A stretch of DNA of 64,000 bases from Candidatus Symbiothrix dinenymphae (GTDB taxonomy: Bacteria > Bacteroidota > Bacteroidia > Bacteroidales > Azobacteroidaceae), in the NCBI GenBank assembly GCA_001417715.1, contig BBRT01000208.1, positions 1-64,000 of the forward strand, given 5' to 3'. How positions within the stretch are numbered: the first letter of the stretch is position 1; the number at the start of each line of letters is the position of its first letter. The position numbers and the translations under genes were made by a program. The notes under the pieces were generated by a model. The model was not told the DNA's origin. It did no database searches and saw only the letters and a list, made by a program, of their open reading frames with translations. Below are positions 1 through 64,000 of this stretch, in pieces.

Positions 1-317
1 CGAAAGCCAATACTTGTTACACTATTGGAAATAGTAATGGAGGTAATACCGCTGCAATCATAGAAAGCATAATTGCCAATACTTGTAACCCCGTTGCCTA
101 TCACAAGCGCAGTGATAGAAGTGCGGTCAGAATACCACGGCGCAGTGTCGGACGAGTAATTGTCCATTGCCCCTGTGCCGGTAATGGTGAGGGTGCCATC
201 ACTGAGAGTGTAGGAGGTTGCTGCAACCGCGCTACTTGTGCTCAAGCAGCATACCGCCGCGAGCGTCATCATTGTTTTTTTGAGCATTTTTGCTTTCATA
301 AAAAATTTGTTTGCCAT
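1..317 (-). CDS. BspA-like leucine-rich-repeat surface protein, N-terminal part
   Basis: The reading frame runs off the left edge, so only about 105 N-terminal residues are visible. They show a signal peptide (basic start, then a hydrophobic stretch ending near SSAVAA), a short linker and then the first LRR_5/BspA-type repeats, with the recurring pattern VTSIGNYAF and [14 protein letters not shown]. Proteins of this family are exported surface proteins, often adhesins, and in Bacteroidales many end in a T9SS or lipid anchor; that end is not visible here. Two in-frame ATGs are possible, at 317 and 299. The 299 start gives a more usual signal peptide. The nearest promoter-like -7 box lies about 290 nt upstream (611-618), leaving a long structured leader. 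Confidence 0.85.
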
Positions 318-389
318 TGTCTTAAAAGTTTATGGACTAAACTCTTAATCTCTATCGGCAAACTAAAAGCGCAAAACTGCTCGTTGATT

Positions 390-533
390 GCTTATTTTCA
401 AACTCTGGTACTGGAAAAACCTCTTGTAAACAAATAAGTCCGAAACAATTCACGCCAAGCAGCGTGAACCTTCGCAACTTATTCTCGTTTACTTTTTGAA
501 AATTTCCAGTTTTCGAGTTTGAAGAGAATAAGA
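390..533. other. Long imperfect inverted repeat in the BspA-like leader
   Basis: Between the BspA-like gene and its likely promoter, positions about 390-417 pair with 503-533 (the arms share TTCAAACTC and CTGGAAA). Inside, GTAAAC near 427 pairs with GTTTAC near 486, and TTCACGC pairs with GCGTGAA as a terminal hairpin near 451-470. Read on the minus strand, the 5' UTR would fold into one long interrupted hairpin. It could be a regulatory leader or a small MITE-like element. The pairing is read by eye and no known riboswitch family is recognised. Confidence 0.45.
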
Positions 534-610
534 GCTAAAGCCCTGTTTATCAATATTTTATAATTTCAACTTTTTCATTTTATGCTGTTTTATTTTTTTG
601 TTCAACGCGG

Positions 611-618
611 CAAAGGTA
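611..618 (-). promoter_or_regulatory. Predicted -7 box for the BspA-like gene
   Basis: On the minus strand this reads TACCTTTG, the Bacteroidota -7 consensus, preceded by an AATTCAAAAA tract like those at other promoters in this window. No clear TTG is seen at -33. It implies a 5' UTR of about 290 nt. The rest of 534-718 is AT-rich with no other feature seen. Confidence 0.5.
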
Positions 619-718
619 CGCATTATTTTTGAATTGTGGATGAGTTTTTTGAAAAAAACGTTTAACTATTTAGGAACATCAAAAAGGATACTAAAGAAAT
701 CCTTTTTTGACTCATAAC

Positions 719-1993
719 TCATAACTCCTTGCTCAGCACCTGATGCCCGATGCGGCAAAACATACATTTCTTTTGGTCGCAGTATTCCTTTTTCAGTTGG
801 ATTAGGGCTTGACTGTCGCCTGCGTATCTGGTTTTTAGACCTGCCGCCACAAACGGATGGGTGATGGAATTATGTTCGGCAGGGATGTCCTGCAGCAGGC
901 GAAACGTTTTGCCCATGTGAAATCCCTCATCTCTCGAATGCCCGTAGGCAAACACTATCGGCGCCACCGTATTGATGAGCAGGATGTCAATCGCCGATTG
1001 TCCTAACACTTTTTGTCTCTTTTCGCTCACTTGTTTGAAATTGTAATGCGTTTCCCAGTAGGGACTTACGCCGCTTTCAAACAACTTTCGGAGCCCATCG
1101 ACCAAATGTGTGTCCAGAACTTTGGAAAACAGTGTGGGCGTGTGTTGGATAAATCCGGACAGTTGCACGATTTTGATGTGCGGAAAATTGTTCGGACGCA
1201 ACCGCATCCGTTTAAATATATCCCCTTCCAATGGTTTCAGGTCATACATTTGTTGCAGATACTGATATTCCGACCTTAAACAATGGTGATATTTGTCGTC
1301 AATATCTGTTTCATCCAACAATCCGGCTTGTCCCAAAAACAGCGCCTCAATTTGGAGGCACGAGTGGCTGTGTTTGTTCACGATGTTGAGCGGCAGACTT
1401 TTGGCGAGGCGTTCAAAGGCATCGTTGTTGATGCCGAACCCAAAATTGCGTGCCAACGTGATGTAAAAAACCGCGTTCCAGTCGCCCTTGTAGGTCTTTA
1501 GCAAGTCCATAATGTTTTGCGTTTTGCGAGTGAGGCGTTCCAAGAGCAGGGCTGTTTTCCAGTCCGACAGAAAAATTTCAGGGATGTTTTTGATTTTATC
1601 CAAGCACGGCTGCCGATTGTCCATCTTCACAAACTCCGAATACCGGGTGTAAATACATTCCGGAATCGGCATCACCCACTGTGGAATCAGTCTGCCGGTT
1701 GAATCTTTAATTGTTTGATGGTCAATCACTTCCACTATGTGCAAAACAGTGGAATTGTACGCCTTGTCGGTGTCGTGACAGTGGCGATACCAATCGGAGG
1801 AGCGGTTGTGTATTTCAATATTGCCTGCCCACACTTGCCCATCCAAGCGAATTTTCGCGTTGAAAAAGTCCGGTCCGGCATCGGTATTGTAAATACCCGG
1901 GTTAATAACTTCCAAAGTCTGTCCTTCGGCTGTTTTGAAATTGTCGGCAGCATACAATCGATGCTTCCAAACGTGATGCAAAAAGGTTTCCAT
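719..1993 (-). CDS. DUF2851 family protein
   Basis: A 424-residue soluble protein that I recognise as the DUF2851 family, which is common in Bacteroidota and has no settled function. The N-terminal part carries the family's conserved block (GPDFFNAKIRLDG at about 40-52, then GNIEIHNRSSDWYRH), and a cysteine cluster CDQKKCMFCRIG lies near the C-terminus. There is no signal peptide or membrane segment. Length is about normal for the family. The ATG at 1993 fits a promoter about 80 nt upstream. The gene stands alone on the minus strand. The leader contains two near-identical copies of a TTTTACCGACGATA unit (about 2026-2066), whose role is unknown. Confidence 0.85.
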   Translation of the reverse strand: METFLHHVWKHRLYAADNFKTAEGQTLEVINPGIYNTDAGPDFFNAKIRLDGQVWAGNIEIHNRSSDWYRHCHDTDKAYNSTVLHIVEVIDHQTIKDSTGRLIPQWVMPIPECIYTRYSEFVKMDNRQPCLDKIKNIPEIFLSDWKTALLLERLTRKTQNIMDLLKTYKGDWNAVFYITLARNFGFGINNDAFERLAKSLPLNIVNKHSHSCLQIEALFLGQAGLLDETDIDDKYHHCLRSEYQYLQQMYDLKPLEGDIFKRMRLRPNNFPHIKIVQLSGFIQHTPTLFSKVLDTHLVDGLRKLFESGVSPYWETHYNFKQVSEKRQKVLGQSAIDILLINTVAPIVFAYGHSRDEGFHMGKTFRLLQDIPAEHNSITHPFVAAGLKTRYAGDSQALIQLKKEYCDQKKCMFCRIGHQVLSKEL

Positions 1994-2073
1994 ATTTTTA
2001 ATTTTAAATTTTCAAACTGTTTTTCGGCAAAATTTTTATCGTCGGTAAAATTTCTATCGTCGGTAAAACGCCG

Positions 2074-2102
2074 CAAAGGTAAACATTATTTTTCAATTAC
2101 AA
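2074..2102 (-). promoter_or_regulatory. Promoter of the DUF2851 gene
   Basis: On the minus strand: TTG at -33 (2100-2102), an 18-nt spacer, then TACCTTTG at -7 (2074-2081). This supports the start codon at 1993 and argues against longer frames that begin inside the promoter. Confidence 0.7.
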
Positions 2103-2294
2103 GCAATTTTCAATAAAAATAATGCACCTTTGTCGCTATTTTGTGCTAAGTCATTAAAAATGGGCGTATTATTTTGCAAAGGCACAGTATTTATTTGCGA
2201 CTAAGATACCTTAAAAAATGGTTCTACCGTTATTTGTGTGGAAAGATATCTTGTGTGTATCACATCCATAGCCAAGAAATCTCTTGTCGTTCTG

Positions 2295-2680
2295 CTCGCA
2301 TCCCGTAGGGTGGGGTGTTAAAAAGATGGATGTTTTATGAATATTGTTCGTTCATCATTTGTTTTTATCCCGTAGGGATTGTAGCTCGGTAGAAAATAGA
2401 ATCGCCCCGCCCCCCCCCTTTCAGCATCCCGTAGGGATGCAACCGATTGCGGATTATGTTGCATCCCTACGGGATGCGGGGAGAAGGGGAGGTATGATTT
2501 TCTACCGAGCTACAATCCCTACGGGATGAAAAACAGAACGTAAAAATTTCACCCGATTGTAATCTGTTTGACAACCTACCCTGCGGGATGCAGGGTGGAG
2601 GTGAGGATTGGCTTTTCTACCGAGCTATAATCCCTACGGGATAAAAGGCTATGTATATTTGTCCCTACGGGACAGCAATA
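2295..2680. repeat. Array of palindromic CCCGTAGGG repeats
   Basis: A gene-free stretch (about 2,117-2,720) holding at least eight copies of a short palindrome, ATCCCGTAGGGAT or its variants, on both strands (near 2297, 2367, 2424, 2461, 2515, 2577, 2632 and 2661). Three copies carry a longer arm with the core TAGCTCGGTAGAAAA. Positions 2367-2397 and 2497-2527 form a perfect 31-nt inverted repeat. Another copy lies at about 11,914-11,943. Read as protein these repeats give the meaningless but recurrent string FYRATIPTG, so small frames here should not be annotated as genes. They resemble REP-like non-autonomous dispersed repeats. No transposase is present nearby. Confidence 0.8.
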
Positions 2681-2720
2681 TCATATCACACAATTCCCTG
2701 TAGAACCAGATATTACGAAA

Positions 2721-3038
2721 TTATTTTATCACAAACTTGCGCACTACGCCTTCTAATTTGAAGATGTAGATGGCTTTGGGGAGGTTTAGCTCGTAGGTGC
2801 TGTTGGTGGTTTGCATCTCTATTTGGAGTACTTTGTTGCCTACTATTGTGATGATTTCTAATTTGGAGCCGATGGTTGCGTTTTTGATGTGCAGGGTGTT
2901 GTTGGTTACTGTTAGTTCCGGCGTTGCTGTTTCTGCCACGGGCGTGCCGTTCCGCGCCTTGTTTTGGGCAACAAGGGGAGTTACTGTGGTGGTACACAGC
3001 ACTATCAATAAAACACCGATGCCTATTTTTCTGTTCAT
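2721..3038 (-). CDS. Small secreted protein made of a signal peptide plus T9SS-like C-terminal domain
   Basis: A 105-residue protein starting at the ATG at 3038. The first 25 residues are a clear signal peptide (MNRKIGIGVLLIVLC, cleavage after PLVA-Q). The last 65 or so look like a type IX sorting domain: a beta-rich region with TIGSKLEIITIVGNKVL, then a final IYIFKLEGVVRKFVIK. Almost nothing lies between, so the protein is essentially a secretion tag without cargo. The start is fixed by a promoter at 3066-3095, which lies inside the longer possible frame. It is divergent from sprA, the T9SS translocon that would export it. It may be a degraded remnant of a larger surface protein or a real mini-substrate. 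Confidence 0.7.
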   Translation of the reverse strand: MNRKIGIGVLLIVLCTTTVTPLVAQNKARNGTPVAETATPELTVTNNTLHIKNATIGSKLEIITIVGNKVLQIEMQTTNSTYELNLPKAIYIFKLEGVVRKFVIK

Positions 3039-3065
3039 TCTTGTATAATATTCTTTTTTCGACTG

Positions 3066-3095
3066 CAAAAGTAGTAATAATTTTTGAATTGACAA
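3066..3095 (-). promoter_or_regulatory. Promoter of the small T9SS-tagged protein
   Basis: On the minus strand TTG (3093-3095), a 19-nt spacer and TACTTTTG (3066-3073) match the Bacteroidota promoter well. Transcription would begin about 25 nt before the ATG at 3038. Confidence 0.75.
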
Positions 3096-3173
3096 TCATT
3101 TATTTCAAAAAATAAATCGAAAATTTAACATCTTTTTATACGCTTTTTCCATTTTCTCCGTTATATCAAGGTT

Positions 3174-6100
3174 ATGTGGATAAAAAAATACATCCTCACT
3201 CTGCTGGTTGCACTTACTGCCGGTTTTGGCTTTGTTGTGAGTGCCGACACGCTTGTGCCTGCGCCTGTGGATGAGGAGTTTGTGTTTAATCCGCAAACAA
3301 ATCGCTACGAATTGCGCTCGATAATCGCGCCTGACCTCACTACGCCCACTGCGATGACTCGCGATGAATATCTGGAATATACGCTTCAGAAGAGCATGGC
3401 AGCCTATTTTAGAGAAAAAAATGCGGAGGCGTATTTGATGAAAGACAGCACCGGAAAAACAGATTATTTGGACAAACTGTTGGGCAGCTATCAATTTGGT
3501 TTGGGACCTGCGGAAAAGATTTTTGGACCGGGGGGCGTGCAACTCAATCCGCGCGGAAGTGTGGACACCAAAATCGGCATTACACACACTTCTATGGGCA
3601 ATCCCACCCTCAGTGAGCGGCAACGCACTCACACCACATTCGATTTCGACCCGCAAATTCAAATCTCGGCAGAGGCGAAAATCGGCGAAAAGATGAGTTT
3701 CGACCTGAACTACAACACGATGTCCACCTTCGGCTTCGATGCCAAGCAAATCAAATTGGAGTACAAAGGCGACGAAGACGAGATTGTCAAACTTCTGGCG
3801 GCGGGGGATGTGAGCATGACCACCTCTAATTCGCTGATTCGGGGCGGGCAAGCGTTGTTTGGCATCAAAACAGACTTGCAATTTGGCAGGCTCACCGTGA
3901 ATGCGGTGGTGTCGCAGCAGGAGTCGCAATCGCGCACGATGGCTTCCAAGGGCAGTGTGCAGACCACGCCGTTTGAAATCACGGTCGATAGTTACGACGA
4001 AAATCAACACTTTTTCTTCAATCGCTACTTCCCTGACACGTATGACGATGCGATGAAGACCCTGCCGCTGATTCAGTCGGGCGTGAGCATCACCCGTTTG
4101 GAGGTCTGGGTCACCAATCGGCGAAGCAATTACGATGAGGCGCGCAATATCGTGGCGTTTGCCGATTTGGGTGAAAATAAGTACATTAGCAACCCCAACG
4201 TGAGTCCGATAGGTAGCGACCCTTATCCAACCAACCGCGCTAATGACCTGTATGGCAACTTGACAACCGCTTGGACAGGTGCGCGCAACATCAGTCAGGT
4301 GAGTTCGGTGTTGGAAAGTGTCGGAATGGTGAGCGGGCGCGATTATGAAAAAATTGAAAATGCGCGCAAGTTGTCGCCTTCGGAATACCGTTTCAATCAG
4401 CAACTTGGCTACATCTCGTTGCAGTATCCCTTGCAGCCCGATGAGGTGCTGGCGGTGGCTTACGAATACTCCTATCGCAATGCAGTGTATCAGGTGGGCG
4501 AATTTGGCACCGACAATCCCAATGGCTCCACCGAGAGCCTCTTTTTGAAACTCGTGAAGGGCACATCCCATGCGCCGGAGCTACCTACATGGCATTTGAT
4601 GATGCGCAATGTCTATACCATCGCACCCAATCGCAACCTCGACCGCGACAGATTTCGCCTCGACATCAAATATCAGAGCGACACCACGGGCGCGTACCTC
4701 AACTATCTCACTGAGGGCGACATTGCCAACCAGTTGCTCCTGCGCGTGGAAAATCTCGACCGCTTGGACACCCGCCAGGAGCCGCATCCGGACGGCTATT
4801 TCGACTTTGTGGAGGGCTTCACCGTGCAGGCGCAGGTCGGCAAAATCATTTTCCCGTCGGTGCAGCCGTTCGGCAGTTATCTGCGCAAAAAGATTAACAA
4901 CGATGCCATTGCCGACAAATATGTCTATCAGGAACTCTACGACAGCACGCTCACCGTTGCCCGACAGACGGCGGAAAAGAACAAATTTGTCCTCATGGGC
5001 GAATACAAAGGCAGCGGCAGTGCGAGCATCGAACTGAGCGGCGGAAACATCCCCAGAGGCTCTGTAACGGTGATGGCGAACGGTACGCGCCTGCAAGAAA
5101 ACGTCGATTACAGCATCAACTATGCCACCGGCGACATCAACATCCTCAATCCGCTGTACGAAAATGCGAACATCCAAACATCGTTTGAAGACCAGATGGG
5201 CTTCAGTATGCAGCGCAAAACGATGATGGGCATCAACCTGAATTATGCCTTCACACCCAATTTCAATGTGGGGGCTACCCTGATGAATTTGAGCGAGATG
5301 CCCACCGAGATGAAGACCGCTCCCGGACAGGAGTCCATCGACAACACGCTGTTTGGCTTCAACACCAATTACACTACGCAGTCGCAGTGGCTGACCAATC
5401 TGGTGGATAAATTGCCGTTGCTCGACCTCACGGCACCTTCGCAATTTTCCATCAAGGCGGAGTATGCGCAGTTGATTGCGGGGCATTACAAAAATGAATA
5501 TGGCGGCGATTATTCGTATATTGATGATTTTGAGGCGGCTCGGCGCACGATTGACTTGCGGTCGCCGCACCCGTGGTTTTTGTCGTCCACGCCTTCGCTG
5601 TTCACCGAAGCAAAATTTGCAAACAATATTAACTACGGCAAAAATCGCGCACTGTTGGCTTGGTACACCATTGACGGCTTGTTTACGCGCAAATCATCGT
5701 TGACCCCAACTCATATCAAAAACGATGCCGAACAGTTGTCCAATCATTATGTGCGCGAAATTAGGGAGGAGGAGCTTTATCCCAACAAAAATATCCGCTA
5801 CAACGAAGCCTCGACTATTCCGGTGCTCAATTTGGCATACTATCCGCAGGAACGCGGACCATACAATTTGGATGCTGCGGGCATGAATCCTGATGGCACT
5901 TTATCCAATCCCAAAGACCGTTGGGGGGGGATTTTTCGCAAAATTGAAAGCAGCCAGACCGATTTTGAAAAGGACAATGTGGAAACAATCGAGTTTTGGT
6001 TGCTCGACCCGTTTATTCCCGACCCAAACAATCCCAATGCACCCGGAAATGCCTCCGGTGGCGATTTATACTTCAATTTGGGCGATATTTCGGAAGATAT

Positions 6101-9100
6101 TTTGAAGGACGACAAGAAGTTTTTTGAAAACGGACTGCCAATGGACGGCGACTCCTCCAAAGTGGAAGAAACAGTCTGGGGGCGCATTCCGAAGCAACAA
6201 TCGCTCGTTTATGCGTTTGATACGCAAGGCGACCGCAAACGTCAGGATGTGGGATTGAACGGATTGAGCACCGAAGACGAGCGTAATTTCCCCGCCTACG
6301 CCGCTTATTTGAGCGAATTGCAGGCAAAACTAAATCCGGATGCGTTCCAAACCATCAACAACGACCCCGCCGGCGACAATTACCACTATTACAGAGGCAG
6401 CGATTACGACCGCGACCAGAAGACCGTTTTGGAACGCTACAAGTACTACAACGGCACGGAGGGCAACTCGGTAGCGTCCGAAGCCTCGCCCGAAAGTTAC
6501 GCTACGGCGGCGAAACTCAGCCCCGATGTGGAGGACATCAATCAAGATAACACATTGAGTGAAAGCGAGAAATACTACCAATACAAGGTGCACCTCAATC
6601 CCACCGAGTTGAAAAATATGATGACTCAATATGTTACCAACAAGCGTGTTACCAAGCCGACACTCAAAAACGGGAAGTCGGAGGAAGTGACCTGGTATCA
6701 GTTCAAAATTCCGGTGCGTGAAGGGGAGAAGGTGGGCAATATTGATTTGCAGTCGATTCGCTTCGTGCGGCTGTTTATGACGGGTTTTGACCGCCCCACG
6801 GTGCTGCGTTTCGGCACATTGGAATTGGTGCGGGGCGATTGGCGCGCCTACACCAAAGAACTGGCGGAAAAGAATGATGCCGGTGCCACCATCAGCGTTT
6901 CAACCGTCAATATCGAGGAAAATGGCGACAAAACGCCTGTCAATTACATCATGCCGCCGGGGGTCAACCGCATCACCGACCCGGGGCAGACGCAAATGGT
7001 GTTGCAAAACGAGCAGTCGTTGGCTCTGACTATCAACAATTTATCGCCCTTTGATGCCCGCGCCATTTACAAAACCACCAATCTGGACACGCGACAGTAT
7101 CGCCGTATGCAGATGTTTGTACACGCCAATCTTCCGGAAGACCAACTCTCCGGCTTGCAGGACAATAACTTATACGTCTTTTTGCGGCTCGGCTCGGATT
7201 ACAAAAACAATTATTATGAATATGAAATCCCGCTGAGACTCACTGCGCCGGGCAATTATAGCAGCAACAGCAATTCTGACCGCGAAATCGTTTGGCCCAA
7301 TATGTTTGATTTTCCGTTTGAGGTATTGACCAAGTTGAAGCTCAGTCGCAACCAGAAAAAGCGACAGGCCGGCTCAACAGTGTCATACACCAAGCCGTAT
7401 TCGGAGTACGACCCGCAACAGCCGAATAATAAAATCACCGTGCAGGGCAATCCAACACTGTCGGAGGTCAAGGTCATCATGATTGGCGTGCGCAACGAAT
7501 CGGGCATACAGGCAGCCTCTGCGGAGGTGTGGGTGGACGAGATGCGGCTGACCGAGTTTAACGAGGACGGCGGTTGGGCGGGCAATGTCAATGCCTACGT
7601 GGCGGTGTCCGACTTGGGTTCGGTGAATTTTGCGGGTCGAATGCAGACGGCAGGCTTCGGAAGCCTCGACCAGGGTGTGATGGAGCGCAATTTGGACGAT
7701 TCGCACGATTACAGCATATCTACACAGGTTGAGTTTGGCAAGTTCTTCCCCGAAAAAGCCAAACTTACTGCGCCCGTTTCCTATTCGTATCGCAAAGAAA
7801 CAGTTAGCCCTAAATATAATCCCTTAGACAAGGATGTGCTGCTGCAGGATGCGTTGGATGCGGCAGACAGTCCGGCAGAGCGCGATTCTATCAACAATTT
7901 TGCGGTGGATATAACTACCAATCGCTCGTTTTCCATTAACGGACTGCGCACAGGCATCGCCGGCAAAACGCCGATGCCTTACGACCCTGCCAATTTCTCG
8001 TTCAGTTATGCCTGGTCGGAAAATTATATTCGCAATGCCTCTACGGAATACGACCTGCAGACCAGCCATCAGTTCCTCGTGGGGTATATGTATGCCCCGA
8101 TGTTTAAGCCCCTGACACCGTTGGGGATTGGATATTTACCCAAAAGTATTGCACTCAATTCGGATATCAACCGCCGTTATTATGAATTGCAGTTGCGTGA
8201 TTTGGGCAGTTTGAGTGAAAACATGATTCCGGTGTCGTTCCGCGAAGATTTTTATTGGCGTCGCAGTACAAATCTCGCTTGGGATTTGACGAAAAATTTG
8301 ACTTTCACGTTTAACAACGCTACGAATGCCCGCATTGAAGCCCCTCACGTGCAGGTAAACAAAAAACTCAACTTGGACGATTACGAGCTGTGGAAAGACT
8401 CCGTGTGGCAAAGTATCCGCGATTTTGGTACGCCGATGGATTATAATCAGCAGTTTACGGCAAACTATACCCTCCCGTTCGGAATGGTGAAAGTATTGAA
8501 TTTTTTGAATGGCAATTTGACGTATCAGGCGAATTACGATTGGCACCGTGGAGCTGCAAACCTCTTGGAAGGCGTGGAATTGGGCAATCAAATTTCCAAT
8601 GAGCGAACGATGGGCTTGGAAAATTTTGGCATCAATCTGCTGAGCCTTTACAACAAAAGCACATTTTTGGAAGCCGCCAACAGGCGTTATGGCGCATTGG
8701 CACGCAACACAAAAGCCACATCCAACCGCCGTGCAGAGCAAAAAAAGAATGAAAAAAAGGATGAAAAAAAGAGTACTTCGGAAGATGCGTTGTGGTACAA
8801 AATAGCATTAGTGCCCGCACGCGCCCTGATGATGGTGCGCAATATTGGTTTTTCCTACACGCTCACGCAGGGGCTGATGGTTCCGAATTTTCGTCCGGAA
8901 GTGGGCGATTTCTTCGGGCAGGGTTCAACGCCGATGGGAAGTGCCCCCGGATGGGATTTTGCGTTCGGACTCACGGACGAAGGCTACCTGAGAACAGCCT
9001 CCGACAAAGGTTGGCTAATCAAAAACGAGGAAGTCAACATCACGCCCGCCATATTGAGTTTATCGCAAACGCTTCGCATGACGGCGACTGTGGAGCCTGC

Positions 9101-10196
9101 TGTAGGGTTGAAAATCAACCTGAACGCCGACCGCACAAAAACCGACCGCTCCGACATCTATTATATGTATGCGGGTAGCCCCAAACGCTTTTCAGGCAAT
9201 TTCAGTATGACCACGGTGGGGCTGTTGGGCGGAAACTCGGACCAGGCATTCAGTGCGTTTTTGGCAAATCGCGGCGTGGTGGCTGCCCGCTTGGAACGGC
9301 AATATGCCGGTGTGAACTATCCTGATGCCGGATTTTTGCAAGGCACCGGTGTTGCCGGTCAGCCTTATGGTGGCGGAGAGGTGAATGTAAATTCTTCTGA
9401 TGTGTTAATACCCTCATTCATAGCGGCTTATACGGGTGGAAATGTGAACAAGATGGACTTGGACTTTTTCCCGTCCGTACTCCGCCTGTTGCCCAACTGG
9501 ACGGTTACTTATGATGGGTTGATACAACTGCCGTTTATGCAGCCGTATTTCAAGACGTTCACTATCAATCATGGCTACAAGAGCAATTATGCGGTGGGTG
9601 CTTTCAATTCGTACACCAACTGGGTGGATGCGGGCAATGGCTTGGGCTTTTCCAAAAATGTGACCACCGACAGCCCAATACCGTCATCGGCTTACGATGT
9701 GACGGCGGTGAGCATCACAGAGGCGTTCGACCCGCTGATTGGTGCCAACACCACGCTGATGAACAATATGTCGCTGAAAGTGGCATACAAAACATCGCGC
9801 AACCTCAACCTCAATATCTCGTCCTACCAAATAGTGGAGGCGAGCACGACCGATATCACCGCAGGCATCGGCTACCGCATCGAAAATTTCAATAAAGTGC
9901 TACACCTGCCCCAAACGGGTGGCACAAACATGAATAACGACCTCAAAATAGCAGCCGATGTCTCGTTCCGAAAAACTCAAAGCCTGATTCGCAAAATTCA
10001 GGAAGCCCTCACACAACCCGTGAGCGGCGACCAACAAACCACCATCAAATTCACCGCCGACTACGCCCTAAGCCACATGATAGTAACGCAAGCCTATTTC
10101 GACATGCAAATAAGCGAACCGCTGGTATCCTCAACAGCCTATCCGCTGACAAAGATTTCAGCAGGAATTAATGTAAAAATTAGTCTGGGGAGGTGA
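3174..10196 (+). CDS. sprA: T9SS outer-membrane translocon protein SprA (Sov)
   Basis: A 2,340-residue protein, the usual giant size for SprA/Sov. SprA is the very large outer-membrane beta-barrel through which the type IX secretion system passes folded cargo, and in gliding species it also serves adhesin secretion. The N-terminus is a signal peptide (MWIKKYILTLLVALTAGFGF, ending near VVSA). The next few hundred residues carry the conserved SprA block, including EKMSFDLNYN and SLIRGGQALFGIK (about 170-245). Beta-strand-rich sequence continues to the C-terminus, which ends in the barrel-like VKISLGR. The reading frame is intact, and its strong codon bias produces long antisense shadow frames. 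No other T9SS component lies in the window, so the translocon partners must be elsewhere. The gene is divergent from the small T9SS-tagged gene. Confidence 0.96.
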   Translation: MWIKKYILTLLVALTAGFGFVVSADTLVPAPVDEEFVFNPQTNRYELRSIIAPDLTTPTAMTRDEYLEYTLQKSMAAYFREKNAEAYLMKDSTGKTDYLDKLLGSYQFGLGPAEKIFGPGGVQLNPRGSVDTKIGITHTSMGNPTLSERQRTHTTFDFDPQIQISAEAKIGEKMSFDLNYNTMSTFGFDAKQIKLEYKGDEDEIVKLLAAGDVSMTTSNSLIRGGQALFGIKTDLQFGRLTVNAVVSQQESQSRTMASKGSVQTTPFEITVDSYDENQHFFFNRYFPDTYDDAMKTLPLIQSGVSITRLEVWVTNRRSNYDEARNIVAFADLGENKYISNPNVSPIGSDPYPTNRANDLYGNLTTAWTGARNISQVSSVLESVGMVSGRDYEKIENARKLSPSEYRFNQQLGYISLQYPLQPDEVLAVAYEYSYRNAVYQVGEFGTDNPNGSTESLFLKLVKGTSHAPELPTWHLMMRNVYTIAPNRNLDRDRFRLDIKYQSDTTGAYLNYLTEGDIANQLLLRVENLDRLDTRQEPHPDGYFDFVEGFTVQAQVGKIIFPSVQPFGSYLRKKINNDAIADKYVYQELYDSTLTVARQTAEKNKFVLMGEYKGSGSASIELSGGNIPRGSVTVMANGTRLQENVDYSINYATGDINILNPLYENANIQTSFEDQMGFSMQRKTMMGINLNYAFTPNFNVGATLMNLSEMPTEMKTAPGQESIDNTLFGFNTNYTTQSQWLTNLVDKLPLLDLTAPSQFSIKAEYAQLIAGHYKNEYGGDYSYIDDFEAARRTIDLRSPHPWFLSSTPSLFTEAKFANNINYGKNRALLAWYTIDGLFTRKSSLTPTHIKNDAEQLSNHYVREIREEELYPNKNIRYNEASTIPVLNLAYYPQERGPYNLDAAGMNPDGTLSNPKDRWGGIFRKIESSQTDFEKDNVETIEFWLLDPFIPDPNNPNAPGNASGGDLYFNLGDISEDILKDDKKFFENGLPMDGDSSKVEETVWGRIPKQQSLVYAFDTQGDRKRQDVGLNGLSTEDERNFPAYAAYLSELQAKLNPDAFQTINNDPAGDNYHYYRGSDYDRDQKTVLERYKYYNGTEGNSVASEASPESYATAAKLSPDVEDINQDNTLSESEKYYQYKVHLNPTELKNMMTQYVTNKRVTKPTLKNGKSEEVTWYQFKIPVREGEKVGNIDLQSIRFVRLFMTGFDRPTVLRFGTLELVRGDWRAYTKELAEKNDAGATISVSTVNIEENGDKTPVNYIMPPGVNRITDPGQTQMVLQNEQSLALTINNLSPFDARAIYKTTNLDTRQYRRMQMFVHANLPEDQLSGLQDNNLYVFLRLGSDYKNNYYEYEIPLRLTAPGNYSSNSNSDREIVWPNMFDFPFEVLTKLKLSRNQKKRQAGSTVSYTKPYSEYDPQQPNNKITVQGNPTLSEVKVIMIGVRNESGIQAASAEVWVDEMRLTEFNEDGGWAGNVNAYVAVSDLGSVNFAGRMQTAGFGSLDQGVMERNLDDSHDYSISTQVEFGKFFPEKAKLTAPVSYSYRKETVSPKYNPLDKDVLLQDALDAADSPAERDSINNFAVDITTNRSFSINGLRTGIAGKTPMPYDPANFSFSYAWSENYIRNASTEYDLQTSHQFLVGYMYAPMFKPLTPLGIGYLPKSIALNSDINRRYYELQLRDLGSLSENMIPVSFREDFYWRRSTNLAWDLTKNLTFTFNNATNARIEAPHVQVNKKLNLDDYELWKDSVWQSIRDFGTPMDYNQQFTANYTLPFGMVKVLNFLNGNLTYQANYDWHRGAANLLEGVELGNQISNERTMGLENFGINLLSLYNKSTFLEAANRRYGALARNTKATSNRRAEQKKNEKKDEKKSTSEDALWYKIALVPARALMMVRNIGFSYTLTQGLMVPNFRPEVGDFFGQGSTPMGSAPGWDFAFGLTDEGYLRTASDKGWLIKNEEVNITPAILSLSQTLRMTATVEPAVGLKINLNADRTKTDRSDIYYMYAGSPKRFSGNFSMTTVGLLGGNSDQAFSAFLANRGVVAARLERQYAGVNYPDAGFLQGTGVAGQPYGGGEVNVNSSDVLIPSFIAAYTGGNVNKMDLDFFPSVLRLLPNWTVTYDGLIQLPFMQPYFKTFTINHGYKSNYAVGAFNSYTNWVDAGNGLGFSKNVTTDSPIPSSAYDVTAVSITEAFDPLIGANTTLMNNMSLKVAYKTSRNLNLNISSYQIVEASTTDITAGIGYRIENFNKVLHLPQTGGTNMNNDLKIAADVSFRKTQSLIRKIQEALTQPVSGDQQTTIKFTADYALSHMIVTQAYFDMQISEPLVSSTAYPLTKISAGINVKISLGR

Positions 10197-10236
10197 TTTT
10201 GATGCTATTCAAATACACAGTTCGAAAAATTATTTG

Positions 10237-10244
10237 TATCTTTG
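10237..10244 (+). promoter_or_regulatory. -7 box of the AbiE-type operon
   Basis: TATCTTTG, 23 nt before the ATG at 10268, matches the Bacteroidota -7 consensus. No good TTG is seen at -33. Confidence 0.55.
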
Positions 10245-10267
10245 CGGTGATTTTCAAATGACACTAT

Positions 10268-11095
10268 ATGGCTATAAAAGATAAAATATTGTCCTATCCT
10301 GCGGCTTTGCTTTTAGATAAGATGAACGAGCAAAACAAAAAATGTTTTACTATTGATGAGGCATATCTACTGCTCTCTAATTCTGCCAAAGATAATGTAA
10401 AACGGATGTTAAGCAATATGACAAAACGAGGGCTGTTGCTGCGTGTTAAGGATGGGTTATATTATACTATTCCTTTTGAGCAGGATGCCCAAACCTTTAT
10501 GCCTGATTGGCATTTGCTCCCGCAATATCTTGTTGGCGAGGCGGAATATTATATCGGGTATTTCTCGGCATTACAAATTCACAGTTTGACGACACAACCA
10601 AGTTTGAAAGAACAAATAGTTGTAAATAAGCAAGTTAAACCCTCAAAGCTCCTTGTTAAAAACATTCCGTTTCAGTTCGTGTATCACAACGAAAAACATT
10701 TTTTCGGTAATAAAAAAACTTGGATTGACAGTTTTAACCGTGTGCAATGCAGCGATTTGGAAAAAACGATTATCGACTGTCTGTTTAAGCCCGACTATGC
10801 AGGCGGGATAACCGAAATTGCCAAAGCCATTTACAAAATAAAAGACAAAATTGATTATTCAAAACTCTTGGAATATGCAAAACGCTTTGATTCTCAGGCA
10901 GTAGTAAAACGGCTCGGTTTTTTGCTTGAATTATTGGAAATTAAACATTCTGCGATTGATGAATTGCAAAAACTGCGAACCAATTCAGTCGTATTGTTAG
11001 AGCCGTCATACCCCAAAGAAGGCAAAATAATTTATCGCTGGTCTGTGCAGCAAAACATTGATACAGAATCTATAATATCCCCAATTTACAGCTAA
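10268..11095 (+). CDS. AbiEi-family antitoxin / transcriptional regulator
   Basis: A 275-residue protein resembling AbiEi antitoxins: an N-terminal winged-helix region (about 1-65, KRMLSNMTKRGLLLRVKDGLYY), then the AbiEi C-terminal domain with the typical block CSDLEKTIIDCL (about 162-173). In type IV AbiE systems this protein represses its own operon and counteracts the nucleotidyltransferase toxin encoded just downstream. The next gene begins 4 nt after this stop, as expected for an abiEi-abiEii operon. The antitoxin looks full length, unlike its partner. Confidence 0.85.
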   Translation: MAIKDKILSYPAALLLDKMNEQNKKCFTIDEAYLLLSNSAKDNVKRMLSNMTKRGLLLRVKDGLYYTIPFEQDAQTFMPDWHLLPQYLVGEAEYYIGYFSALQIHSLTTQPSLKEQIVVNKQVKPSKLLVKNIPFQFVYHNEKHFFGNKKTWIDSFNRVQCSDLEKTIIDCLFKPDYAGGITEIAKAIYKIKDKIDYSKLLEYAKRFDSQAVVKRLGFLLELLEIKHSAIDELQKLRTNSVVLLEPSYPKEGKIIYRWSVQQNIDTESIISPIYS

Positions 11096-11099
11096 AATT

Positions 11100-11735
11100 A
11101 TGATAGAGCAGAAAGAAATAAACAAAATTGCAACGCAAAACCGTGTGAGCGACCGTCAAGTAGAAAAAGATTATGTGCTTTCGTGGTTGCTTTTCGATTT
11201 TGTGAAAGAAGAAACAAACATTGATATGCAGATTGACCCGAAGAAAGGGACAATTCACGAATCGGGGAGTCCTCAGTTTTACATTGATTATGTGGCTTCG
11301 CTACAGGGCAGTATGGGCAGCCGTGATTTGAAGATTGACATTACGCGCGGCGAGATTTTGGAAACGGCATCTGAAATGAGAAATATTTTCCGCACTTATT
11401 CCGACCTTGAAGAAGATTTTACTTTGCAATGTTACTCACTTGCCGAAGTGTTGATAGAGAAAATGGCGGCATTAATGGGTAGAACCCAGCCAAGAGATTT
11501 GTATGACTTTTGGTATTTGACAGAAATTGAGCAGCTAAAAGTTGCCGACCATTTGTTCGAGTTTGAGAGTAAGGCAAAACACAAAGGGCAAAATCCCGAA
11601 AAGTTTTTAGAAAAAGCGTTAGGCAAGGAACTCATTTTTAAACGCGACTGGTCAAAGAAATTATCTTCGCAAATTCACGACATGCCCGATTTTGACACTG
11701 TTTTTAGAGAAGCAAAAAGGCATTTCAAGTATTGA
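11100..11735 (+). CDS. AbiEii-family toxin lacking the nucleotidyltransferase core
   Basis: A 211-residue member of the AbiEii/DUF1814 nucleotidyltransferase family, judged by the N-terminal VEKDYVLSWLLF and the C-terminal AEVLIEKMAALMGR and RDLYDFWYL. Family members are usually about 260-300 residues. Between WLLF and the segment VKEETNI they carry the catalytic block with a GGT(S/A)L-type motif and a SEDLDF-type metal-binding motif. Here WLLF runs directly into DFVKEETNI, so about 50 residues holding both motifs are missing while the frame is preserved. I infer the toxin is catalytically dead. It may be a decayed gene or a protein retained for binding the antitoxin. Confidence 0.8.
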   Translation: MIEQKEINKIATQNRVSDRQVEKDYVLSWLLFDFVKEETNIDMQIDPKKGTIHESGSPQFYIDYVASLQGSMGSRDLKIDITRGEILETASEMRNIFRTYSDLEEDFTLQCYSLAEVLIEKMAALMGRTQPRDLYDFWYLTEIEQLKVADHLFEFESKAKHKGQNPEKFLEKALGKELIFKRDWSKKLSSQIHDMPDFDTVFREAKRHFKY

Positions 11736-11843
11736 AAAATGGTTGAGAAAATACGTTAGCCGGAAATTTTTCTGACCCTTATTTTCCACCCTTATTTTCA
11801 AGGATGCCCTTAGTAGCCAATGGCAACCCATACACATTTTCCG

Positions 11844-11891
11844 CCCTTATTCCCTTATTTCTCCCCCCTTGCCCAAATAAGGGAATAAGGG
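11844..11891. repeat. Perfect 17-bp hairpin
   Basis: CCCTTATTCCCTTATTT (11844-11860) is exactly complementary to 11875-11891 across a 14-nt loop. It follows the AbiE-type operon but has no T-run after the stem, so it is probably part of the dispersed-repeat cluster and not a simple terminator. Confidence 0.6.
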
Positions 11892-11913
11892 AGGGGAGAG
11901 GGGGGGATGCGTT

Positions 11914-11945
11914 TTTCTACCGAGCGATTCATCCCTACGGGATGA
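11914..11945. repeat. Dispersed CTACCGAGC / CCCTACGGGAT repeat copy
   Basis: TTTCTACCGAGC followed by ATCCCTACGGGATG repeats the unit seen at 2295-2680, showing that the family is dispersed and not only tandem at one site. Confidence 0.75.
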
Positions 11946-11972
11946 GGGCTGTGGAGCGACATTGCGTGTGTT

Positions 11973-12156
11973 CGGGCTGAAAGCCCAGCATATCCCAGCC
12001 CAACGCATCGCGTTGGGATAATAATGATAATGATAATGATAATTGGATATGATGGGGCAACATAATGATATGTTGCCCTTTCAGGGCGAAAAACACACAA
12101 AACCCCATTATCCCAACGCGATGCGTTGGGCTGGGATATGCTGGGCTTTCAGCCCG
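11973..12156. repeat. Perfect 50-bp inverted repeat with internal hairpin
   Basis: Positions 11973-12022 and 12107-12156 are exact reverse complements over 50 nt. Each arm carries smaller palindromes (AACGCGATGCGTT-like, and GGGCTGAAAGCCC). The 84-bp centre holds AATGAT-type short repeats and a second hairpin, GGGCAACATA paired with TATGTTGCCC (about 12055-12078). Nothing in it is coding. It looks like two copies of a dispersed palindromic element in opposite orientation, or a MITE-like unit. Confidence 0.8.
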
Positions 12157-12167
12157 TTCACCCCGAA

Positions 12168-12322
12168 CCGTCATTGCGGGCTTGACCCGCAATCCCCTGT
12201 TCTACATCGCGCTGTCCTTACATCGCGCTATCGCTCAAACATCCCCCTCATTTTCAGGGGATTGCGGGGCGAGCCCGCAATGACGATACAGGGGATTGCG
12301 GGGCAAGCCTGCAATGACGAGA
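12168..12322. repeat. Dispersed GTCATTGCGGGCTTGACCCGCAAT palindrome copies
   Basis: Three copies or part-copies of a palindromic unit with the core CATTGCGGG-CTTG-CCCGCAATC: about 12170-12196, then in reverse near 12257-12285 and 12291-12320. The same unit occurs in part at about 40,562-40,583 and at 61,497-61,524. This is a widespread kind of intergenic repeat. No gene is seen between 11,736 and 12,467. Confidence 0.75.
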
Positions 12323-12376
12323 ATAATGATTTAACAAACTTTAACACAAAACTATGTTAAAATTTAAACAAATCCA

Positions 12377-12406
12377 TTGTCATTTCAAAAACATTCTCTA
12401 CCTTTG
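12377..12406 (+). promoter_or_regulatory. Promoter of the first Sus operon
   Basis: TTG (12377-12379), 19-nt spacer, TACCTTTG (12399-12406). The spacer and the following leader match the promoter of the second Sus operon (61406-61435, minus strand) almost base for base, which suggests common control. Confidence 0.8.
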
Positions 12407-12409
12407 TCG

Positions 12410-12433
12410 CCGAGTTGCCATAGTGGCAATTCA
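12410..12433 (+). promoter_or_regulatory. Dyad at the transcription start of the first Sus operon
   Basis: Directly after the -7 box the sequence has TTGCCA-TAG-TGGCAA inside a wider imperfect palindrome with GAATTG/CAATTC-like ends. The second operon has the same element with one change per arm. It could be an operator or an RNA stem-loop at the very 5' end of the transcript. Confidence 0.6.
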
Positions 12434-12467
12434 TGACAAATTTGTTAAACATTTTAAATTAAATTTT

Positions 12468-13955
12468 ATGAAGAAGAATTTTAGATGCAGAAGTCGCGAC
12501 AACTTCGCGACAACTTCGCGACAACTTCGCGACAACTTCGCGACAACTTCGCGACAACTTCGCGACAACTTCGCTAATGTAAGAGGCACTCTGCCGAGCA
12601 TTTTGTTGGTGCTGGGGGTGTGCATGTGTGTTTTTGGGTCCTGCGAGGACAGCAAAGACAAGGAGAAAGCGGTGTACGACCCCGGGCAGCCGGTTGTGCT
12701 CACTTCGTTTGCGCCTGATTCGGGGCGAATATCCGAGATGGTGCTTCTGGACGGAAGCAATTTCGGTAGCGACCCGTCACAAATCAAGGTCTATTTCAAT
12801 GAAAAGGAAGCCTCGGTGCTTAGTTCTACCGGTACGCGTATTCTGGCGTTGGTACCCCGTTTGCCGGGAGACGTCTGTACAGTGAGCGTGGCTGTCGGCG
12901 AAAGTCCCAAAAAAGCCTATTCAGGCTCTTTCCGCTACAAAATGGCAGCTTCCGTCACTACGGTTGTTGGAGACGGATCCGCACCCAATCCACCCGTACT
13001 CGGACCCCTGGAGCAGTCAAAATTCCAAGCCCTTTATTTAGGTGTGGATAAAGATTTCAACATCTTTTGTTCGGGAGGAAATGATTTGATGCGAATCAAC
13101 GTCGCAGAAAATATCGTTTCGGTAATTGCCACCGGCGCACAGGGATACCAGCCGCGCTGTGCCCCGTATGCAAATCCCCAAACGGGTGTGCTGCAAATGG
13201 GCGCTGAAGGTCCCTCCAACAGAGACCTGTTCGTAACGTTGGATCCGAAAGACAACTGGGCACTTAAACAACAGTTTATCAGCGAGTGGGATGAAAATGG
13301 ATGGGGACCTGTTCCAAGCGGTGGTCCCAACAACTTCGGTGATAATTTCTATACCCATTACCAGTGTCTTCTGAACGAAGACGACGGTTATTTTTACACA
13401 CGCTACGCCGGCGGACATATCGTCAAAATTGACCCTCAAACATGGAAAGCTACCATCGTGGGCAGGTCAGCTCCCGGAGCATCTTACGGAACAGCCTTTC
13501 ATCCCATCAACAAAAACGAACTCTGGATAGGTTATGTAGAGGTGTACACCGGCACTTATGCCAACAGTATCTGCCGGATAGATGTCAGGGATGTTACCCG
13601 CGACGCCGACGGGTTGTACTCCGGAACGTTTGAAAAGTTGACGGGATCATATGTCGCCGGTCACAGAGACGGACCGATAGCGATATCGCAGTTCAACGGC
13701 ATACGCATGATGAATTTTGATTCGGACGGCAATTTATATGTGGGAGATAACGCCAACGACTGCATCCGGATGGTCAACACGCAGACCATGATGGTGGAAA
13801 CGATTGTCGGAATACCGGGAGTCCGTGATTTTAGGGACGGCTCTAAAGACGACGCAATGTTTTCGTCGCCGCACGGGGTTGTTGTGGATGCGGATGACGT
13901 CATTTACATATCCGATTTCGGGAATTGCCGTATCAGAAGATTAGCCGTTGAATAA
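12468..13955 (+). CDS. TIG- and NHL-repeat lipoprotein with 11-nt repeats at its 5' end
   Basis: A 495-residue surface lipoprotein, first gene of the Sus operon. The ATG at 12468 is chosen because it lies about 60 nt after the promoter; a longer frame from 12354 begins upstream of the promoter. After MKKNFRCRS the N-terminus is made of an 11-residue unit (RDNFATTSRQL, three full copies plus part) encoded by seven perfect 11-nt repeats. Then come a hydrophobic segment and the lipobox VFGSC (Cys about 70). A TIG/IPT domain follows (about 84-165), and the rest is NHL-like beta-propeller repeats (NLYVGDNANDCIRMV, VIYISDFGNCRIRRL). In Sus operons such proteins sit in the SusE/F position and bind glycan. 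Because 11 is not a multiple of 3, gain or loss of a repeat would shift the frame. Confidence 0.85.
   Translation: MKKNFRCRSRDNFATTSRQLRDNFATTSRQLRDNFANVRGTLPSILLVLGVCMCVFGSCEDSKDKEKAVYDPGQPVVLTSFAPDSGRISEMVLLDGSNFGSDPSQIKVYFNEKEASVLSSTGTRILALVPRLPGDVCTVSVAVGESPKKAYSGSFRYKMAASVTTVVGDGSAPNPPVLGPLEQSKFQALYLGVDKDFNIFCSGGNDLMRINVAENIVSVIATGAQGYQPRCAPYANPQTGVLQMGAEGPSNRDLFVTLDPKDNWALKQQFISEWDENGWGPVPSGGPNNFGDNFYTHYQCLLNEDDGYFYTRYAGGHIVKIDPQTWKATIVGRSAPGASYGTAFHPINKNELWIGYVEVYTGTYANSICRIDVRDVTRDADGLYSGTFEKLTGSYVAGHRDGPIAISQFNGIRMMNFDSDGNLYVGDNANDCIRMVNTQTMMVETIVGIPGVRDFRDGSKDDAMFSSPHGVVVDADDVIYISDFGNCRIRRLAVE
12495..12571 (+). repeat. Seven perfect tandem 11-nt repeats inside a coding region
   Basis: The unit CGCGACAACTT is repeated seven times without a mismatch, followed by CGC. 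It starts 27 nt after the ATG. All three frames of the repeat are open, so copy-number change alters only the frame downstream, as in contingency loci. Confidence 0.95.
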
Positions 13956-14006
13956 TGGTTAATTGTTAATGATTAATAAAGTATCAATTTAATAAAAATA
14001 TTATCA

Positions 14007-17000
14007 ATGAAATATAAAATATGTATGTTATTAGTGCTGTTGCTGGGTGGTTTTACGCTGGCGGCACAGCAGCAGACCTTCACCATTGAAGGGACGGTGT
14101 ATGACGAACTCGGGGAAACGCAGCCCGGAGCGAACATTTACATCAAAGAGAAAGCAAGCTTTGGCACTGCCACCGACCTCAACGGTAAATTTTCCATCAA
14201 AGCTCAACGCGGCGATGTGCTGGTGGTTTCCTTTGTCGGCTACGACAAGGTGGAATATCTGGTGACGGAAGAAAACAAAAATGTAGAGATACGTTTTGCC
14301 GAGTCAACCCAACAGATAGACGAAGTGGTGGTGGTAGGACTTGGCACGCAGCGAAAAATCTCGTCTGTGGCTGCCGTTTCCACCATTGATGCCGCTCAGT
14401 TGCAGGTGCCTTCACCCTCCATCACCAACATGCTGGGTGGCAGGGTGGCAGGTATCATCACCACGCAAACCAGCGGCGAGCCGGGAAAAAACCTTGCCGA
14501 GTTCTGGGTGCGCGGCATCGGCACCTTCGGTGCCAACAGTAGCGCGCTGGTACTCATCGACGGGCTTGAGGGCGACCTCAATACGATAGACCCTGCCGAT
14601 GTGGAGAGTTTCTCCGTGCTGAAGGATGCTTCGGCAACTGCCGTTTATGGCGTGCGCGGAGCCAATGGCGTGGTGATCGTTACCACCAAACGCGGCGAGG
14701 AAGGCAAACTGAAGGTAGCGTTCAGGTCCAACTTTTCGATTTCGCACCTCAAACGCCTGCCCGAATATCTGCATGGCTATGACTATGCCCGCCTGGCAAA
14801 TGAAGCCTTCGAAGTGCGCGGCGAAAAGGCAAGGTACAGCGACGTGCAGTTAGACGTTATCCGCGACGGCCTGGACCCCGACCTCTATCCCGATGTGAAC
14901 TGGCAGGACGAGATAGTGAACCGTACCTCGTTCAAGCAGAGTTACTATGCCAGCGCGCGCGGGGGCGGACAGATTGCACGGTATTTCGTCAGCCTCGGCA
15001 TGTCCGACGAAGACGCCGCCTACAAGGTTGAAAAGGACAGCCCCTACGCTTCCAATGCCGGGTATAAAACCTACTCCTTTCGCTCCAATCTGGACATTAA
15101 CCTGACCAAAAGCACCGTCATGTATTTCGGCTCGGAAGCCTATATGTCCATCAACAACCTGCCGGGAAGTATGAATACCGACTACGTCTGGCAGGCGCAG
15201 GCAATGCTTAACCCCCTGTTGTTCCCGACGGTTTACTCCAACGGTCAACTGCCTGCCGCAGGTGCCAACAATATGGCATCGCCCTACGCACTTATCAACC
15301 GTACGGGGAAAAGCAGCCGTCAGGACAGCCGTTCGCAATTCACCCTTGCCATCAACCAGGATTTGGAAGCCCTTACCAAAGGATTGAAACTCAGGGTACA
15401 AGGTGCCTACAACCGCAACGGATACCTGACTGAACGCCGCTTCACCATGCCGGCAATGTACAGGGCTATCAACAGAAACGGCAAGGGAGAGTTGATTACA
15501 CGTGAGCAGGTATCGAACCAAAAGGTGGAATATTCAAAAACGGAAACTTCCTACCGGAAATATTATTTTGAAACGATGCTCAATTACGACCGTGCCTTTG
15601 GCGACCACCGCGTGGGCGGTCTGGTCTATTACTATCTCAGCGACCAGCAGGATACGAAGGATGCCGGACCCGTTATCAACGCGGTGAATAACACTTACAA
15701 CAGTTTGCAGGCAATCCCTGTCAGGTATCAGGGCGTTTCGAGCCGACTCACTTACGGATTCCGGGATACCTATCTGATAGACGTCAACTTCGGATACACC
15801 GGCAGCGAAAACTTCACGCCCGGCAAACAGTACGGGTTTTTCCCCTCCATAGCCCTGGGCTGGATACCAACAGGCTATCAGTGGGTGAAGGACAATGCAG
15901 GCTGGCTTGACTTCTTCAAAATCAGAGGCTCGTATGGAACGGTGGGCAACGACCGCATCGGCGGCGCCACCCGTTTCCCCTACCTGACAAGGGTAACCGT
16001 GGACAACAGATACCTCTGGGGCGGCACGCAGCGAGTAGAAACAGTGACCGTAACCCGCGAAGGAGCCGATAACCTGGTGTGGGAGAAAGCACTCAAAACC
16101 GATATCGGTATCGATGTCAGTCTGTTGAAGAACCGTGTTTCCCTCACGGTGGACTACTTCAACGACCAGCGCGACGGTATTTTTGCGCAGCGCGTGCAGG
16201 TGCCCGATTATGTTGGTCTCACCACCATGCCCTACGGCAATGTGGGCCGAATGAAAAGTTGGGGTTCCGACGGCAACATCACCTATATGCAGGACATCAA
16301 CAGGGATATGGGATTTACCCTCCGCGCCAATTACACCTTCTCGCAGAACCTGGTACAGAATTGGGAAGCGCTGAACGAGAAATATCCGTATATGGAAAAC
16401 GTCGGTCAGCCGAATGGTGTAGTTCGCGGGTTGCAGGCAATCGGTTTCTTCAAAGACGAAGCCGACATCCGCTACAGCCCTAAACAAACCTGGGGAGAAG
16501 TGATGCCCGGCGACCTCAAGTATAAGGACATCAACGGCGATGGTAAAATCGACGACGAGGACAAGACGCCCCTCTCCTACCAGTCAATGTATCCTTTGGT
16601 GATGTACGGTTTCGGCGGCGAGTTCCGTTATAAGAACTTTTCGCTCGGCGTGCTGTTTAAGGGAACCGGCAAAACAGACTATTTCCGCAACAGCATGGGG
16701 TATATACCTTTCTACAATGGTGAAACGGGCAATGTGCTTGCCGGATTCAACGACCCGAGCACGCGGTGGATACCGAGAGATTACGCGCAGGCACACGGTA
16801 TTGATGCCTCGCTGGCAGAAAATCCGAACGCACAACTGCCGCGTCTGCAATACGGCAACAATGCGAACAATACGCAACTGTCGGATTTCTGGAAAGGCGA
16901 CGCCAGCTACCTGCGCCTGCAGGAAGTGACGCTCAACTATAATTACCGGTCGCTTCCCCTGAAAAAAATCGGCATCTCGTCCATCGACCTGCAATTAGTG

Positions 17001-17120
17001 GGCAACAACCTCTATGTGTGGGACAAAGTGAAAGTGTTTGACCCCGAACAGGCTGATAAAAACGGGCAGGCTTATCCGATACCCGCAGTATATAGCCTGC
17101 AACTATACATCAATCTTTAA
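14007..17120 (+). CDS. SusC/RagA-family TonB-linked outer-membrane transporter
   Basis: A 1,037-residue SusC-like protein that imports oligosaccharides through the outer membrane using TonB energy. It has a signal peptide (MKYKICMLLVLLLGG, cleavage near LAA-QQQ), a carboxypeptidase-D regulatory-like domain (about 26-105, EGTVYDELGETQPGANIYI), the conserved EVVVVG segment, a plug domain (about 115-235, with the SusC hallmark VLKDASATAVYGVRGANGV), and a C-terminal 22-strand-type barrel. It starts 51 nt after the TIG/NHL gene and ends 21 nt before its SusD partner. The reading frame is intact and has no homopolymer tract, unlike the SusC of the second operon. Confidence 0.95.
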   Translation: MKYKICMLLVLLLGGFTLAAQQQTFTIEGTVYDELGETQPGANIYIKEKASFGTATDLNGKFSIKAQRGDVLVVSFVGYDKVEYLVTEENKNVEIRFAESTQQIDEVVVVGLGTQRKISSVAAVSTIDAAQLQVPSPSITNMLGGRVAGIITTQTSGEPGKNLAEFWVRGIGTFGANSSALVLIDGLEGDLNTIDPADVESFSVLKDASATAVYGVRGANGVVIVTTKRGEEGKLKVAFRSNFSISHLKRLPEYLHGYDYARLANEAFEVRGEKARYSDVQLDVIRDGLDPDLYPDVNWQDEIVNRTSFKQSYYASARGGGQIARYFVSLGMSDEDAAYKVEKDSPYASNAGYKTYSFRSNLDINLTKSTVMYFGSEAYMSINNLPGSMNTDYVWQAQAMLNPLLFPTVYSNGQLPAAGANNMASPYALINRTGKSSRQDSRSQFTLAINQDLEALTKGLKLRVQGAYNRNGYLTERRFTMPAMYRAINRNGKGELITREQVSNQKVEYSKTETSYRKYYFETMLNYDRAFGDHRVGGLVYYYLSDQQDTKDAGPVINAVNNTYNSLQAIPVRYQGVSSRLTYGFRDTYLIDVNFGYTGSENFTPGKQYGFFPSIALGWIPTGYQWVKDNAGWLDFFKIRGSYGTVGNDRIGGATRFPYLTRVTVDNRYLWGGTQRVETVTVTREGADNLVWEKALKTDIGIDVSLLKNRVSLTVDYFNDQRDGIFAQRVQVPDYVGLTTMPYGNVGRMKSWGSDGNITYMQDINRDMGFTLRANYTFSQNLVQNWEALNEKYPYMENVGQPNGVVRGLQAIGFFKDEADIRYSPKQTWGEVMPGDLKYKDINGDGKIDDEDKTPLSYQSMYPLVMYGFGGEFRYKNFSLGVLFKGTGKTDYFRNSMGYIPFYNGETGNVLAGFNDPSTRWIPRDYAQAHGIDASLAENPNAQLPRLQYGNNANNTQLSDFWKGDASYLRLQEVTLNYNYRSLPLKKIGISSIDLQLVGNNLYVWDKVKVFDPEQADKNGQAYPIPAVYSLQLYINL

Positions 17121-17141
17121 AATATTAAAATAAAAAAAATT

Positions 17142-19169
17142 ATGATACGAATAAATAGAATAAATAGTAAATCAGTCATGCTGTCGCTTGTCGCCGGTTT
17201 GCTGCTGTCTTCCTGCAATTTCTTGGAGATAGACGATTATCTGGATGAAGAGATGAAAATAGATTCCATCTTTTCCAACAAAAGGTATATAGAGGCTTAT
17301 ATGTGGGATGCCGCGAGCCGTTTTACTGACGAAGGTGCGCTTTTCGGCGGTGCTGAAATGTACACACCCGGTCCCATGGCAACAGACGAGGCTTTCTGCC
17401 TTTTCCCCACATCGGACTTTCAGGGAATGGGATATGTGCTGGGCGACTACAACGCCAACAGTATCGGCAACATCAATCGCTGGGCTGACTGGTATAAGAT
17501 TATCCGCCAGTGCAACACCATTTTTGCGCGGGCGGATGAAGCGCGGGACTGGACAACTTCCGAGCGGCAGCGCATATTGGCTTATACCCGCTTTATCCGC
17601 GCGTATGCCTATTATAACATTGTGACCAATTTTGGTCCTCCGGTGTTGCTCTACGACGAATTACCGCCCAACAACGAAGAAATGGCAAATTACGACAGAC
17701 CCCGCGACCTCTACGACGATGCCGTGGAATATATCTGTACGGAATTTGAAGAGGCGGCGCGCTATATGCCGGAAAAAGTGTCTTCCATCCTGGAATATGG
17801 ACGTCCTACCAAAGGCGCTGCCTACGCTCTGACGGCACGGTTGCGACTGATACACGCCAGCCCCCTGTTCAACGGCGGCACGGCGGCACGAATTTATTTC
17901 GGCGACTGGACGCGCAAAACCGACGGCAAACACTACATCGCACAGCAGCCCGACCCGAAACGCTGGGCGGTGGCGGCAGCAGCGGCAAAACGAGTGATGG
18001 ACATGACCGACGCCGGACTGCCCATGTATAAACTGCACACGGTGGAAGAAGACGCTGCGACCTGGACGACGGCACGTCCGTTCCCGACCGGCGTATCCGA
18101 CCCCAATTACGGCAATGCGTTTCCCGACGGAGCAGCCGGCATTGACCCCTTCCATTCGTATGCCGACATGTTTAACGGCAAAACCGTGTTGACCGTAAAC
18201 CCCGAATTTATCTGGGCAAGAAATTCAGCCAGTATTAGAGATTACACCCGCTACTCCTTCCCTTTTGCCAATGGTGGCTATAACGGAGTGAGCGTTACCC
18301 AGAAGGTTGTTGATGCCTACGAGATGGCTGACGGTCGCACGATTTCCGCCTCAAGCGCACAATATCCGTACAGCGAAACCGGATTCACCGGTTCAATGAC
18401 GGAATTTTCGGGCTACCGGCTCAACGCGGGTGTTTACAATATGTATGTCAACCGCGAGGCGCGCTTTTACGCCTCCGTAGGTTTCAGCGAGCGTCACTGG
18501 CCACTCCAGTCCACGTCCGACAACGCGCAGAAGAATCTCACCGTGACCTACAATTACGATTCGCCCAACGGGAAATCGGGCAGTAACAACCCCGCCTATC
18601 ACCCTGCCACCGGTTATGTGCTCACCAAATACATTAATCCGATAGACGCATGGAGCGGAACGGCTGCCCGCCGGACAGACAAGCCGTTCCCGATTATCCG
18701 CTACGCCGAAATATTGCTTTCCTACGCCGAAGCACTGAACAGCCTCGGCAGCGGCAGCTATGAAGTGAATGTGAACGGAACTGCGCAGACCTTTCGTCGC
18801 GACGGGGCGGAAATCAAAAAAGCACTCAATCAGGTGCGCTACCGTGCCGGACTGCCCGGCTTGACCGATGCGGAAGTGGCAGACGAAGCGCTCGTGCTGG
18901 CAAAAATAAAGAAGGAACGCATGGTGGAGTTTCTCTACGAAAACCGCCGCTACTTCGACGTGCGCCGATGGGGTGATTATGAAGCGTCTGAAAGTGAAGC
19001 CATCCGGGGCATGAACACCAATGCCGGCAAGGATGCTTTCTACCAGAGGTCGATTCCCAACAGTACCCGCATCGGGAACAGGCTGGTCAATCGAAGGCTT
19101 GTCTTTTTGCCTATACCGCGAGATGAGATAAAACGCCTTCCTTCGTTCGACCAGAACCCCGGATGGTAG
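17142..19169 (+). CDS. SusD/RagB-family glycan-binding lipoprotein
   Basis: A 675-residue SusD homologue, somewhat longer than the usual 500-600. The lipobox LLLSSC gives a lipid anchor at Cys 25 or so. The body is the alpha-helical TPR-like SusD fold, and the C-terminal RagB/SusD signature is present (KIKKERMVEFLYENRRYFDVRRWG, split by one residue from the usual form; residues about 590-613). The protein caps the SusC barrel and delivers the bound oligosaccharide. It lies 21 nt after susC in the same operon. The substrate cannot be read from the sequence. Confidence 0.95.
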   Translation: MIRINRINSKSVMLSLVAGLLLSSCNFLEIDDYLDEEMKIDSIFSNKRYIEAYMWDAASRFTDEGALFGGAEMYTPGPMATDEAFCLFPTSDFQGMGYVLGDYNANSIGNINRWADWYKIIRQCNTIFARADEARDWTTSERQRILAYTRFIRAYAYYNIVTNFGPPVLLYDELPPNNEEMANYDRPRDLYDDAVEYICTEFEEAARYMPEKVSSILEYGRPTKGAAYALTARLRLIHASPLFNGGTAARIYFGDWTRKTDGKHYIAQQPDPKRWAVAAAAAKRVMDMTDAGLPMYKLHTVEEDAATWTTARPFPTGVSDPNYGNAFPDGAAGIDPFHSYADMFNGKTVLTVNPEFIWARNSASIRDYTRYSFPFANGGYNGVSVTQKVVDAYEMADGRTISASSAQYPYSETGFTGSMTEFSGYRLNAGVYNMYVNREARFYASVGFSERHWPLQSTSDNAQKNLTVTYNYDSPNGKSGSNNPAYHPATGYVLTKYINPIDAWSGTAARRTDKPFPIIRYAEILLSYAEALNSLGSGSYEVNVNGTAQTFRRDGAEIKKALNQVRYRAGLPGLTDAEVADEALVLAKIKKERMVEFLYENRRYFDVRRWGDYEASESEAIRGMNTNAGKDAFYQRSIPNSTRIGNRLVNRRLVFLPIPRDEIKRLPSFDQNPGW

Positions 19170-19234
19170 TTTTTAGAGTTTAGTTTTTAGAGTTTAGAGT
19201 TTAGAAATTTCGAAATTAAAAATATTTTTGAATT

Positions 19235-20221
19235 ATGAAGAATATGAAATGTGTACGAGTTTTTAGTGTGGCGGTGCTTGTTGCGGGTGTTTTTTCTTGC
19301 GATAGAGACGAGCTTTTTGAGCGTGAGCAGTATAAGACTGTGATTGCCATGCTGAGTGAAGACGGTTATAATGTCTTCGCCGAAGAACATGAATTGGGTA
19401 CCGCCGCCACCGAAACGGAAGGTTGTGTGGTGGCCTCCTGCGGTGGCTCTCTGGCAACGGGGGCAGCCATCAGTATAAACATGACAGAAGATGAGAGTCT
19501 GCTGGACCGTTACAATGTCGGGAATTATGATGTGGATGAAGGCAAGTATGCACAGTATCTTTCCGCGGACAGGTATGTGATTGACAATCCCGCCAACATC
19601 ACTATTCCCGCAGGCGAACGAACGGGACGGATGAAAATCAAAATCCGCGCAACCGGACTGTGTCCCGATTCCACCTATCTCATTCCGCTGCGTGTGAATA
19701 CATACTCGGCTTATGAGTTCAACCCCGAAAAAAGCGATGTGCTGTACCGCGTGCTGCTGAAAAATTTCTATGCCACGCAGACGCCAACCTCCCTTTTCAC
19801 CCTGTACAATTTTCGCGGGGTGCGCAACGGAGCCAACATCATGGGCAACAAGCAGGTCTTTCCTGTGAGTGGAACGCAGGCAAGAATCATGGCAGGCAAT
19901 ATCGATTACGAAGCAAAAAGAGACATTATCAAAAACGGCTCTATTTTGCTTGATGTCGGTAACGATAACAAAGTAACCATCACGCCGTGGAGCAAAATAA
20001 CCGTCAGGCAGAAAAATGCCGTTGACGATGGTCCCGGCGGCACCTATTACGACCCTGCCCCAGCGGCTACCACCAATTGGGATGACAATTATCCGAACAT
20101 TTTCAAAGTCGAAAATGACGGATTTGGGAAAATGTATAAAACATTCCAGCTTCAGTATGAATATGAATATCAGGGCACAACTTATCACATGAAGGAAGAG
20201 TTGAGACTTGAATATGATTAA
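19235..20221 (+). CDS. DUF1735/DUF4361-type surface lipoprotein
   Basis: A 328-residue lipoprotein with lipobox VAGVFSC (Cys about 22). The N-terminal half (about 30-170) looks like the BT_3987-like DUF1735 domain and the C-terminal half resembles DUF4361, with WSKITVRQKN and the tyrosine-rich QYEYEYQGTTYHMKEEL near the end. Such proteins take the SusE-like position after susD and are thought to be accessory surface glycan-binding proteins. The 65-nt gap before it contains AT-rich GAGTTTAG direct repeats. Domain assignment is by memory of the family, so the boundaries are approximate. Confidence 0.75.
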   Translation: MKNMKCVRVFSVAVLVAGVFSCDRDELFEREQYKTVIAMLSEDGYNVFAEEHELGTAATETEGCVVASCGGSLATGAAISINMTEDESLLDRYNVGNYDVDEGKYAQYLSADRYVIDNPANITIPAGERTGRMKIKIRATGLCPDSTYLIPLRVNTYSAYEFNPEKSDVLYRVLLKNFYATQTPTSLFTLYNFRGVRNGANIMGNKQVFPVSGTQARIMAGNIDYEAKRDIIKNGSILLDVGNDNKVTITPWSKITVRQKNAVDDGPGGTYYDPAPAATTNWDDNYPNIFKVENDGFGKMYKTFQLQYEYEYQGTTYHMKEELRLEYD

Positions 20222-20253
20222 AAATTAAAGAATTAAAAATTAAAAAATTAAAA

Positions 20254-21306
20254 GTGATGAAAAGACATAATTATTTTAGCAATTTGTGCATTGTTTTATT
20301 TGCCGTTGTAGCCGGATGTACTGAATATCCGGAAAGTGCAATCACGAACCCGCCGTCTGTGAACGAGACCTCTCTGGAACTGTTTGTCGGCGGCCAGAAA
20401 CAGGTGACGGCAAATCCCGTCGGTGCAGTCTATAAATGGACCAGTCTGAACGAAGAAGTGGCAACGGTTAGCCAGACCGGTCTGGTGCAAGCCATAGGCG
20501 AAGGACTCACCTCGCTGGTTGTGGAGTCGAACAACGACCGAATAACCATCGACGTGCGGGTCAGGACGTTCATACCCCTGACCGGCATTATCCTGTCGCC
20601 GCCAAAGAAACCATGGTATGGAGAAGAGGCTCAGGAGGCTCTAATTGCAACCCCCGTGCCGTTAAATGCCACGGAAGGCATCGTATGGACGTCGTCAGAC
20701 CCCAATATTGCTACCGTCAGCAAACGCGGCTTGTTTACAACCGGTACGCAAGAAGGCCCCGTTACTGTCACGGCAAGCAATGCCGATGGCTCGATATCAC
20801 AAAACGTGGTCATTCCCTGTATCATAAATATCACGCCGGTATTATTAGACAAAACCGGCTGGACGGTGACGGCCTCCAGCGACGAGGCAGTCGATAACTT
20901 CGGACCGGAGAAAATTATTGATGGTATTTATATTAATAATAACAGTAATATCTGGCATAACCAATATGATGGAAGAGGTCAAAATTATTGGAGTTTACCT
21001 TGGGTGAGTGTGGCTGCTCTTGCTCCTCACTGGGTTGTTATAGATATGCAAACAGCGCACGATGTTGTCAAAGTCGACGTCCTGCGGCGAGAGCTGGGTG
21101 CCGGCTACGCCAACACTTGTGTGTTTTACATCGGCAACGACGACATGGACTTTGGCGCCAACTGGGGTGTGGAAATCGGGCGAAGCGCGACCTGGAACGA
21201 CCACTGGTTGACGCAGGATGTTGCTGCCAACGGGCGATACCTCAAAGTTCTCCTGTCGGATTCCCCCAATGGGTCACTCTGCGAGGTTGACATCTATACT
21301 AAGTAG
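20254..21306 (+). CDS. Big_2 and F5/8C-domain surface lipoprotein
   Basis: A 350-residue lipoprotein (lipobox VVAGC, Cys about 22) closing the first Sus operon. Two bacterial Ig-like (Big_2) domains occupy about 35-105 and 110-195, each with the typical pattern YKWTSLNEEVATVSQTGLV or VWTSSDPNIATVSKRGLF. A discoidin/F5-8 type C carbohydrate-binding domain fills the rest (about 200-350, DKTGWTVTASSDEAVDNF to YLKVLLSD). It probably holds glycan at the cell surface for SusCD. A terminator follows directly. Confidence 0.85.
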   Translation: MMKRHNYFSNLCIVLFAVVAGCTEYPESAITNPPSVNETSLELFVGGQKQVTANPVGAVYKWTSLNEEVATVSQTGLVQAIGEGLTSLVVESNNDRITIDVRVRTFIPLTGIILSPPKKPWYGEEAQEALIATPVPLNATEGIVWTSSDPNIATVSKRGLFTTGTQEGPVTVTASNADGSISQNVVIPCIINITPVLLDKTGWTVTASSDEAVDNFGPEKIIDGIYINNNSNIWHNQYDGRGQNYWSLPWVSVAALAPHWVVIDMQTAHDVVKVDVLRRELGAGYANTCVFYIGNDDMDFGANWGVEIGRSATWNDHWLTQDVAANGRYLKVLLSDSPNGSLCEVDIYTK

Positions 21307-21351
21307 TGAAAGCGCGCACCCAAGGGGAGCGCCTATTGCGATGGTTACAGA

Positions 21352-21394
21352 AGACCTCTTTTGTGAGAGCAGGAGAGGTTTTTTCTTTTATTCC
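21352..21394 (+). terminator. Rho-independent terminator of the first Sus operon
   Basis: ACCTCT pairs with AGAGGT across a short loop and is followed by TTTTTTCTTTT. It stands 46 nt after the last gene of the operon, between convergent genes. Confidence 0.65.
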
Positions 21395-21398
21395 TCTG

Positions 21399-22400
21399 CT
21401 ATTGCGCATTCTTGATGATTTTCTTCACTTCATCAATGTTCAAATCAATAATGTCGGCTATCTCAACGACATTCATGCCCCGCTGGGCTAATTTGAGGGC
21501 ATGTTTTGCGGTTGCTCGTTTTTCGCCTCGCTTTTCGCCAATGACAAATCCTCGTTTTTTGCCAATGACAACTCCTCGCTTTTCGCCTCGTATTTCGCCT
21601 CTTTTTTCGCCGATGACAACTCCTCGCTTTTCGCCTCGTTTTTCGCCGATGACAATTCCTTTTCCTTCGCCTTCCTTCCTTGCGAAGTTCATGGCACTGG
21701 TGAAATCCCACATTGCCCTTTCACGCATTCTGTACTCCCTAAGACTTTCTTTGTCTTGCGCCACGAAAGTTATTCTTTCCTGTGCTTTTTGTATTGCCGG
21801 ATCCATATTTATTACCTTCTTTAAAATTATTTTATCTGCATTTTTATCCAAAAAAATCAGCCAGCGGTGCAGGGGATCATTCAGAAAATCTTTCTCTACC
21901 AGACATCTGAATTTCACCATGTCTATGAAATGTATTTCCAGTGCATCGCTGAGCATACATTCACGGTTGTGGTCTTCCCAGAGATGGAAACTCGTATGAA
22001 AATCACCCCCCGGAAGAAACTCAAAATTGACGATGTTGATGTTGATGACCGCAGGCAGTTCCAGATAGTCTTGCCCCTTTTCGAGACTTTCCGAGAAATC
22101 ACGGCTCCAGTAGAACAGACTGCGCTTATCCATATTGCCCATATTGCTGAGTTGTACCTCTACATTCACCTTTGTCCCGTCGGCGGTTTTAGCTCGGACA
22201 TCCAGAATACTCGTCTTGTCACCGATGATTTCGGCAGAGAACATCCTGTCTTCACGGATTTCCACCGATTGCAGATTATCCTTGCCGGTGCGGTGCAGCA
22301 CGGCATTAAGAAATGCCAGAAGTTGCACCTCATCACCCTTCTCCCCCATACATTTGAGGAACAGATAGTCATTCAACGGATTAAGACGAGTATTTTTCAT
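21399..22400 (-). CDS. Rpn-family PD-(D/E)XK nuclease (transposase_31-like) with basic repeats
   Basis: A 333-residue protein of the Rpn/PD-(D/E)XK 'transposase' family (recombination-promoting nucleases). The N-terminus has the family opening LNPLNDYLFLKCMGEKGDE, and the nuclease core is seen as ILDVRAKT followed by VNVEVQL (about 66-83), giving the Asp and Glu-x-Gln active site. The C-terminal third contains a run of GEKRG/VVIG units (about 245-290), a common low-complexity tail in this family. The last 40 residues form a helical domain. These genes are often mobile or subject to repeat-length change. It is convergent with the first Sus operon. Confidence 0.8.
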   Translation of the reverse strand: MKNTRLNPLNDYLFLKCMGEKGDEVQLLAFLNAVLHRTGKDNLQSVEIREDRMFSAEIIGDKTSILDVRAKTADGTKVNVEVQLSNMGNMDKRSLFYWSRDFSESLEKGQDYLELPAVININIVNFEFLPGGDFHTSFHLWEDHNRECMLSDALEIHFIDMVKFRCLVEKDFLNDPLHRWLIFLDKNADKIILKKVINMDPAIQKAQERITFVAQDKESLREYRMRERAMWDFTSAMNFARKEGEGKGIVIGEKRGEKRGVVIGEKRGEIRGEKRGVVIGKKRGFVIGEKRGEKRATAKHALKLAQRGMNVVEIADIIDLNIDEVKKIIKNAQ

Positions 22401-22433
22401 ACAGTCAATTTTTATTTTTCATTTTTACTGCTG

Positions 22434-22441
22434 CAAAGGTA
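22434..22441 (-). promoter_or_regulatory. -7 box of the Rpn-family gene
   Basis: On the minus strand TACCTTTG, 34 nt before the ATG at 22400, preceded by a TTATTCAAAAA tract in place of a clean -33 TTG. Confidence 0.6.
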
Positions 22442-22491
22442 ATGTTTTTTTTTGAATAATGGATAGTCATTAAAAAAATTTAGGTATATGC

Positions 22492-22521
22492 TTGGAATCT
22501 CAAAAATTTTATGTAATTTTG
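22492..22521 (+). promoter_or_regulatory. Promoter of the ATPase-nuclease gene
   Basis: TTG (22492-22494), 19-nt spacer, TAATTTTG (22514-22521), about 25 nt before the ATG at 22546. Confidence 0.7.
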
Positions 22522-22545
22522 CGCTTCGATAATAATAAATGAATT

Positions 22546-24111
22546 ATGGCACGTTATTTTAATGTAGCAGGACCCTGTATTGCGGCGAAACACTATATGA
22601 TAGAGGCTTCGTCGCGGTTGAAAGGGATAGATGAGCTGATAGACCGTGAGCAGTATTTTGTGATTCATGCTGCCCGTCAGAGCGGTAAAACCACATTTTT
22701 GCTCGACCTGACCAACCGCATCAATCGCGAAGGCAACTATTATGCGCTGTATTGTTCGTTGGAAGTGGCACAGGGAATTATTGACCCGAAAGAGGGCATT
22801 TTGGCAATATTGGGAGGTATTGCAACGGCATTGCAACTGTCAAATATTCCCCACGCGGAAGATTTTGCAAAAAATGTAAGCGGCAACAGCACTTATGCAT
22901 TATTGTTGTTGCGGGAGCTGACTTTCTTTTGTATCGCCTTAGACAAGCCGTTGGTCATCTTTTTCGATGAAGCCGACTGCTTGAGCGAGGGCACGCTGAT
23001 TTCCTTTCTGCGGCAGTTGCGGAATGGCTACAACACGCGCAGTCTGTCGCCGTTTGTGCATTCGGTAGCCTTGGTAGGTATGCGCAACATCCGCGATTTC
23101 AAGGCAAAAATCCGTCCCGACAGCGAGAGTTTGGGCAGTGCAAGTCCTTTTAATATTATTGCTAAAGCGATGACTTTTAGCAATTTCACAAAAGAGGAAA
23201 TAATGAAATTGTACGCTCAGCACACCACCGAAAAAGGACAAGTCTTTGAGCCGGAAGCGATTGAATTGGTGCATCAACAGACACAGGGGCAACCGTGGTT
23301 GGTCAACGCGATAGCCAGCGAAGTGATAGTTGAAATGCTCCAGTCCGATTATACCAAGCCGGTGACTGCCGAATTGGTGGATACAGCCATCCAAACCATC
23401 ATTCTACGCCGCGACACACACATAGACAGCCTGTTGGAACGGCTCAAAGAGGAGCGCGTGCGGCGGGTGATGGAACCGGTTATTATCGGTGAACTGTCGG
23501 GTATTACCACACAGTCGGACGACTACCGCTACACCACAGACCTTGGATTGATAAAGGAAGCAAACGGCGTAATCATGCCCTCTAACCCGATATACGCCGA
23601 GGTAATCATCCGTACATTAAGTGCCGATTCGCAAAAAGATTTAAGCGAAGGCAAGGATTCATACCAGATGCCCCGTTACCTGAAAAACGGACACATAGAC
23701 ATGACCCTGCTTTTGCAAGATTTTCAGGTATTCTGGCGCGAGAACAGTGAAATCTGGATAGAGCGTTATCAGTATAAAGAGGCAGCACCTCACCTGATTT
23801 TGCAGGCATTTCTGCAACGGGTAGTCAACGGGGGCGGACGAATTATCCGCGAGTTTGCGGCAGGACGCAGACGCTTGGATTTGTGTGTGTTGTTTGAAGG
23901 GCAAAAATACCCCGTCGAACTGAAACTCCGCCGCAGCTCCAAAACCGAAGAAAACAGTTATACCCAAATCATCAATTATATGGATACATTGGGTGTCAAC
24001 GAGGGCTGGCTGATTATATTCGACCGTAGTATCCCAATAGATTGGGATGCTAAAATTTATCTCAAAACGGAAAACATCGAAAATAAAACAGTAACGATAG
24101 TAGGTTGTTAA
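22546..24111 (+). CDS. AAA-type ATPase with C-terminal PD-(D/E)XK nuclease-like domain
   Basis: A 521-residue protein. The ATPase part has a Walker A motif (ARQSGKTTFL, about 43-52), a Walker B (LVIFFDEADC, about 140-149) and a winged-helix-like region after it. The C-terminal 120 residues show a PD-(D/E)XK core: RRLDLCVLFEGQKYPVELKL (about 445-464), with the Asp and the Glu-Leu-Lys in the expected order. Such solitary ATPase-nucleases are common in Bacteroidota and are suspected to act in defence or DNA mobility, but no function is established. It has its own promoter and sits between two sugar-catabolism regions. Confidence 0.8.
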   Translation: MARYFNVAGPCIAAKHYMIEASSRLKGIDELIDREQYFVIHAARQSGKTTFLLDLTNRINREGNYYALYCSLEVAQGIIDPKEGILAILGGIATALQLSNIPHAEDFAKNVSGNSTYALLLLRELTFFCIALDKPLVIFFDEADCLSEGTLISFLRQLRNGYNTRSLSPFVHSVALVGMRNIRDFKAKIRPDSESLGSASPFNIIAKAMTFSNFTKEEIMKLYAQHTTEKGQVFEPEAIELVHQQTQGQPWLVNAIASEVIVEMLQSDYTKPVTAELVDTAIQTIILRRDTHIDSLLERLKEERVRRVMEPVIIGELSGITTQSDDYRYTTDLGLIKEANGVIMPSNPIYAEVIIRTLSADSQKDLSEGKDSYQMPRYLKNGHIDMTLLLQDFQVFWRENSEIWIERYQYKEAAPHLILQAFLQRVVNGGGRIIREFAAGRRRLDLCVLFEGQKYPVELKLRRSSKTEENSYTQIINYMDTLGVNEGWLIIFDRSIPIDWDAKIYLKTENIENKTVTIVGC

Positions 24112-24144
24112 ATAAATAAAGGAATAAAAAATAATATAATTAAT

Positions 24145-25296
24145 ATGAACTCAGTTAAATTAAAGTTAGTGAAAGTGTTAAGTTGTCTTTTGGTCGCATG
24201 CTTTGCCTGTTCGTTTGCGAACGGGCAGGAGGCAAAAAAAATACCGGTCATCTATTCTTCCGACCTCTTTAATCCGCCGGATGACCCTGATGACCACTAT
24301 GATGTGGCGACTTTGTTTATGATGCCGGAATTTGATGTCAAGGCTTTTATATTCGATGTAGCACACGGGGGGCGGCAACCGGAGGAATTTGGTCGCGTGC
24401 CGCTGGAGCAAATCGCGGCTATTACAGGGCGTGCCATTCCTCCATACTCAATTGGTTTGCGCCAGCTGTTGGCTTCTCCGGATGATAAGGGCAAAGACCA
24501 GCCGGCTGAATTTCAGGGCGGCGTGGAACTGATTCTCAAGACACTTCGGGAATCCGATGCACAAGTGGTCATGTTTTTGGTCGGCAGTTGCCGCGATTTC
24601 GCCGCGGCTTACAACAGGGAACCGGAACTGTTGCGAAAAAAAGTATCCGCCATCTATGTCAATGCCGGAAACGGTCCGCACGGTAAACAGGGTGAGTGGA
24701 ATGTCACATTAGACCCCAATGCCTATCGGTGCCTCTTAACAAGCGATTTGCCCATTTATTGGTGTCCCTGTGTCCCGCGCGTACGTTTTGTGCAGGCAAT
24801 CAGGGAAGATATTGAGGAAAATAATGCCTATACCTATAATACTTTCTTCGTTATCCCCAACCAGGCAGAATGGTTGAAAAACGTTTCCGTGCGTTTGCAG
24901 AATTTTATCAACTATGCTTTAACGGCATCCAAAGAAGACCCGATTCCGTATTTAGACCGTACACCGGACGCAATTTCCACCAAGCCGAGAAATATGTGGT
25001 GCACCGGACCTTTTATCCATGCCGCCGGACGAAAAATTTACGCCGGACAGGATGGGGGCTATATCGCCTGTTCGCCCCGAGAAGCCCAAAAATTGGGAAT
25101 CGGCAACAAAGAAGTAAAGGTGTTCTCATTTGACCCTGTCCGTCTTTCGGAGGCACCCGAAAGTTCCTCCAAGTTGCCTGTTTTTAAAGGAGATTTGAAA
25201 GTTAAAAAGAGTTCCGTCAAGGTATTTCATTATCTCCATCCCGATTACAACCATATTATGGGAGCTGCGCTTTCTAACATTTTGGAAACACATTAA
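24145..25296 (+). CDS. Secreted nucleoside-hydrolase-like protein
   Basis: A 383-residue protein with a signal peptide (about 1-28, LLVACFACSFANGQ). The mature N-terminus has an aspartate-rich motif, NPPDDPDDHYD (about 44-54), resembling the calcium-binding DxDPGxDD site of inosine-uridine nucleoside hydrolases, and the following strands fit that fold. In carbohydrate clusters of Bacteroidota such proteins may hydrolyse ribosides or other glycosides in the periplasm; the substrate is unknown. It begins 33 nt after the ATPase-nuclease with no clear promoter of its own and is the first gene of the catabolic block. Confidence 0.7.
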   Translation: MNSVKLKLVKVLSCLLVACFACSFANGQEAKKIPVIYSSDLFNPPDDPDDHYDVATLFMMPEFDVKAFIFDVAHGGRQPEEFGRVPLEQIAAITGRAIPPYSIGLRQLLASPDDKGKDQPAEFQGGVELILKTLRESDAQVVMFLVGSCRDFAAAYNREPELLRKKVSAIYVNAGNGPHGKQGEWNVTLDPNAYRCLLTSDLPIYWCPCVPRVRFVQAIREDIEENNAYTYNTFFVIPNQAEWLKNVSVRLQNFINYALTASKEDPIPYLDRTPDAISTKPRNMWCTGPFIHAAGRKIYAGQDGGYIACSPREAQKLGIGNKEVKVFSFDPVRLSEAPESSSKLPVFKGDLKVKKSSVKVFHYLHPDYNHIMGAALSNILETH

Positions 25297-25357
25297 CAGC
25301 CTATCATAAAATGATTAATTTTGCAAAAAAATGATATAAATAAAAAAATCAATTATT

Positions 25358-27421
25358 ATGACAATAAAACAACGTATCATCATCGTATTATTCTTGTTGA
25401 TTTTCCCTGCATTGGAGAGTTTTAGCCAACAATATCAACTCAAAACAGGCGATTTTGCACTCTATTTGCGTAACGACAAAGACGGTTTGCAATACAAAGC
25501 CGGACTTGAAAGCCATATAAAGAATGATACCGCCTGGTATTCGTTCCACTTTGGGAATGTGGAAGATAAAAACTTGTCGCCGAGCGACTTCACAGTTACC
25601 GATATACAGGAAAGCAGTCGGGGAGATGTGCGTACCCTGCATTATCAACTCAAACATCGCTTGCTACCGCTGCAAATTTCCGGCAGGTTTAACGCTTATG
25701 GGCAAACAGGAGTGATTGAACAAAGCTCCGAACTGCGCAATACAGGTGCTTATCCCTTCAGAGTTATTGAAATGCCTTCCGGCAGTTTTTCATTTCCTCC
25801 TCAAAACTACGAATATTCTTATATGACCTCCACATGGGGGAAAGAGCGCAAACTGCAAACGAAACCCTTAGTGGGCGATACCCTGTTTGTATCCAAAGAA
25901 GGACGTTCGTCTGCGGCTTATGCGACTTGGATGTGCATCCATTCAGCCGATGCCGGCGTTTGTTATATTATGCAGATTGCCTGGTCGGGCAACTGGTCGG
26001 CAACGATAGGACATCAGCCTGCCGGCATCTGTATGAGCGAGTATTTCGACAACGGTTTTCTCGTACTGACGCCCGGAGCAACGCATATTCTTCCTTCGGT
26101 GTTGATAAGCGGAGGCACCTCGATGGACGAAGCCGCCAATCACCTGCATCGTTATCAAAATGATTTTCTCATTCCGAAGTTGCCCGCCGCACAGTTGATG
26201 CCGGTGCAGTTCAATTCATGGTATGCTCTGTACGGAAATGCTACTGTCACGACATTGAAGCCATACATCGCCAAAGCTGCCGACCTCGGATGCGAGGTGT
26301 TTGTCATTGACGCCGGCTGGTATGGCGACAAAGACTGGGGTAAGAAAGTCGGCGACTGGTATGCGAATCCCGAATCGTTCCCTAACGGACTGATAGATGT
26401 GGTAGATGACGTACGCAAACACGGCATGAAGTTCGGTCTCTGGTTTGAAATAGAAGTGGCGGGCGAAAAATCGAATTTATTCAACCAACATCCTGAATGG
26501 TGTCTGCAATACGACGGTCCCCCCCTTTACGATAATCGTAAACATTTGGATTTTGCTCAGCCACAGGTTTTTCAATGGGCGCTGGAACAGTTTGACAGGA
26601 TATACCGTGAATGTAAGGGTATCGACTGGGTGAAATTGGATTATAATGTCAGCATTGGCGCCAAGCTCGAAAATAAAGACGGCATCAAAACCGGCGACCG
26701 TCTTCACCGCCATATTAGAGGCTATTATGCGTGGCTGGATTCTTTGCATACCCGTTATCCCGACATGATAATAGAAAATTGTTCCAGCGGCGGCTTGCGT
26801 CTCGACAATGGAATTGCTGCGCGCACGCACACAACATGGCTTTCCGATATCACCACCCCTAATCCGTCGATAGGCATGGCATGGTCGTCCACGCTCGAAT
26901 ACATTCCACGGGCGGTTAACCATTGGATAGTGGGCAGAGGCGACCATGACGCAACCATAGACCAGACGTTACCGGTCGGATATTACGATTTTATGTTCAG
27001 AATACCGATGAACGGACAATTTGGCATCTCCAGCAGAATTATTGAATGGTCGCCCGCACTGTGGCAAAGTGCAGTGGAAAATGTGAGGCTCTACAAACGC
27101 ATTCGGACTGTTATTGCTGACGCCGACTGCTACCACTTGACGCCGCAGCCCGATTACAATGACCCAACAGAGTGGACAGCCCTGCAATACGTGACACCCG
27201 ATAAGCGAAAATCCGTAGTAACGGCTTATCGCACCCGCAGCAGCAGCCCCTCATTTAACGCCATCCTGAAAGGGTTAGACCTCAAACGCAAATACAAAGT
27301 TTTCGTTGACGGCGTCTCCAAAGGCGTTTATACCGGAGGCACTTTGATGAAATCGGGACTGACAATCACTTTAAGCGATGAATACCGAGCAAGTGTGGTA
27401 GAAATAAATGAAAAAAAATGA
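25358..27421 (+). CDS. GH36-family alpha-galactosidase-like hydrolase
   Basis: A 687-residue secreted protein (signal peptide ending near ESFS-QQ). The catalytic barrel of GH36 is clear: FNSWYALYGN (about 288), VFVIDAGWYGDKDWG (about 312), FGLWFEIEVAGEKS (about 360) and the nucleophile strand WVKLDYN (about 427). The acid/base region is TWLSDIT (about 490). GH36 enzymes remove alpha-galactose, or in some members alpha-N-acetylgalactosamine, from oligosaccharides. It is followed by UroD-like, transporter and hydrolase genes on the same strand. A weak TAATTTTG box is seen at 25316-25323. The exact sugar is not determined. Confidence 0.88.
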   Translation: MTIKQRIIIVLFLLIFPALESFSQQYQLKTGDFALYLRNDKDGLQYKAGLESHIKNDTAWYSFHFGNVEDKNLSPSDFTVTDIQESSRGDVRTLHYQLKHRLLPLQISGRFNAYGQTGVIEQSSELRNTGAYPFRVIEMPSGSFSFPPQNYEYSYMTSTWGKERKLQTKPLVGDTLFVSKEGRSSAAYATWMCIHSADAGVCYIMQIAWSGNWSATIGHQPAGICMSEYFDNGFLVLTPGATHILPSVLISGGTSMDEAANHLHRYQNDFLIPKLPAAQLMPVQFNSWYALYGNATVTTLKPYIAKAADLGCEVFVIDAGWYGDKDWGKKVGDWYANPESFPNGLIDVVDDVRKHGMKFGLWFEIEVAGEKSNLFNQHPEWCLQYDGPPLYDNRKHLDFAQPQVFQWALEQFDRIYRECKGIDWVKLDYNVSIGAKLENKDGIKTGDRLHRHIRGYYAWLDSLHTRYPDMIIENCSSGGLRLDNGIAARTHTTWLSDITTPNPSIGMAWSSTLEYIPRAVNHWIVGRGDHDATIDQTLPVGYYDFMFRIPMNGQFGISSRIIEWSPALWQSAVENVRLYKRIRTVIADADCYHLTPQPDYNDPTEWTALQYVTPDKRKSVVTAYRTRSSSPSFNAILKGLDLKRKYKVFVDGVSKGVYTGGTLMKSGLTITLSDEYRASVVEINEKK

Positions 27422-27441
27422 CATTATTGAAAAAAAATAAC

Positions 27442-27449
27442 TACTTTTG
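27442..27449 (+). promoter_or_regulatory. -7 box before the first UroD-like gene
   Basis: TACTTTTG about 33 nt before the ATG at 27483. The -33 region has TATTG but at a poor distance. Confidence 0.5.
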
Positions 27450-27482
27450 CGGGTAGAAATAAATAATAAATAATTGATAATT

Positions 27483-28739
27483 ATGACAGGAAAAGAACGA
27501 GTAAAAACAGTATTATCCCACAGGGAAGCGGATAAAATCGCCTTGGATTTTGGTGCCACATCGGTAACCGGCATCCATGCAAAAATGATTGAATCCTTGC
27601 GGCAACATTACGGCTTGGAGCCGAAGCCGGTAAAAATCATCGAGCCTTACCAGATGCTGGGGGAAGTTGATGAGGAGTTAGTGAAAATATGGAACGTCGA
27701 TACGATTCCGGTAGGCGGTCAGTACGACATGTTCGGACACAAGCAGGAAAATTTCGTCGAAAAACGGATGCCGTGGGGACAGACGGTATTGTTGCCCGCA
27801 TCTTTCCAAACGAAAGAAGAAAACGGCAATATGTATGTTTTCCCGCAAGGCGACACCGGTTGTCCACCCAGTGCGGTGATGCCTGCCGGCGGCTATTTCT
27901 TCGATGCCATAGAGCGTGTTCCGGCAACCGATTTTGGTGAGGAACTGAATGTCGAAGACAATCTGGAAGAATTTACCCTGCTGACGGATGCAGATGTTGC
28001 CTGCTGGAAAGACGCTTTGACCCAGGCAAGAGCAACCGGCAGAGCAGTCGTGGCTAATATCGGCGGAACAGGTTTGGGCGATATCGCCTTAGTTCCGGGA
28101 TTGAACTTGAAAAATCCCAAAGGCATCCGCGCCATTGCCGACTGGTATATGTCCACCATGGCACGGGAAGATTATGTCCGCGAGATATTCGACCGGCAGT
28201 CGGATATTGCCATTCAAAATATGGAAAAGATAAATCGCGTGGCAGGCGACTGTATAGATGTGATGTATGAGTGCGGCACCGATTTCGGAACGCAGAACAG
28301 TCAGTTCTGTTCGGCAGAAACCCTGGCTTCTCTCTACGGACCGGCTTACCGAAAAATCAACGACTGGGTGCACAAAAACACTCAATGGAAAACATTCAAA
28401 CATTGCTGCGGAGCTATCGTTCCCTTGTTGGATACGCTGATTGATATTGGTTTCGACATCATCAATCCGGTACAAATCAATGCGACAGGCATGAATCCAC
28501 AGTTTTTGAAAGATACTTTCGGCAAGCGAATCACTTTCTGGGGCGGTGGTGTTGATACGCAAAAAGTGCTGCAATTGGGTACGCCCGAACAGGTCAGCAC
28601 TCAAGTACGCCAACTGTGCGACATATTCGGAGCCAATGGTGGATTTGTATTTACGTCCGTCCACAATATACAAGCCAATGTGCCGGTCAAAAACGTGGTC
28701 GCTTTGATGGAAACCGTTTCGGAAGTTAGAAATCAGTAA
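27483..28739 (+). CDS. UroD-like family protein (first of three), divergent type
   Basis: A 418-residue protein of the uroporphyrinogen decarboxylase superfamily. The ATG at 27483 is used; an upstream TTG is unlikely. The barrel begins TGKERVKTVLSHREADKIALDF. A metal-type H-x-C motif is visible as KHCCG (about 303), while the later position held by Cys in MtaA-like methyltransferases is a His (TSVHNIQANVP, about 395). It therefore resembles the cytosolic methyltransferase-like branch and not haem-synthesis HemE. It is distinct from the two near-identical UroD-like genes downstream. It lies between GH36 and an MFS porter, 10 nt before the latter, so it is likely co-transcribed with sugar-uptake genes. 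Confidence 0.8.
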   Translation: MTGKERVKTVLSHREADKIALDFGATSVTGIHAKMIESLRQHYGLEPKPVKIIEPYQMLGEVDEELVKIWNVDTIPVGGQYDMFGHKQENFVEKRMPWGQTVLLPASFQTKEENGNMYVFPQGDTGCPPSAVMPAGGYFFDAIERVPATDFGEELNVEDNLEEFTLLTDADVACWKDALTQARATGRAVVANIGGTGLGDIALVPGLNLKNPKGIRAIADWYMSTMAREDYVREIFDRQSDIAIQNMEKINRVAGDCIDVMYECGTDFGTQNSQFCSAETLASLYGPAYRKINDWVHKNTQWKTFKHCCGAIVPLLDTLIDIGFDIINPVQINATGMNPQFLKDTFGKRITFWGGGVDTQKVLQLGTPEQVSTQVRQLCDIFGANGGFVFTSVHNIQANVPVKNVVALMETVSEVRNQ

Positions 28740-28749
28740 AAAAAGAACT

Positions 28750-30150
28750 ATGGAAAAAACGAAAACGACCTATAATTATCGTTATATTTGGCTGCTGACC
28801 ATAGCTGCCGCTATGGGTGGTTTCCTGTTCGGATACGATTGGGTGGTCGTTGGCGGCGCGAAGTCGTTTTATGAGCCGTTTTTCGGCATCACTAACAATC
28901 CCGTCCAGCAAGGCTGGGGCACCAGTTCCGCCTTGATAGGCTGTATGATAGGTGCTTTTTTCTGTTTCCTCACCACCGAGCGTTGGGGACGAAAATGGTT
29001 GCTGGTGTCGGCAGGGTTGATATTTGCCGTATCGGCGTTTGGAACGGCGTTGGCAGACACTTTCTTTTGGTACAATATTTTCCGCATCCTGGGTGGTGTG
29101 GGTATTGGAATTACGCTGAATCTCTCTCCGGTCTATATTTCGGAAATGGTGCCTGCGCACCAAAGAGGAAAATTCGTATCCATCAACCAGTTGATGATAA
29201 ATCTCGGTATTCTGACCTCGCAGTCCATCAACTGGGCGATAGCGGCGGCGCACGATACGGGAGTGAGTCCCGATTCAGTCGCCTTTCTGAACGAATGGAA
29301 TGTCATCACCGGTTGGCGGTGGATGTTTGGCGCTGTTGCCATCCCCTCGCTGATATTCTTTGTCTTGATGGTCATCGTTCCCGAAAGTGTTCGCTGGTTG
29401 ATGAAAAACAAACAATACGACAAGGCGGAAAAGGTGCTGGTAAAGATGGGTGGCGCTGAATTTGCCAAAGCCGAGACGAACGAAATCAAGGAAACGCTCA
29501 AAAACGAAGACCCGGGCATGGATTTCAAAAGTCTGTTCCGTCCGAAAATGATGAAAATACTCCTTTTGGGATTTTTCATTGCCATATTGCAACAATGGTG
29601 CGGCATCAACGTTACATTTTATTATGCCGCGGATATTTTCCGAAAAGCGGGTTACGACATCAACGGCATTATGCTCAACATAGCGGTCATAGGACTGATA
29701 ATGGTGGTTTTTTCCATTGTGGCAATACTGCTTGTTGACAGGGTTGGTCGCAAACGACTGATGCTGTTTGGCGCCCTGGCGATGACTGTTATCTACGGTA
29801 TTATCGGTTTTCTGTTTTCGCAGGAAATCACGGGCGTTTGGATAGTCGTGTTCACCTTGCTGAATGTAGCGGTGTATGCGCTTACGTTTTCGCCCATCGT
29901 GTGGGTGATTTTGTCGGAGATTTTTCCGAATCGTGTGCGGGGCGCAGCCATGTCGTTGTCGGCTTTTGTACTGTGGATAGGCAATTTCTCGCTCACTTTC
30001 ACTTTTCCGACTATCAGGGAAAATCTCGGTTGGGCGAATAATTTCTGGCTCTATGGCGTCATTTGCTTCGTCGGTTTCATCATTTTATATTTCGTGTTGC
30101 CGGAGACCAAAAACAAGTCGCTGGAGCAAATTGAAAAAGAATTGGGATGA
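28750..30150 (+). CDS. MFS sugar porter (first copy)
   Basis: A 466-residue inner-membrane protein with about 12 transmembrane helices and the signatures of the MFS sugar-porter family: GGFLFGYDWVVVGGA in helix 1, ERWGRKWLL after helix 2, VPESVRWLM in the central loop, VDRVGRKRLM after helix 8 and PETKNKSLEQIE at the C-terminus. It would carry a monosaccharide or small oligosaccharide by proton symport into the cytosol. It sits 10 nt after the first UroD-like gene and 35 nt before the GH31 gene, in one directional block. Its substrate is inferred only from its neighbours. Confidence 0.93.
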   Translation: MEKTKTTYNYRYIWLLTIAAAMGGFLFGYDWVVVGGAKSFYEPFFGITNNPVQQGWGTSSALIGCMIGAFFCFLTTERWGRKWLLVSAGLIFAVSAFGTALADTFFWYNIFRILGGVGIGITLNLSPVYISEMVPAHQRGKFVSINQLMINLGILTSQSINWAIAAAHDTGVSPDSVAFLNEWNVITGWRWMFGAVAIPSLIFFVLMVIVPESVRWLMKNKQYDKAEKVLVKMGGAEFAKAETNEIKETLKNEDPGMDFKSLFRPKMMKILLLGFFIAILQQWCGINVTFYYAADIFRKAGYDINGIMLNIAVIGLIMVVFSIVAILLVDRVGRKRLMLFGALAMTVIYGIIGFLFSQEITGVWIVVFTLLNVAVYALTFSPIVWVILSEIFPNRVRGAAMSLSAFVLWIGNFSLTFTFPTIRENLGWANNFWLYGVICFVGFIILYFVLPETKNKSLEQIEKELG

Positions 30151-30185
30151 TAATAATAAAATAAAAATAGAATAGAATAGGTAAG

Positions 30186-32339
30186 ATGAAAAAAAGAATT
30201 GTTTTGTCAATTATTTGTAGCCTCCTGTCAGTCTGTGTGCTCAGGGCGCAAAAGGTGGAGAAAATTTTCCCCGGAGTTTGGAAAATTACGTCCGGGCAAC
30301 CGGAAAAATATCTTCCGACCGACTTTAAGTACGCTGCAGCAGCTACAGCATTATCGGAATTGCCCGACAGAGGTGCCGAGCCGTTTGACCTTCGCGCCGT
30401 GCGCTTCAAAGACACGCCGCAGGGAATGGTTGCCGAACTGAAAATGGAGGCGTCCGAAAAAATATACGGTTTTGGGCTGCAAGTGAACACTTTCCAACAG
30501 CGAGGTCTGCGTCGCGACATACGGAACAACAGCTGGACGGTAGGAAATGTAGGCTTCAGCCATGCCTCCCTGCCTTTTTACATTTCCTCTGCCGGATATG
30601 GAGTGCTGGTGAATACCGCTCGGTATGTAAGTTTCTACATGGGGTCGCAGCACAAAACAGCACAGTCGGCTGAATTGGCGCAGTCGCTGAAAGCAAATTC
30701 CGAACAGCCGGGGCTGTTGCCGGCTGACCTTTACAACCGTTCATACAAATCGTCCGACGATGTCGAAATTGTGGTGGAAGGTGCACACGGAATGGAAATA
30801 TACGTCTTCGACGGACCTGATATGATGCGGGTAATGCAGCGCTACAACCTCTTTTCGGGTGGTGGAGCCATTCCGCCGCTTTGGGGGCTTGGGTTGAAAT
30901 ACAGGGCAAAAACCAGTTTCAACGACGCACAGGTGATGAAGTTTGCGCAATATTTCAGGGAAAAGCATATCCCCTGCGATATGTTCGGACTGGAACCCGG
31001 CTGGCATTCAAACGCGTATTCCTGCTCGTTCACCTGGCATCCGAAGAATTTTCCCAACCCCGACAGCCTGCTCAGCATCATGCATGGGATGAATTACAAG
31101 ATGAACCTCTGGGAGCATGCCTATATTCATCCCGCATCGCCGATGTTTGAGGAAATAGTACCGTGGTCGGGCGATTATGCCGTGTGGAAAGGTGCCGTTC
31201 CCGACTTCATTACGAAGGAAGCACGGGAGATATTCGAGACGTATCACGACAAGAACCTGCTGAGCAAGGGCATTTCAGCTTTCAAACTCGACGAGTGCGA
31301 TGCCGCCGATTATGCTCAAGCCCATGCCGAATGGAGTTTTCCCGATATTGCGCAGTTCCCTTCGGGGATAGACGGCGTGCAATACCGACAACTCTTCGGA
31401 CTGCTGTATCAGAAAACAATATGGGACCTCTTCCGGAAAAATAACCGGCGGACACTGCTTGAGGTCAGAGCCTCGCATTTGTTTGCAACGCCTTACGGTT
31501 CAGTGCTGTACAGCGACATGTACAACCATGGCGATTATGTGCGGATGATACTCAATTCGGGATTTGCAGGGCTGAACTGGTCGCCGGAGGTAAGAGAGAC
31601 GGCTTCGGCTGACGACCTGATACGGCGAATGCAGACAACGCTGATGTCGCCACACATGATTGTCGACTGCTGGTTTCTCAACAATCCCCCCTGGTTTCAT
31701 TACGAATACGACAAAAATAACCGGAATGAGGTGTTGCCCAACTATCTCGAACTGGAGCAGAAAGTAAAAAAAATGGTTGAAACGCGGATGTCCCTTATCC
31801 CTTATCTTTACACGGCTTTTGCCAGGTATCATTTTGAGGGGATACCGCCCTTTCGGTCGCTGATACTCGATTATCCGGACGACAAGGAAGTTTGGGCAAT
31901 CCAGGACCAGTACATGATGGGCGACAACATCCTGTGCGCGCCGTTCATTGAAGGAGTCTCGGAACGACTGGTGTATTTTCCTGCGGGAACCTGGTATGAT
32001 TTCAATTCGGGAAAGGCGTATGAAGGGGGCAAGCGGGACACAATCCGGATGACGACGGATGAAATTCCCATGTTTGTGAAAGAAGGTACCATCCTTCCGC
32101 TGGCAGCACCGGTGGAATATATCACCCCGAAAATCGTGCTGGACATTACCTGCCGGATATACGGAAAACCCACAAAACCGGTCATGTTGTTTGAAGACAA
32201 TGGCGAGACATTCGATTTTGAAAAGGGAGACTTCAATTGGGTTGAACTGAGTTGGAACAAAAACAAGGGAACGGTGGTGAGGAAAGGTAAAAGCAAAAAC
32301 AGGCTGTATAAAATCACCGCATGGAAATCTTATCAATAA
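30186..32339 (+). CDS. GH31-family alpha-glycosidase
   Basis: A 717-residue secreted protein (signal peptide about 1-21, ending VLRA-QK). GH31 features include PPLWGLGLKYRAKTSF before the catalytic barrel, DMFGLEPGWH (about 262), the nucleophile strand FKLDECDAADY (about 368) and the C-terminal MMGDNILCAPFIEG block. Family members include alpha-glucosidases and alpha-xylosidases; the atypical LDECD nucleophile loop prevents a firm choice. The stop at 32339 is 14 nt before the ATG of the GH51 gene, which suggests the two are translated from one message. In this setting it would trim alpha-linked side chains. Confidence 0.88.
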   Translation: MKKRIVLSIICSLLSVCVLRAQKVEKIFPGVWKITSGQPEKYLPTDFKYAAAATALSELPDRGAEPFDLRAVRFKDTPQGMVAELKMEASEKIYGFGLQVNTFQQRGLRRDIRNNSWTVGNVGFSHASLPFYISSAGYGVLVNTARYVSFYMGSQHKTAQSAELAQSLKANSEQPGLLPADLYNRSYKSSDDVEIVVEGAHGMEIYVFDGPDMMRVMQRYNLFSGGGAIPPLWGLGLKYRAKTSFNDAQVMKFAQYFREKHIPCDMFGLEPGWHSNAYSCSFTWHPKNFPNPDSLLSIMHGMNYKMNLWEHAYIHPASPMFEEIVPWSGDYAVWKGAVPDFITKEAREIFETYHDKNLLSKGISAFKLDECDAADYAQAHAEWSFPDIAQFPSGIDGVQYRQLFGLLYQKTIWDLFRKNNRRTLLEVRASHLFATPYGSVLYSDMYNHGDYVRMILNSGFAGLNWSPEVRETASADDLIRRMQTTLMSPHMIVDCWFLNNPPWFHYEYDKNNRNEVLPNYLELEQKVKKMVETRMSLIPYLYTAFARYHFEGIPPFRSLILDYPDDKEVWAIQDQYMMGDNILCAPFIEGVSERLVYFPAGTWYDFNSGKAYEGGKRDTIRMTTDEIPMFVKEGTILPLAAPVEYITPKIVLDITCRIYGKPTKPVMLFEDNGETFDFEKGDFNWVELSWNKNKGTVVRKGKSKNRLYKITAWKSYQ

Positions 32340-32353
32340 CAAATGGAAAAAAT

Positions 32354-34321
32354 ATGAAGACAAATAAATTTTTCTTAGGGTTAATAGTTCTTGCTGTTTC
32401 AACAGCAAATCCGTTGGCAGCTCAAAAAATAGACCTCGGCAAAGTGACGGATACTAAAATAGAGGAAACTCTTTTTGGTCATAACCTGGAACATACCCGT
32501 AGCGCGGTATATCAGGGTCTAAGCGCCCAACTTTTGCGGAACCGCAAATTCGCGGGGAAGCCTGCAGCCCATTTCGGAGAGCCTGCCGAATGGTACAGGG
32601 TGGGAGCGGCAAACGCCTATATCACTGTGGAACCCCATGGTGCATACGTTAAACACGTTGGCAATACGTGGAAGAACTTTAATAACAGTAACGAAATTAA
32701 TTCTGCGGTTATACAGAATCCGCAGCCCAATCAAAAAGCGGGGATAGGGCAGAGAGGGCTGGCGCTCAAAGGTGGAGCGGCATATACAGCCAAGTTCATC
32801 GCAAGGGTCAGAGGCGATGAACTCCCCCTTAAAGTGACCCTTACCGTTACCGGTTCAGATGGTAAAGTACAGGGAGAAAAGACATTCAGCCTCGAAGGCG
32901 GAGACTGGCGGATTTGCGAATTTACGTTTACCTCGCAAAACGACGATACAAACGCCTCTTTTGAAATAAGTTGTTCCCAACAGGCGGAATTGAAACTCGG
33001 CGTTGCCTCCCTTATGCCAACAGACAATTTCCGCGGCATGAGAAAGGATGCGGTTGCTCTGATGGACGAGATAGGCATCTCCCTGCTCCGGTGGCCCGGC
33101 GGCAACTTTTCGGGCGAATACCGCTGGAAGGACGGTCTGCTGGATGTGGATGAGCGGGCGCCGCTCTTTTCCTATCTGCCTGCGGAGACCCAGCCCCACA
33201 GCGGAGGATACGATTTTCATGAAATTGGTATCGACGATTTCATCGCCCTCTGTCGTGAAATAGGTGCTGAACCCTATCTGACAATTAATCTTGCCTGGGA
33301 CACTCCCGAAGAAGCAGCCCAGTGGGTTGAATACTGCAATGGAAGCACGGATACCGAATGGGGTAAAAAGCGGGCAGAGCGCGGTTATACCGAACCTTAC
33401 AATGTAAAATACTGGTCATTGGGCAACGAGTTCGGCCACGGTCACATGGAAGGACTCAATACCCCCGAAGATTACGCGAAAAAAGCAAACTCTTGCGCAG
33501 AGGCAATCAAAAAGGTTGATCCCTCGATTAAGTTTTTTTCCTCCGGTCCTTACTTTCCCGGCGGGCGCCCGGCGGACTGGATAACTAAAGGGCTGGCTCC
33601 GATGGCAAAGCATATTTCGTACCTTTCCTTTCACGCCTATCAATGGGATTTTGTCCATGGCGTTGATTTTGCGACTGACAAGGGTCTGAAGGAAAGTTAC
33701 GAAAGGGTTACCGGCGCTCCCGCCGGGTGGCTGAATGGACTCCGAAAATCGCGGGCATTTCTTGATTCTCAGAATGAGGATATAAAGAAAATCGCTATCT
33801 CTTTTGACGAATGGAATGTCTTTTACGCCTGGTTTCACGACCCTTGCGTCATCGAAGGTGTGTTTACCGCGTTGACGCTGGAGATGATATGCAAAGAATA
33901 CAAAGCCCTCAATATGCCGGTGTGTATGTACTTCCAGCCGGTGAACGAAGGAGCTATCATGATACACCCCCTCACGAGCGAGCTGACCGCCAACGGTCAG
34001 GTCTTCGCATTGATGAAGAAGCACCGGGGCGGCACACTTGTGGACATCCGGTCAAGCGATGCGGACCTCCATTGCCTCGGAAGTGTTGACAAGGGAAAAC
34101 GCTTTACCGTGACGCTTATCAACAAATCTTATGACAAGCCCATTCCCTTTATTCCGGGGAAAGGATTGAAGAAGATACAGAATGCCGCCCTCCTTGACGG
34201 GAGCGGCTCTATTTTTCATGGTTCAAAATTCGTTCAGACGGATGGACTGAAAGCGAAAAACGCTGCGGGCGAATTTGTTATCCCTCCCCGCTCAATTTTG
34301 CAGATTGAAGGGGTTTGGTAA
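32354..34321 (+). CDS. GH51-family alpha-L-arabinofuranosidase
   Basis: A 655-residue secreted enzyme (signal peptide ending LAA-QK). The ATG at 32354 is preferred to an in-frame codon inside the GH31 gene. An N-terminal carbohydrate-binding-like region (about 30-215) precedes the GH51 barrel. The general acid/base is in KYWSLGNEFGH (about 363-373), the nucleophile in ISFDEWNVFYAW (about 488-499), and the substrate-site motif LRWPGGNF is at about 246. GH51 removes alpha-L-arabinofuranose from arabinan, arabinoxylan or pectin side chains. This is the clearest clue to the diet of the cluster. Confidence 0.92.
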   Translation: MKTNKFFLGLIVLAVSTANPLAAQKIDLGKVTDTKIEETLFGHNLEHTRSAVYQGLSAQLLRNRKFAGKPAAHFGEPAEWYRVGAANAYITVEPHGAYVKHVGNTWKNFNNSNEINSAVIQNPQPNQKAGIGQRGLALKGGAAYTAKFIARVRGDELPLKVTLTVTGSDGKVQGEKTFSLEGGDWRICEFTFTSQNDDTNASFEISCSQQAELKLGVASLMPTDNFRGMRKDAVALMDEIGISLLRWPGGNFSGEYRWKDGLLDVDERAPLFSYLPAETQPHSGGYDFHEIGIDDFIALCREIGAEPYLTINLAWDTPEEAAQWVEYCNGSTDTEWGKKRAERGYTEPYNVKYWSLGNEFGHGHMEGLNTPEDYAKKANSCAEAIKKVDPSIKFFSSGPYFPGGRPADWITKGLAPMAKHISYLSFHAYQWDFVHGVDFATDKGLKESYERVTGAPAGWLNGLRKSRAFLDSQNEDIKKIAISFDEWNVFYAWFHDPCVIEGVFTALTLEMICKEYKALNMPVCMYFQPVNEGAIMIHPLTSELTANGQVFALMKKHRGGTLVDIRSSDADLHCLGSVDKGKRFTVTLINKSYDKPIPFIPGKGLKKIQNAALLDGSGSIFHGSKFVQTDGLKAKNAAGEFVIPPRSILQIEGVW

Positions 34322-34344
34322 CATTCACCTGACTTCGATTTTAT

Positions 34345-34375
34345 TTGCGGCATTGAAAAATAATTCATACCTTTG
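34345..34375 (+). promoter_or_regulatory. Promoter of the second MFS / UroD-like pair
   Basis: TTG (34345-34347), 20-nt spacer, TACCTTTG (34368-34375), 32 nt before the ATG at 34407. It splits the catabolic block into at least two transcription units. Confidence 0.7.
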
Positions 34376-34406
34376 CAGCCTTGATAATAAAAAATAAAAT
34401 AAATAT

Positions 34407-35849
34407 ATGAAAAAAGAGACTTATCAGCCGGGTTTAATTTATGTCATCAGCATTATCGCCGCGATGGGCGGTTTGCTGTTCGGCTTCGACACAGGGGTCA
34501 TTTCGGGTGCCATTCCGTTTTTCCAGAAGGATTTTCGAATTGACGACGGTTTTGTGGAAATCATTACCTCTGCCGGTTTGGTCGGCGCCATTCTGGGTGC
34601 GCTCTTCAGCGGGAAACTGACCGACAGGATTGGTCGCCGGAAAATCATTCTTATAGCAGCCGTCATTTTCATTGTCGGCGCCTTAGGTTCCGGCATTGCT
34701 CCCACCGTTTGGACTTTGGTTACTGCCCGTTTGGGATTGGGTGTCGCCATCGGCATATCATCTTATGCCGTTCCTTTGTATCTGGCGGAAATAGCTCCGA
34801 CCAAAATACGCGGCACATTGGTGTCCCTTTTTCAGTTGATGGTTACCATCGGTATTTTGCTGTCCTACATTTCCGATTTATATTTTGCCAATGAAGCGGA
34901 TATTTCCTGTTGGCGCCCGATGTTTTATGTCTGTGCGATTCCGGCTGTTATTCTGTTTATTGGGATTATTTTCCTGCCGGAAACGCCCCGGTGGTTGTTC
35001 AACAATGGACGTTCCGAGGAATCTCTGAAAATTCTGAAACGCATAGAAAGCGAACAAAACGCCCTCAATTCCTATCAGCAAATGCAGGAAGAGGTATTAA
35101 AGTCGTCCGAAACCGAAAAGACAGGTTGGAAAGAATTGTGGAAACCCTGGTTGCGCATCCCTTTAATTATTGCCGTAGGCATTATGTTTTTCCAGCAATT
35201 CGTGGGTATCAATACCGTCATTTATTACAGTCCGAAAATATTCCTGATGGCAGGATTCAACGGTGCGGTTGCTGCGATTTGGGCTTCCGTGGGCGTGGGT
35301 GTGGTAACGGTGATATTCACCTTAGTGTCGGTCTATTTTATCGACAGGTTAGGACGTCGAAAACTATATTTCTTGGGGATGGTGGGCATGATGGTCTCGC
35401 TGTTCCTGCTCGGTTTGTGTTTTGCATTTCACGGACAGTTGGTTGCTTATCAATGGACCTATATCGTCTGCATGTTTTGTTATGTAGCCTTTTTCTCCAT
35501 CAGTATCGGTCCTTTGGGCTGGTTGATTATATCGGAGATTTTCCCGCAGAAAGTACGTGGCGTGGGTGCAGCGTTAGGTTCTTTGGCGAGTTGGTTTTTC
35601 AACGCCGCCGTCGCCTTTTCGTTCTTTAAGATTGTCCGTTTGCTGACGGTTCCCGGAACGGAAATTATGCTCAACGGTGAAAATCTGGGCAATCCCATGG
35701 GCGCCTTTTGGTTTTACGGGCTTATTGCCTTTCTATCGATTATCTGGGGTTATCGTTTCATTCCCGAAACCAAAGGCGTTTCATTGGAACATATTGAGGA
35801 TTTCTGGCGCACAGGAGGGAAACCGAAAGAATTAAAAAATAATAATTAA
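34407..35849 (+). CDS. MFS sugar porter (second copy)
   Basis: A 480-residue, 12-helix member of the sugar-porter family with near-textbook signatures: GGLLFGFDTGVISGA in helix 1, DRIGRRK after helix 2, PETPRWL in the central loop, QQFVGINTVIYYSP in helix 7, DRLGRRKLYF after helix 8 and PETKGVSLEHIE at the end. It is closer to the XylE/GLUT type than the first MFS gene. It has its own promoter and ends 3 nt before the next UroD-like gene, so the two are tightly coupled. Likely substrates are pentoses such as arabinose or xylose, inferred from the hydrolases around it. Confidence 0.94.
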   Translation: MKKETYQPGLIYVISIIAAMGGLLFGFDTGVISGAIPFFQKDFRIDDGFVEIITSAGLVGAILGALFSGKLTDRIGRRKIILIAAVIFIVGALGSGIAPTVWTLVTARLGLGVAIGISSYAVPLYLAEIAPTKIRGTLVSLFQLMVTIGILLSYISDLYFANEADISCWRPMFYVCAIPAVILFIGIIFLPETPRWLFNNGRSEESLKILKRIESEQNALNSYQQMQEEVLKSSETEKTGWKELWKPWLRIPLIIAVGIMFFQQFVGINTVIYYSPKIFLMAGFNGAVAAIWASVGVGVVTVIFTLVSVYFIDRLGRRKLYFLGMVGMMVSLFLLGLCFAFHGQLVAYQWTYIVCMFCYVAFFSISIGPLGWLIISEIFPQKVRGVGAALGSLASWFFNAAVAFSFFKIVRLLTVPGTEIMLNGENLGNPMGAFWFYGLIAFLSIIWGYRFIPETKGVSLEHIEDFWRTGGKPKELKNNN

Positions 35850-35852
35850 ATT

Positions 35853-36863
35853 ATGAACAGTAAAGAAAGAGTATTGGCAAGGATTAAGAATCAGCCGGTG
35901 GACAGGGTTCCAAACCTGAATATCCTGATGTTTTTGGCAGCAAAGGAAATTGGCGTTTCCTATTCGGAATATTGTCAGGATTATAAGAAATTAGCGCAGG
36001 CTAATATCGTTTGTATGAATAAATACGGCATTGATGCTGTTTCGACCATTTCCGACCCGATGCGTGAATGTGCGGATATGGGCATGGATGTGATATTTCC
36101 TGCGGATGATGTGCCTCACGAGAGGGTATTGCTGCTTGAAGACAAGAGCAACTTGCTGAAAGTAAAACCGGTAGCGGTTGAAAGCGGGAGGAGAATGACC
36201 GACCGCGTAAAAGCGACCGAATTATTAAAAAAAGAGGTTGGAAATGAATTTGCCATTATCGGTTGGGTGGAAGGTTGTTTTGCCATGTCAGCGGATTTGA
36301 GGGGCGTGAACAATTTCTTGATGGATATTTATGAAGACCGAGATTTTGTTGTCGATTTGATGGAAATATGTTTGGAACAGGCAACGCTGTTTGCCAAAGC
36401 GCAGATTGCAGCAGGTGCCGACATCATTGGCGTGGGCGATGCCATTGCTTCCGTTGCCGGACCCTTTGCCTATCAGGATTTGGCATTGGAATACGAAGAA
36501 AAGTTATTGAAGGCTATTCGGGATGCAGGCGGACTGACCAAACTGCATATCTGCGGACAAACCACGCCTTTCTTGGAATTGCTTCCGGCGCAATATTGCG
36601 ACATCATTGATGTCGACTGGATGGTGGACTTGAAAAAAGTCGCCGAACTTCATGGCGACGTTTCCTGTATAAATGGCAATTACGATCCGGTGGCTGTTCT
36701 TTTACAGGGAAGTGTGCAAAGCATTAAGGACGAAGTGAAGCGATGTGTTCGGGAAGGCGGCACCAAACATACCAATTCCGGCGGTTGCGAGGTTCCTAAA
36801 TTCACACCTCCCGAAAACCTGATGGCTGTACATGAAGCATTAAAGGAAGGCATTGTTAATTAA
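35853..36863 (+). CDS. UroD/MtaA-like zinc methyltransferase-type protein (second of three)
   Basis: A 336-residue cytosolic protein of the UroD superfamily. It carries the zinc-ligand pattern of MtaA/MtbA/CmuA methyltransferases: H-x-C in KLHICGQT (about 230) and a later Cys in SGGCEVP (about 310). The glycine-rich [17 protein letters not shown] (about 190) lines the barrel. Relatives move methyl groups from corrinoid proteins to thiols such as coenzyme M. No corrinoid-binding protein or reactivation factor is encoded in the window, so the real acceptor and donor are unknown. The gene starts 3 nt after the second sugar porter. It is a close duplicate of the gene at 46,663, with about 12 amino-acid differences over 332 residues. 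Confidence 0.82.
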   Translation: MNSKERVLARIKNQPVDRVPNLNILMFLAAKEIGVSYSEYCQDYKKLAQANIVCMNKYGIDAVSTISDPMRECADMGMDVIFPADDVPHERVLLLEDKSNLLKVKPVAVESGRRMTDRVKATELLKKEVGNEFAIIGWVEGCFAMSADLRGVNNFLMDIYEDRDFVVDLMEICLEQATLFAKAQIAAGADIIGVGDAIASVAGPFAYQDLALEYEEKLLKAIRDAGGLTKLHICGQTTPFLELLPAQYCDIIDVDWMVDLKKVAELHGDVSCINGNYDPVAVLLQGSVQSIKDEVKRCVREGGTKHTNSGGCEVPKFTPPENLMAVHEALKEGIVN

Positions 36864-36883
36864 ATATATAATTTGTATCTTTG
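36853..36883 (+). promoter_or_regulatory. Promoter of the GH127-type gene
   Basis: TTG (36853-36855, inside the last codons of the UroD-like gene), 20-nt spacer, TATCTTTG (36876-36883), about 50 nt before the ATG at 36935. Confidence 0.65.
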
Positions 36884-36934
36884 CAGCCAAAATAAATTAA
36901 ATAATGATAATACAAGTAATAAATAAGTATCTTA

Positions 36935-38914
36935 ATGAACACAAAAAAATGTACTAATTGGAATTGGACTTGGATTCGGAAAAGATTATTCGCTTGTTGC
37001 GTCTTGTTTTCTTCTTCGTTTTCTTTTGTGCTGTTTGCACAACAAGACCCTTTTGCCAAAGTAAAAGAGAAGAAAGAAGCATTCAGCCAATTATCTTCAA
37101 GTGAGATAAAACCCACCGGCTGGATGGCGGAACAGTTGCGGAAAGACTTGGACGGTTTTGTAGGACACTTGGACTCCGTTGTGCCCGATTTAATCATTAA
37201 AGACGACATCTATGGAAAAAACCGCCTGACGCGAGGAGACAAGCAAAAAGATGTAGGCAATGACGGAGGTAATGAGAACGAATATTTTTGGTGGAACAGC
37301 GAAACCCAGTCGAATTGGTGGGATGGCTATATCAGAACCTCTTTTTTGTTGAATGACAAACAACACATTGAAAAGATAAAAACGTATGTCAACCGGATAT
37401 TGGCTACTCAGGACCCGGATGGCTATTTGGGCATTTATGCCCCCGATCTGCGTTACAATTTCGATAAGAAAAGCGGCGAGAACGGTGAATTGTGGGCAAA
37501 AGCAACTTTGTTTCGCGCCTTGTTGGCATATTATGGTTTTACTAACGATAAAGCCGTATTGAAAGCGGTGGAACGCGGTGTTCAAAACGTGATGGATAAC
37601 TACAAAATCAATGTCGCCGAACCGTTCAAATTAGAAAAAGCGGAAGGTGGCGTTGCACACGGACTTAATTTCACCGATGTTTTAGACCGGTTATATCAAT
37701 TGACACACGATATTCGGTATTGGGATTATGCCTTATTCCTGTATAAGGATTATTCGGTTAATATGGAAATGAAACGAAACGGCGATATTCGGTATCAAAA
37801 TATCATGGATCCGCATTATCGTTTGCATGGTCATGCGGCGCATACGTTTGAGCATTTTCGTCCATTGCTTGTGGCGAGTTATGCTTCCGGCAATCCGCAA
37901 TTACAAGCGGCTTTGTCGGTCTATATGGACAGACTGAAAGAAATAACTACCGTTTCCGGAGGTCCCATCGGCGATGAATGGATTGGTGGCAGAAAAGCAG
38001 ACCCTACTTATACGGGGTATGAATATTGCACCATGCTCGAAAAAATGGATTCTTATACGCAGTATGTCCTGAAAAGCGGCGCTATTAAATATGCCGATGA
38101 GATAGAAAAAATGTTGTTCAATGCAGCAATGGGTGCCCGTCATCCCGAAAAGAGTCTGATACCATATCTTAAAACCGATAATTCATATACCATGACCGGC
38201 ACGCTCAACGGTATGGACAATTCGCGCGAGAAAAGGTATAAATATTCGCCTGCCCATCAGGACGTTGCCGTTTGTTGTAACCCTAATGCCGGGCGGATTA
38301 TTCCCTATTATATCCAAAATTTATGGTTAAAGGACAAAGACGGTTTCATCGCTGCGATGTTTGGCGGATGCGAGGTAAATACGCTGTTTGGCAAACAACC
38401 GGTGGCTATCCGAGAAATCACCGACTATCCTCATTCCAACCGCATCACCTTTGAAGTGGAAGTGAAAAAGCCGACTACTTTCGCCTTGAAAATACGCAAA
38501 CCCGCATGGAATAAAGGATTTACACTGAACACGGATTGCAAGGAAGAAGGCGGTTATATTGTGGTTAATAAGAAATGGTCGGGAAAGGAGTCTTTTACGG
38601 TGGAGTGGAAAGCGGAGCCGGAGAAGCACGAATTTGCCGGAGAAGTCTATTTCACTTATGGTGCTTTAGTCTTGGCTTTGCCTGTTGAAGCGGTCGAAAT
38701 ACCCCAAAAGGTGTATGTCGCAGGATTTCAGGATTTTCACTATGTACCTCAGAATCTCACCGTCTATCACTATGCCAACAATGAAATGCCGGTTAAAAAC
38801 GGCGAGCAATATACTGTCAATCTCTATAATCCAATCAGGCAGAAGCAGGAACAGAAGACGCTGGTGCCGATGGGGCATACCCTGCTGAGGCAGGTAACAT
38901 TCAAGAAACATTAA
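36935..38914 (+). CDS. GH127/DUF1680-type glycoside hydrolase
   Basis: A 659-residue secreted protein (hydrophobic segment about 18-36, cleavage near LFA-QQ). It has the DUF1680 (alpha/alpha)6-barrel pattern: WWDGYIRTSF and ATQDPDGYLG (about 125-165), HGHAAHTFEHFRPLL (about 290), the EYCTML segment (about 368) and a catalytic-cysteine-like VAVCCNPNAGR (about 445). GH127 enzymes hydrolyse beta-L-arabinofuranosides through a zinc-held cysteine. This member is divergent, with EYCTML where classical enzymes have ETCASI, so a related family such as GH146 is possible. Its stop overlaps by 4 bp the stop of the minus-strand ATPase-nuclease gene that follows. Confidence 0.8.
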   Translation: MNTKKCTNWNWTWIRKRLFACCVLFSSSFSFVLFAQQDPFAKVKEKKEAFSQLSSSEIKPTGWMAEQLRKDLDGFVGHLDSVVPDLIIKDDIYGKNRLTRGDKQKDVGNDGGNENEYFWWNSETQSNWWDGYIRTSFLLNDKQHIEKIKTYVNRILATQDPDGYLGIYAPDLRYNFDKKSGENGELWAKATLFRALLAYYGFTNDKAVLKAVERGVQNVMDNYKINVAEPFKLEKAEGGVAHGLNFTDVLDRLYQLTHDIRYWDYALFLYKDYSVNMEMKRNGDIRYQNIMDPHYRLHGHAAHTFEHFRPLLVASYASGNPQLQAALSVYMDRLKEITTVSGGPIGDEWIGGRKADPTYTGYEYCTMLEKMDSYTQYVLKSGAIKYADEIEKMLFNAAMGARHPEKSLIPYLKTDNSYTMTGTLNGMDNSREKRYKYSPAHQDVAVCCNPNAGRIIPYYIQNLWLKDKDGFIAAMFGGCEVNTLFGKQPVAIREITDYPHSNRITFEVEVKKPTTFALKIRKPAWNKGFTLNTDCKEEGGYIVVNKKWSGKESFTVEWKAEPEKHEFAGEVYFTYGALVLALPVEAVEIPQKVYVAGFQDFHYVPQNLTVYHYANNEMPVKNGEQYTVNLYNPIRQKQEQKTLVPMGHTLLRQVTFKKH

Positions 38915-40485
38915 CTGCCTATCACCCAGCGGCTTAACGTGCGCTCTGCGCTGCTAAACTCCGCGCCGATTTTCACCACTTTCCGCGTTCCGGCACTGTA
39001 TGGGATGAGGTAGCCTTTGTCGTCTATTTGCGCAAGTGCCTCTTCGGCTGTGGCATTTTCGGAGAGTTTAAATTCAAAGACGTAGATGATATCTTTCATC
39101 CAAACCACTATATCGGCACGACCAATGGCACTTTTAACCTCCGTTTGCACAAATTGCCCCATTGAGCGTAACAGCAGATAAAAAATGGTTTGGAAATTTT
39201 CTTCCGTTTTGTTGCTCAAATCGTTTGGAATATCTGCAAAATGGGCACGAAGTCGGGTCATAAAACCATCTACATTGCCTGCTTCCAAGTCAATGACAAA
39301 TAAATCGCTCCTAAAATCAGTGCCTAATCGCGCGCTCGGTGTATATATGCGTCGCAGTTCGTCCAAAAAACCGTATTTTACCTCTTCGTTTGGAAAACCC
39401 AAAACGTATATGTTGTAATTTTGGTAGAAATCTTTTATAGTAAGGTACCCCGTTTGATAGAGTAGCGGAATCGGATTGCTGTCTCCCGCTCGATAATCGG
39501 AGAGCGAAGGCGCCGCAATCGTAACATTGTTTTCAAGACTGGGAATATCAAATTCGACATCTTTGAGCATTTTAGCAAGAAAAGTGGGCGTGCCGGTTGA
39601 AAACCAATAATAGCGCAAAGCATTTTTTGCAAACGTATTTAGCAAACTGAATGGGTTGTACATACCTTCCGTGTTTTCGCAAAAATGATAGCCATCGTAA
39701 AGTTTTTTGAGTTTTGTGAGCATTTCATCATAACCCGTTTTTTGTTTTTCGGCTAATGTTCGTATTTCCGGCTCAAAATTGGCAAGCAATTCTGTTTCTG
39801 ATATGCCACATACACCGGCATATTTTTCATCCATGCTAATATCCTGCAACTGGTTTAATTGACTGAAAATGCTTACTTTGGAAAATTTGGTAATCCCGGT
39901 GAGCATCAGAAACCGCAAATAGGGGTCGGCGGTTTTGAGAACGCCGTAGAAACCGCTCAATGCATCTCTGATTTTTTCGTGCAGTTCGGGATTATCTAAG
40001 GTGCCGGTGAGCGGCTTGTCGTACTCATCAATAAGCACCACCACCCGTTGTTTTGTTTTTTCATAAGCACGGCATATCAAACCAAACAAGCGCGTTGAAA
40101 ACGTTTTATCTGCTTTGTCTTCTCCCCAAAAAGCTTCCAATTTGCGCAAGTTTGCGTCCAGAGCTGACTCAAAGTCTGAAAATTGGTTATAATTTTCAAC
40201 ATTCAAGTCGATATGAAACACCGGATATTTCACCCAATCTTTCTCCAAATCGGCAATAGCAAGCCCTTCAAACAATTCTTTCTTGCCCTGAAAATAGGCT
40301 TTCAGCGTGGAAAGAAAAAGGCTTTTCCCAAACCGGCGCGGGCGACCCAAAAAGTAGGGACGTCCCTCGTTAACCATGCGATAAAGATAGGCAGTCTTGT
40401 CGACGTACAAAAATTTGTCTTTACGCAAACTCTCAAAATCCTGAATGCCAATCGGCAATTTTCTACTGAAATCCATATCCTTCAT
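38911..40485 (-). CDS. AAA-ATPase-like / PDDEXK_9 protein
   Basis: A 524-residue protein of the common AAA-ATPase-like (PF09820) plus PDDEXK nuclease (PF08011) architecture. The N-terminus has LPIGIQDFESLRKDKFLYVDKT, the Walker A GRPRRFGKSLFLSTL (about 47-61) and the Walker B VVVLIDEYDKPL (about 148-159). The C-terminal nuclease-like domain has GRADIVVWMKDIIYVFEFKL (about 450-469). Such genes occur in many copies in Bacteroidota and behave like mobile or selfish units. It is on the strand opposite the surrounding catabolic genes and separates an intact from a broken GH127 gene, which fits an insertion. Starts at 40485 or 40476 are both possible. Confidence 0.88.
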   Translation of the reverse strand: MKDMDFSRKLPIGIQDFESLRKDKFLYVDKTAYLYRMVNEGRPYFLGRPRRFGKSLFLSTLKAYFQGKKELFEGLAIADLEKDWVKYPVFHIDLNVENYNQFSDFESALDANLRKLEAFWGEDKADKTFSTRLFGLICRAYEKTKQRVVVLIDEYDKPLTGTLDNPELHEKIRDALSGFYGVLKTADPYLRFLMLTGITKFSKVSIFSQLNQLQDISMDEKYAGVCGISETELLANFEPEIRTLAEKQKTGYDEMLTKLKKLYDGYHFCENTEGMYNPFSLLNTFAKNALRYYWFSTGTPTFLAKMLKDVEFDIPSLENNVTIAAPSLSDYRAGDSNPIPLLYQTGYLTIKDFYQNYNIYVLGFPNEEVKYGFLDELRRIYTPSARLGTDFRSDLFVIDLEAGNVDGFMTRLRAHFADIPNDLSNKTEENFQTIFYLLLRSMGQFVQTEVKSAIGRADIVVWMKDIIYVFEFKLSENATAEEALAQIDDKGYLIPYSAGTRKVVKIGAEFSSAERTLSRWVIGS

Positions 40486-40502
40486 CTTTTAATAGTGAGC
40501 CG

Positions 40503-40533
40503 CAAAGATACAACATAATTATGAAATTTGCAA
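40503..40533 (-). promoter_or_regulatory. Promoter of the AAA-ATPase-like gene
   Basis: Minus strand: TTG (40531-40533), 20-nt spacer, TATCTTTG (40503-40510), about 17 nt before the first ATG. Confidence 0.7.
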
Positions 40534-40561
40534 TGCAACCTGAAAACTTGCCGAAACTTAA

Positions 40562-40583
40562 CCGGGGCAAGCCCCCAATGACA
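40562..40583. repeat. Partial GGGCAAGCCC-type dispersed repeat
   Basis: GGGGCAAGCCCCCAATGACAAG is a degenerate copy of the unit at 12,168-12,322, lying at the edge of the GH127 remnant. Confidence 0.55.
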
Positions 40584-40628
40584 AGAAATGTGAATATAAA
40601 CGAAATTAACACAAAATAGGTTAAACTT

Positions 40629-41163
40629 TATGGTGTGACGAAAGATAAACGTTACCTCAATTTTGCCAACTGGTTGCTTGAAGAACGCGGTCACGGACAC
40701 GGAACTAAAGGTGGCGAAGGAGATTGGAATATCGCCTATTATCAGGATGATAAACCTGTTCGCGAGATGACCGACATAGCAGGGCACGCCGTCCGCGCCA
40801 TGTACTTTTATTGTGGTATGGCGGACGTGGCAGCGCTCAAAAACGACACCGGATACGTAGAAGCCATGCACCGACTGTGGGATGACGTGGCGTTGCGCAA
40901 TATGTACATCACGGGCGGTATCGGCTCTTCCCAGCACAACGAAGGCTTTACGGAAGACTACGATTTGCCGAACTACGACGCCTACTGCGAAACCTGCGCT
41001 TCGGTGGGAATGGTTTACTGGAATTTACGAATGAACGGGTTTACAGTTGGGACAACCGCGATGCCGGCGAAATGAAAGTATGGGTTGATTATGATGAGCG
41101 GCAGGTGGTCAGCCTGAACGGACAATGGGCAAATTGCCAGATAGAACTTTTTGTAGAGCCGTA
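40629..41163 (+). pseudogene. GH127 beta-L-arabinofuranosidase remnant
   Basis: A broken second GH127 gene. One frame from about 40629 to 41072 encodes the middle of the enzyme, including GHAVRAMYFYCGMADVA, NMYITGGIGSSQHNEGF and the zinc/catalytic segment AYCETCASVGMVYWN. After that the sequence passes into another frame that encodes what looks like the enzyme's far C-terminus (VYSWDNRDAGEMKVWVDY, stop at 41163). The N-terminal part and several hundred residues in the middle, including the second cysteine cluster, are missing. It is more like classical GH127 than the intact gene at 36,935, so it is not a simple duplicate of it. No functional product is expected. Confidence 0.75.
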
Positions 41164-41176
41164 GAAATATGAAGAC

Positions 41177-41217
41177 AAAAATTAGTGTTTAATTTTGGCG
41201 ATTAAACACTAATTTTT
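41177..41217. promoter_or_regulatory. Perfect 17-bp inverted repeat at a promoter
   Basis: 41177-41193 and 41201-41217 are exact reverse complements (arm core ATTAGTGTTTAAT) around a 7-nt loop. A TACCTTTG -7 box starts 3 nt later (41220-41227), so the dyad covers the -33 region. It is a likely operator for the AlbA-like gene that follows, possibly bound by that protein. Confidence 0.7.
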
Positions 41218-41249
41218 TGTACCTTTGTCGCGTTAAATAGAAAAATTGT

Positions 41250-42101
41250 ATGTCAATTCCTATCAATATAAAGAAATTAATTTCCGGTAAGGTAGTTGAA
41301 AATGAACGGATAGAATATAAGAAAGGCTGGAATCCGATTTCAATCTACCGTACTATTTGTGCGTTTGCCAATGATTTTGAAAACATTGGCGGCGGATATA
41401 TCAATAGCGTGTATCACCGCTCGTATGAAATTCGTGAGCCGGTGGAAATCCGCATTTTGCCGAGTGCGATTGAAATTATCAGTTATGGAGGTCCCGACCG
41501 AAGCACAAAGTTAGAGGAAGTGCAGAAGGGAATTATTCGTAACCGGAGGTATCGCAACAGAAGAATCGGTGATTTCCTGAAAGAAATGGATATGACCGAG
41601 GGACGTGGAACAGGAATACCAACCATTCGCAGTGAAATGGCAAAAAATGGCTCTCCCGAACCTCAATTTGAAACCGACGAAGATTATAGTTTCTTCATCA
41701 TAACCCTTCCGATACATCCCGCTTTCCTTTCGGATGATGGAGTAAATGATGGAGTAAATGATGGAGTAAATGATGGAGTAAATGATGGAGTAAATGATGG
41801 AGTTCAAACATCTGATAATCAGTTAGATAGAGTTTTTTTGCTCATCCGTGATGGAGTAAATGATGGAGTAAATGATGGAGTAAATGATGGAGTAAATGAT
41901 GGAGTAAATGATGTTGTAAATATACTCTTGAATGTATCCGGATTGAATGCTTCTGAAATAGCTCTACGGATAAATAAAAGTATTCCAACAATAGAGCGTT
42001 ATCTTCGTTTGTTACGTAAAAAAGGAATAGTTGAATTTAGGGGAATTCCTAAAACCGGCGGTTACCGGTTGACAGAGAAGGCACAAGATAAATTGAAATA
42101 A
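41250..42101 (+). CDS. Shrunken AlbA_2 / RecG-like regulator with DGVN repeats
   Basis: A 283-residue protein. The first 50 residues match the start of AlbA_2 (Schlafen-type) DNA-binding ATPase-like regulators ([25 protein letters not shown]). The next residues ([15 protein letters not shown] onward, to about 160) match the C-terminal ATPase-like domain that normally lies some 200 residues later, so the middle is missing with the frame kept. Two blocks of five DGVN repeats (about 163-185 and 201-223) follow, encoded by perfect 12-nt units. A winged-helix domain ([30 protein letters not shown], interrupted here only in my reading) ends the protein. Such proteins are thought to be regulators. 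The gene lies 23 nt before the GH67N-like gene. Confidence 0.72.
41736..41921 (+). repeat. Two blocks of 12-nt coding repeats (DGVN)
   Basis: GATGGAGTAAAT occurs five times in tandem at 41736-41795 and five times at 41850-41909, each block followed by a variant unit. Because 12 is a multiple of 3, copy-number change would alter linker length but not the frame. Confidence 0.92.
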
Positions 42102-42123
42102 TAAATAATAAATAATAATTCAG

Positions 42124-44697
42124 ATGAAAAATTTAAAATATCTATTATCGGTTTTGGCAATATCTTTACTGTATTCTTGCCAACAAGTCTCTTTACCCGC
42201 GATTGTATATCAAAATTCATCCGGTACGGAGAAATTATCTGCACAGGAGATACGTCGCTATCTCTATTTGAGAACGGGCGAATTGGCTGATATTCAGCAA
42301 ATATCTTCGGCAGAAGAAATTCCGGCGTATGCTATTGTATTGGCAACGAATGGTGGAGGGCTGCATAAAGCAGATGTAGCGCTCAGTCCGGAAAGTTATC
42401 AACTGAAAACAGACGGCAACCTGCTGTTCATCACCGGAGGGTCGGAGCAAGCCTTGCTGTACGGCAGTTATAAATTTGCGGAACATCTGGGCATCCGCTT
42501 CTATCTGCATGGTGATGTGATACCTGACAAGCAGTTGAAATCCTTTACTTTGCCCGAATTGAACGAGGTGCATACGCCCCTGTTCGCCACCCGCGGCATA
42601 CAGCCTTTCCACGATTTTCCCGAAGGACCGGACTGGTGGACGCTCAATGAATACAAAGCTATTTTGTCGCAATTGCCCAAATTAGGCATGAATTTCATCG
42701 GATTTCACAATTATCCGCATCCCGAACCGATGGTCTGGATTGGTCTGAAAAGCGATATCAACCCCGACGGCACGGTCAAAACGGCTTATCCCGCACGGCA
42801 TTTCCATACCATGGAAAACGCTTGGGGATATGCGGCAAAATCAACGGGCGATTATTCTTTCGGAGCAGCCGACTGGTATCCGAAAGATATTTATGGACCG
42901 ACGTATATGGATGGTCGTACAGCCACCACTTATCATTCGCGTGGATGGGGAACTCCGGCTACTGATGAACAGACGAGTATTGATTTGTATAACGCCTCCG
43001 GTCAATTCTTCAGCGAAGCGTTCACGTATGCGCACAAGTTGGGTGTAAAAGTGGCTTTGGGAACGGAAACACCTTTGACCGTTCCCGGTCCCGTCAAAGA
43101 ACGTTTGCAAGCTTTGAAGCTGAATCCTGCCGACACATCGGTGGTTCGGCAATTATACGAAGGACTGTTCACTTGGGTGCAAAAACATTATCCTGCCGAT
43201 TATTATTGGTTGTGGACCGACGAAGGTTGGACTTGGGGCGGTAATTCGCAACAACAATTAGATAATGTAGTGTCGGATATGCAATCGGCTTTACGCGCTT
43301 TGAATAATGTAAAACCCGGTTTCGGATTAGCTACCTGCGGTTGGGTGCTCGGTCCTCAGCAGGACAGGGCTTTGTTCGACAACTATTTGCCCAAAGATAT
43401 TCCTTTCAGTTGCATCAACCGGACGGTAGGATATACGCCGATTGACCCTGGATTTGCCGCCATCAACGGACGCTCCAAATGGGCTATCCCTTGGATGGAA
43501 GACGACCCGGGCATGATAGTACCTCAGTTGTGGGTCGGACGGATGCAACGCGATGCCGCCGATGCTTTGGCATACGGTTGCGACGGATTGATAGGTATCC
43601 ATTGGCGTACGCAATCCATTGCACAAAATATCGCGGCATTGGCAAAAGCCGGATGGAGTCAGACCGGATGGAATCCCACACCGAACAAAAAGATGACGCC
43701 CGAAGAAGCCCTTGAAAATTCAAAAAAACATGAACGCGATTTGGATGCTTCCGCATATTATGCCGACTGGGCGCGCAGTGAGTTTGGAGAGAAAGTGGCT
43801 GAACAAATGGCTGCTTTATTTACCAAATTAGACGGTACCGAACCTTCCGAAAGGCAGGATGAAAGAGAAGGCCGTTTGCCGCGTCCTTCCACTTGGGTGG
43901 ACGGTCCCGGCGGACTGAAAGCCATCAACACCTTGTTGGATTCGAATTGGGAGGAAGAGTCCAAAAAATATGCTTTTGTAGATGAAATGGAAGCCCTCCG
44001 CCCATTGATTAAAGGCAAAGGCAATCTTGCTCGTTTTGATTATTGGCTCAATACCTTTCGCTATCTGCGTGCAATAGGCGAATTGAATTGTACTGTGGGC
44101 GAATATACTAAAAAAACGAAAGAAGTCCGCGAATTGACAGATTCTCTGCAACGGCAGGAACAAGCCAAAAATGAACTCCTCCCGTTGCGCATACAGTCCG
44201 TACAACAATTGCGGGAAGTACATCGGCATCTGTTTGCTTTTATCAGCACGTATGGCGAGTTGGGTAACCTGACCAATTGGCAACAGCATCTCATGGATGT
44301 TCATTTTGACAGACCTGCAAAAGAATTGACCGCCTGGCTCGGAACGGAATTGCCCGCCGAAGCTTTGCCCGACAAAACACCGGTGTACTCGGCACGCATC
44401 GTCGCTCCGGAACTGCGCACAGCCATCAACGAAGGCGAAAATTTCACTACGCAAGTCATCATTACCAATGCATTGCCAGCTAAAGCCGTTTTGAAATACC
44501 GCATCTTGGGCGAGAAGAAATATCAAACGATAGCCTTGCAATCGGTGGGACGATGCGTCTATCAGGCAGAGATACCTGCCGACCGCATCACCGGCGATTT
44601 TGAATATTATATTGAAGCGAAAAAACAAGCGGGCGGAACGATGCACTTTCCGGCTACAGCGCCCAATATAAATCAAACGGTAATCCTGTCGGATTAG
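42124..44697 (+). CDS. GH67N-like lipoprotein, putative glycoside hydrolase
   Basis: An 857-residue lipoprotein (lipobox SLLYSC, Cys about 19). The N-terminal domain (about 20-130) resembles the alpha-glucuronidase GH67 N-terminal domain: KLSAQEIRRYLYLRTGEL and then LLFITGGSEQALLYGSYKFAEHLGIRF, the latter split into shorter matches. The central part is a TIM-barrel-like region with conserved acidic and aromatic positions such as YYWLWTDEGWTWGG (about 360) and GCDGLIGIHWRTQS (about 480). It is followed by a helical region and a C-terminal beta domain. I do not recognise a described GH family for the whole protein. A role on glucuronic-acid-bearing side chains is inferred from the N-terminal domain only. 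Confidence 0.7.
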   Translation: MKNLKYLLSVLAISLLYSCQQVSLPAIVYQNSSGTEKLSAQEIRRYLYLRTGELADIQQISSAEEIPAYAIVLATNGGGLHKADVALSPESYQLKTDGNLLFITGGSEQALLYGSYKFAEHLGIRFYLHGDVIPDKQLKSFTLPELNEVHTPLFATRGIQPFHDFPEGPDWWTLNEYKAILSQLPKLGMNFIGFHNYPHPEPMVWIGLKSDINPDGTVKTAYPARHFHTMENAWGYAAKSTGDYSFGAADWYPKDIYGPTYMDGRTATTYHSRGWGTPATDEQTSIDLYNASGQFFSEAFTYAHKLGVKVALGTETPLTVPGPVKERLQALKLNPADTSVVRQLYEGLFTWVQKHYPADYYWLWTDEGWTWGGNSQQQLDNVVSDMQSALRALNNVKPGFGLATCGWVLGPQQDRALFDNYLPKDIPFSCINRTVGYTPIDPGFAAINGRSKWAIPWMEDDPGMIVPQLWVGRMQRDAADALAYGCDGLIGIHWRTQSIAQNIAALAKAGWSQTGWNPTPNKKMTPEEALENSKKHERDLDASAYYADWARSEFGEKVAEQMAALFTKLDGTEPSERQDEREGRLPRPSTWVDGPGGLKAINTLLDSNWEEESKKYAFVDEMEALRPLIKGKGNLARFDYWLNTFRYLRAIGELNCTVGEYTKKTKEVRELTDSLQRQEQAKNELLPLRIQSVQQLREVHRHLFAFISTYGELGNLTNWQQHLMDVHFDRPAKELTAWLGTELPAEALPDKTPVYSARIVAPELRTAINEGENFTTQVIITNALPAKAVLKYRILGEKKYQTIALQSVGRCVYQAEIPADRITGDFEYYIEAKKQAGGTMHFPATAPNINQTVILSD

Positions 44698-44756
44698 TAA
44701 TGCAAAAAGTCCAACTTTTAAAATAAGATACAAACAAAATAATAATAATAAGTTCA

Positions 44757-46658
44757 ATGAAAAAAAATTGTGTGCTTTTTTTATTTTTGACCCTCAGTTT
44801 GGTTTCTTTTGGCAGGGAATATCATGTTTCCGTTAAGGGAAATGATGCCAATGTCGGAACGGAGGCTGCTCCGTTCAAAACTATCGGCAAAGCAGCGCAA
44901 GCGGCTTACGCGGGAGATGTAATTACCGTTCATGCAGGTGTTTACCGCGAGTGGGTCAATCCGCCGCGCGGAGGCGAAAGTGATGACAAGCGCATTGTTT
45001 ATTGCGCTGCGCCCGGAGAGCGCGTTGAGCTCAAAGGCTCTGAACTTGTCGCTAAGTGGCAGAAAGAGAATGGTATTTGGAAAATCGTGTTGCCCAACTC
45101 ATTCTTTGGCGATTATAACCCTTACAAAGATTTGATTTACGGCGATTGGTTCGATGGCAGACGCCGCATACACCATACAGGCGAAGTTTTCCTGAACGGC
45201 AAATCGCTGTACGAGAAGGAAACATTGGATAAGGTGCTACATCCGGTGGCAAATGCCGGTGTTCGCGACAGCATAGGCTCTACTTATACCTGGTATTGCG
45301 AAAGTGACGACCAACAGACCACGATTTGGGCAAATTTCCACAAATTCAATCCCAATAAGGAACAGGTGGAAATCAGTGCCCGCAGAACGTGTTTTTATCC
45401 CGAAAAACAGGGCGTCAACTACCTGACCATTCGAGGATTTCACATCAGTCAGGCGGCTACGCAATGGGCTGCGCCCACCGCAGAACAAATCGGCATGATT
45501 GCTACGCATTGGAACAAGGGTTGGATTATTGAAAACAATGTTATCAGCAATGCCAAATGTTCCGGCATCACGCTGGGAAAAGAACGGGCAACAGGTCATA
45601 ATGTGTGGTTGAACGACATGAGCATTGACGGCTCCCTGCACTACATCGAGGTAACTTTCCGCACCCTGCGCAATGGTTGGAACAAGGAACAAATCGGCTC
45701 ACACATTGTGCGCAACAATGAGATTTTCGCCTGCGAACAGACCGGCATCTGCGGAAGTATGGGTGCTGCGTTCAGCCTTATAGAAAACAATTACATCCAT
45801 GACATCTGGACAAAACGGCAGTTTGATGGCGCTGAAATAGCGGGCATCAAGTTTCATGCCGCCATTGACACACGAATATGTAATAACCGTATTCATCATA
45901 CCGGTAGAGGTATCTGGCTCGATTGGATGGATCAGGGGGCGCGCGTATCCCGAAACCTGCTTTATGAGAACGACGTGGAAGATATGCTGATTGAAGTGAG
46001 CCATGGTCCCTGCTTGGTAGATAACAATATTTTCGGTTCGTCCACCAGCGTATCCGACTGGTCGCAAGGCAGTGCTTTTGTACACAATATATTTGCCGGA
46101 CGTTTTGGTTTTGTTCCCGGAAACCGCTACACACCTTATCATCTGCCGCATCAAACGGACATTGCAGGACTTTCAACTATTCCGGGCGGCGACGACCGCT
46201 TCATCAACAACCTGTTTTTACCCATAACTACTGAAGAAAAAAAGTTGTACGGTATGGTTTCCTACTTCGGCTTGGCTCAATACAAAAAAGTCGTTTACCC
46301 GATGCAGGTGGACGGAAACGTGTATTATAACCACGCCCTGCCTTTTGAAGGTGAAGCGCATCAAGTGGTAGCGCCCGATTTTAATCCGAATTTTAAAATT
46401 GAGGAGAAGGGCGGTGAAGTGTATGTGTCTTTTTCTTTGCAGGATATTGAAAAGCTGGCAACCGAGCAAGTGACGACAGAACGTTTGGGCAAGGCAAAAC
46501 TTCCCCGACAAGCGTATGAACAACCGGACGGAACACCTATCACGATTGACAGGGATTATTTGGGAAATGCGCGCAATGCACATCCCCAACCGGGACCTTT
46601 TGAAGCGGTTAAAGATGGAAGTTTCCGGTTCAAAGTTTATCCGAACACTCAAAAATAA
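44757..46658 (+). CDS. Secreted right-handed beta-helix protein (DUF1565-like)
   Basis: A 633-residue secreted protein (signal peptide about 1-19, ending SFG-RE). The mature start YHVSVKGNDANVGTEAAPF and the following KAAQAAYAGDVITVHAGVYRE are typical of DUF1565/pectate-lyase-like parallel beta-helices. Asparagine- and histidine-rich coils continue to about residue 470 (NNVISNAKCSGITL, NNYIHDIW, NNRIHHTGRGIWLDW). Related Bacteroidota proteins act on pectic side chains, including GH141-type enzymes, and that is a reasonable but unproven assignment. It follows the GH67N-like gene by 59 nt and ends 4 nt before a UroD-like gene, so the three probably form one unit. Confidence 0.78.
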   Translation: MKKNCVLFLFLTLSLVSFGREYHVSVKGNDANVGTEAAPFKTIGKAAQAAYAGDVITVHAGVYREWVNPPRGGESDDKRIVYCAAPGERVELKGSELVAKWQKENGIWKIVLPNSFFGDYNPYKDLIYGDWFDGRRRIHHTGEVFLNGKSLYEKETLDKVLHPVANAGVRDSIGSTYTWYCESDDQQTTIWANFHKFNPNKEQVEISARRTCFYPEKQGVNYLTIRGFHISQAATQWAAPTAEQIGMIATHWNKGWIIENNVISNAKCSGITLGKERATGHNVWLNDMSIDGSLHYIEVTFRTLRNGWNKEQIGSHIVRNNEIFACEQTGICGSMGAAFSLIENNYIHDIWTKRQFDGAEIAGIKFHAAIDTRICNNRIHHTGRGIWLDWMDQGARVSRNLLYENDVEDMLIEVSHGPCLVDNNIFGSSTSVSDWSQGSAFVHNIFAGRFGFVPGNRYTPYHLPHQTDIAGLSTIPGGDDRFINNLFLPITTEEKKLYGMVSYFGLAQYKKVVYPMQVDGNVYYNHALPFEGEAHQVVAPDFNPNFKIEEKGGEVYVSFSLQDIEKLATEQVTTERLGKAKLPRQAYEQPDGTPITIDRDYLGNARNAHPQPGPFEAVKDGSFRFKVYPNTQK

Positions 46659-46662
46659 ATAT

Positions 46663-47721
46663 ATGAACAGTAAAGAAAGAGTATTGGCAAGGATTAAGAA
46701 TCAGCCGGTGGACAGGGTTCCAAACCTGAATATCCTGATGTTTTTGGCAGCGAAGGAAATTGGCGTTTCCTATTCGGAATATTGTCAGGACTATAAAAAA
46801 TTGGCGCAGGCTAATATCGTTTGTATGAATAAATACGGCATTGATGCCGTTTCGACCATTTCCGACCCGATGCGTGAATGTGCCGATATGGGCATGGATG
46901 TGATATTTCCCACAGATGGTGTGCCCCACGAGAGGGTATTGTTGCTTGAAGACAAGAGCAACTTGCTGAAAGTAAAGCCGGTGGCGGTCGAAAACGGAAG
47001 GCGTATGACCGACCGCGTAAAAGCGACCGAATTATTAAAAAAAGAGGTCGGTAATGATTTTGCCATTATCGGTTGGGTAGAAGGTTGTTTAGCCATGTCA
47101 GCGGATTTGAGGGGCGTGAACAATTTTTTGATGGATATTTATGAAGACCGAGATTTTGTAGTCGATTTGATGGAAATATGTCTGGAACAGGCTACGCTGT
47201 TTGCCAAAGCGCAGATTGCAGCCGGAGCCGACATCATCGGCGTAGGCGATGCCATTGCTTCCGTTGCCGGACCCTTTGCCTATCAGGATTTGGCATTGGA
47301 ATACGAAGAAAAATTATTGAAGGCTATCCGGGATGCAGGCGGACTGACCAAACTGCATATCTGCGGACAAACCACGCCTTTCCTGGAACTGCTTCCGGCG
47401 CAATATTGCGACATCATTGATGTCGACTGGATGGTGGACTTGAAAAAAGCCGCCGAACTTCATGGCGACATTACCTGTATAAATGGCAATTACGATCCGG
47501 TGGCTGTCCTGTTACAGGGAAATGCGCAAAGCATTAAGGACGAAGTGAAGCGATGTGTTCGGGAAGGCGGCACCAAACATACCAGTTCCGGTGGATGCGA
47601 AGTTCCCAAATTCACACCTCCCGAAAATCTGATGGCTGTTTCTGAAGCATTAAAGGAACTCTATACCACTCCACCTGCCAACGACGATAAAAATTCGCCT
47701 AAACTTGCCGGCACCCACTGA
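46663..47721 (+). CDS. UroD/MtaA-like protein (third), with an acquired C-terminal tail
   Basis: A 352-residue protein almost identical to the gene at 35,853 up to residue about 332 (HICGQT and SGGCEVP zinc-type motifs intact). The ATG at 46663 matches the start of the duplicate; a longer frame from 46516 is only overlap with the beta-helix gene. After EALKE the two copies part: this one continues with [20 protein letters not shown], which is read from the antisense strand of miaA C-terminal sequence that has been duplicated here. The original stop has been lost and about 18 foreign residues gained. The catalytic barrel should be unaffected. Confidence 0.82.
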
Positions 47722-47792
47722 ATTTCACCATCGCGCTTGAACCACGTCATCTGCTTGCGGGAATAAATGCGCGTGTTTTGTTTGATTTTTTC

Positions 47793-47930
47793 CTGACTTT
47801 AACACTTGGGTGACGCAAGGCATTTTGAGCGTCTGAGAATCGCATAAATGCCCTAAAAATTATTTTTTGATTCAAATATGGGGTTCTCGTACGCTTAACT
47901 TCAATTTGGGTGACGCATTGTCAAAGTCAG
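47793..47930. mobile_element. 138-bp element with short inverted ends
   Basis: The left end reads CTGACTTTAACA and the right end, on the other strand, CTGACTTTGACA, so about 11 of 12 terminal bases match. GGGTGACGCA occurs near both ends in the same orientation. No coding potential. It fills the gap between the two 361-bp direct repeats precisely, apart from one base, and looks like a MITE or an insertion-sequence remnant. Confidence 0.6.
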
Positions 47931-47931
47931 G

Positions 47932-48221
47932 TGGTGGACTTGAAAAAAGCAGCCGAACTTCATGGCGACATTACCTGTATAAATGGCAATTACGATCCGG
48001 TGGCTGTCCTGTTACAAGGAAATGCGCAAAGCATTAAGGACGAAGTGAAGCGATGTGTTCGGGAAGGCGGCGCCAAACATACAAGTTCCGGCGGATGCGA
48101 AGTTCCCAAATTCACACCTCCCGAAAATCTGATGGCTGTTTCTGAAGCATTAAAGGAACTCTATACCACTCCACCTGCCAACGACGATAAAAATTCGCCT
48201 AAACTTGCCGGCACCCACTGA
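47932..48221 (+). pseudogene. 3' fragment of the UroD-like gene
   Basis: A duplicated tail of the gene ending at 47721, starting at [12 protein letters not shown] and ending with the same LAGTH tail and stop. It contains the SGGCEVP segment but no barrel start, so no function is expected. Its last 61 bp overlap the 3' end of miaA on the other strand. Confidence 0.85.
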
Positions 48222-49066
48222 ATTTCAGCATCGCGTTTGAACCACGTCATCTGCTTGCGGGAATAAATGCGCGTGTTTTGTTTGATTTTTTCTATTGCAA
48301 AATCGAGGGTCCATTCGCCGTCTAAATAGCGGAACAATTCTTTGTAACCTACCGTGTTTAAAGCGTTTAAATGGCGTAAGTTAAAGACATCTTTAACCTC
48401 TTCCAACAGTCCGTTTTCCATCATCGTGTCCACTCTTTGGTTTATGCGATTGTAGAGGTCTTCGCGGTCGCGGGTTAAGCCTATTTTGATGATTTTGAAG
48501 GGGCGTTTTTTGGGGCTGTTGGTGCGCAGGGTAGAGTAGGGGACTCCCGTTTGCAAACAGACCTCCACCGCGTGAATGACCCGCTTGTGATTTTTGATGT
48601 CCACTTGGCGATAAAAATCAGGGTCTAAGAGTTTCAACTGTTGGCGGACAGGCTCCAAACCTTCGGCTTCAAACTGCGCCCAGAGGTTGGCTCGCAGTTC
48701 CGCGTCAATGTCGGGGAGTGTGTCAATGCCTTTGCATACGGCGTCGATGTACATCATGGAGCCGCCACACATCAGGACGGTGTGGTGGGTTTGGTGCAGT
48801 TGGGCAATGAGGGCGATGGCTTCCTCCTCAAATCGTCCGGCACTGAAATAGTCGTTGAGCGACAGTTCGCCTACAAAATAGTGCTTCACACGTGCCTGTT
48901 CTGCCGCTGTGGGGGCTGCCGTGCCGATGGGCAACTCCTTGTAAATCTGGCGCGAATCGGCAGAGATTATGGGCGAACCCAACTGCTCTGCCAACTGCAA
49001 ACTCAATTCGGTTTTTCCCACTCCGGTTGGTCCCAGCAGCACCACCAATGTCAATCCGTCACCCAT
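48161..49066 (-). CDS. miaA: tRNA dimethylallyltransferase MiaA
   Basis: A 301-residue enzyme that transfers a dimethylallyl group to A37 of tRNAs reading U-starting codons. The P-loop is [13 protein letters not shown] (about 10-22), followed by [19 protein letters not shown] (about 34-52), [11 protein letters not shown] (about 73), the [11 protein letters not shown] loop (about 99) and the C-terminal [12 protein letters not shown] and [17 protein letters not shown]. Length is normal. Its start overlaps the 3' end of the trmB fusion gene by 16 bp, so the two are co-transcribed. The last 132 bp of the gene are duplicated at 47,661-47,792. Confidence 0.96.
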
Positions 49067-50778
49067 TCTGCATTGTGTACCGTCAGTTTTTCGACATCAA
49101 ACTGCAAATCTTCATTTTTCGGAATGGCAATTTGATACGTTTTGCGACTTGCGGTCGGCGTTAATTTGGTGTCGCGTAGCCATGCGTTAAATTCTTTCAA
49201 AGTGGCATAACTGATGCCGTGTTGTTTGGCAAAAGCCGTCATATCCGGTATATCGGTCACTTCCACATACTTCACAGGTACTTGCGGGTACAGATTTTCC
49301 TTTTTTAGCCGATAGCCATACTCTTTGGGGTGACTCATAAACTCTTTGGCAGCCAGAATGCGAAACATATAGCGCGATGTTTCCGGCACCAGCAACAGGT
49401 CGAAAGCCGATGTTGCGGCTTGTTGGCGCAGTTCCGACGAGATGCGCCCCATGCCTGCATTGTAAGAAGCCGCCACATTCATCCAGTTGCCATATTGCAC
49501 ATAGGCAGCACGCAGAAATTTGCACGCCGCCACGGTCGATTTCTCCACATGATAGCGCTCGTCCACCCCGTCGCGAATTTCCAAACCAAAATCGCGCGCC
49601 GTGCCTTCCATGAATTGCCACAAACCGGCAGCTCTGGCGGGCGAAATGGCACGCACGTCCAAATTGCTCTCGATGACGCACAGATATTTGAAATCGTCAG
49701 GGATATTGTTTGCCTTCAAAATCGGCTCTATGACAGGGAAAAAGCGATTGGCACGCTTGATTGTCAGCATTGTGGAAGCATGATAATAGGGCATGATATT
49801 CATTTCGCGGTCGTATCGCTCCCGCATGTCGAGGCGTTTCAACGAAATGGTTTGACCGGCAAATTCCACTTCCGCCGGTAGGGGAACGGAGGTTGCCAAT
49901 ATGGGTATGGTTGCCACATTTTCCGGTGCTGCCTCTATCTCTTCCTCTTCTTTCGGGGCTTTGCTGCTTTTCACAAACAAAAATCCGGCAAAAAGCAGCA
50001 TCAGCACACTGACAACTTGCATTCCAATCTGACTTCTGCGCGAGCGATTGAAACTGCGATAACTGTCCGGCGCGATTTCTACGTCCGGCTCCACATAATT
50101 TTTTTTAGGTGTGTTCACAAAATTTATATATTTAATTGTTATTCCTCTGTCAAGCCACTGCTGCTCATAATAGGTGCGGATGGCAAGAACCCCCTGCAAA
50201 GCACACACATTATCCGTTTTTTGCAGCACCGGCAACCCATTTACCTCAATCATAGCATTGGTGTAGGCATACAGAAATTGGCTGTCCGTTTTCAGGTGAA
50301 TTTGCCCGTCTTTGGTCAGAATCTCGCTGTACAACTGCATGAAACGTGTGCCTGTCAGCCGTTTATTGACCTTTTTCATCTGCGGGTCGGGGAAAGTGAG
50401 CCATATTTCCGACACTTCGCCCGATGCAAAAAAGCGGTTGATAAGTTCAATATTGGTGCGCAAAAACGCCACATTGGTCAGCCCGTCCGCCAAAGCCGCC
50501 TTTGCACCTGACCATATCCGCGCACCCTTAATGTCCACGCCGATAAAATTGCGTTCAGGGAAAAGTTTCGCCAGCCCAATCGTATATTCGCCTTTGCCAC
50601 AGCCCAATTCCAGCACAACAGGATGGTCATTTTTGAAATACAACTCATTCCACCGCCCCCGCATCTCATGGTCATTGCAGACTTGCCCCGCAGTCCCCTG
50701 CAAGTCCGCAAAAGAGCACTGAAACACATTAGGATAACTAAGCATATCAGCAAATTTCCGCAATTTATTTTTCCCCAT
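49051..50778 (-). CDS. trmB: TrmB tRNA m7G46 methyltransferase fused to a lytic transglycosylase
   Basis: A 575-residue fusion. Residues 1 to about 252 are TrmB: SAM motif LELGCGKG (56-63), the LTFPDP motif (about 127-132) and the usual C-terminal tail [19 protein letters not shown]. At Gly-Met (252-253), where TrmB normally stops, the frame continues into a transmembrane helix ([16 protein letters not shown]), an acidic linker and an MltD-type transglycosylase domain with catalytic Glu in CVIESNLD (about 368) and [17 protein letters not shown] LysM-like end follows. The ATG at 50778 is set by the promoter at 50792; a longer frame from 50961 starts upstream of it. Topology works: TrmB in the cytosol, the transglycosylase in the periplasm. 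A lost stop codon or a sequencing error at the junction are the alternatives. Confidence 0.85.
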
Positions 50779-50791
50779 CGCTTTTTTTGCG

Positions 50792-50799
50792 CAAAGGTA
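50792..50799 (-). promoter_or_regulatory. -7 box of the trmB fusion operon
   Basis: Minus strand TACCTTTG, 13 nt before the ATG at 50778, in an A-rich context. The leader is very short, so the mRNA may be nearly leaderless. Confidence 0.65.
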
Positions 50800-50852
50800 G
50801 TGTTTTTTTGTCAAATTTTTGCAACAAGTAAATATGCACACAAATTCCCGAT

Positions 50853-50930
50853 TTATTGCTGTTTCCACCAAGCGATTGCCTCCGAGCGAATCGGCAGGTC
50901 TCGCAAAATCCATTGAATGGTGTGATTCAT
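50853..50930 (-). CDS. 25-codon frame overlapping the small gene upstream
   Basis: [19 protein letters not shown] plus six more residues. Its ATG overlaps the preceding stop as ATGA, the usual sign of translational coupling. It has no recognisable family and may be the tail of a decayed gene. Confidence 0.3.
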
Positions 50931-51067
50931 AACTTATTAAAATAGGCTTGAGATTCTTCAAACGTCATGCCATACGTGTCCAAACTTATTTTTTCCGTAA
51001 TTTCTCTCAATGTCTGCATGATACCGGGAATAATCACCGGTTCAGGCAATTTAGCTGTTGTTTTCAT
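50927..51067 (-). CDS. 46-residue partner gene of a broken PIN toxin
   Basis: A short soluble protein ([18 protein letters not shown], then a helical [11 protein letters not shown] and [12 protein letters not shown]) starting 30 nt after the PIN fragment. In intact loci a small helical protein of this kind sits next to a PIN-domain toxin and acts as its antitoxin; that role is inferred from position and size only. It was too small to be found by length alone, but the sequence is protein-like and its stop is coupled to the next frame. Confidence 0.5.
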
Positions 51068-51097
51068 ATTTCATCATTACTTTAGGTGACCGTATAT

Positions 51098-51169
51098 CTA
51101 TTGTGCTGTATCTGAACAGCACTTGTATCCGCCCACCACCGAAGTGTCTATGTAAACCCGCTGTTTCAT
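51098..51169 (-). pseudogene. N-terminal fragment of a PIN-domain toxin
   Basis: The frame begins MKQRVYIDTSVVGGY, the classical start of a PIN-domain RNase with the first catalytic Asp in YIDTS, but reaches a stop after 23 codons. The rest of the roughly 130-residue domain is missing. The promoter is intact and the ATG lies only 4 nt after the -7 box, suggesting a leaderless message. It is a toxin-gene relic. Confidence 0.65.
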
Positions 51170-51173
51170 GCGG

Positions 51174-51202
51174 CAAAGGTACAACATTTTTTTTATAAAC
51201 AA
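51174..51202 (-). promoter_or_regulatory. Promoter of the broken PIN toxin locus
   Basis: Minus strand: TTG (51200-51202), 18-nt spacer, TACCTTTG (51174-51181). Confidence 0.65.
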
Positions 51203-51230
51203 GCATTGTTTGGAGATACCATAAAGTTAA

Positions 51231-51818
51231 TTACGGATTTAAGGCGGCTGTAAATTGCATATTTTCTAATGCATCTACATAAGCATTATATTTATCGCTA
51301 TCCCCTTTTATTAAAGTGATTAGGTCTAATTTTATATCTGTTTTACCTGCGTTTTTAAAGTCTAATCTATTTCCTTTTACTGCGATTGACCAAATGCTGT
51401 CTTCTGTATGGGTCACATCAGATAACTCATCGGCACTTAAATGACCATATTTTTGTATTATTGAATTAATCACCTCCAAATGATATTCTCCAAATTCAGC
51501 TAATCCGCCTTCAATATCAAAACCAGTTGCAGGATAAACATAATGCTTACCGTCGGTAGTCTTTTTTACTGTCTTGACATAATTAGAAAAAATTCCTCCA
51601 TTGTTTTTTATATTGTAAATTTTCGGAGCCACAGGTCCTTTTTCCCAGACATAATAATCCATCCATGTCAAAGGATAACCGTTTTCCTTTACATACGCTT
51701 CATCAATCAAGAAGACTAATTTCATCAATTTTCTCAGATTAATGTTCTCTATCTTAGAACATAAATAGGCTAATAATACCCCTATTTTCACCTTATTTGC
51801 TTGTATTCCTAAACACAT
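51231..51818 (-). CDS. Panacea-domain (DUF4065/SocA-like) protein
   Basis: A 195-residue protein with the Panacea/DUF4065 fold, recognised by INLRKLMKLVFLIDEAYV (about 29-46) and YYVWEKGPVAPKIYN (about 57-71). Panacea domains neutralise a range of toxins in type II systems; SocA is an example that delivers the toxin to a protease. No obvious toxin gene is next to it here; the nearest relic is the PIN fragment at 51,098. The ATG at 51818 is chosen because the -7 box at 51840 lies inside the longer possible frame. It could be an orphan antitoxin. Confidence 0.78.
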   Translation of the reverse strand: MCLGIQANKVKIGVLLAYLCSKIENINLRKLMKLVFLIDEAYVKENGYPLTWMDYYVWEKGPVAPKIYNIKNNGGIFSNYVKTVKKTTDGKHYVYPATGFDIEGGLAEFGEYHLEVINSIIQKYGHLSADELSDVTHTEDSIWSIAVKGNRLDFKNAGKTDIKLDLITLIKGDSDKYNAYVDALENMQFTAALNP

Positions 51819-51839
51819 AATAATTGTTTTTTGAGGGTG

Positions 51840-51870
51840 CAAAGGTACAATAAATTGTTTGCATATACAA
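51840..51870 (-). promoter_or_regulatory. Promoter of the Panacea-domain gene
   Basis: Minus strand: TTG (51868-51870), 20-nt spacer, TACCTTTG (51840-51847), about 22 nt before the ATG. Confidence 0.65.
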
Positions 51871-52004
51871 ACGGTGCTGAAAAACCCGGACGGTAGCGGG
51901 ACAAAAGTACCTGTCTGCGCTCCTCTGCGGATGTTTTTTCTCTGTTCTTTCTTCGGGTGGTAAAAATAGTCAAAAGCTATTTGTGATAAATATGAAAATA
52001 AATT

Positions 52005-52026
52005 GCATTACTCCGTAGGAGTTCAA
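52005..52026. repeat. ACTCCGTAGGAGT palindrome
   Basis: A short palindrome directly after the last gene of the second Sus operon (stop at 52027). It resembles the CCCGTAGGG repeats in form but not in sequence. Nothing else is seen in 51,871-52,004. Confidence 0.5.
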
Positions 52027-53679
52027 CTAAAATGTTGGTTGCAAGGGTATTGTCCTGAATTGATTATTATTTTTGCTATCATCCATTTCAAATTTATCGT
52101 TGTTAGTGTCTTCAATTATCTGACCGACAGCAAGTAGCCTTTCTTTAAGCAAATTATAATCAATATCCTGTACCGGGACTTTACCCTCAATAGCCAAAGA
52201 TGCTGCAACAGCTGCAGATTGTCCTAATATCATGTAAACAGGCTCCATTCTTAGTGAAGTATATGCAGAATGAGAAGCAGAAACACAAACTGAAACCAAT
52301 AAATTTTCACAATTGCTTTTCTGTGGGGTAATTATTCCATAGTCTAATTGATACGCCTTAGGCGGACTCTTAATGGTTGCACCTTCCGCCCTTACAAATC
52401 CGTCTTTTCCAATACAATACTGAACAGGGTGTGAATCAATGTTATAGGAGGCAAGACCAATAGGCTTTTTAACAGATTGCTTTTGAAATATCTCGTTTTC
52501 TGTAACGACACAGTCACTTACCATTCTGCGACTTTCTCGTATGTACAACTGCGGCGACCAATTATTATTTTCGACAAACTCATCTTTTGCCAATCCCCAA
52601 ATTTTGTAAAAATCACGTACTGCCAAAGGTATTCGTGGATGATTTTGCACTGTCCAAACGAAACCCTTTTGGTAATTTTCATGGGCTTTCCTGATATTTT
52701 CTCTTGTTTCATAATTTGCCTCGGGATAGTTCCAACTGGCTCCAACATAATTTGTAGAAATACCACCCCCCATATTGGAATCGGTTTTTTTATTTTGAAT
52801 GGGTGTGAGTTGAAAACATTGTCCTCTAAAGCCTTTTTCAAATGCCCGAAATAGAAGTTCATACTCCATTTCATTATAGTTTGCCGGCTTCTCTACCATC
52901 ACTCTATTTTGGGGGTCATCAGTCATGCACATTCGATAGCAATAAGCCATTACTTTTGAATCGCCATCGCCAAAGTTTCCGCCAATATCAGGATTTACCC
53001 ATGGAAGAAGACCACCGGCTGGATTCCCTTTTTCAATGTATGGGTCTATTCCGGTCGGAACGTTAAGGTGGTACTGTCTTTCAACAATGCCGTTAAATGT
53101 TTCTCCATATTTAGAATTAGGCTCTCTACCTACAGTGTAATTAACTCCGGCAAGAGCCATTAAATCACCTTCATACGTGGCATCAATGAAAATTTTTCCT
53201 TCAAAAGTTTTTCCGGATTCCATCTTAATGGTGTGTATTTTATTTCCTTTTTTGACGACTCCTCTGTCAAGCGCAATTCTTTCATCATAAATAACTGTGA
53301 TACGCTGCTCTTTTATCATTTCATGATACACTTTCAGTGCTACTTTCGGTTCAAAGCGCCAGGCAGGACCGTCATAATTATATTCTTTCCCTACGCGATT
53401 ATAAAAATCCAAAGCCAGTCCTCCGATGGAACTTTTTTTGCCATGGTCTGTCATGCTCAATCCTCCCGTAGTCAGACCACCAAGCAGACCGCCTTGTTGA
53501 GCGGATGGCTCTATCATTACAACACTTCTCCCATCTTTTGAGGCTTGAACGGCTGATATGATTCCTGAAGATGTTCCCCCATAAATCACCACATCATATT
53601 TTTTTGCCATACAGAGAGTGGGCGATGAAATAAGTATAATAAACAGTATATTGATTTTTATTTTCTTACAGATTTTCAT
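52027..53679 (-). CDS. Secreted FAD-dependent oxidoreductase (FAD_oxidored family)
   Basis: A 550-residue protein. The ATG at 53679 gives a signal peptide (MKICKKIKINILFIILISS, cleavage near CMA-KK); a longer frame from 53748 has a poor start. The dinucleotide-binding motif is VVIYGGTSSGIISAVQAS (about 29-46), followed by GGLLGGLTTGG and SSIGGLALDFY. The C-terminal FAD contact region includes YTSLRMEPVYMILGQSAA. This family is frequent in polysaccharide operons, where it may oxidise released sugars or their derivatives in the periplasm; the substrate is unknown. It is last in the second Sus operon, 87 nt after the DUF4998 gene. Confidence 0.85.
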   Translation of the reverse strand: MKICKKIKINILFIILISSPTLCMAKKYDVVIYGGTSSGIISAVQASKDGRSVVMIEPSAQQGGLLGGLTTGGLSMTDHGKKSSIGGLALDFYNRVGKEYNYDGPAWRFEPKVALKVYHEMIKEQRITVIYDERIALDRGVVKKGNKIHTIKMESGKTFEGKIFIDATYEGDLMALAGVNYTVGREPNSKYGETFNGIVERQYHLNVPTGIDPYIEKGNPAGGLLPWVNPDIGGNFGDGDSKVMAYCYRMCMTDDPQNRVMVEKPANYNEMEYELLFRAFEKGFRGQCFQLTPIQNKKTDSNMGGGISTNYVGASWNYPEANYETRENIRKAHENYQKGFVWTVQNHPRIPLAVRDFYKIWGLAKDEFVENNNWSPQLYIRESRRMVSDCVVTENEIFQKQSVKKPIGLASYNIDSHPVQYCIGKDGFVRAEGATIKSPPKAYQLDYGIITPQKSNCENLLVSVCVSASHSAYTSLRMEPVYMILGQSAAVAASLAIEGKVPVQDIDYNLLKERLLAVGQIIEDTNNDKFEMDDSKNNNQFRTIPLQPTF

Positions 53680-53765
53680 GTTTTTATATTTTTTTTTATG
53701 GAACTCGGAAGATGCGCATTGCCCGAAAGGACAAATACGCATCTTCACATTCCACTCATTATCAA

Positions 53766-54878
53766 TTAGTATGTGACGACATTATACACTTCGAGTTCGA
53801 ACAGTCTCACTTCATTGTAAACTACAAAGCGCACTTTAGTGGCGGCAACAGGTGCAAAATCGCCGCCATAAGTCGGGTCGGCATTGCCTGTGACAGAATG
53901 TACTGTTTCCCAAGTGCCTGCAATCAATGCCTGTAACTCGAAACGGCCGATAGGATAGCCATAGCCATTGGCTCCTCCGGCTCCATTCCACATTTTGAAC
54001 CTGCTGATGGTGTATTCCCCTTGCAGGTCTATTTCCATGGTTTGCGGAAATCCTCCGGTTGTGGATACCCATCTGCGGTTATTGACAAAGTCATCACGAT
54101 CTCCGTCCACCGCATTTGCCGGCTGGGCTGCAGCAGCAGCGCTGTTGGTATGAGTTGCCGTTACCGGTTTGCCCAGCGCAACATTGGTTAGTTTAACGAT
54201 ACCTATGCCGGCGATATTGGTACAGAAGGAATCAATGGCAGTCGGCGTCGGTTTGTACCATGTCCGATAGCGAACACCCTGGGTGTAGTCCACAGCCAAT
54301 AAGGAAATGGATGTTCCCGCTTGCGGATAATAGTCCGTCACCTCCGTACCGTCCATTTTCGTATAAAACAGTTCGATACCGATTTCTTCACCCGAAGAGG
54401 CACCTGCCAGTATGATGTCCACATCTTCTCCATTGACGGCGGGAATGGTTTCCACAATTCGCCTGTTGAGCAATTGCTCCTTATACCGACTGCCATAGAT
54501 GTTCGCAGGCAATTCGAACTTCATGGATTTATTGTCGTGAAGGTCAGATGAAACGAGATGGAACGTATAATTACCTTCCGTCAGTCCATCCGTTGCGTCA
54601 AACGTCGCTTCCAGCGCTTCTTCGGACGAATGTTGCGCTACTGACAATACTTTGGAAATCCCATCATTGAAACCCCAATAGACCGTCACGTTTTTTGCAC
54701 GCGGGTCGCTGAGCCAATACTTCAGCAGTAGCCTTCCGTCTCCGGGAAAGACTGTTGCCGAATCTACTTTTCCGATGTAAACGGTCTCGCCTCTGGCAAG
54801 AAATTCATCGTGCTTATCGTTCATCTCGGCACAACCGACCAAGAAAATGATACAAATCAAAAAAACTAAATTTTTCAT
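53766..54878 (-). CDS. DUF4998 and F5/8C-domain lipoprotein
   Basis: A 370-residue lipoprotein (lipobox FLVGC, Cys about 16). The N-terminal domain (about 25-220) is of the DUF4998 type, with FLARGETVYIGKVDS and VTVYWGFNDGISK. A discoidin/F5-8C carbohydrate-binding domain (about 230-365) follows, with ANAVDGDRDDF and TMEIDLQGEYTISRFKMW. It probably contributes to substrate binding at the cell surface with the SusCD pair. It is 22 nt downstream of the DUF4959-type gene in the same operon. Confidence 0.8.
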   Translation of the reverse strand: MKNLVFLICIIFLVGCAEMNDKHDEFLARGETVYIGKVDSATVFPGDGRLLLKYWLSDPRAKNVTVYWGFNDGISKVLSVAQHSSEEALEATFDATDGLTEGNYTFHLVSSDLHDNKSMKFELPANIYGSRYKEQLLNRRIVETIPAVNGEDVDIILAGASSGEEIGIELFYTKMDGTEVTDYYPQAGTSISLLAVDYTQGVRYRTWYKPTPTAIDSFCTNIAGIGIVKLTNVALGKPVTATHTNSAAAAAQPANAVDGDRDDFVNNRRWVSTTGGFPQTMEIDLQGEYTISRFKMWNGAGGANGYGYPIGRFELQALIAGTWETVHSVTGNADPTYGGDFAPVAATKVRFVVYNEVRLFELEVYNVVTY

Positions 54879-54900
54879 ATCTTCTATTTTTATTAAATTA

Positions 54901-56121
54901 TTACTCTGCTATTGGTTCGCCCCAAAAATGTAATTCGGCCACATGCAAACCGTTGGTTCCGCCCCAAGTGCTTCTTACTCTGAAGCGAATATAACGCACA
55001 GCCGGCTCGTCGCCTGTAAATTCAAATTCTTCTCCTGCCTTCGCATAAGCATAATCATCATCCCCTTCCTCTGGAATCACCGTGGCGTCCGATCCCGACG
55101 GACGGTGCGAAATACAGTTAATCAGCGGTCCGCCCCAGTCTGCGTCTGTGCTTGCCGAATTTTGTGCCACCGACACATCATTGGTACCCATCAGATAAAA
55201 ATCATACGCATTGTGCAACCGGAAATAAAAATCCGCCCTGCCCCAGAATTTAAATCGGGACAATTTCACTTTAACACCTAAATCCAACGTAAAATACGCA
55301 CTGATACCTTCGGTAGGGCGGATGTAATACACTTGGTAGGCTACAGGTGCAAACGTGACGTCATCCCATATCACATCCAAGGTCGTACTACTCCATCCAG
55401 AATACAACACGAATGCCGGTAACTTGGGCATTTCTCTAAAATTCTTATTGTCAATTCTCTGTTCGTACAAAGGCTCAAGTGGGAACTCCAGCGTATCGGT
55501 GTAATTATTGTAGGTATCTCTGGCAAATACGGCAAAGGTAGTTGGTACGGCTTCCTGTCCGCGAATTGTCCTCTGCGCATTTTTTTCGGAAGTGTAAAAG
55601 GTTTCTATCTGTTCGTAAACACCTGCTTGATTCTTCTTTAAAAATGTAACCCTGGCTTCTTCCTGCAAGGCATTTTCCCATTTCACTTTAAATCCGCCTC
55701 GCGCTATTTCGTAATCCAGACTATTGATAAGGTCAAAAATGAAGGCGTCGTCAGGATGAATGGTAACTTCAACCGGCGTGGATTCATTCTGACTTCGGTC
55801 AACGGTAACTAACTGCAATTTGTATTCCTGAGAGCGGGCAAATCCTTTTACCGTAAGGGCATTGGAAAAAGACGACACTTTGATGTCCTGCTTTTGCCCG
55901 CTCGGCAGGGTAAACTGCGCCCGAACATACAAGAGGTCTACTTCGTCCGGCAGGTCATAAGTAATCGTGGCACCGCCGGAAAAATTGCTTACTCGCGGAT
56001 TGCTTATCGGCTGCGGTGGCGTGCTATCAATCGAATATTGTCCGATAGGGTCTTCTGAACAAGCCGAAAACAGAAGACAGCAACTACATACTGCAAAAAT
56101 TGAATTTTTAATACTTTTCAT
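54901..56121 (-). CDS. DUF4959/DUF5126/DUF5000-type lipoprotein
   Basis: A 406-residue lipoprotein (lipobox LLFSAC, Cys about 20). The order of domains fits the known trio: DUF4959 (about 25-120, PPQPISNPRVSNFSGGATITY), DUF5126 (about 125-230) and the F5/8C-like DUF5000 at the C-terminus (about 235-405, ending HVAELHFWGEP). Proteins of this kind follow susD and are regarded as accessory surface glycan-binding proteins. It lies 29 nt after the SusD gene. Domain borders are estimated by eye. Confidence 0.8.
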   Translation of the reverse strand: MKSIKNSIFAVCSCCLLFSACSEDPIGQYSIDSTPPQPISNPRVSNFSGGATITYDLPDEVDLLYVRAQFTLPSGQKQDIKVSSFSNALTVKGFARSQEYKLQLVTVDRSQNESTPVEVTIHPDDAFIFDLINSLDYEIARGGFKVKWENALQEEARVTFLKKNQAGVYEQIETFYTSEKNAQRTIRGQEAVPTTFAVFARDTYNNYTDTLEFPLEPLYEQRIDNKNFREMPKLPAFVLYSGWSSTTLDVIWDDVTFAPVAYQVYYIRPTEGISAYFTLDLGVKVKLSRFKFWGRADFYFRLHNAYDFYLMGTNDVSVAQNSASTDADWGGPLINCISHRPSGSDATVIPEEGDDDYAYAKAGEEFEFTGDEPAVRYIRFRVRSTWGGTNGLHVAELHFWGEPIAE

Positions 56122-56150
56122 AACTTTTATTTTTTTAATTTATAATTTTC

Positions 56151-58100
56151 TTACCATCCCGGATTTTGTACCAGATTGGGGTTTTTCAACAATTCTCCTT
56201 GCCTAATTGGCCACAGATACTCCTTTTTGGTGAAACTCAACGGACTTAACGTAATTACATTGTAATAATCTTCCGGAGTTTCGCCCATAATATTCCAGCC
56301 TCTGATGGGTTTGTTCAGTTCCGTTTCGGCAATCAGCCACCGACGGACATCCCAGAAGCGTTTCCCTTCAAAAGCGAGTTCAATCATGCGTTCCTGCCGG
56401 ATGATGTCGCGCATACCTGTTTTCGAGGCGGGCTTATCGGTAACAGTCGAATATGTCGCCCAACTTTCCACCACGCCTTTCAAACCGGCTCTTGTTCTGA
56501 TTAAATCTACATAATCATACACTTCCTGATTTGGCGCGTCCAAATATTCGTTCAGCGCTTCAGCATACAGCAAATACAAGTCTGCCAACCGCATAATGGG
56601 GAAAGAGGCTGATTGTGTAGTCAATCTCGTACCTCCCGCATCGACCTGAGTTTCGATATGCGTCCCTTTTTTGAGCAAATATCCGGTGATGGAAAACCTT
56701 AATCCCGAATAATTGCCGGAATAATTGCCCTTCAACATACGGGTTACCCAAGCGGCCTGGGCTGCCGGAGTCTGGTTGAAATCCAATTGCCTTCCGTTAC
56801 CTATCCAATAACCGCCGTCAAAACCCAGATTGGCATAAAACCTTGGCTCGCGGTTCATGTTGATTTTGGCAATCTTGTAATTACCATCCACAAGCATATA
56901 GTATTGCTGGTCTGCCGCTGCCGGTTCGTATTTAAAACGGTTGGCAAAATCATAACTCGGGTCTTCGGTGATAGGCACTCCATTGTTGCTGTAGAATAGT
57001 TCCACCATCCGCATGGTAGGTGCAATGATAGGGTCGGATGCCGCCAAATTTGCGTGGCTCTGTAAAAAATGCGGCAAAGTGCGTTGTGTAAGATTAGCAG
57101 GATTATCCTTTCCCCAAATGATTTCACGGTTCCATTTGTCCGTAACCACTGTTCGCAAGGTCATTACCAACTTGCTGGTGTCTGAAAGTCCCGAATAGGC
57201 CGAATAAAATCCGGATTGGCTGAAATCGTACAATCCGTACTCGGCTAACTCTACCGTGTCAATGGCATTTTTGCAGGCTGTTTTTGCCCGTTCCCACTTG
57301 TCCTTGCTGCTGAGTTTGCTTTCAAAAAGTTTGGTTCCCCTGTTGTCCACCATTCCTGACAGGTCGGGGTTGTTGTTGAACAAGGGGCTTGCTGCCGTAA
57401 CCAACAATTCTGCCTTAATAGACAGGGCGATGGGTTGTGTAATCCTCCGCAATTCGCTGGCAGTATTGTAGATGACCAAGGGAAGGTCGGGAACGGCCTC
57501 GTCGAGCAATTGCACGATATAGTCCACGCAGTCGTCAAATTTATCGCGATATGCCCTCGATTCGGAAATATCTGCATCAATAGGCAAGTTTGCCCTGATT
57601 AGAGGTATCGGACCGTATTGTTTCAACAGATAATAATGGTAATAGGCTTTCAAAAACTTCACTTCGGCTACCCATCGCACCTTTTCATCCGGTTTCAAAT
57701 CGGGACCTACTTTATCAATGTTATCAAGGAAGATATTGCAATCTCTAATTCCCTTGAACAATCCTCGTCCCTGATTCAGTGCTTCCCAGTTATTCACATA
57801 AGGCGAATTGCTGTTCTGATCGATTTTGATAGAGAAACAATTGTAGTTTCCCATCCATTCATTCTCTAATGCATTACCTCTAAACGCCCATGTATCATCG
57901 CCGCCCATAATGCCCGGGTCATAGCGAGGGTTGCCTATATCGGGCAAGAAAGAATAGCAGGAGGCAAGATAAGACTCAGCGCCTGTTCTGTCGCGAAAAG
58001 CATAATCAATAGTCGCTATGTTGTCCGGCACAATGTCCAAATAACTGTCGCATGAACAACAAAAAATCATAAAAAATAAAGAATATACTAACTTTTTCAT
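56151..58100 (-). CDS. SusD/RagB-family lipoprotein of the second operon
   Basis: A 649-residue SusD homologue with lipobox FCCSC (Cys about 17) and the early SusD segment YLASCYSFLPDIGNP. The C-terminal signature is IRQERMIELAFEGKRFWDVRRW (in the sequence, one residue longer than usual spacing; about 585-606), followed by the usual LWPIRQGELLKNPNLVQNPGW end region. It starts 11 nt after the SusC stop. If SusC is switched out of frame, this protein would depend on read-through transcription of the same message, and polarity could lower it as well. Confidence 0.95.
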   Translation of the reverse strand: MKKLVYSLFFMIFCCSCDSYLDIVPDNIATIDYAFRDRTGAESYLASCYSFLPDIGNPRYDPGIMGGDDTWAFRGNALENEWMGNYNCFSIKIDQNSNSPYVNNWEALNQGRGLFKGIRDCNIFLDNIDKVGPDLKPDEKVRWVAEVKFLKAYYHYYLLKQYGPIPLIRANLPIDADISESRAYRDKFDDCVDYIVQLLDEAVPDLPLVIYNTASELRRITQPIALSIKAELLVTAASPLFNNNPDLSGMVDNRGTKLFESKLSSKDKWERAKTACKNAIDTVELAEYGLYDFSQSGFYSAYSGLSDTSKLVMTLRTVVTDKWNREIIWGKDNPANLTQRTLPHFLQSHANLAASDPIIAPTMRMVELFYSNNGVPITEDPSYDFANRFKYEPAAADQQYYMLVDGNYKIAKINMNREPRFYANLGFDGGYWIGNGRQLDFNQTPAAQAAWVTRMLKGNYSGNYSGLRFSITGYLLKKGTHIETQVDAGGTRLTTQSASFPIMRLADLYLLYAEALNEYLDAPNQEVYDYVDLIRTRAGLKGVVESWATYSTVTDKPASKTGMRDIIRQERMIELAFEGKRFWDVRRWLIAETELNKPIRGWNIMGETPEDYYNVITLSPLSFTKKEYLWPIRQGELLKNPNLVQNPGW

Positions 58101-58111
58101 ATTATGTAATT

Positions 58112-61100
58112 TTAAAAAGTGAATTGTAAACCTAAATTATAAACTCTTTGCAGCGGGTATCCCAAGCCATTACCCCCCATTTCCGGATCCCACAGTTTAA
58201 AGGGACTGAAAGTAAGCAAGTTGGTGCCACTGATATAAACGCGGAAGGCTCGCATCTTGATTTTATTGGTCACACGTTCCGGGACAGTGTATCCCAGTTC
58301 GGCTGATTTCAGACGCAGAAAAGAGCCATTCCGCATAAACCAAGTACTGGTTTGTGTGTTGTTATTGACTATCTGGTCGGAAAGTCGTGGCCACAGTGCA
58401 TACAGATTTCTATCGTCTTCCGCCCAGTGATTGTCGGCATAAGCCTGCAACAACGCATTCTTGGAAAGGATACTTGCGTTGCCGTCTGTATCCACAAAAG
58501 GCGAGGTTGTTGCCGCGTCAATCCAGAAAGAACGCTGTCCCAGCCCTTGGAAGAAAAACGAAAGGTCAATTCCCTTGTATCCTGCCGATAAACCGAACCC
58601 ATATATGATTTGCGGCTCGGTGGGGAATCCGATGGGGACTTTGTCCAAGTCTGTAATTTGACCATCGCCATCAATGTCTTTGTACTTGATGTCGCCGCCC
58701 CTAATGCTTCTGGTATCGTTGAAATTTTGAGCGGGTGAGTTGCGTACTTCGGCATCGTCAACGAACAACCGCTCTGCCACATACCCGAACTTCTGCGATA
58801 GGGGTTGCCCAATCATTGACCTCCAAGGGGTAGTGGAATAACTGATTTCTTCATATTCGGTATATTTGGTGGTGGCATACGTGAAATTCATCCTTCCTGT
58901 AACCCATAAATCCTTATTGAAACTGTGCTGATAATCAGCAGAAAAATCTATACCGCTTCCTTTTGCTTTGCCGAGGTTGGCTTGAGGCGTCACATTCAAT
59001 CCCATGGTGGCTGGCACATACGCTCTTTCAAGCAATATTCCCGACCTGTCTTCGGTATAGTAATCAAGAATAAAGTCTAATTTGCCAAACAGGTTCATTT
59101 CAACGCCCAGATTCATTTTCCGTGCAGTTTCCCATGTAATCATTTCATTGGCATATCTGTCAACAGATACGCCATATTGCGTCTGATTGAAATCATATCC
59201 ATAAGAATAAGACCTTCCCGATTCTGTCCCCATCAGCACTTTCGACAAATAAAAGAATCGGTCGTCTGCATTTCCGATGGCATCGTTACCAACCAATCCG
59301 TAAGTGCCTTTGAATTTCAGTTTCGGCATAATCCCGTTAAGCCCCAAACTTTCCGACCAGAAATTCTCATTGGATACCACCCAACCGACTCCGATGGAAG
59401 GGAAAAAACCGAAACGCTCATTCTTGGCAAACCGTTCCGAGCCATTGTATCCAAAGTTAAACTCTGTGAAATAGCGGCTATCGAAAGCATAAGTCGCTCT
59501 GCCCGAAACGCCTATATTCCGGTGAGGCAACGATAATTCGAAAGTCGTAGCGTTGGCTTCCGAATAATTCCGCATGGTAAATACCATCAACCCGCTGACA
59601 GCATGCTTATCGGCAAATGTACGGTCGTAGATTGCCGCCGCTTCGGTGTAATTGGTGGTCTTGATTTCTCTGGGGTCTTCTGAAAATCTCAACCATTCTT
59701 CGGCAAGTCCCGTCCCATTGTTCAGCCATTGCAGTGTGTATGTGTCTGTTGGCTTTTCGTAGGAAGCAATATTATAATAGTACGGTTTATACTGCCTCTT
59801 TGTAGAGTGGAACGAATAGCGGGTGGTTGAATACAATGCCCTGACAGACAGCCCGGAAGTTATAAAATCCAGGTTCTGTTTTAACTCAAACTGAGCCATC
59901 ATCTGGGATTTGTTATAATCCCTGTATCCTTTCACCATATCGGCATACGGGTTGATATAATTGGCTGTTCCGGCATTTCCAAATAAAATATGGTGCGCGT
60001 AAGCGTTTGCTTCGTCCGGTGCATACTTGGGGGCAAACAACACAGGGTCTGACATAATTATTTTCTTGTACAGCGCATCACCTCCATCCAAAGGACCCTG
60101 ATAATCGTCAAAAGAACCTGACAAACGCACGATAGCTTCTGTGCTTGGGGTCAGATTGATATTGACATTCGACCGCAACTGGTATTTTTTCAGGTCAATG
60201 TTGTTGTTAAAGTTGTTCTGCCTGTCCATTTTCAGATTTCCATTGTCCTGATTGTAGGTAGCCGCCACATAGTATCGGGCTATCTTACCGCCACCACTCA
60301 CATTCAGGTTAGCACGGTAGTTAATGGTTTGGTCGTTCATTAGCATGTTGTACCAGTCATTGGCAGGATACACATATTGATTCCTGTTCGGATCCATGGT
60401 GTTGTCAATCTTTTCCTGCGAGTAGGGTATGGTGCCTCTTGGATCTCTGGTCAACACTGCCTCGTTGTTCAATTGCATGTAAGTAATCGGGTCGGCAAAC
60501 CTCACTTTATAAGTCGGTTCGGATATGGAAGTCTCTGCTCTGAAAGACACGGTAGTTGCGCCTTCCTTTCCTTCCTTGGTGGTAATCAGGATGACGCCAT
60601 TGGCTCCGCGAGCACCATACAAAGCCGTTGCCGTAGCATCTTTCATGATGGAGAAACTGGCAATATCATCGGGCTGCATCCGCGAAAGGTCTGCCGATGA
60701 CATTTCTACTCCGTCAATCAGGATAAGCGGTCCACTGGCGTATGTGAGCGAGGTAACGCCGCGCACAAAGAAGCTGGCGTCGTCCTGCCCGGGTTCACCA
60801 CTACTCTGGTAGGAAATCAACCCTGACATGCGTCCTGCAAGTGCTGTGGACAAGTTGCTGCTCGGCACCTTCAAATCTTTGGTGTTGATGGTGGAAATGG
60901 AGGAAATCACACTTTCTTTCTTCTGCTTACCGAAAGCCACCACCGTCACTTCGTCCAACTCATTCGACTTGGGCTTGAGCGGAATCACAAAACTCGCCTT
61001 GTCGCCCACCGCCACAGTGTAGGTGTCATACCCCAAAAAAGAAACTTCCAAAACATCCGTCGGCGAAACGTCTATTTTGAATGAACCATCCATGTCGGTC

Positions 61101-61343
61101 ACTACTCCACGAGAGCTCCCTTTGATGGTGATGGTGGAGCCGGGGACTCCAACTCCGGTTTCATCGTAAACGAAACCGGTAACGGTCTTCGTCCGCGCCG
61201 AAGCATTTGTTGTAACCTGCGCCTCCTGCGGCGCCTCAGCACGAATGCTTTGCGCCCCCCCCCCCCAAGAGAATGCTGCTTAGAAGCAAACCTTTTGCAA
61301 AGTTTGCAAACTTCTTGTTTTTGCTTTTTTTCTTCATTTGCAT
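58112..61343 (-). CDS. SusC/RagA-family transporter, frameshifted by a 12-G tract
   Basis: A SusC-like gene of 1,076 codons when in frame. It starts at 61343 (or the in-frame ATG at 61337). The first 24 or so residues form a signal peptide start (KKKSKNKKFANFAKGLLLSS), then the codons run into 12 G at 61255-61266. With 12 G the frame shifts and stops within about ten codons. With 11 G it continues as a normal signal-peptide end (GGG-A-QSIRAEA), a CarboxypepD_reg-like domain (TVTGFVYDETGVGVPGSTI), the EVTVVAFG segment, the plug (SIMKDATATALYGARGANGV) and the barrel to the C-terminus. Nothing else in the gene is broken. This is either an OFF phase or a homopolymer error. Confidence 0.9.
61255..61266 (-). 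repeat. Poly-G tract of 12 in the SusC signal-peptide codons
   Basis: Twelve consecutive G on the minus strand (C on the plus). The codon frame upstream (ATG...CTC TTG) and the frame downstream (GCG CAA AGC...) join only if the tract has 11 G, or 8 or 14. Mononucleotide G tracts of this length slip easily and are classical ON/OFF switches. Confidence 0.95.
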
Positions 61344-61405
61344 AAAATTAAATTTTTAATGTTTAACAATTTTTTTTGTGAATTGCCACTATGACAATTC
61401 GGCAG
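61343..61405 (-). promoter_or_regulatory. Leader and dyad of the second Sus operon
   Basis: Right after the -7 box the minus strand reads GAATTGTCA-TAG-TGGCAATTC (an imperfect 21-nt palindrome), then an A-rich tract, TTGTTAAACATT and an AT-rich run to the ATG. The same order and almost the same bases stand before the first Sus operon (12,407-12,467). Confidence 0.7.
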
Positions 61406-61435
61406 CAAAGGTAAAGAATGTTTTTGAATTGACAA
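61406..61435 (-). promoter_or_regulatory. Promoter of the second Sus operon
   Basis: Minus strand: TTG (61433-61435), 19-nt spacer, TACCTTTG (61406-61413). The spacer differs from that at 12,377-12,406 at only a couple of positions. Confidence 0.8.
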
Positions 61436-61496
61436 TGGATTTTGAAAAGTTTAACCTTTTTTATTTAATTTTCGTTGATGTTAACCAAGTTTTTGC

Positions 61497-61524
61497 CATT
61501 GCGGGCTTGACCCGCAATCCCATG
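61497..61524. repeat. CATTGCGGGCTTGACCCGCAAT repeat copy
   Basis: A further copy of the dispersed palindrome at 12,168-12,322, lying between the second Sus operon promoter and the HEPN/MNT pair. No gene is seen between 61,436 and 61,650. Confidence 0.75.
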
Positions 61525-61618
61525 CAAAGGAGTCGAATGTTGGGATATCTTCGCCTATTGGATTGGGGAGAAACAGGTAAAGAGGTAAGATACACATCAT
61601 CCATATTAAATTTTTTTG

Positions 61619-61626
61619 TACCTTTG
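61619..61626 (+). promoter_or_regulatory. -7 box of the HEPN/MNT pair
   Basis: TACCTTTG, 24 nt before the ATG at 61651, preceded by an A/T-rich spacer without a clear TTG. Confidence 0.6.
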
Positions 61627-61650
61627 CAGAAATTTTTGCACTGATACACA

Positions 61651-62055
61651 ATGGATAAAGAACCCATCATTAACGCCGACGAGATTGTGAAGCATTGGAT
61701 AGACACATCTGATGCGGACTTTGAGGTCATGCTCACGCTACTTGAAACAAAGCAGAATAGTTGGGCATTATTTCTCGGTCATCTCGTGCTTGAAAAACTA
61801 TTGAAGGCATATTATGTGAAGCAGCACGGCACGCACGCACCGCTTTGGCACGACCTTGTACAGATTGCGCAGCGTGGAGGATTTGTCCTCACAGCCGAAC
61901 AGGTTAGATGTTTGGATATAATTACCCAATTCAATCTCAATGCGCGTTATGACGACTATAAGCGTAATTTCTATACACAATGCACTGCCGAATATACGGC
62001 AGAGTGGTCGGAAAAAATTAAACAACTACGAATATGGATAAAGGAGAGGCTATAA
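61651..62055 (+). CDS. HEPN-domain protein (toxin side of HEPN/MNT pair)
   Basis: A 134-residue, all-helical HEPN protein of the PF05168 type, with VLEKLLKAYYVKQHGTHAP (about 49-67) and LWHDLVQIAQ (about 68-77). In HEPN/MNT systems the HEPN protein is a toxin, often an RNase, that the MNT partner silences by nucleotidylation. The classical R-x4-6-H catalytic motif is not visible here; the C-terminal NARYDDYKRNF stands in the usual place. The partner gene starts 22 nt before this stop, so translation is coupled. Confidence 0.85.
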   Translation: MDKEPIINADEIVKHWIDTSDADFEVMLTLLETKQNSWALFLGHLVLEKLLKAYYVKQHGTHAPLWHDLVQIAQRGGFVLTAEQVRCLDIITQFNLNARYDDYKRNFYTQCTAEYTAEWSEKIKQLRIWIKERL

Positions 62056-62360
62056 TAGATAAAAGAGGGGCTATAAATGTTGCGCGGCAATATGCACAGG
62101 CAGTGAGAACGCATTATGGGTCAGGCAGAGTCTTTTTGTTTGGCTCGTATGCCAAGGGCAACTACCACGAGGACAGCGACATTGACCTTGCCGTTATCTT
62201 TGGCGACTACGAAAACGGCTTTGACCGCGAAACGGAACTTATGCATTTGCGTCACGAAATTGATATTCGCATTGAGCCGCACGCATTCCGCGAAAGCGAA
62301 TTTACACCACAAGACCCGCTCGCATACGAGGTTTTGAAGTATGGGCGCGAGATAACTTAA
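62034..62360 (+). CDS. MNT-type minimal nucleotidyltransferase (antitoxin side)
   Basis: A 108-residue nucleotidyltransferase with the full motif FLFGSYAKGNYHEDSDIDLAV (GSxxxG and D-x-D; about 37-57, split here only by length) and the third acidic position in HEIDIRIEP (about 80). MNT proteins add nucleotides to their HEPN partner and so neutralise it. The catalytic residues are all present, unlike in the AbiEii gene at 11,100. Its stop lies 4 nt from the stop of the convergent ruvC. Confidence 0.9.
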   Translation: MDKGEAIIDKRGAINVARQYAQAVRTHYGSGRVFLFGSYAKGNYHEDSDIDLAVIFGDYENGFDRETELMHLRHEIDIRIEPHAFRESEFTPQDPLAYEVLKYGREIT

Positions 62361-62363
62361 CGG

Positions 62364-62930
62364 TTATTTTTTCACCCGCTTCTCATTCTTTGCAATGAAA
62401 TCTTTCCAGCCGCTGTAATGCTTTTCTGACTGCGGGCGAGTGCCCTGAAAATGGTGGCAGAGGGCTGCTGCTACGGCATCGGTGGCGTCCAACTGAGGCA
62501 GGAGATTTTCTTTTGGGATTTTCAAATACTTTTGCAGCATGTACGACACTTGCTCTTTGGTGGCTGTTCCGGTGCCTGTGATTGCCATTTTGATTTTCAG
62601 CGGGGCATATTCAAAAATGGGGATGTCGCGACTGAGCGCTGCCGCCATCGCCACCCCCTGAGCACGTCCCAGTTTGAGCATACTCTGTACATTTTTGCCA
62701 AAAAACGGGGCTTCAATTGCCAGCTCGTCAGGCAAAAAATCGTCAATCAGGCTGATGACACGCTCAAAAATTCGCAGCAACCGCAAATAGTGACTGTCGT
62801 ATTTTTCGAGCATCAGCACGCCCATCGTCAGCAACGCGGGCTTGTTGTTGGTGATTTGCAGCAAGCCGTAGCCCATCACATTGGTGCCCGGGTCGATGCC
62901 CATGATAATTTTGTCCTTGATTATTTCCAC
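62364..62930 (-). CDS. ruvC: Holliday-junction resolvase RuvC
   Basis: A 188-residue endonuclease that cuts Holliday junctions in the RuvABC pathway. The four acidic active-site positions are visible: Asp in [14 protein letters not shown] (about 12), Glu in [11 protein letters not shown] (about 70) and the two Asp of [14 protein letters not shown] (about 144-147). The GTG at 62930 is preferred: it gives the normal length and N-terminus [15 protein letters not shown], whereas the longer frame from 63059 runs antisense-like through the preceding gene. It overlaps the stop of the 78-residue gene by 10 bp, so the two are coupled. Confidence 0.93.
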
Positions 62931-63157
62931 AACCGTTTTATTGCTTGCTCTACAAAAAAACTGATGATTGTTGGACCGGCGGCACCCACGGCGGCATGTA
63001 CGGCATCTTTTGCCGCACCCGCCAATAAAGGACCGGGGTGGCTGCAAAGATAGCTCCAATTGTCTTTTATATCCACCGTCAAAGCATTTGCATCCGCTGA
63101 CAAGCGCGCCTCCTGCCGTTTTAACGCCTCCAAAGGAGTTAATTTTTTGTTACTCAT
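62921..63157 (-). CDS. 78-residue protein preceding ruvC
   Basis: A short protein ([20 protein letters not shown] at the start, then an alanine/glycine-rich, mildly hydrophobic stretch [18 protein letters not shown] and a basic end IKRLWK). I do not recognise a family. The overlap with ruvC and the 54-bp distance from hisF indicate a place in the same transcript. It may be weakly membrane-associated. Confidence 0.65.
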
Positions 63158-63211
63158 AATGAAAATATATAACTGTAATAATTTTTTTTGTTCTTAACTC
63201 TTATTTGTGCT

Positions 63212-64000
63212 TTACCTTTTCCTAACTGAAATTCCTTCGTTTTGCAAATATTGTTTTAAATCTGCTATTGGGATTTCGTTGAAGTGGAAGATGCTGGCTG
63301 CGAGGGCTGCGTCGGCTTTTCCGAGGGTGAATACGTCTTTGAAGTGTTCTTTTTTGCCTGCGCCGCCGGAGGCGATGATGGGGATGCCTAAGTTTTCTGA
63401 TAATTGCGCCAATGCTTCGTTGGCGTAGCCTGTTTTTGCGCCGTCGTGCGCCATAGAGGTGAACAGGATTTCGCCTGCGCCGCGATTTTCGGCTTCTTTT
63501 GCCCAGTCGAACAGGTTTTTGTCGGTAGGGATGCGCCCGCCATTGAGGTAGCATGTCCAGCCCCTGCCCCCCTCAATGGAGCTTAAATCCCTCCTGAGGG
63601 GGGTAGGGGGGGCTGAGGCTGTGTCCGGCTTTGCATCAATCGCCACTACGCACACCTGAGAGCCAAAATTGTTGGCGATTTCTTCAATCAGTTTGGGGTT
63701 GCGGATGGCTGCCGAATTGATGGATACTTTGTCGGCTCCGGCGTTCAAAAGTTTGTCCACATCGCTTAGTTCGTTGATTCCGCCGCCTACGGTGAAGGGG
63801 ATATTGACTGTTGCTGCTACGCGGCGCACTATGTCGAGGAAGGTTTTGCGTCCCTCGTGCGAGGCGGTGATGTCGAGATAGACCAACTCGTCGGCACCCT
63901 GTTCGCTGTATTGTCTGCCTAATTCCACAGGGTCGCCGGCATCGCGAAAATTGACGAAGTGGATGCCTTTGACGGTGGAGCCGTCTTTCACGTCTAAGCA
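63212..64000 (-). CDS. hisF: Imidazole glycerol phosphate synthase cyclase HisF (5' end missing)
   Basis: The frame enters from the right edge at [15 protein letters not shown], so only about 7 residues are missing. HisF closes the imidazole ring in histidine synthesis together with HisH. The catalytic Asp residues are seen in CLDV and in VVAIDAK, and the phosphate-binding loops in FTVGGGI, EILFTSM and [14 protein letters not shown]. In place of the usual short turn after VVAIDAK there are about 20 extra residues ([20 protein letters not shown] and more), encoded by a C/G-rich palindrome at about 63,562-63,630. The frame stays open, so the enzyme may still work. Confidence 0.92.
63562..63630. 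repeat. Palindromic repeat inserted in frame in hisF
   Basis: CCCCCCTCA near 63567 pairs with TGAGGGGGG near 63595-63603, with further C-runs and G-runs outside (CCCCTG and TAGGGGGGG). Such C/G-run palindromes are usually intergenic. Here one lies inside a housekeeping gene without breaking it. Confidence 0.7.

Follow-up and report, generated by a model that had tools for sequence, protein, structure and literature searches.

A shared leader with a predicted 5′-terminal hairpin heads putatively phase-variable SusC operons in Candidatus Symbiothrix dinenymphae

Two leaders of about 95 nt in the 64,000-nt stretch of Candidatus Symbiothrix dinenymphae DNA analysed here (hereafter, the window) are members of a family of some 30 near-identical gene starts that precede SusC operons in this genome. 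The module comprises, in this order, an upstream dyad, a promoter of the sigma-ABfr type, a 9-bp hairpin (H1), the start codon, a short coding hairpin (H2) and a slippage tract, which is either poly-G or, at 12494-12574, 7.4 copies of an 11-bp unit. We consider it likely that these leaders act as the standard expression head of many phase-variable SusC/SusD operons, which would share a regulator and have their transcripts stabilised by a 5′ hairpin. Repeat slippage, acting behind a common expression head, seems to switch most SusC transporters of one genome, with one candidate operator for the whole SusC set. If so, the outer surface of this symbiont would be a mosaic, composed at random, of receptors for nutrients and possibly for phages.

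A leader family tied to SusC operons

A sequence-only reading had claimed that positions 12377-12470 (plus strand) and 61435-61343 (minus strand) agree almost base for base, and the match held when each element was re-read. The promoter of operon 1 (12377-12406, plus) consists of a TTG at 12377-12379, a 19-nt spacer and TACCTTTG at 12399-12406, and that of operon 2 (61406-61435, minus) of a TTG at 61435-61433, again a 19-nt spacer, and TACCTTTG at 61413-61406; our covariance model R1 scores them at 103.8 and 115.2 bits, respectively. At the predicted 5′ end of the mRNA, H1 of operon 1 (12412-12432, plus) folds with -13.6 kcal/mol, its first paired nucleotide being nucleotide 2, and H1 of operon 2 (61380-61400, minus) is backed by its fold and by pairing in the leader alignment. 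A stretch of the 5′ UTR, TTGTTAAACATT (12442-12453, plus), which is conserved in alignment A1 and inverted relative to 12330-12341, is perhaps a further half-site. The start codons follow at 12468 (plus) and 61343-61341 (minus), both ATG. With at most three mismatches, the 23-nt spacer pattern CCATTGTCNNTTCAAAAACATTC occurs at two places in the 64 kb, both of them in the leaders (shuffled mean 0.00). The H1 half-motif alone is not rare in the window (8 matches versus 7.06 expected, with up to three mismatches allowed), and it is the exact matches and the combination of elements that make the likeness significant. Rfam returned no match in the window at the gathering score.

The genes behind the two leaders differ, as had been noted. 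Operon 1 opens with a lipoprotein carrying TIG and NHL domains (12468-13955, plus; Pfam), which is in frame (ON) in the assembly and is followed by SusC (14007-17120, plus; Pfam Plug and CarbopepD_reg_2, TIGR04056 at 999 bits), SusD (17142-19169, plus; Pfam SusD_RagB) and two further surface-type genes. Operon 2 consists of SusC (58112-61343, minus), which the assembly shows as OFF, its start codon and body being in different frames, SusD (56151-58100, minus; Pfam SusD_RagB) and three more genes. Nearby genes include one with an AbiEi antitoxin C-terminal domain upstream of operon 1 (10268-11095) and a HEPN-domain gene (61651-62055) divergent from the operon 2 promoter.

Model R1, built from 20 leader copies in alignment A1, gave 24 strong matches in the genome of the window (76-117 bits; one of them truncated where its contig ends) and seven further matches between 40 and 66 bits, below which lies a continuous tail of ordinary promoters starting at 36.8 bits (124 matches with E no higher than 10). 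Three of the mid-score matches (C144:10858, C13:6343 and C96:21340) have diverged H1 hairpins; another three (C247:62248, C247:45542 and C41:26310) have a promoter of this type and a poly-G head, with H1 replaced by a sequence unrelated to it that can also fold into a hairpin; the last (C1:97687) has the promoter and a near-perfect dyad without a hairpin, before a nucleoside-hydrolase lipoprotein. Altogether, the genome holds 27 H1 leaders, a number also obtained with a second model, R2.

Of these 27, 20 are followed by SusC or a SusC-type start and three by a TIG-domain lipoprotein as the first gene of a SusC/SusD operon. The former comprise 13 SusC genes, 12 of them with a tract of 8 or more G and one (C96:21340) with only G6, six SusC-type heads with a tract at which the contig ends, and one truncated SusC with G12 (C13). 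The lipoproteins are the one at 12468 with its 11-bp array and those on C50 (G12) and C96:33258 (G13); the two latter loci (C50:12867 and C96:33258) join a SusC-type poly-G head to a TIG lipoprotein like that at 12468. One leader (C144:44719) precedes a head without a tract before the contig end, and another (C340) is itself cut by the contig end. The leader would be of a general kind if it stood before many unrelated genes, yet only two of the 27 do so, one before a gene with no Pfam match (C28) and one before a DoxX gene (C144:10858). This tally ties the leader to SusC operons. It also bears out, across the genome, that short slippage repeats follow the leader, which is the main point of the finding, and it excludes a simple operon duplication, as the sequence-only reading had argued, since the leader is a dispersed family that heads both SusC genes and TIG lipoproteins.

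The same picture emerges from the SusC genes themselves. TIGR04056 yields 50 matches in the genome, 31 of them over the cut-off, which correspond to 30 SusC genes because the one on C281 is split. Twelve of the 30 have an H1 leader and a tract of at least 8, two a substitute hairpin and poly-G, and one H1 with G6; five have poly-G and a leader wholly or partly lost at a contig end, three lie behind a leader-bearing TIG lipoprotein, five are cut before the start, and two have neither leader nor tract. Operons with a leader or a tract therefore hold 23 of the 25 SusC genes that can be judged.

Beyond this genome, a diverged version of the module is present in another species of the genus (G005), with H1 leaders on contigs C167 and C1 and poly-G heads on C7, C49, C84, C123, C167 and C1; two of these six poly-G starts carry H1, two a repeat-type hairpin and one another hairpin, and one has no promoter motif nearby. 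A search of 37 other genomes of the genus returned strong matches in G005 only, two in number, and isolated weak ones near 30 bits in G005, G058 and G025; no strong leader match was found in any other genome searched. Model R2 gave none in 294 other genomes of the order (E up to 0.001, strict filters), and the leader pattern none in a wider genome-contig database. A CTTG9 pattern matched in none of the 37 genomes of the genus, missing G005 because the poly-G heads there have other flanks. Named relatives of the SusC protein were found at 52 loci, and the 12 inspected showed neither poly-G nor leader; the nearest come from uncultured Bacteroidia, whose genomes we take to be of termite gut origin.

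Dyad, promoter and hairpin within the leader

The upstream dyad, TTAACACA-AAAC-TATGTTAA (12341-12360, plus), is a candidate regulator site predicted to lie at -70 to -51. It is the single site in the window that fits TTAACAN{5,10}TGTTAA, against 0.04 expected. Among the 29 leaders of at least 50 bits, TTAACA-N7/8-(T/G)GTTAA occupies a fixed place, about -69 to -50, in 21 and is missing or degenerate in eight, including the second leader of the window, which has the right half only; the right half is present in 26 of the 29, and the halves are less variable than the letters that separate them. Genome-wide, TTAACAN{5,10}TGTTAAA occurs at 23 places (33 rows, both strands), 21 of which lie before a leader, one of these at a contig end, and the pattern read backwards has seven matches. 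A further TTAACA 10 bp upstream of the dyad and TTTGTTAAAC in the 5′ UTR resemble extra half-sites. The upstream dyad probably binds a regulator common to the leaders. A shared regulator had been suggested earlier on account of the dyad at the predicted start; the idea gains from the upstream dyad, which is nearly confined to the leader and is a better candidate than the one first put forward. The window also contains a dispersed palindromic repeat, GCGGGTCAAGCCCGCAATGAC, with six copies in the window at no more than two mismatches (12170-12190, 12264-12284, 12298-12318, 40562-40582, 50671-50691 and 61495-61515; 0.00 expected), which is frequently found immediately upstream of the leader dyad, and the substitute hairpin on C247 and C41 consists of related sequence.

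Within the leader, the hairpin, the spacer text and the upstream dyad are specific, but TACCTTTG through GCCGA proved to be a general promoter/start motif of the genome: TACCTTTGCCGCCGA, with at most one mismatch, has 86 sites. We also considered whether the leader as a whole might be such a general promoter form and rejected this, because the 5′-terminal hairpin is not in excess elsewhere, being found by our set threshold at five of 53 other general-promoter sites versus 6.7 in shuffles. The test covered 67 distinct sites out of the 86 (14 with H1 and 53 without); those left out failed the TA..TTTG filter, lay near an edge, duplicated another sequence or had a sequence that was not retrieved. 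Sigma-ABfr promoters, according to the part of PMC7366714 available to us, have TAnnTTTG at -7 and a TTG-bearing (TTTG-like) element near -33. The leader shares both, with TACCTTTG 19 nt after ATTG, that is, with TTG instead of the full TTTG; it differs from the promoters described there in that its spacer sequence is conserved as well, as is a dyad lying farther upstream. Another repeated leader, CGATATTTACG..AAGTAAATATCG, has a 5′-terminal hairpin of its own and occurs at four loci (L151, L154, L158 and L329, on C70, C85, C171 and C337), in two of the four copies before a small lipoprotein with a MKKIKNVFLLAAMAVSAVTFTACDKEN-like sequence.

An element acting at the RNA level, also proposed in the sequence-only reading, gains support from H1. 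Across 21 leaders, two of them from G005, all 188 of 188 stem cells pair even though seven of the nine pairs vary: two pairs never change, six vary on one side, and one shows a two-sided change (C-G to U-A, in G005), while slid controls pair at 25-65%. As the two-sided change is limited to one pair, formal covariation is weak, and because nearly all changes are one-sided, a letter-shuffle control cannot separate the pairing from chance. In every H1 leader folded, pairing begins at nucleotide 1 or 2, assuming a transcription start 5 nt after TACCTTTG, a position taken from the motif. Unrelated hairpins, which fold less exactly at nucleotide 1-2 than H1 does, replace it at three loci of this genome and two of G005, as would be predicted if function depended on the fold and not on the letters.

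Stem-loops at the very 5′ end stabilise the ompA and papA mRNAs of E. coli. H1 would resemble them in that its stem, if transcription starts where assumed, begins within the first nucleotides of a surface-protein mRNA, and it differs in being common to a whole gene family and in being known here from sequence. RppH of B. subtilis needs at least two, and prefers at least three, unpaired 5′ nucleotides, as stated in the part of PMC3997798 available to us. The geometry of H1 would hinder an enzyme of this kind, provided that a Bacteroidota counterpart behaves alike, and by analogy H1 probably protects the 5′ end of the mRNA.

Alternatively, H1 could be a DNA operator, a repressor on the palindrome over the start controlling all SusC operons jointly, with the RNA pairing incidental. 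The palindrome does lie across the predicted start, and its 24 copies hardly vary. Most copies are, however, imperfect as DNA palindromes, with a T opposite a G that pairs only in RNA (U-G in 15 of 21 at one position), several loci carry an unrelated hairpin-forming stretch instead of H1, and the upstream dyad is the better operator candidate; we therefore regard an operator at H1 as unlikely.

We judge it similarly improbable that the likeness of the leaders reflects recent copying only, SusC genes having multiplied together with 5′ regions of no special role. Such copying would agree with the restriction of the family to two species and with the weak correlation between leader and main-body identity (Spearman 0.35). 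Nevertheless, the leader is an island of conservation: mean pairwise identity is 84.7% in the leader versus 58.1% in the upstream DNA (29 copies each), declining through the head (79.3%, 23 copies) to 68.3% in the first 600 nt of the body and 54.4% in the next 2400 nt (17 copies). Moreover, changes in the H1 stem retain pairing, the half-sites of the dyad are kept while the intervening letters vary, and the leader precedes TIG lipoproteins as well.

Slippage tracts and reading frames

Both operons of the window were said to begin with a slippage-prone repeat, and both do. The lipoprotein of operon 1 starts with 7.4 copies of the 11-bp unit TCGCGACAACT (12494-12574, plus), where loss or gain of a unit changes the frame; operon 1 is ON, and the other two frames of the repeat run into a stop after 27-28 codons. 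The signal peptide of the operon 2 SusC contains a tract of 12 G (61255-61266, minus), at which the gene is OFF; it would be in frame at 8, 11, 14 or 17 G. The head text typically runs from the ATG through a lysine-rich stretch, two or three AAGTTTGCA-like units, H2 and CTCTT to the G tract.

Sixteen genes combine a tract of at least 8 with a body of at least 300 codons, and 14 of them are out of frame, with open bodies of 431-1056 codons; in one of these (C327:1864) the tract is broken by an A (G8-A-G3). The two in frame, C297 (G11) and C330 (G14), fall below the third expected by chance. Tract lengths differ between loci, in a fragmented assembly whose poly-G lengths are unreliable. The long frames kept intact in the 14 out-of-frame genes are as expected of phase-variable genes, and two hallmarks of contingency genes are present, a slippage-prone tract within the reading frame and a body that stays intact while out of frame.

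Could the poly-G frames instead be assembly or sequencing faults, or decaying genes, with no switching? Several contigs end in or near a tract, apparently garbled sequence follows G15 on C271 and at C216:133, the copies on C13 and C41 are truncated, and that on C281 is split. Against this, long open frames persist in the 14 out-of-frame bodies, the tract sits at an equal place in SusC and TIG lipoproteins, a different type of repeat replaces it at 12494, and G005 shows the same layout, so that we put little faith in faults or decay as the explanation.

Throughout the genome, at least 9 consecutive G occur at 71 places; 26 of these tracts belong to SusC or lipoprotein starts, and most of the other 45 are not within long frames. 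Tracts away from SusC heads include those at L173 (G9 in a 668-codon frame), L174 and L187, and they often lie near repeated stretches such as TTGATAATCAG. A 12-bp unit is repeated about 15 times inside an open frame at 41734-41921.

H2, at 61274-61288 (minus) in operon 2, is a suggestive case of a conserved coding hairpin. It is kept in 25 heads (20 distinct), 7 nt before the poly-G, with 92.5% of cells paired; four of its six pairs show two-sided changes, none of 500 shuffles reaches its covariation score, and it is retained despite changes in the encoded peptide (LLLSS, TPPHG, LLIS). Tested against synonymous recoding, each head alone gives P of 0.05-0.18, and the heads are related, for which reasons we hold H2 as suggestive.

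Proposed mechanism and known systems

From the shared module, the kept pairing, the tracts with their frames and the intact out-of-frame bodies, all observed directly, we propose how start, regulator, stabilisation and switching may fit together. Transcription would begin just after TACCTTTG, and one common regulator, bound at the TTAACA-N8-TGTTAA dyad and perhaps also at TTTGTTAAAC in the 5′ UTR, would help or restrain it. The 9-bp hairpin at nucleotide 1-2 would most likely block the pyrophosphohydrolase and the 5′-end-dependent nuclease, stabilising the surface-protein mRNAs. The first gene opens with the slippage tract, usually poly-G in the signal peptide and the 11-bp array in the lipoprotein at 12468, and gain or loss of a unit would shift the start codon into or out of the frame of the body, such that each operon would be ON or OFF at random in each cell. 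A more far-reaching version, which we offer tentatively as a possibility rather than an expectation, is that dyad, promoter, 5′ hairpin, H2 and poly-G form a portable cassette copied onto SusC genes and TIG lipoproteins; the single regulator would then set the expression strength of a random transporter repertoire, and H2 would tune tract slippage (in replication or transcription), OFF alleles reverting or leaking at a set rate.

In Bacteroidales, descriptions of phase-variable surface proteins usually involve DNA inversion. A promoter on an invertible segment, as near SusC/SusD in Bacteroides, with the imperfect inverted repeats that flank both window promoters (12354-12373/12440-12459 and 61344-61367/61449-61472, 75% complementary) as recombination sites, is nevertheless very improbable here, as all leaders found directly before heads face forward, with no copy seen in the opposite orientation, and the repeat arms are imperfect and AT-rich. 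Our searches of the open-access literature, including those on termite Bacteroidales and invertible SusC, turned up no description of poly-G switching of SusC, with subscription journals mostly outside the scope of the search.

The haemoglobin receptors HmbR and HpuAB of Neisseria meningitidis are phase-variable by poly-G, according to the part of PMC3786947 available to us. They are, like the SusC proteins, outer-membrane nutrient receptors with poly-G inside the reading frame. They belong to another phylum, and there two receptors are concerned, whereas here it is most SusC genes of one genome, joined by a common leader with a dyad and a 5′ hairpin, and the switching is predicted from sequence. 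Gut Bacteroides, in turn, have DNA inversions near SusC/SusD, as far as described in the part of PMC10939037 available to us; as in our case, phase variation there acts on SusC/SusD systems, and the bacteria belong to the same order, but the mechanism is site-specific inversion, in contrast to the repeat slippage proposed here, where no reversed leader is among those found. As far as these sources show, the closest known analogues are the poly-G receptors of Neisseria, which work in a similar way, and the inversion regions of Bacteroides, which involve the same proteins with another switch.

Follow-up and report, generated by a model that had tools for sequence, protein, structure and literature searches.

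A Sus operon in the 64,000-nt stretch of DNA analysed here (the window) begins with a surface lipoprotein gene that carries a tandem 11-nt repeat shortly behind its start codon. Is this array a switch that moves the gene in and out of frame, and does it stand alone? A sequence-only reading of the window had seen in it the layout of a contingency locus. We conclude that the array is very probably a translational phase-variation switch of this type and a member of a family of leader cassettes. The reading is supported because of the layout and frame logic of the locus, because G tracts occupy the same leader place in most Sus operons of the genome, and because the cleanest pair of counterparts from a relative differs by two Gs (G12 versus G14). 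The finding is also larger than first stated, since the locus belongs to a set of frame switches spread genome-wide over Sus-type operons.

The 11-nt array and its reading frames

The array occupies positions 12494–12574 of the forward strand and consists of 7.4 perfect copies of TCGCGACAACT, as determined by a repeat search and from the sequence itself. Seven exact copies span 12494–12570, and the period runs on to 12574 with a 100% match. The sequence-only reading had recognised the seven perfect copies but placed them one base off (12495–12571), and the array begins 26 nt after the A of the ATG at 12468 rather than the 27 nt it gave. As it had also stated, the unit is not a multiple of 3 and lies ahead of the lipobox, between the start codon and the functional body of the protein.

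The protein in question, P0001, is a 495-aa surface lipoprotein with TIG and NHL domains (12468–13955, +; PF01833 at 4.6e-11, PF01436 at 1.7e-8), and would be the switched gene. Translation from ATG 12468 gives MKKNFRCRSRDNFATTSRQLRDNFATTSRQLRDNFANVRGTLPSILLVLGVCMCVFGSC..., with a long n-region, a hydrophobic core, and a lipobox ending at Cys59. The protein's own lipoprotein signal peptide, TLPSILLVLGVCMCVFGSC, is encoded at 12588–12644 (+), with the lipobox assigned by eye and its Cys codon at 12642–12644. P0001 heads a SusC/SusD operon in which the next genes encode a SusC-type TonB-dependent receptor (14007–17120, +; PF13715, PF07715), a SusD-type lipoprotein (17142–19169, +; PF07980 at 1.6e-58), and, in the same direction, a protein with a BT_3044-like C-terminal domain (19235–20221, +; PF14274, PF08522). 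No array state alters the start codon of SusC. An AbiEi/AbiEii-type pair (type IV toxin-antitoxin) lies just upstream of the operon at window positions 10268–11735, and no Rfam family was found at 12000–14100.

Perfect repetition on this scale is well above chance. Such runs are expected about 1e-35 times per 64 kb by a uniform estimate, and no array of at least 24 nt with at least three copies appeared in 20 Markov-simulated 64-kb windows; a chance origin was rejected on both grounds. The array is present at a single site in its own genome (3,519,982 bases searched) and in one of 393 genomes of the order. A survey of 846,166 bases for perfect arrays of at least three copies and at least 27 nt, with units of 4–60 nt, returned 14 whose unit is not divisible by 3. 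Thirteen of these were placed against reading frames, and only the 11-nt array falls within the first 150 nt of a long frame.

A script that varied the copy number from 0 to 12 recovered the full P0001 frame only at 1, 4, 7, and 10 copies, all other copy numbers terminating at 10–54 aa. The resulting frame table bears out the earlier proposal that gain or loss of a copy shifts the frame, and translation confirmed both that the repeat is open in all three frames and that seven copies leave the gene in frame. Directly after the array, TAATGTAA (12575–12582, +) holds one TAA in each of the two non-ON frames, as seen in the sequence and the frame table, with TAA in both other frames no more than 12 nt past the repeat. 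The array might instead be a fixed in-frame N-terminal extension that arose by chance expansion, its copy number stable or tolerated only at 1 mod 3, with no switch. P0001 being in frame as assembled would suit this account, as would the confinement of the array to one genome, but the stops in both other frames right after the repeat argue against it. So does the place of the array, which is that of a slippery G tract in other family members, and 77 nt free of point changes suggest that the array expanded recently or is still being homogenised. We consider a fixed extension unlikely, and favour the frame switch.

A leader shared with poly-G loci

The leader of the operon (promoter and 5' UTR; 12325–12467, +) is copied ahead of many other Sus operons of the genome. 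A search of the genome with 12325–12497 gave 30 matches at E ≤ 0.001, query locus included, of which 28 are at least 79% identical over at least 82 nt and two cover only 35–37 nt. The leader contains a Bacteroides-type promoter at 12377–12406 (+), conserved in an alignment of 23 leaders: TTG at 12377–12379, which we take to be its upstream element, is followed after 19 nt by TACCTTTG at 12399–12406. The −7 consensus of Bacteroides promoters is given as TAnnTTTG in the accessible text of PMC4747536.

A hairpin with a 9-bp stem and a 3-nt loop is present in the 5' UTR at 12412–12432 (+). When pairing was scored across the leader matches, all nine pairs (G-T allowed) were retained in 23 of 30, five scored lower, and two were not scored. 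Retention is through wobble or paired changes, and at two loci (L056 and L060) the hairpin is replaced by a different sequence containing CCGCGAC.

An alignment that includes the start codon was possible for twenty-three leaders. Of these, 22 lead into a G tract that lies within the signal peptide or ahead of it, and the twenty-third is the window locus, with the 11-nt array in the place of the G tract. The 22 G-tract copies run from the ATG through a start like MKKKCKNKKFANFAKTLLLSSILL into the G run, which numbers 7 at one contig end and otherwise 8–18, with the run of L043 interrupted by an A. Twelve copies have an ATG-to-tract length of 71 nt, five of 77, three of 80, and two of 72; both 72-nt copies have an A or T ahead of the Gs, which puts 22/22 in one frame class. 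Compared pair by pair, with no phylogenetic correction, the twelve 71-nt copies show 271, 225, and 460 differences at codon positions 1, 2, and 3, a pattern as would be seen for coding sequence. Variable columns favour the third position modestly (Fisher P 0.023, the sequences being related).

These alignments bear on where translation starts. Had it begun downstream, the array would be a 5'-UTR element tuning mRNA structure or spacing, and in-frame TTG TTG GTG codons do occur within the hydrophobic core. A start there would leave no charged n-region, and no ATG, GTG, or TTG lies in the ON frame between the array and the core. The ATG at 12468–12470 (+), in contrast, is common to the cassette family and invariant in 23 of 23 aligned leaders, and the ATG-to-tract lengths keep to one frame class. 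A start after the repeats, which the sequence-only reading had itself named as one of the points that could overturn it, is very improbable, and we rejected it on the conserved ATG and the sequence between array and core.

The promoter bears on a further account, in which inversion of a promoter, known from Bacteroides, switches SusC and SusD and the array has no role in it. Inverted repeats do lie upstream (11968–12161 and 12161–12319), and inversion-based SusC/SusD phase variation is described in the accessible parts of PMC4747536 and PMC12632263. The promoter (12377–12406) and ATG are outside every inverted-repeat pair found, however, and a search of 11740–12740 found none that encloses the promoter. 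Because the promoter lies outside all these pairs, inversion would not move it. We therefore rejected this account, to which we give almost no credence, in favour of slippage within the array. The long upstream repeats have 55-nt arms at 96% and 32–39-nt arms (11968–12161, 12161–12319), and are partly of a GTCATTGCGGGCTTGACCCGCAATCCCC kind that recurs before the second Sus operon of the window.

That second operon, on the reverse strand, provides a sister locus. Its leader copy (61333–61455, −) is 83% identical to the window leader described above, and its ATG is at 61343. The G tract that the sequence-only reading had mentioned there is real, a G12 at 61255–61266 (−) inside the signal peptide, although this length leaves the gene out of frame in the assembly, and G11 or G14 would be needed to put it in frame. 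The SusC body, in the frame as it stands after the tract, covers 58112–61102 (−; PF07715 at 3.1e-16).

Across the genome PF13715 has 43 matches, and tract classification covers the 32 at 52 bits or more, the weaker 11 not all being classed. Directly in front of 19 of these 32 is a G tract (15 with the leader), although at four of the 19 noise or a contig end comes immediately ahead of the tract (C286, C248, C35, C319). Three matches lie behind a TIG/NHL lipoprotein gene with a tract or array (C96:31347, C50:10941, C208:14085), and two have an interrupted G-rich stretch in the tract place (C96:20972, C27). Two more sit at contig ends and were counted separately (C333, C247:87020), and six are without a tract (C85:32500, C216:23579, C208:84400, C171:28551, C2:62565, C157). 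The TIG/NHL paralogues on C96 (L046) and C50 (L057) have G13 and G12 where P0001 has the array. Each tract precedes its paralogue's own lipoprotein signal peptide, neither gene is in frame in the assembly, and each is followed by a SusC-type gene. Judged from sequence, most Sus operons of the genome appear to carry the same built-in switch, usually a G run.

Other G runs and SusC features were seen along the way. An in-frame TAG occurs in the SusC domain that follows the L057 lipoprotein (G000:C50:10941–11186). A second, shorter SusC signal-peptide cassette (MRRTFKNIAQTLLLNSIIFAGGGG...) with its own G tract occurs at L103 (C13:6259) and L109 (C41:26230), and at L148 and L150 in another genome of the genus (G005). 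The genome of the window (G000) holds 71 runs of at least nine G, many outside cassettes and seemingly intergenic, up to G23. Several long runs adjoin a GTTAAAATT or TAACTTGCTGATAAT motif (examples among the G000 runs are L100, L104, L106, L113, and L144). Runs of exactly nine G number 10 in this genome and up to 28 in G031 among 45 genomes of the family, so the window genome is not singled out.

G tracts of the cassette differ in length between relatives

The cassette search took in 38 genomes of the genus and scored the best 21 candidates in each; matches at E ≤ 1e-5 came only from the window genome and G005. In the latter, the one SusC cassette lacks a long G tract and its signal-peptide frame is open, and G11 and G13 occur in two cassettes of the second type. 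A degenerate cassette pattern hit one of 45 family genomes, the window genome only; it found just six of the copies there, missing most, and is too strict for distribution. A contig scan of GTDB R220 gave eight cassette copies, all in Bacteroidia bacterium MS499-82 (BNTU01), in which 59,011 bases were searched and gave no match as a counterpart of P0001.

The cleanest counterpart pair has different tract lengths in the two strains: L172 of MS499-82 has G12 and is OFF, and L142 of the window genome has G14 and is ON, with 95–96% identity before the tract and 98–99% after it. In a second pair, L173 and L056, both copies have G12 and both are OFF. In a third, L170 of MS499-82 (G13, ON) and L049 of the window genome (A plus G14, OFF) share 98–99% body identity, with leaders only 81–87% identical and unrelated upstream flanks.

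Six of the eight MS499-82 copies are readable on both sides, and two of these are ON and four OFF. In the window genome, 16 G-tract copies can be read on either side of the tract, and two of them, L048 and L142, are in frame, giving 4/22 for the two genomes together. Compared with an expected share of one third, these counts give P 0.059 (2/16) and P 0.096 (4/22), and no OFF bias is claimed. Tract lengths in an assembly are modal values at best; with so few copies ON, either the lengths in the assembly may be untrustworthy or the bodies may have a further route to expression. Dropped from the ON/OFF count were copies that are noisy after the tract (L042, L052, L054), copies at contig ends (L050, L051, L055; L045 and L063, with no tract), L047 (only 45 aa of body; it would read ON), L065–L069 (without the cassette ATG or tract), the second-type cassettes L103 (OFF) and L109 (ON over 118 aa only), the window array locus itself (L040, ON), and, in MS499-82, L171 and L174 (contig end).

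Repeats did cause difficulty in this assembly: contig ends hold many of the leader copies, and some sequence immediately behind G tracts is noisy (L042, L054). The repeat could on that basis be an assembly or sequencing artefact. Against this, the sequence on either side of the array is clean and unique, the contig is 96 kb long, and a 495-aa protein stays in frame across the array; cassettes are also found independently in MS499-82 and G005. An artefact is highly improbable, and we treat the array as a genuine repeat.

Identity jumps at or near the tract in L170/L049, L176/L058, and L177, the last having a leader like that of L060, +100..400 like L043, and +900 onward like L044. These jumps suggest, as a lead, that Sus operons also cross over with one another at the cassette. 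Leaders and bodies would have been re-paired between the window genome and MS499-82, with the cassette a possible recombination hot spot.

Proposed switching and known systems

We propose the following mechanism. The mRNA would begin at the shared leader promoter, and translation would begin at ATG 12468 and pass through the array, in which slipped-strand mispairing probably adds or removes 11-nt units. With copy numbers of 1 mod 3 (1, 4, 7, 10), the frame would reach the signal peptide and lipobox, and the lipoprotein would be made and presumably exported; this is the ON state, in which the locus was assembled. At other copy numbers a TAA immediately behind the array would end translation (OFF), and polarity would probably reduce SusC and SusD as well. 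The benefit may be surface heterogeneity. In other members of the cassette family the slipping element would be the poly-G tract in or before the signal peptide.

Homologues of P0001 are informative about the origin of this arrangement. The closest, L008, is 55% identical, lacks both array and cassette, and begins close to its own signal peptide; the homologue in G004 (L034) likewise begins close to its own signal peptide and has no cassette. The Cys of array-less homologues is at about residue 21–37, versus 59 in P0001. Because L034 and L008 begin in this way, the switch looks to have been added to pre-existing genes. A TIG/NHL gene of a further genome in the genus has a long run of CA dinucleotides upstream, at a contig start (L017; G035:C331, from 47).

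The array itself may have a source within the cassette. Cassettes hold imperfect TTTGCAAA repeats of 9–11 nt just before the G tract, and the array unit, read as TTCGCGACAAC, resembles TTTGCAAAAAC. We think that the array expanded from TTTGCAAAAAC while the G tract was lost. MutS is present in the genome (872-aa frame), and nothing points to a loss of mutS. Loops of 11 nt are larger than those MutS is known to repair; therefore slippage of the array should be independent of mismatch repair, unlike that of the G tracts.

A wider model, to which we give about an even chance, joins these points. One promoter–leader–signal-peptide cassette would have spread ahead of most Sus-type operons of an uncultured Bacteroidia lineage and made nutrient uptake combinatorially phase-variable, with few receptors ON and most OFF in each cell. 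It would recombine between loci, re-pairing leaders and receptor bodies. At the window locus the poly-G would have been replaced by an 11-nt array, possibly from the cassette's TTTGCAAA-type repeat, with a slippage loop too large for MutS and hence independent of mismatch repair. If true, this is a slippage phasome over about two thirds of the strongest SusC-type matches in the genome, in which frame decides cell by cell the uptake of nutrients and infection by receptor-targeting phages. Receptor bodies in out-of-frame ORFs are easily mis-annotated as truncated SusC genes.

The mechanism class, SSR contingency loci, is known, and the Opa layout is the closest. In the accessible text on Neisseria opa genes, CTCTT repeats lie in the leader-peptide region (PMC3960869). 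To the extent of that text, both systems have a scattered family of surface-protein genes, many paralogous loci with an out-of-frame repeat in the same place in or before the signal peptide, and translational switching by slipped-strand mispairing (proposed here). There is no homology between them. The window locus falls outside the Opa family proper (CTCTT repeat, Opa protein), with a different repeat and with TIG/NHL and SusC domains in place of Opa; its family uses units of 11 nt or runs of G, the genes encode Sus-type receptors and lipoproteins, and the shared unit includes a promoter, a 5'-UTR hairpin, and the start of the signal peptide.

Bacteroides fragilis varies the same class of outer-membrane receptors. 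The mechanism described in the available portions of the papers on Bacteroides surface variation, including the Tsr0667 shufflons, is site-specific DNA inversion of SusC/SusD loci (PMC4747536, PMC12632263), whereas here slippage is proposed and no inverted repeat found encloses the promoter. In Haemophilus influenzae, SSR phase variation uses units of 1 to 9 nt (PMC2651432). As here, several unit sizes switch related surface genes, including those for TonB-dependent receptors, and different sizes serve paralogues; unlike here, the accessible text of that paper describes no 11-nt signal-peptide unit and no common cassette. The meningococcal haemoglobin receptors HmbR and HpuAB, called TonB-dependent in the accounts accessible, are switched by poly-G in the reading frame, and are two receptors as against most Sus-type receptors of the genome here. 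We know of no leader shared by HmbR and HpuAB. A literature search, from which subscription papers largely fell outside, found in the accessible texts no paper on SSR or poly-G switching of SusC-type genes, and neither genome-wide frame switching of Sus operons through a shared cassette nor an 11-nt element.

Elsewhere in the window, at 41734–41921, in-frame 12-nt repeats that code DGVN many times lie inside a RecG-C-terminal/winged-helix protein.

Follow-up and report, generated by a model that had tools for sequence, protein, structure and literature searches.

A G tract in SusC leaders as a probable multi-locus ON/OFF switch of SusCD operons in a probable Bacteroidales symbiont

A run of G's lies in the signal-peptide codons of a SusC transporter gene in the window, the 64,000-nt stretch of DNA analyzed here. 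This raises the question of whether the gene is switched ON and OFF by changes in the length of the run, as an earlier note had proposed from this one gene. We confirmed that the minus (coding) strand carries exactly 12 G at this position (12 C on the plus strand) and found that all other G or C runs of the window are shorter than 10. Under a first-order Markov model, 0.005 runs of at least 12 would be expected per 64 kb. GGG makes up only 12% of the Gly codons in the window and in SusC bodies, and we found no G or C run above 6 in SusC bodies.

We then read the frames on both sides of the tract. Two ATG codons precede it, by 77 and 71 nt, and the long frame continues for 3,140 nt past it to the stop. 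As the earlier note had stated, both sides are open and the leader joins the SusC frame at 8, 11, or 14 G. The length from the SusC ATG to the stop also came out as given there, at 3,232 nt (77 + 12 + 3,140 + 3), a multiple of three plus one. With 12 G, the frame that starts at the SusC ATG ends 16 nt 3′ of the tract, and no ATG that opens the SusC frame was found upstream of the tract at this locus. As assembled, the SusC gene of the window is OFF. Its TIGR04056 match is full length (profile positions 1 to 981 of 981, 967 bits versus a cutoff of 368). The features of the locus are collected in Table 1. Directly upstream of the SusC operon, at 61651 to 62360, lies a HEPN/nucleotidyltransferase (MNT) gene pair, which is probably a toxin-antitoxin pair.

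Table 1. Features of the SusC locus in the window and loci of the second class of G tracts.
Feature	Position or locus	Strand	Remarks
G12 tract in signal-peptide codons	61255..61266	-	Assembled OFF; in frame with 8, 11, or 14 G
SusC leader 5′ of tract, MQMKKKSKNKKFANFAKGLLLSSIL	61267..61343	-	ATG at 61343, second ATG at 61337; aligned to 18 more cassettes from this genome
SusC/RagA body, open to stop	58112..61254	-	TIGR04056, 967 bits; Plug and CarboxypepD_reg domains
SusD partner	56151..58100	-	SusD_RagB, 203 bits; SusD-like_3; adjoins susC
DUF4959/DUF5126/DUF5000 protein of operon	54901..56121	-	
DUF4998 and F5/8 type C protein of operon	53766..54878	-	
FAD-dependent oxidoreductase (FAD_oxidored)	52027..53748	-	Last gene of putative operon
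Shared promoter/5′ UTR/leader cassette	61267..61520	-	Interoperon homology begins about here; flanks beyond unrelated
TACCTTTG	61406..61413	-	Match to Bacteroidales -7 element TAnnTTTG; conserved in cassettes
CATTGTC, probable -33 element	61431..61437	-	17 nt upstream of TACCTTTG; conserved
Second-class (intergenic) G tracts	L044, L045, L048, L050, L059, L078, L091 (G000); L273-L289 (G005); L295-L308 (G008); L261-L265 (G036)		

The window comes from a draft assembly of 3.52 Mb in 346 contigs that is 91% complete (G000). We counted 62 tracts of at least 10 G in this genome, compared to about 5 estimated by a first-order model from the composition of the window. We searched 295 Bacteroidales genomes and found that those outside the genus had 0 to 18 such tracts per genome, with only one genome above 9. 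About a third of the G000 tracts have an ATG 71 to 80 nt 5′ and are followed by an open SusC frame of approximately 3.1 kb. By profile search, we found about 30 long SusC matches in G000, about 24 of them with a visible 5′ end. In at least 18 of these 24 or so genes, the tract lies at the same leader codons (in one it is interrupted); about 0.06 tracts in SusC leaders would be expected by position alone. The leader pattern around the tract is LLLSSIL-[G]n-AQSIRAEAPQ and variants of it, and the G runs that head about 20 SusCD operons of G000 are 11 to 18 G long. These approximately 20 loci do not count as independent events, since the cassette has a shared ancestry and recombines.

The SusC gene L181 (G000:C327:2110-5154) carries an interrupted tract, G8-A-G3 (GGGGGGGGAGGG), and is out of frame; either the allele is locked in the OFF state or a base may have been miscalled. 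L111 (BNTT01, MS499-65) belongs to the same leader family and has ordinary codons in place of the tract (LLLSSVFFVLEGQSLRADAPQ), which would make it a natural allele without the switch.

The similarity between loci extends upstream of the leader. About 250 nt could be aligned across 19 upstream regions, comprising CATTGTC, a 17-nt spacer, TACCTTTG, a conserved 5′ UTR, and the leader. Bacteroidales promoters have a -33/-7 architecture, with TAnnTTTG as the -7 consensus. CATTGTC and TACCTTTG fit this architecture, a promoter predicted by resemblance rather than from a mapped start site. The SusC promoter of the window lies between two AT-rich 24-nt stretches, 61344 to 61367 and 61449 to 61472, that form an imperfect inverted repeat (75% complementary). 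We found no second orientation of the promoter, which is oriented alike in 19 of the 19 aligned cassettes. The repeat is therefore probably due to chance, and with a repeat this weak and a single orientation, we rejected phase variation by an invertible promoter at the window. A CATTGCGGGCTTGACCCGCAATCCC palindrome lies at about 61499 to 61525 and has dozens of matches in G031, G008, G006, and G012. It appears to be a REP-like repeat that is common just upstream of the cassettes.

The tract is not confined to SusC genes. In L051 and L058 of G000 and in L246 of a second genome of the same genus, the record "Bacteroidia bacterium MS499-82" (BNTU01; G031), the tract-bearing cassette heads an IPT/TIG-domain lipoprotein gene. 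These lipoproteins have their own lipoprotein signal further in. The mean hydropathy of their leader cores is -0.19, -0.19, and 0.83, respectively, compared to about 1.5 to 1.7 in SusC leaders, and all three genes retain the ATG and 12 to 13 G despite the decayed core. The SusC gene directly downstream of the TIG lipoprotein gene has an ordinary signal peptide without a tract. Since the leader core has decayed while the G's persist, the tract outlives the signal peptide. This suggests that what these operons retain is a G tract in their first gene rather than the leader peptide. One SusC gene behind a tract-bearing TIG lipoprotein gene, L173 (G000:C50:8181-11192), has an internal TAG near its N terminus.

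We propose that SusCD operons are switched at the level of translation, at many loci, by slipped-strand changes in the tract, a reading that we consider highly probable. According to this model, about 20 SusCD operons start with one module made up of a promoter, a 5′ UTR, a signal-peptide leader, and 11 to 18 G, with the G run placed at the boundary of the h and c regions of the signal peptide. Slippage of the polymerase in the G run would alter its length in vivo by one or more bases. With one length class in three, the leader would join the SusC frame and the transporter would be made with extra glycines in its signal peptide (ON); these glycines would lie ahead of an IRA/EAP-like cleavage site and should be tolerated. 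With the other two classes, translation would stop 16 or about 150 nt 3′ of the tract (OFF). OFF cells would lose the SusC protein, perhaps with polar effects on susD and the downstream genes. If the operons switch independently, the result would be a combinatorial repertoire of outer membrane transporters with very many surface states, from which the cells may benefit.

The cassette could instead be mainly a recombination joint that moves SusCD operon bodies between expression sites, with length variation as a side effect. In orthologous operon pairs between genomes, we found that homology begins about 100 to 300 nt upstream of the tract. In the pairs examined in two genomes, it spans 9 to 10 kb at 96 to 98% identity where the sequence sufficed, between unrelated flanks. 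We also compared the window's site with G031, a comparison of two contigs, one of which ends inside SusC. G031 keeps the promoter side and the neighbors (93% over the ruvC-side flank) and has a different SusC N terminus with 15 G; on the other side, the same flanking genes lie beside different operon genes. This suggests an exchange of operon bodies among sites in which the cassette may act as the joint. A joint gives no reason for a pure G run, however, and leaves unexplained why the TIG lipoprotein operons keep their G's after the signal peptide is lost. As the main function of the cassette, we consider a joint unlikely; recombination more likely accompanies switching than replaces it. We put forward only tentatively a system of two layers in a termite-gut Bacteroidales lineage, in which independent poly-G switching of about 20 SusCD operons would be combined with exchange of operon bodies via the promoter-leader-G-tract cassette.

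The draft assembly limits how tract lengths can be read. Of the 62 tracts, 16 are no more than about 200 nt away from a contig end, and the sequence next to some of them is garbled. Because the draft breaks at tracts, single tract lengths, including the 12 G of the window, are to be taken as plus or minus one. C312 and C286 overlap within one gene and have 16 and 15 G, respectively, a difference at error-prone contig ends that may be noise. We rejected C165 and C293 (14 and 18 G) as copies of one locus; they have only about 270 nt of cassette in common and therefore give no evidence of length polymorphism.

Assembly or amplification error might then account for the odd lengths altogether, the genes always being in frame and the tracts being homopolymer miscalls. 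The 346 contigs of the draft, the tracts at contig ends with garbled flanks, and the two assembled versions of one gene (15 and 16 G) are all in line with this, and amplification stutters across G tracts of 13 or more (PMC3786947). Against it, 11 of the 13 gradeable SusC genes of G000 and most of those in G031 have an out-of-frame tract, and tracts of 11 to 13 G in the middle of contigs show the same behavior. That the tracts are long is certain and recurs in separate assemblies, and slippage is expected at such lengths. Error as the whole explanation is thus quite unlikely.

We found that the switch-like arrangement extends to relatives. In G031, approximately 14 genes share this leader and its tract. 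Four more genomes of the genus (G008, G005, G006, and G025) carry tracts in SusC leaders, several of them with quite different leader sequences. We scored genes whose leader and body lie together on a single contig and found ON lengths in 2 of 13 genes in G000, 4 of 13 in G031, 5 of 12 in G008, 2 of 4 in G005, and 1 of 2 in G006 and G025 together. The sum, 14 of 44, is close to the one third expected under free length drift, a ratio that assembly noise would give as well. In G003, a genome of the same genus with a 1,114,206-bp contig that is probably the chromosome of Azobacteroides pseudotrichonymphae, we found 10 G tracts of 10 to 18, none of them in a SusC leader (L324 to L330). Some of the G003 tracts lie inside coding frames, e.g., L327 and L328. 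The organism that carries the window is itself likely a termite-gut relative of Azobacteroides.

Between species, near-identical genes differ in tract length and state: L063 has 14 G and is OFF and L234 has 13 G and is ON (99.7% amino acid identity), L088 has 14 G and is ON and L233 has 12 G and is OFF (98.4%), and L249 has 13 G and is OFF and L307 has 11 G and is ON (92%). Therefore, the length of the DNA tract does change. This bears on the possibility that the DNA tract is fixed and that slippage is due to RNA polymerase or to the ribosome, giving a constant in-frame fraction and lowered or spread expression. Long G runs are slippery templates in general, and slippage during expression would account for purifying selection on OFF genes. 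That model needs no variety of lengths, however, and the orthologues differ. We regard it as very unlikely as a replacement for DNA switching, to which it might add a layer.

Apart from one split gene, the SusC bodies of OFF genes are open for more than 1,000 codons, and their dN/dS between orthologues or close paralogues is 0.017 to 0.29; these genes are therefore not pseudogenes. Frameshift by decay of redundant transporters, with which the OFF state of most G000 copies and the internal TAG of the SusC gene at C50:8181-11192 would agree, is hardly credible given these open, selected bodies and orthologues that are intact and in some cases ON. We also rejected the loss of mismatch repair as the origin of the many tracts. 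G000, like most of the genus, has intact MutS and MutL, and therefore the tracts are not a by-product of such a loss. In G031 (C90), mutS appears split into two parts that lie in opposite orientations on a single contig, which is probably an assembly chimera.

The likely phase variation claimed in the earlier note is thus supported by the tract at the same codons of at least 18 SusC genes, by independent relatives in which it persists at ON as well as OFF lengths, by near-identical orthologues that differ in length and state, and by OFF genes that are open and under purifying selection. Taken together, these comparisons make a much stronger case for a translational switch governed by tract length than a single gene could make.

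A second class of G tracts was observed in the genus (Table 1). These tracts of 10 to 23 G are intergenic and lie directly beside a palindrome like AACTTGCTGATAATCAGCAAGTT, often 120 to 145 nt upstream of divergent genes, among them MBOAT-like genes (MLFNSIEFGIFLP...) and genes for a repeated MNKKVF... protein. They could be promoter-located switches. In the window, a run of 9 C at 2410 to 2418 lies between genes, beside a GCATCCCGTAGGGATGC palindrome.

Poly-G genes of Campylobacter are mostly unrelated surface modification genes, whereas here one transporter family carries one shared 5′ module. The Campylobacter poly-G phasomes (PMC6321876) resemble the present system in their many G tracts per genome and combinatorial ON/OFF states. 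The closest mechanism is the switching of the TonB-dependent hemoglobin receptors hmbR and hpuA of Neisseria meningitidis, which undergo poly-G phase variation (PMC3786947). In both cases, an intragenic G tract lies in the gene for a TonB-dependent outer membrane receptor or its partner, tract lengths are similar, and one length class in three is in frame. The Neisseria system involves one or two loci, whereas approximately 20 paralogous operons lie behind a shared promoter-leader cassette here, in another phylum and another receptor family (SusC), in a system known from assembled sequence.

In Bacteroidales, switching of SusCD and capsule loci is reviewed as DNA inversion, and that of SusC only so (PMC12632263, PMC11868660), in agreement with the earlier note, which named inversion as the main known means of SusC switching. 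The SusC/SusD system of Bacteroides fragilis, as cited in these reviews, varies by site-specific DNA inversion (Nakayama-Imaohji 2009, cited in PMC12632263, PMC11868660). It concerns the same protein family in the same order and likewise switches surface transporters at random. There, an invertase acts on DNA segments, whereas here a homopolymer lies in the coding sequence. Term searches of the two reviews found no homopolymer switch, and we found no relevant report of homopolymer or slipped-strand switching of SusC or in Bacteroidales in the open-license literature, an absence that is weak evidence. The physics of the switch is known; what is new is the gene family, the phylum context, and the unusual multiplicity with a shared cassette.

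Switching of SusCD decides glycan uptake by Bacteroidales and their recognition by phages or host factors. If the proposed switch is real, short-read and inversion-finding pipelines miss a homopolymer switch common to about 20 operons, and, in genomes of this kind, an annotated frameshift in a SusC gene would often mark an OFF allele and not a pseudogene. A probable insect symbiont would also hedge its surface much like mucosal pathogens do. The two-layer system, if true, would be surface variation on a Neisseria-like scale in a mutualist instead of a pathogen.
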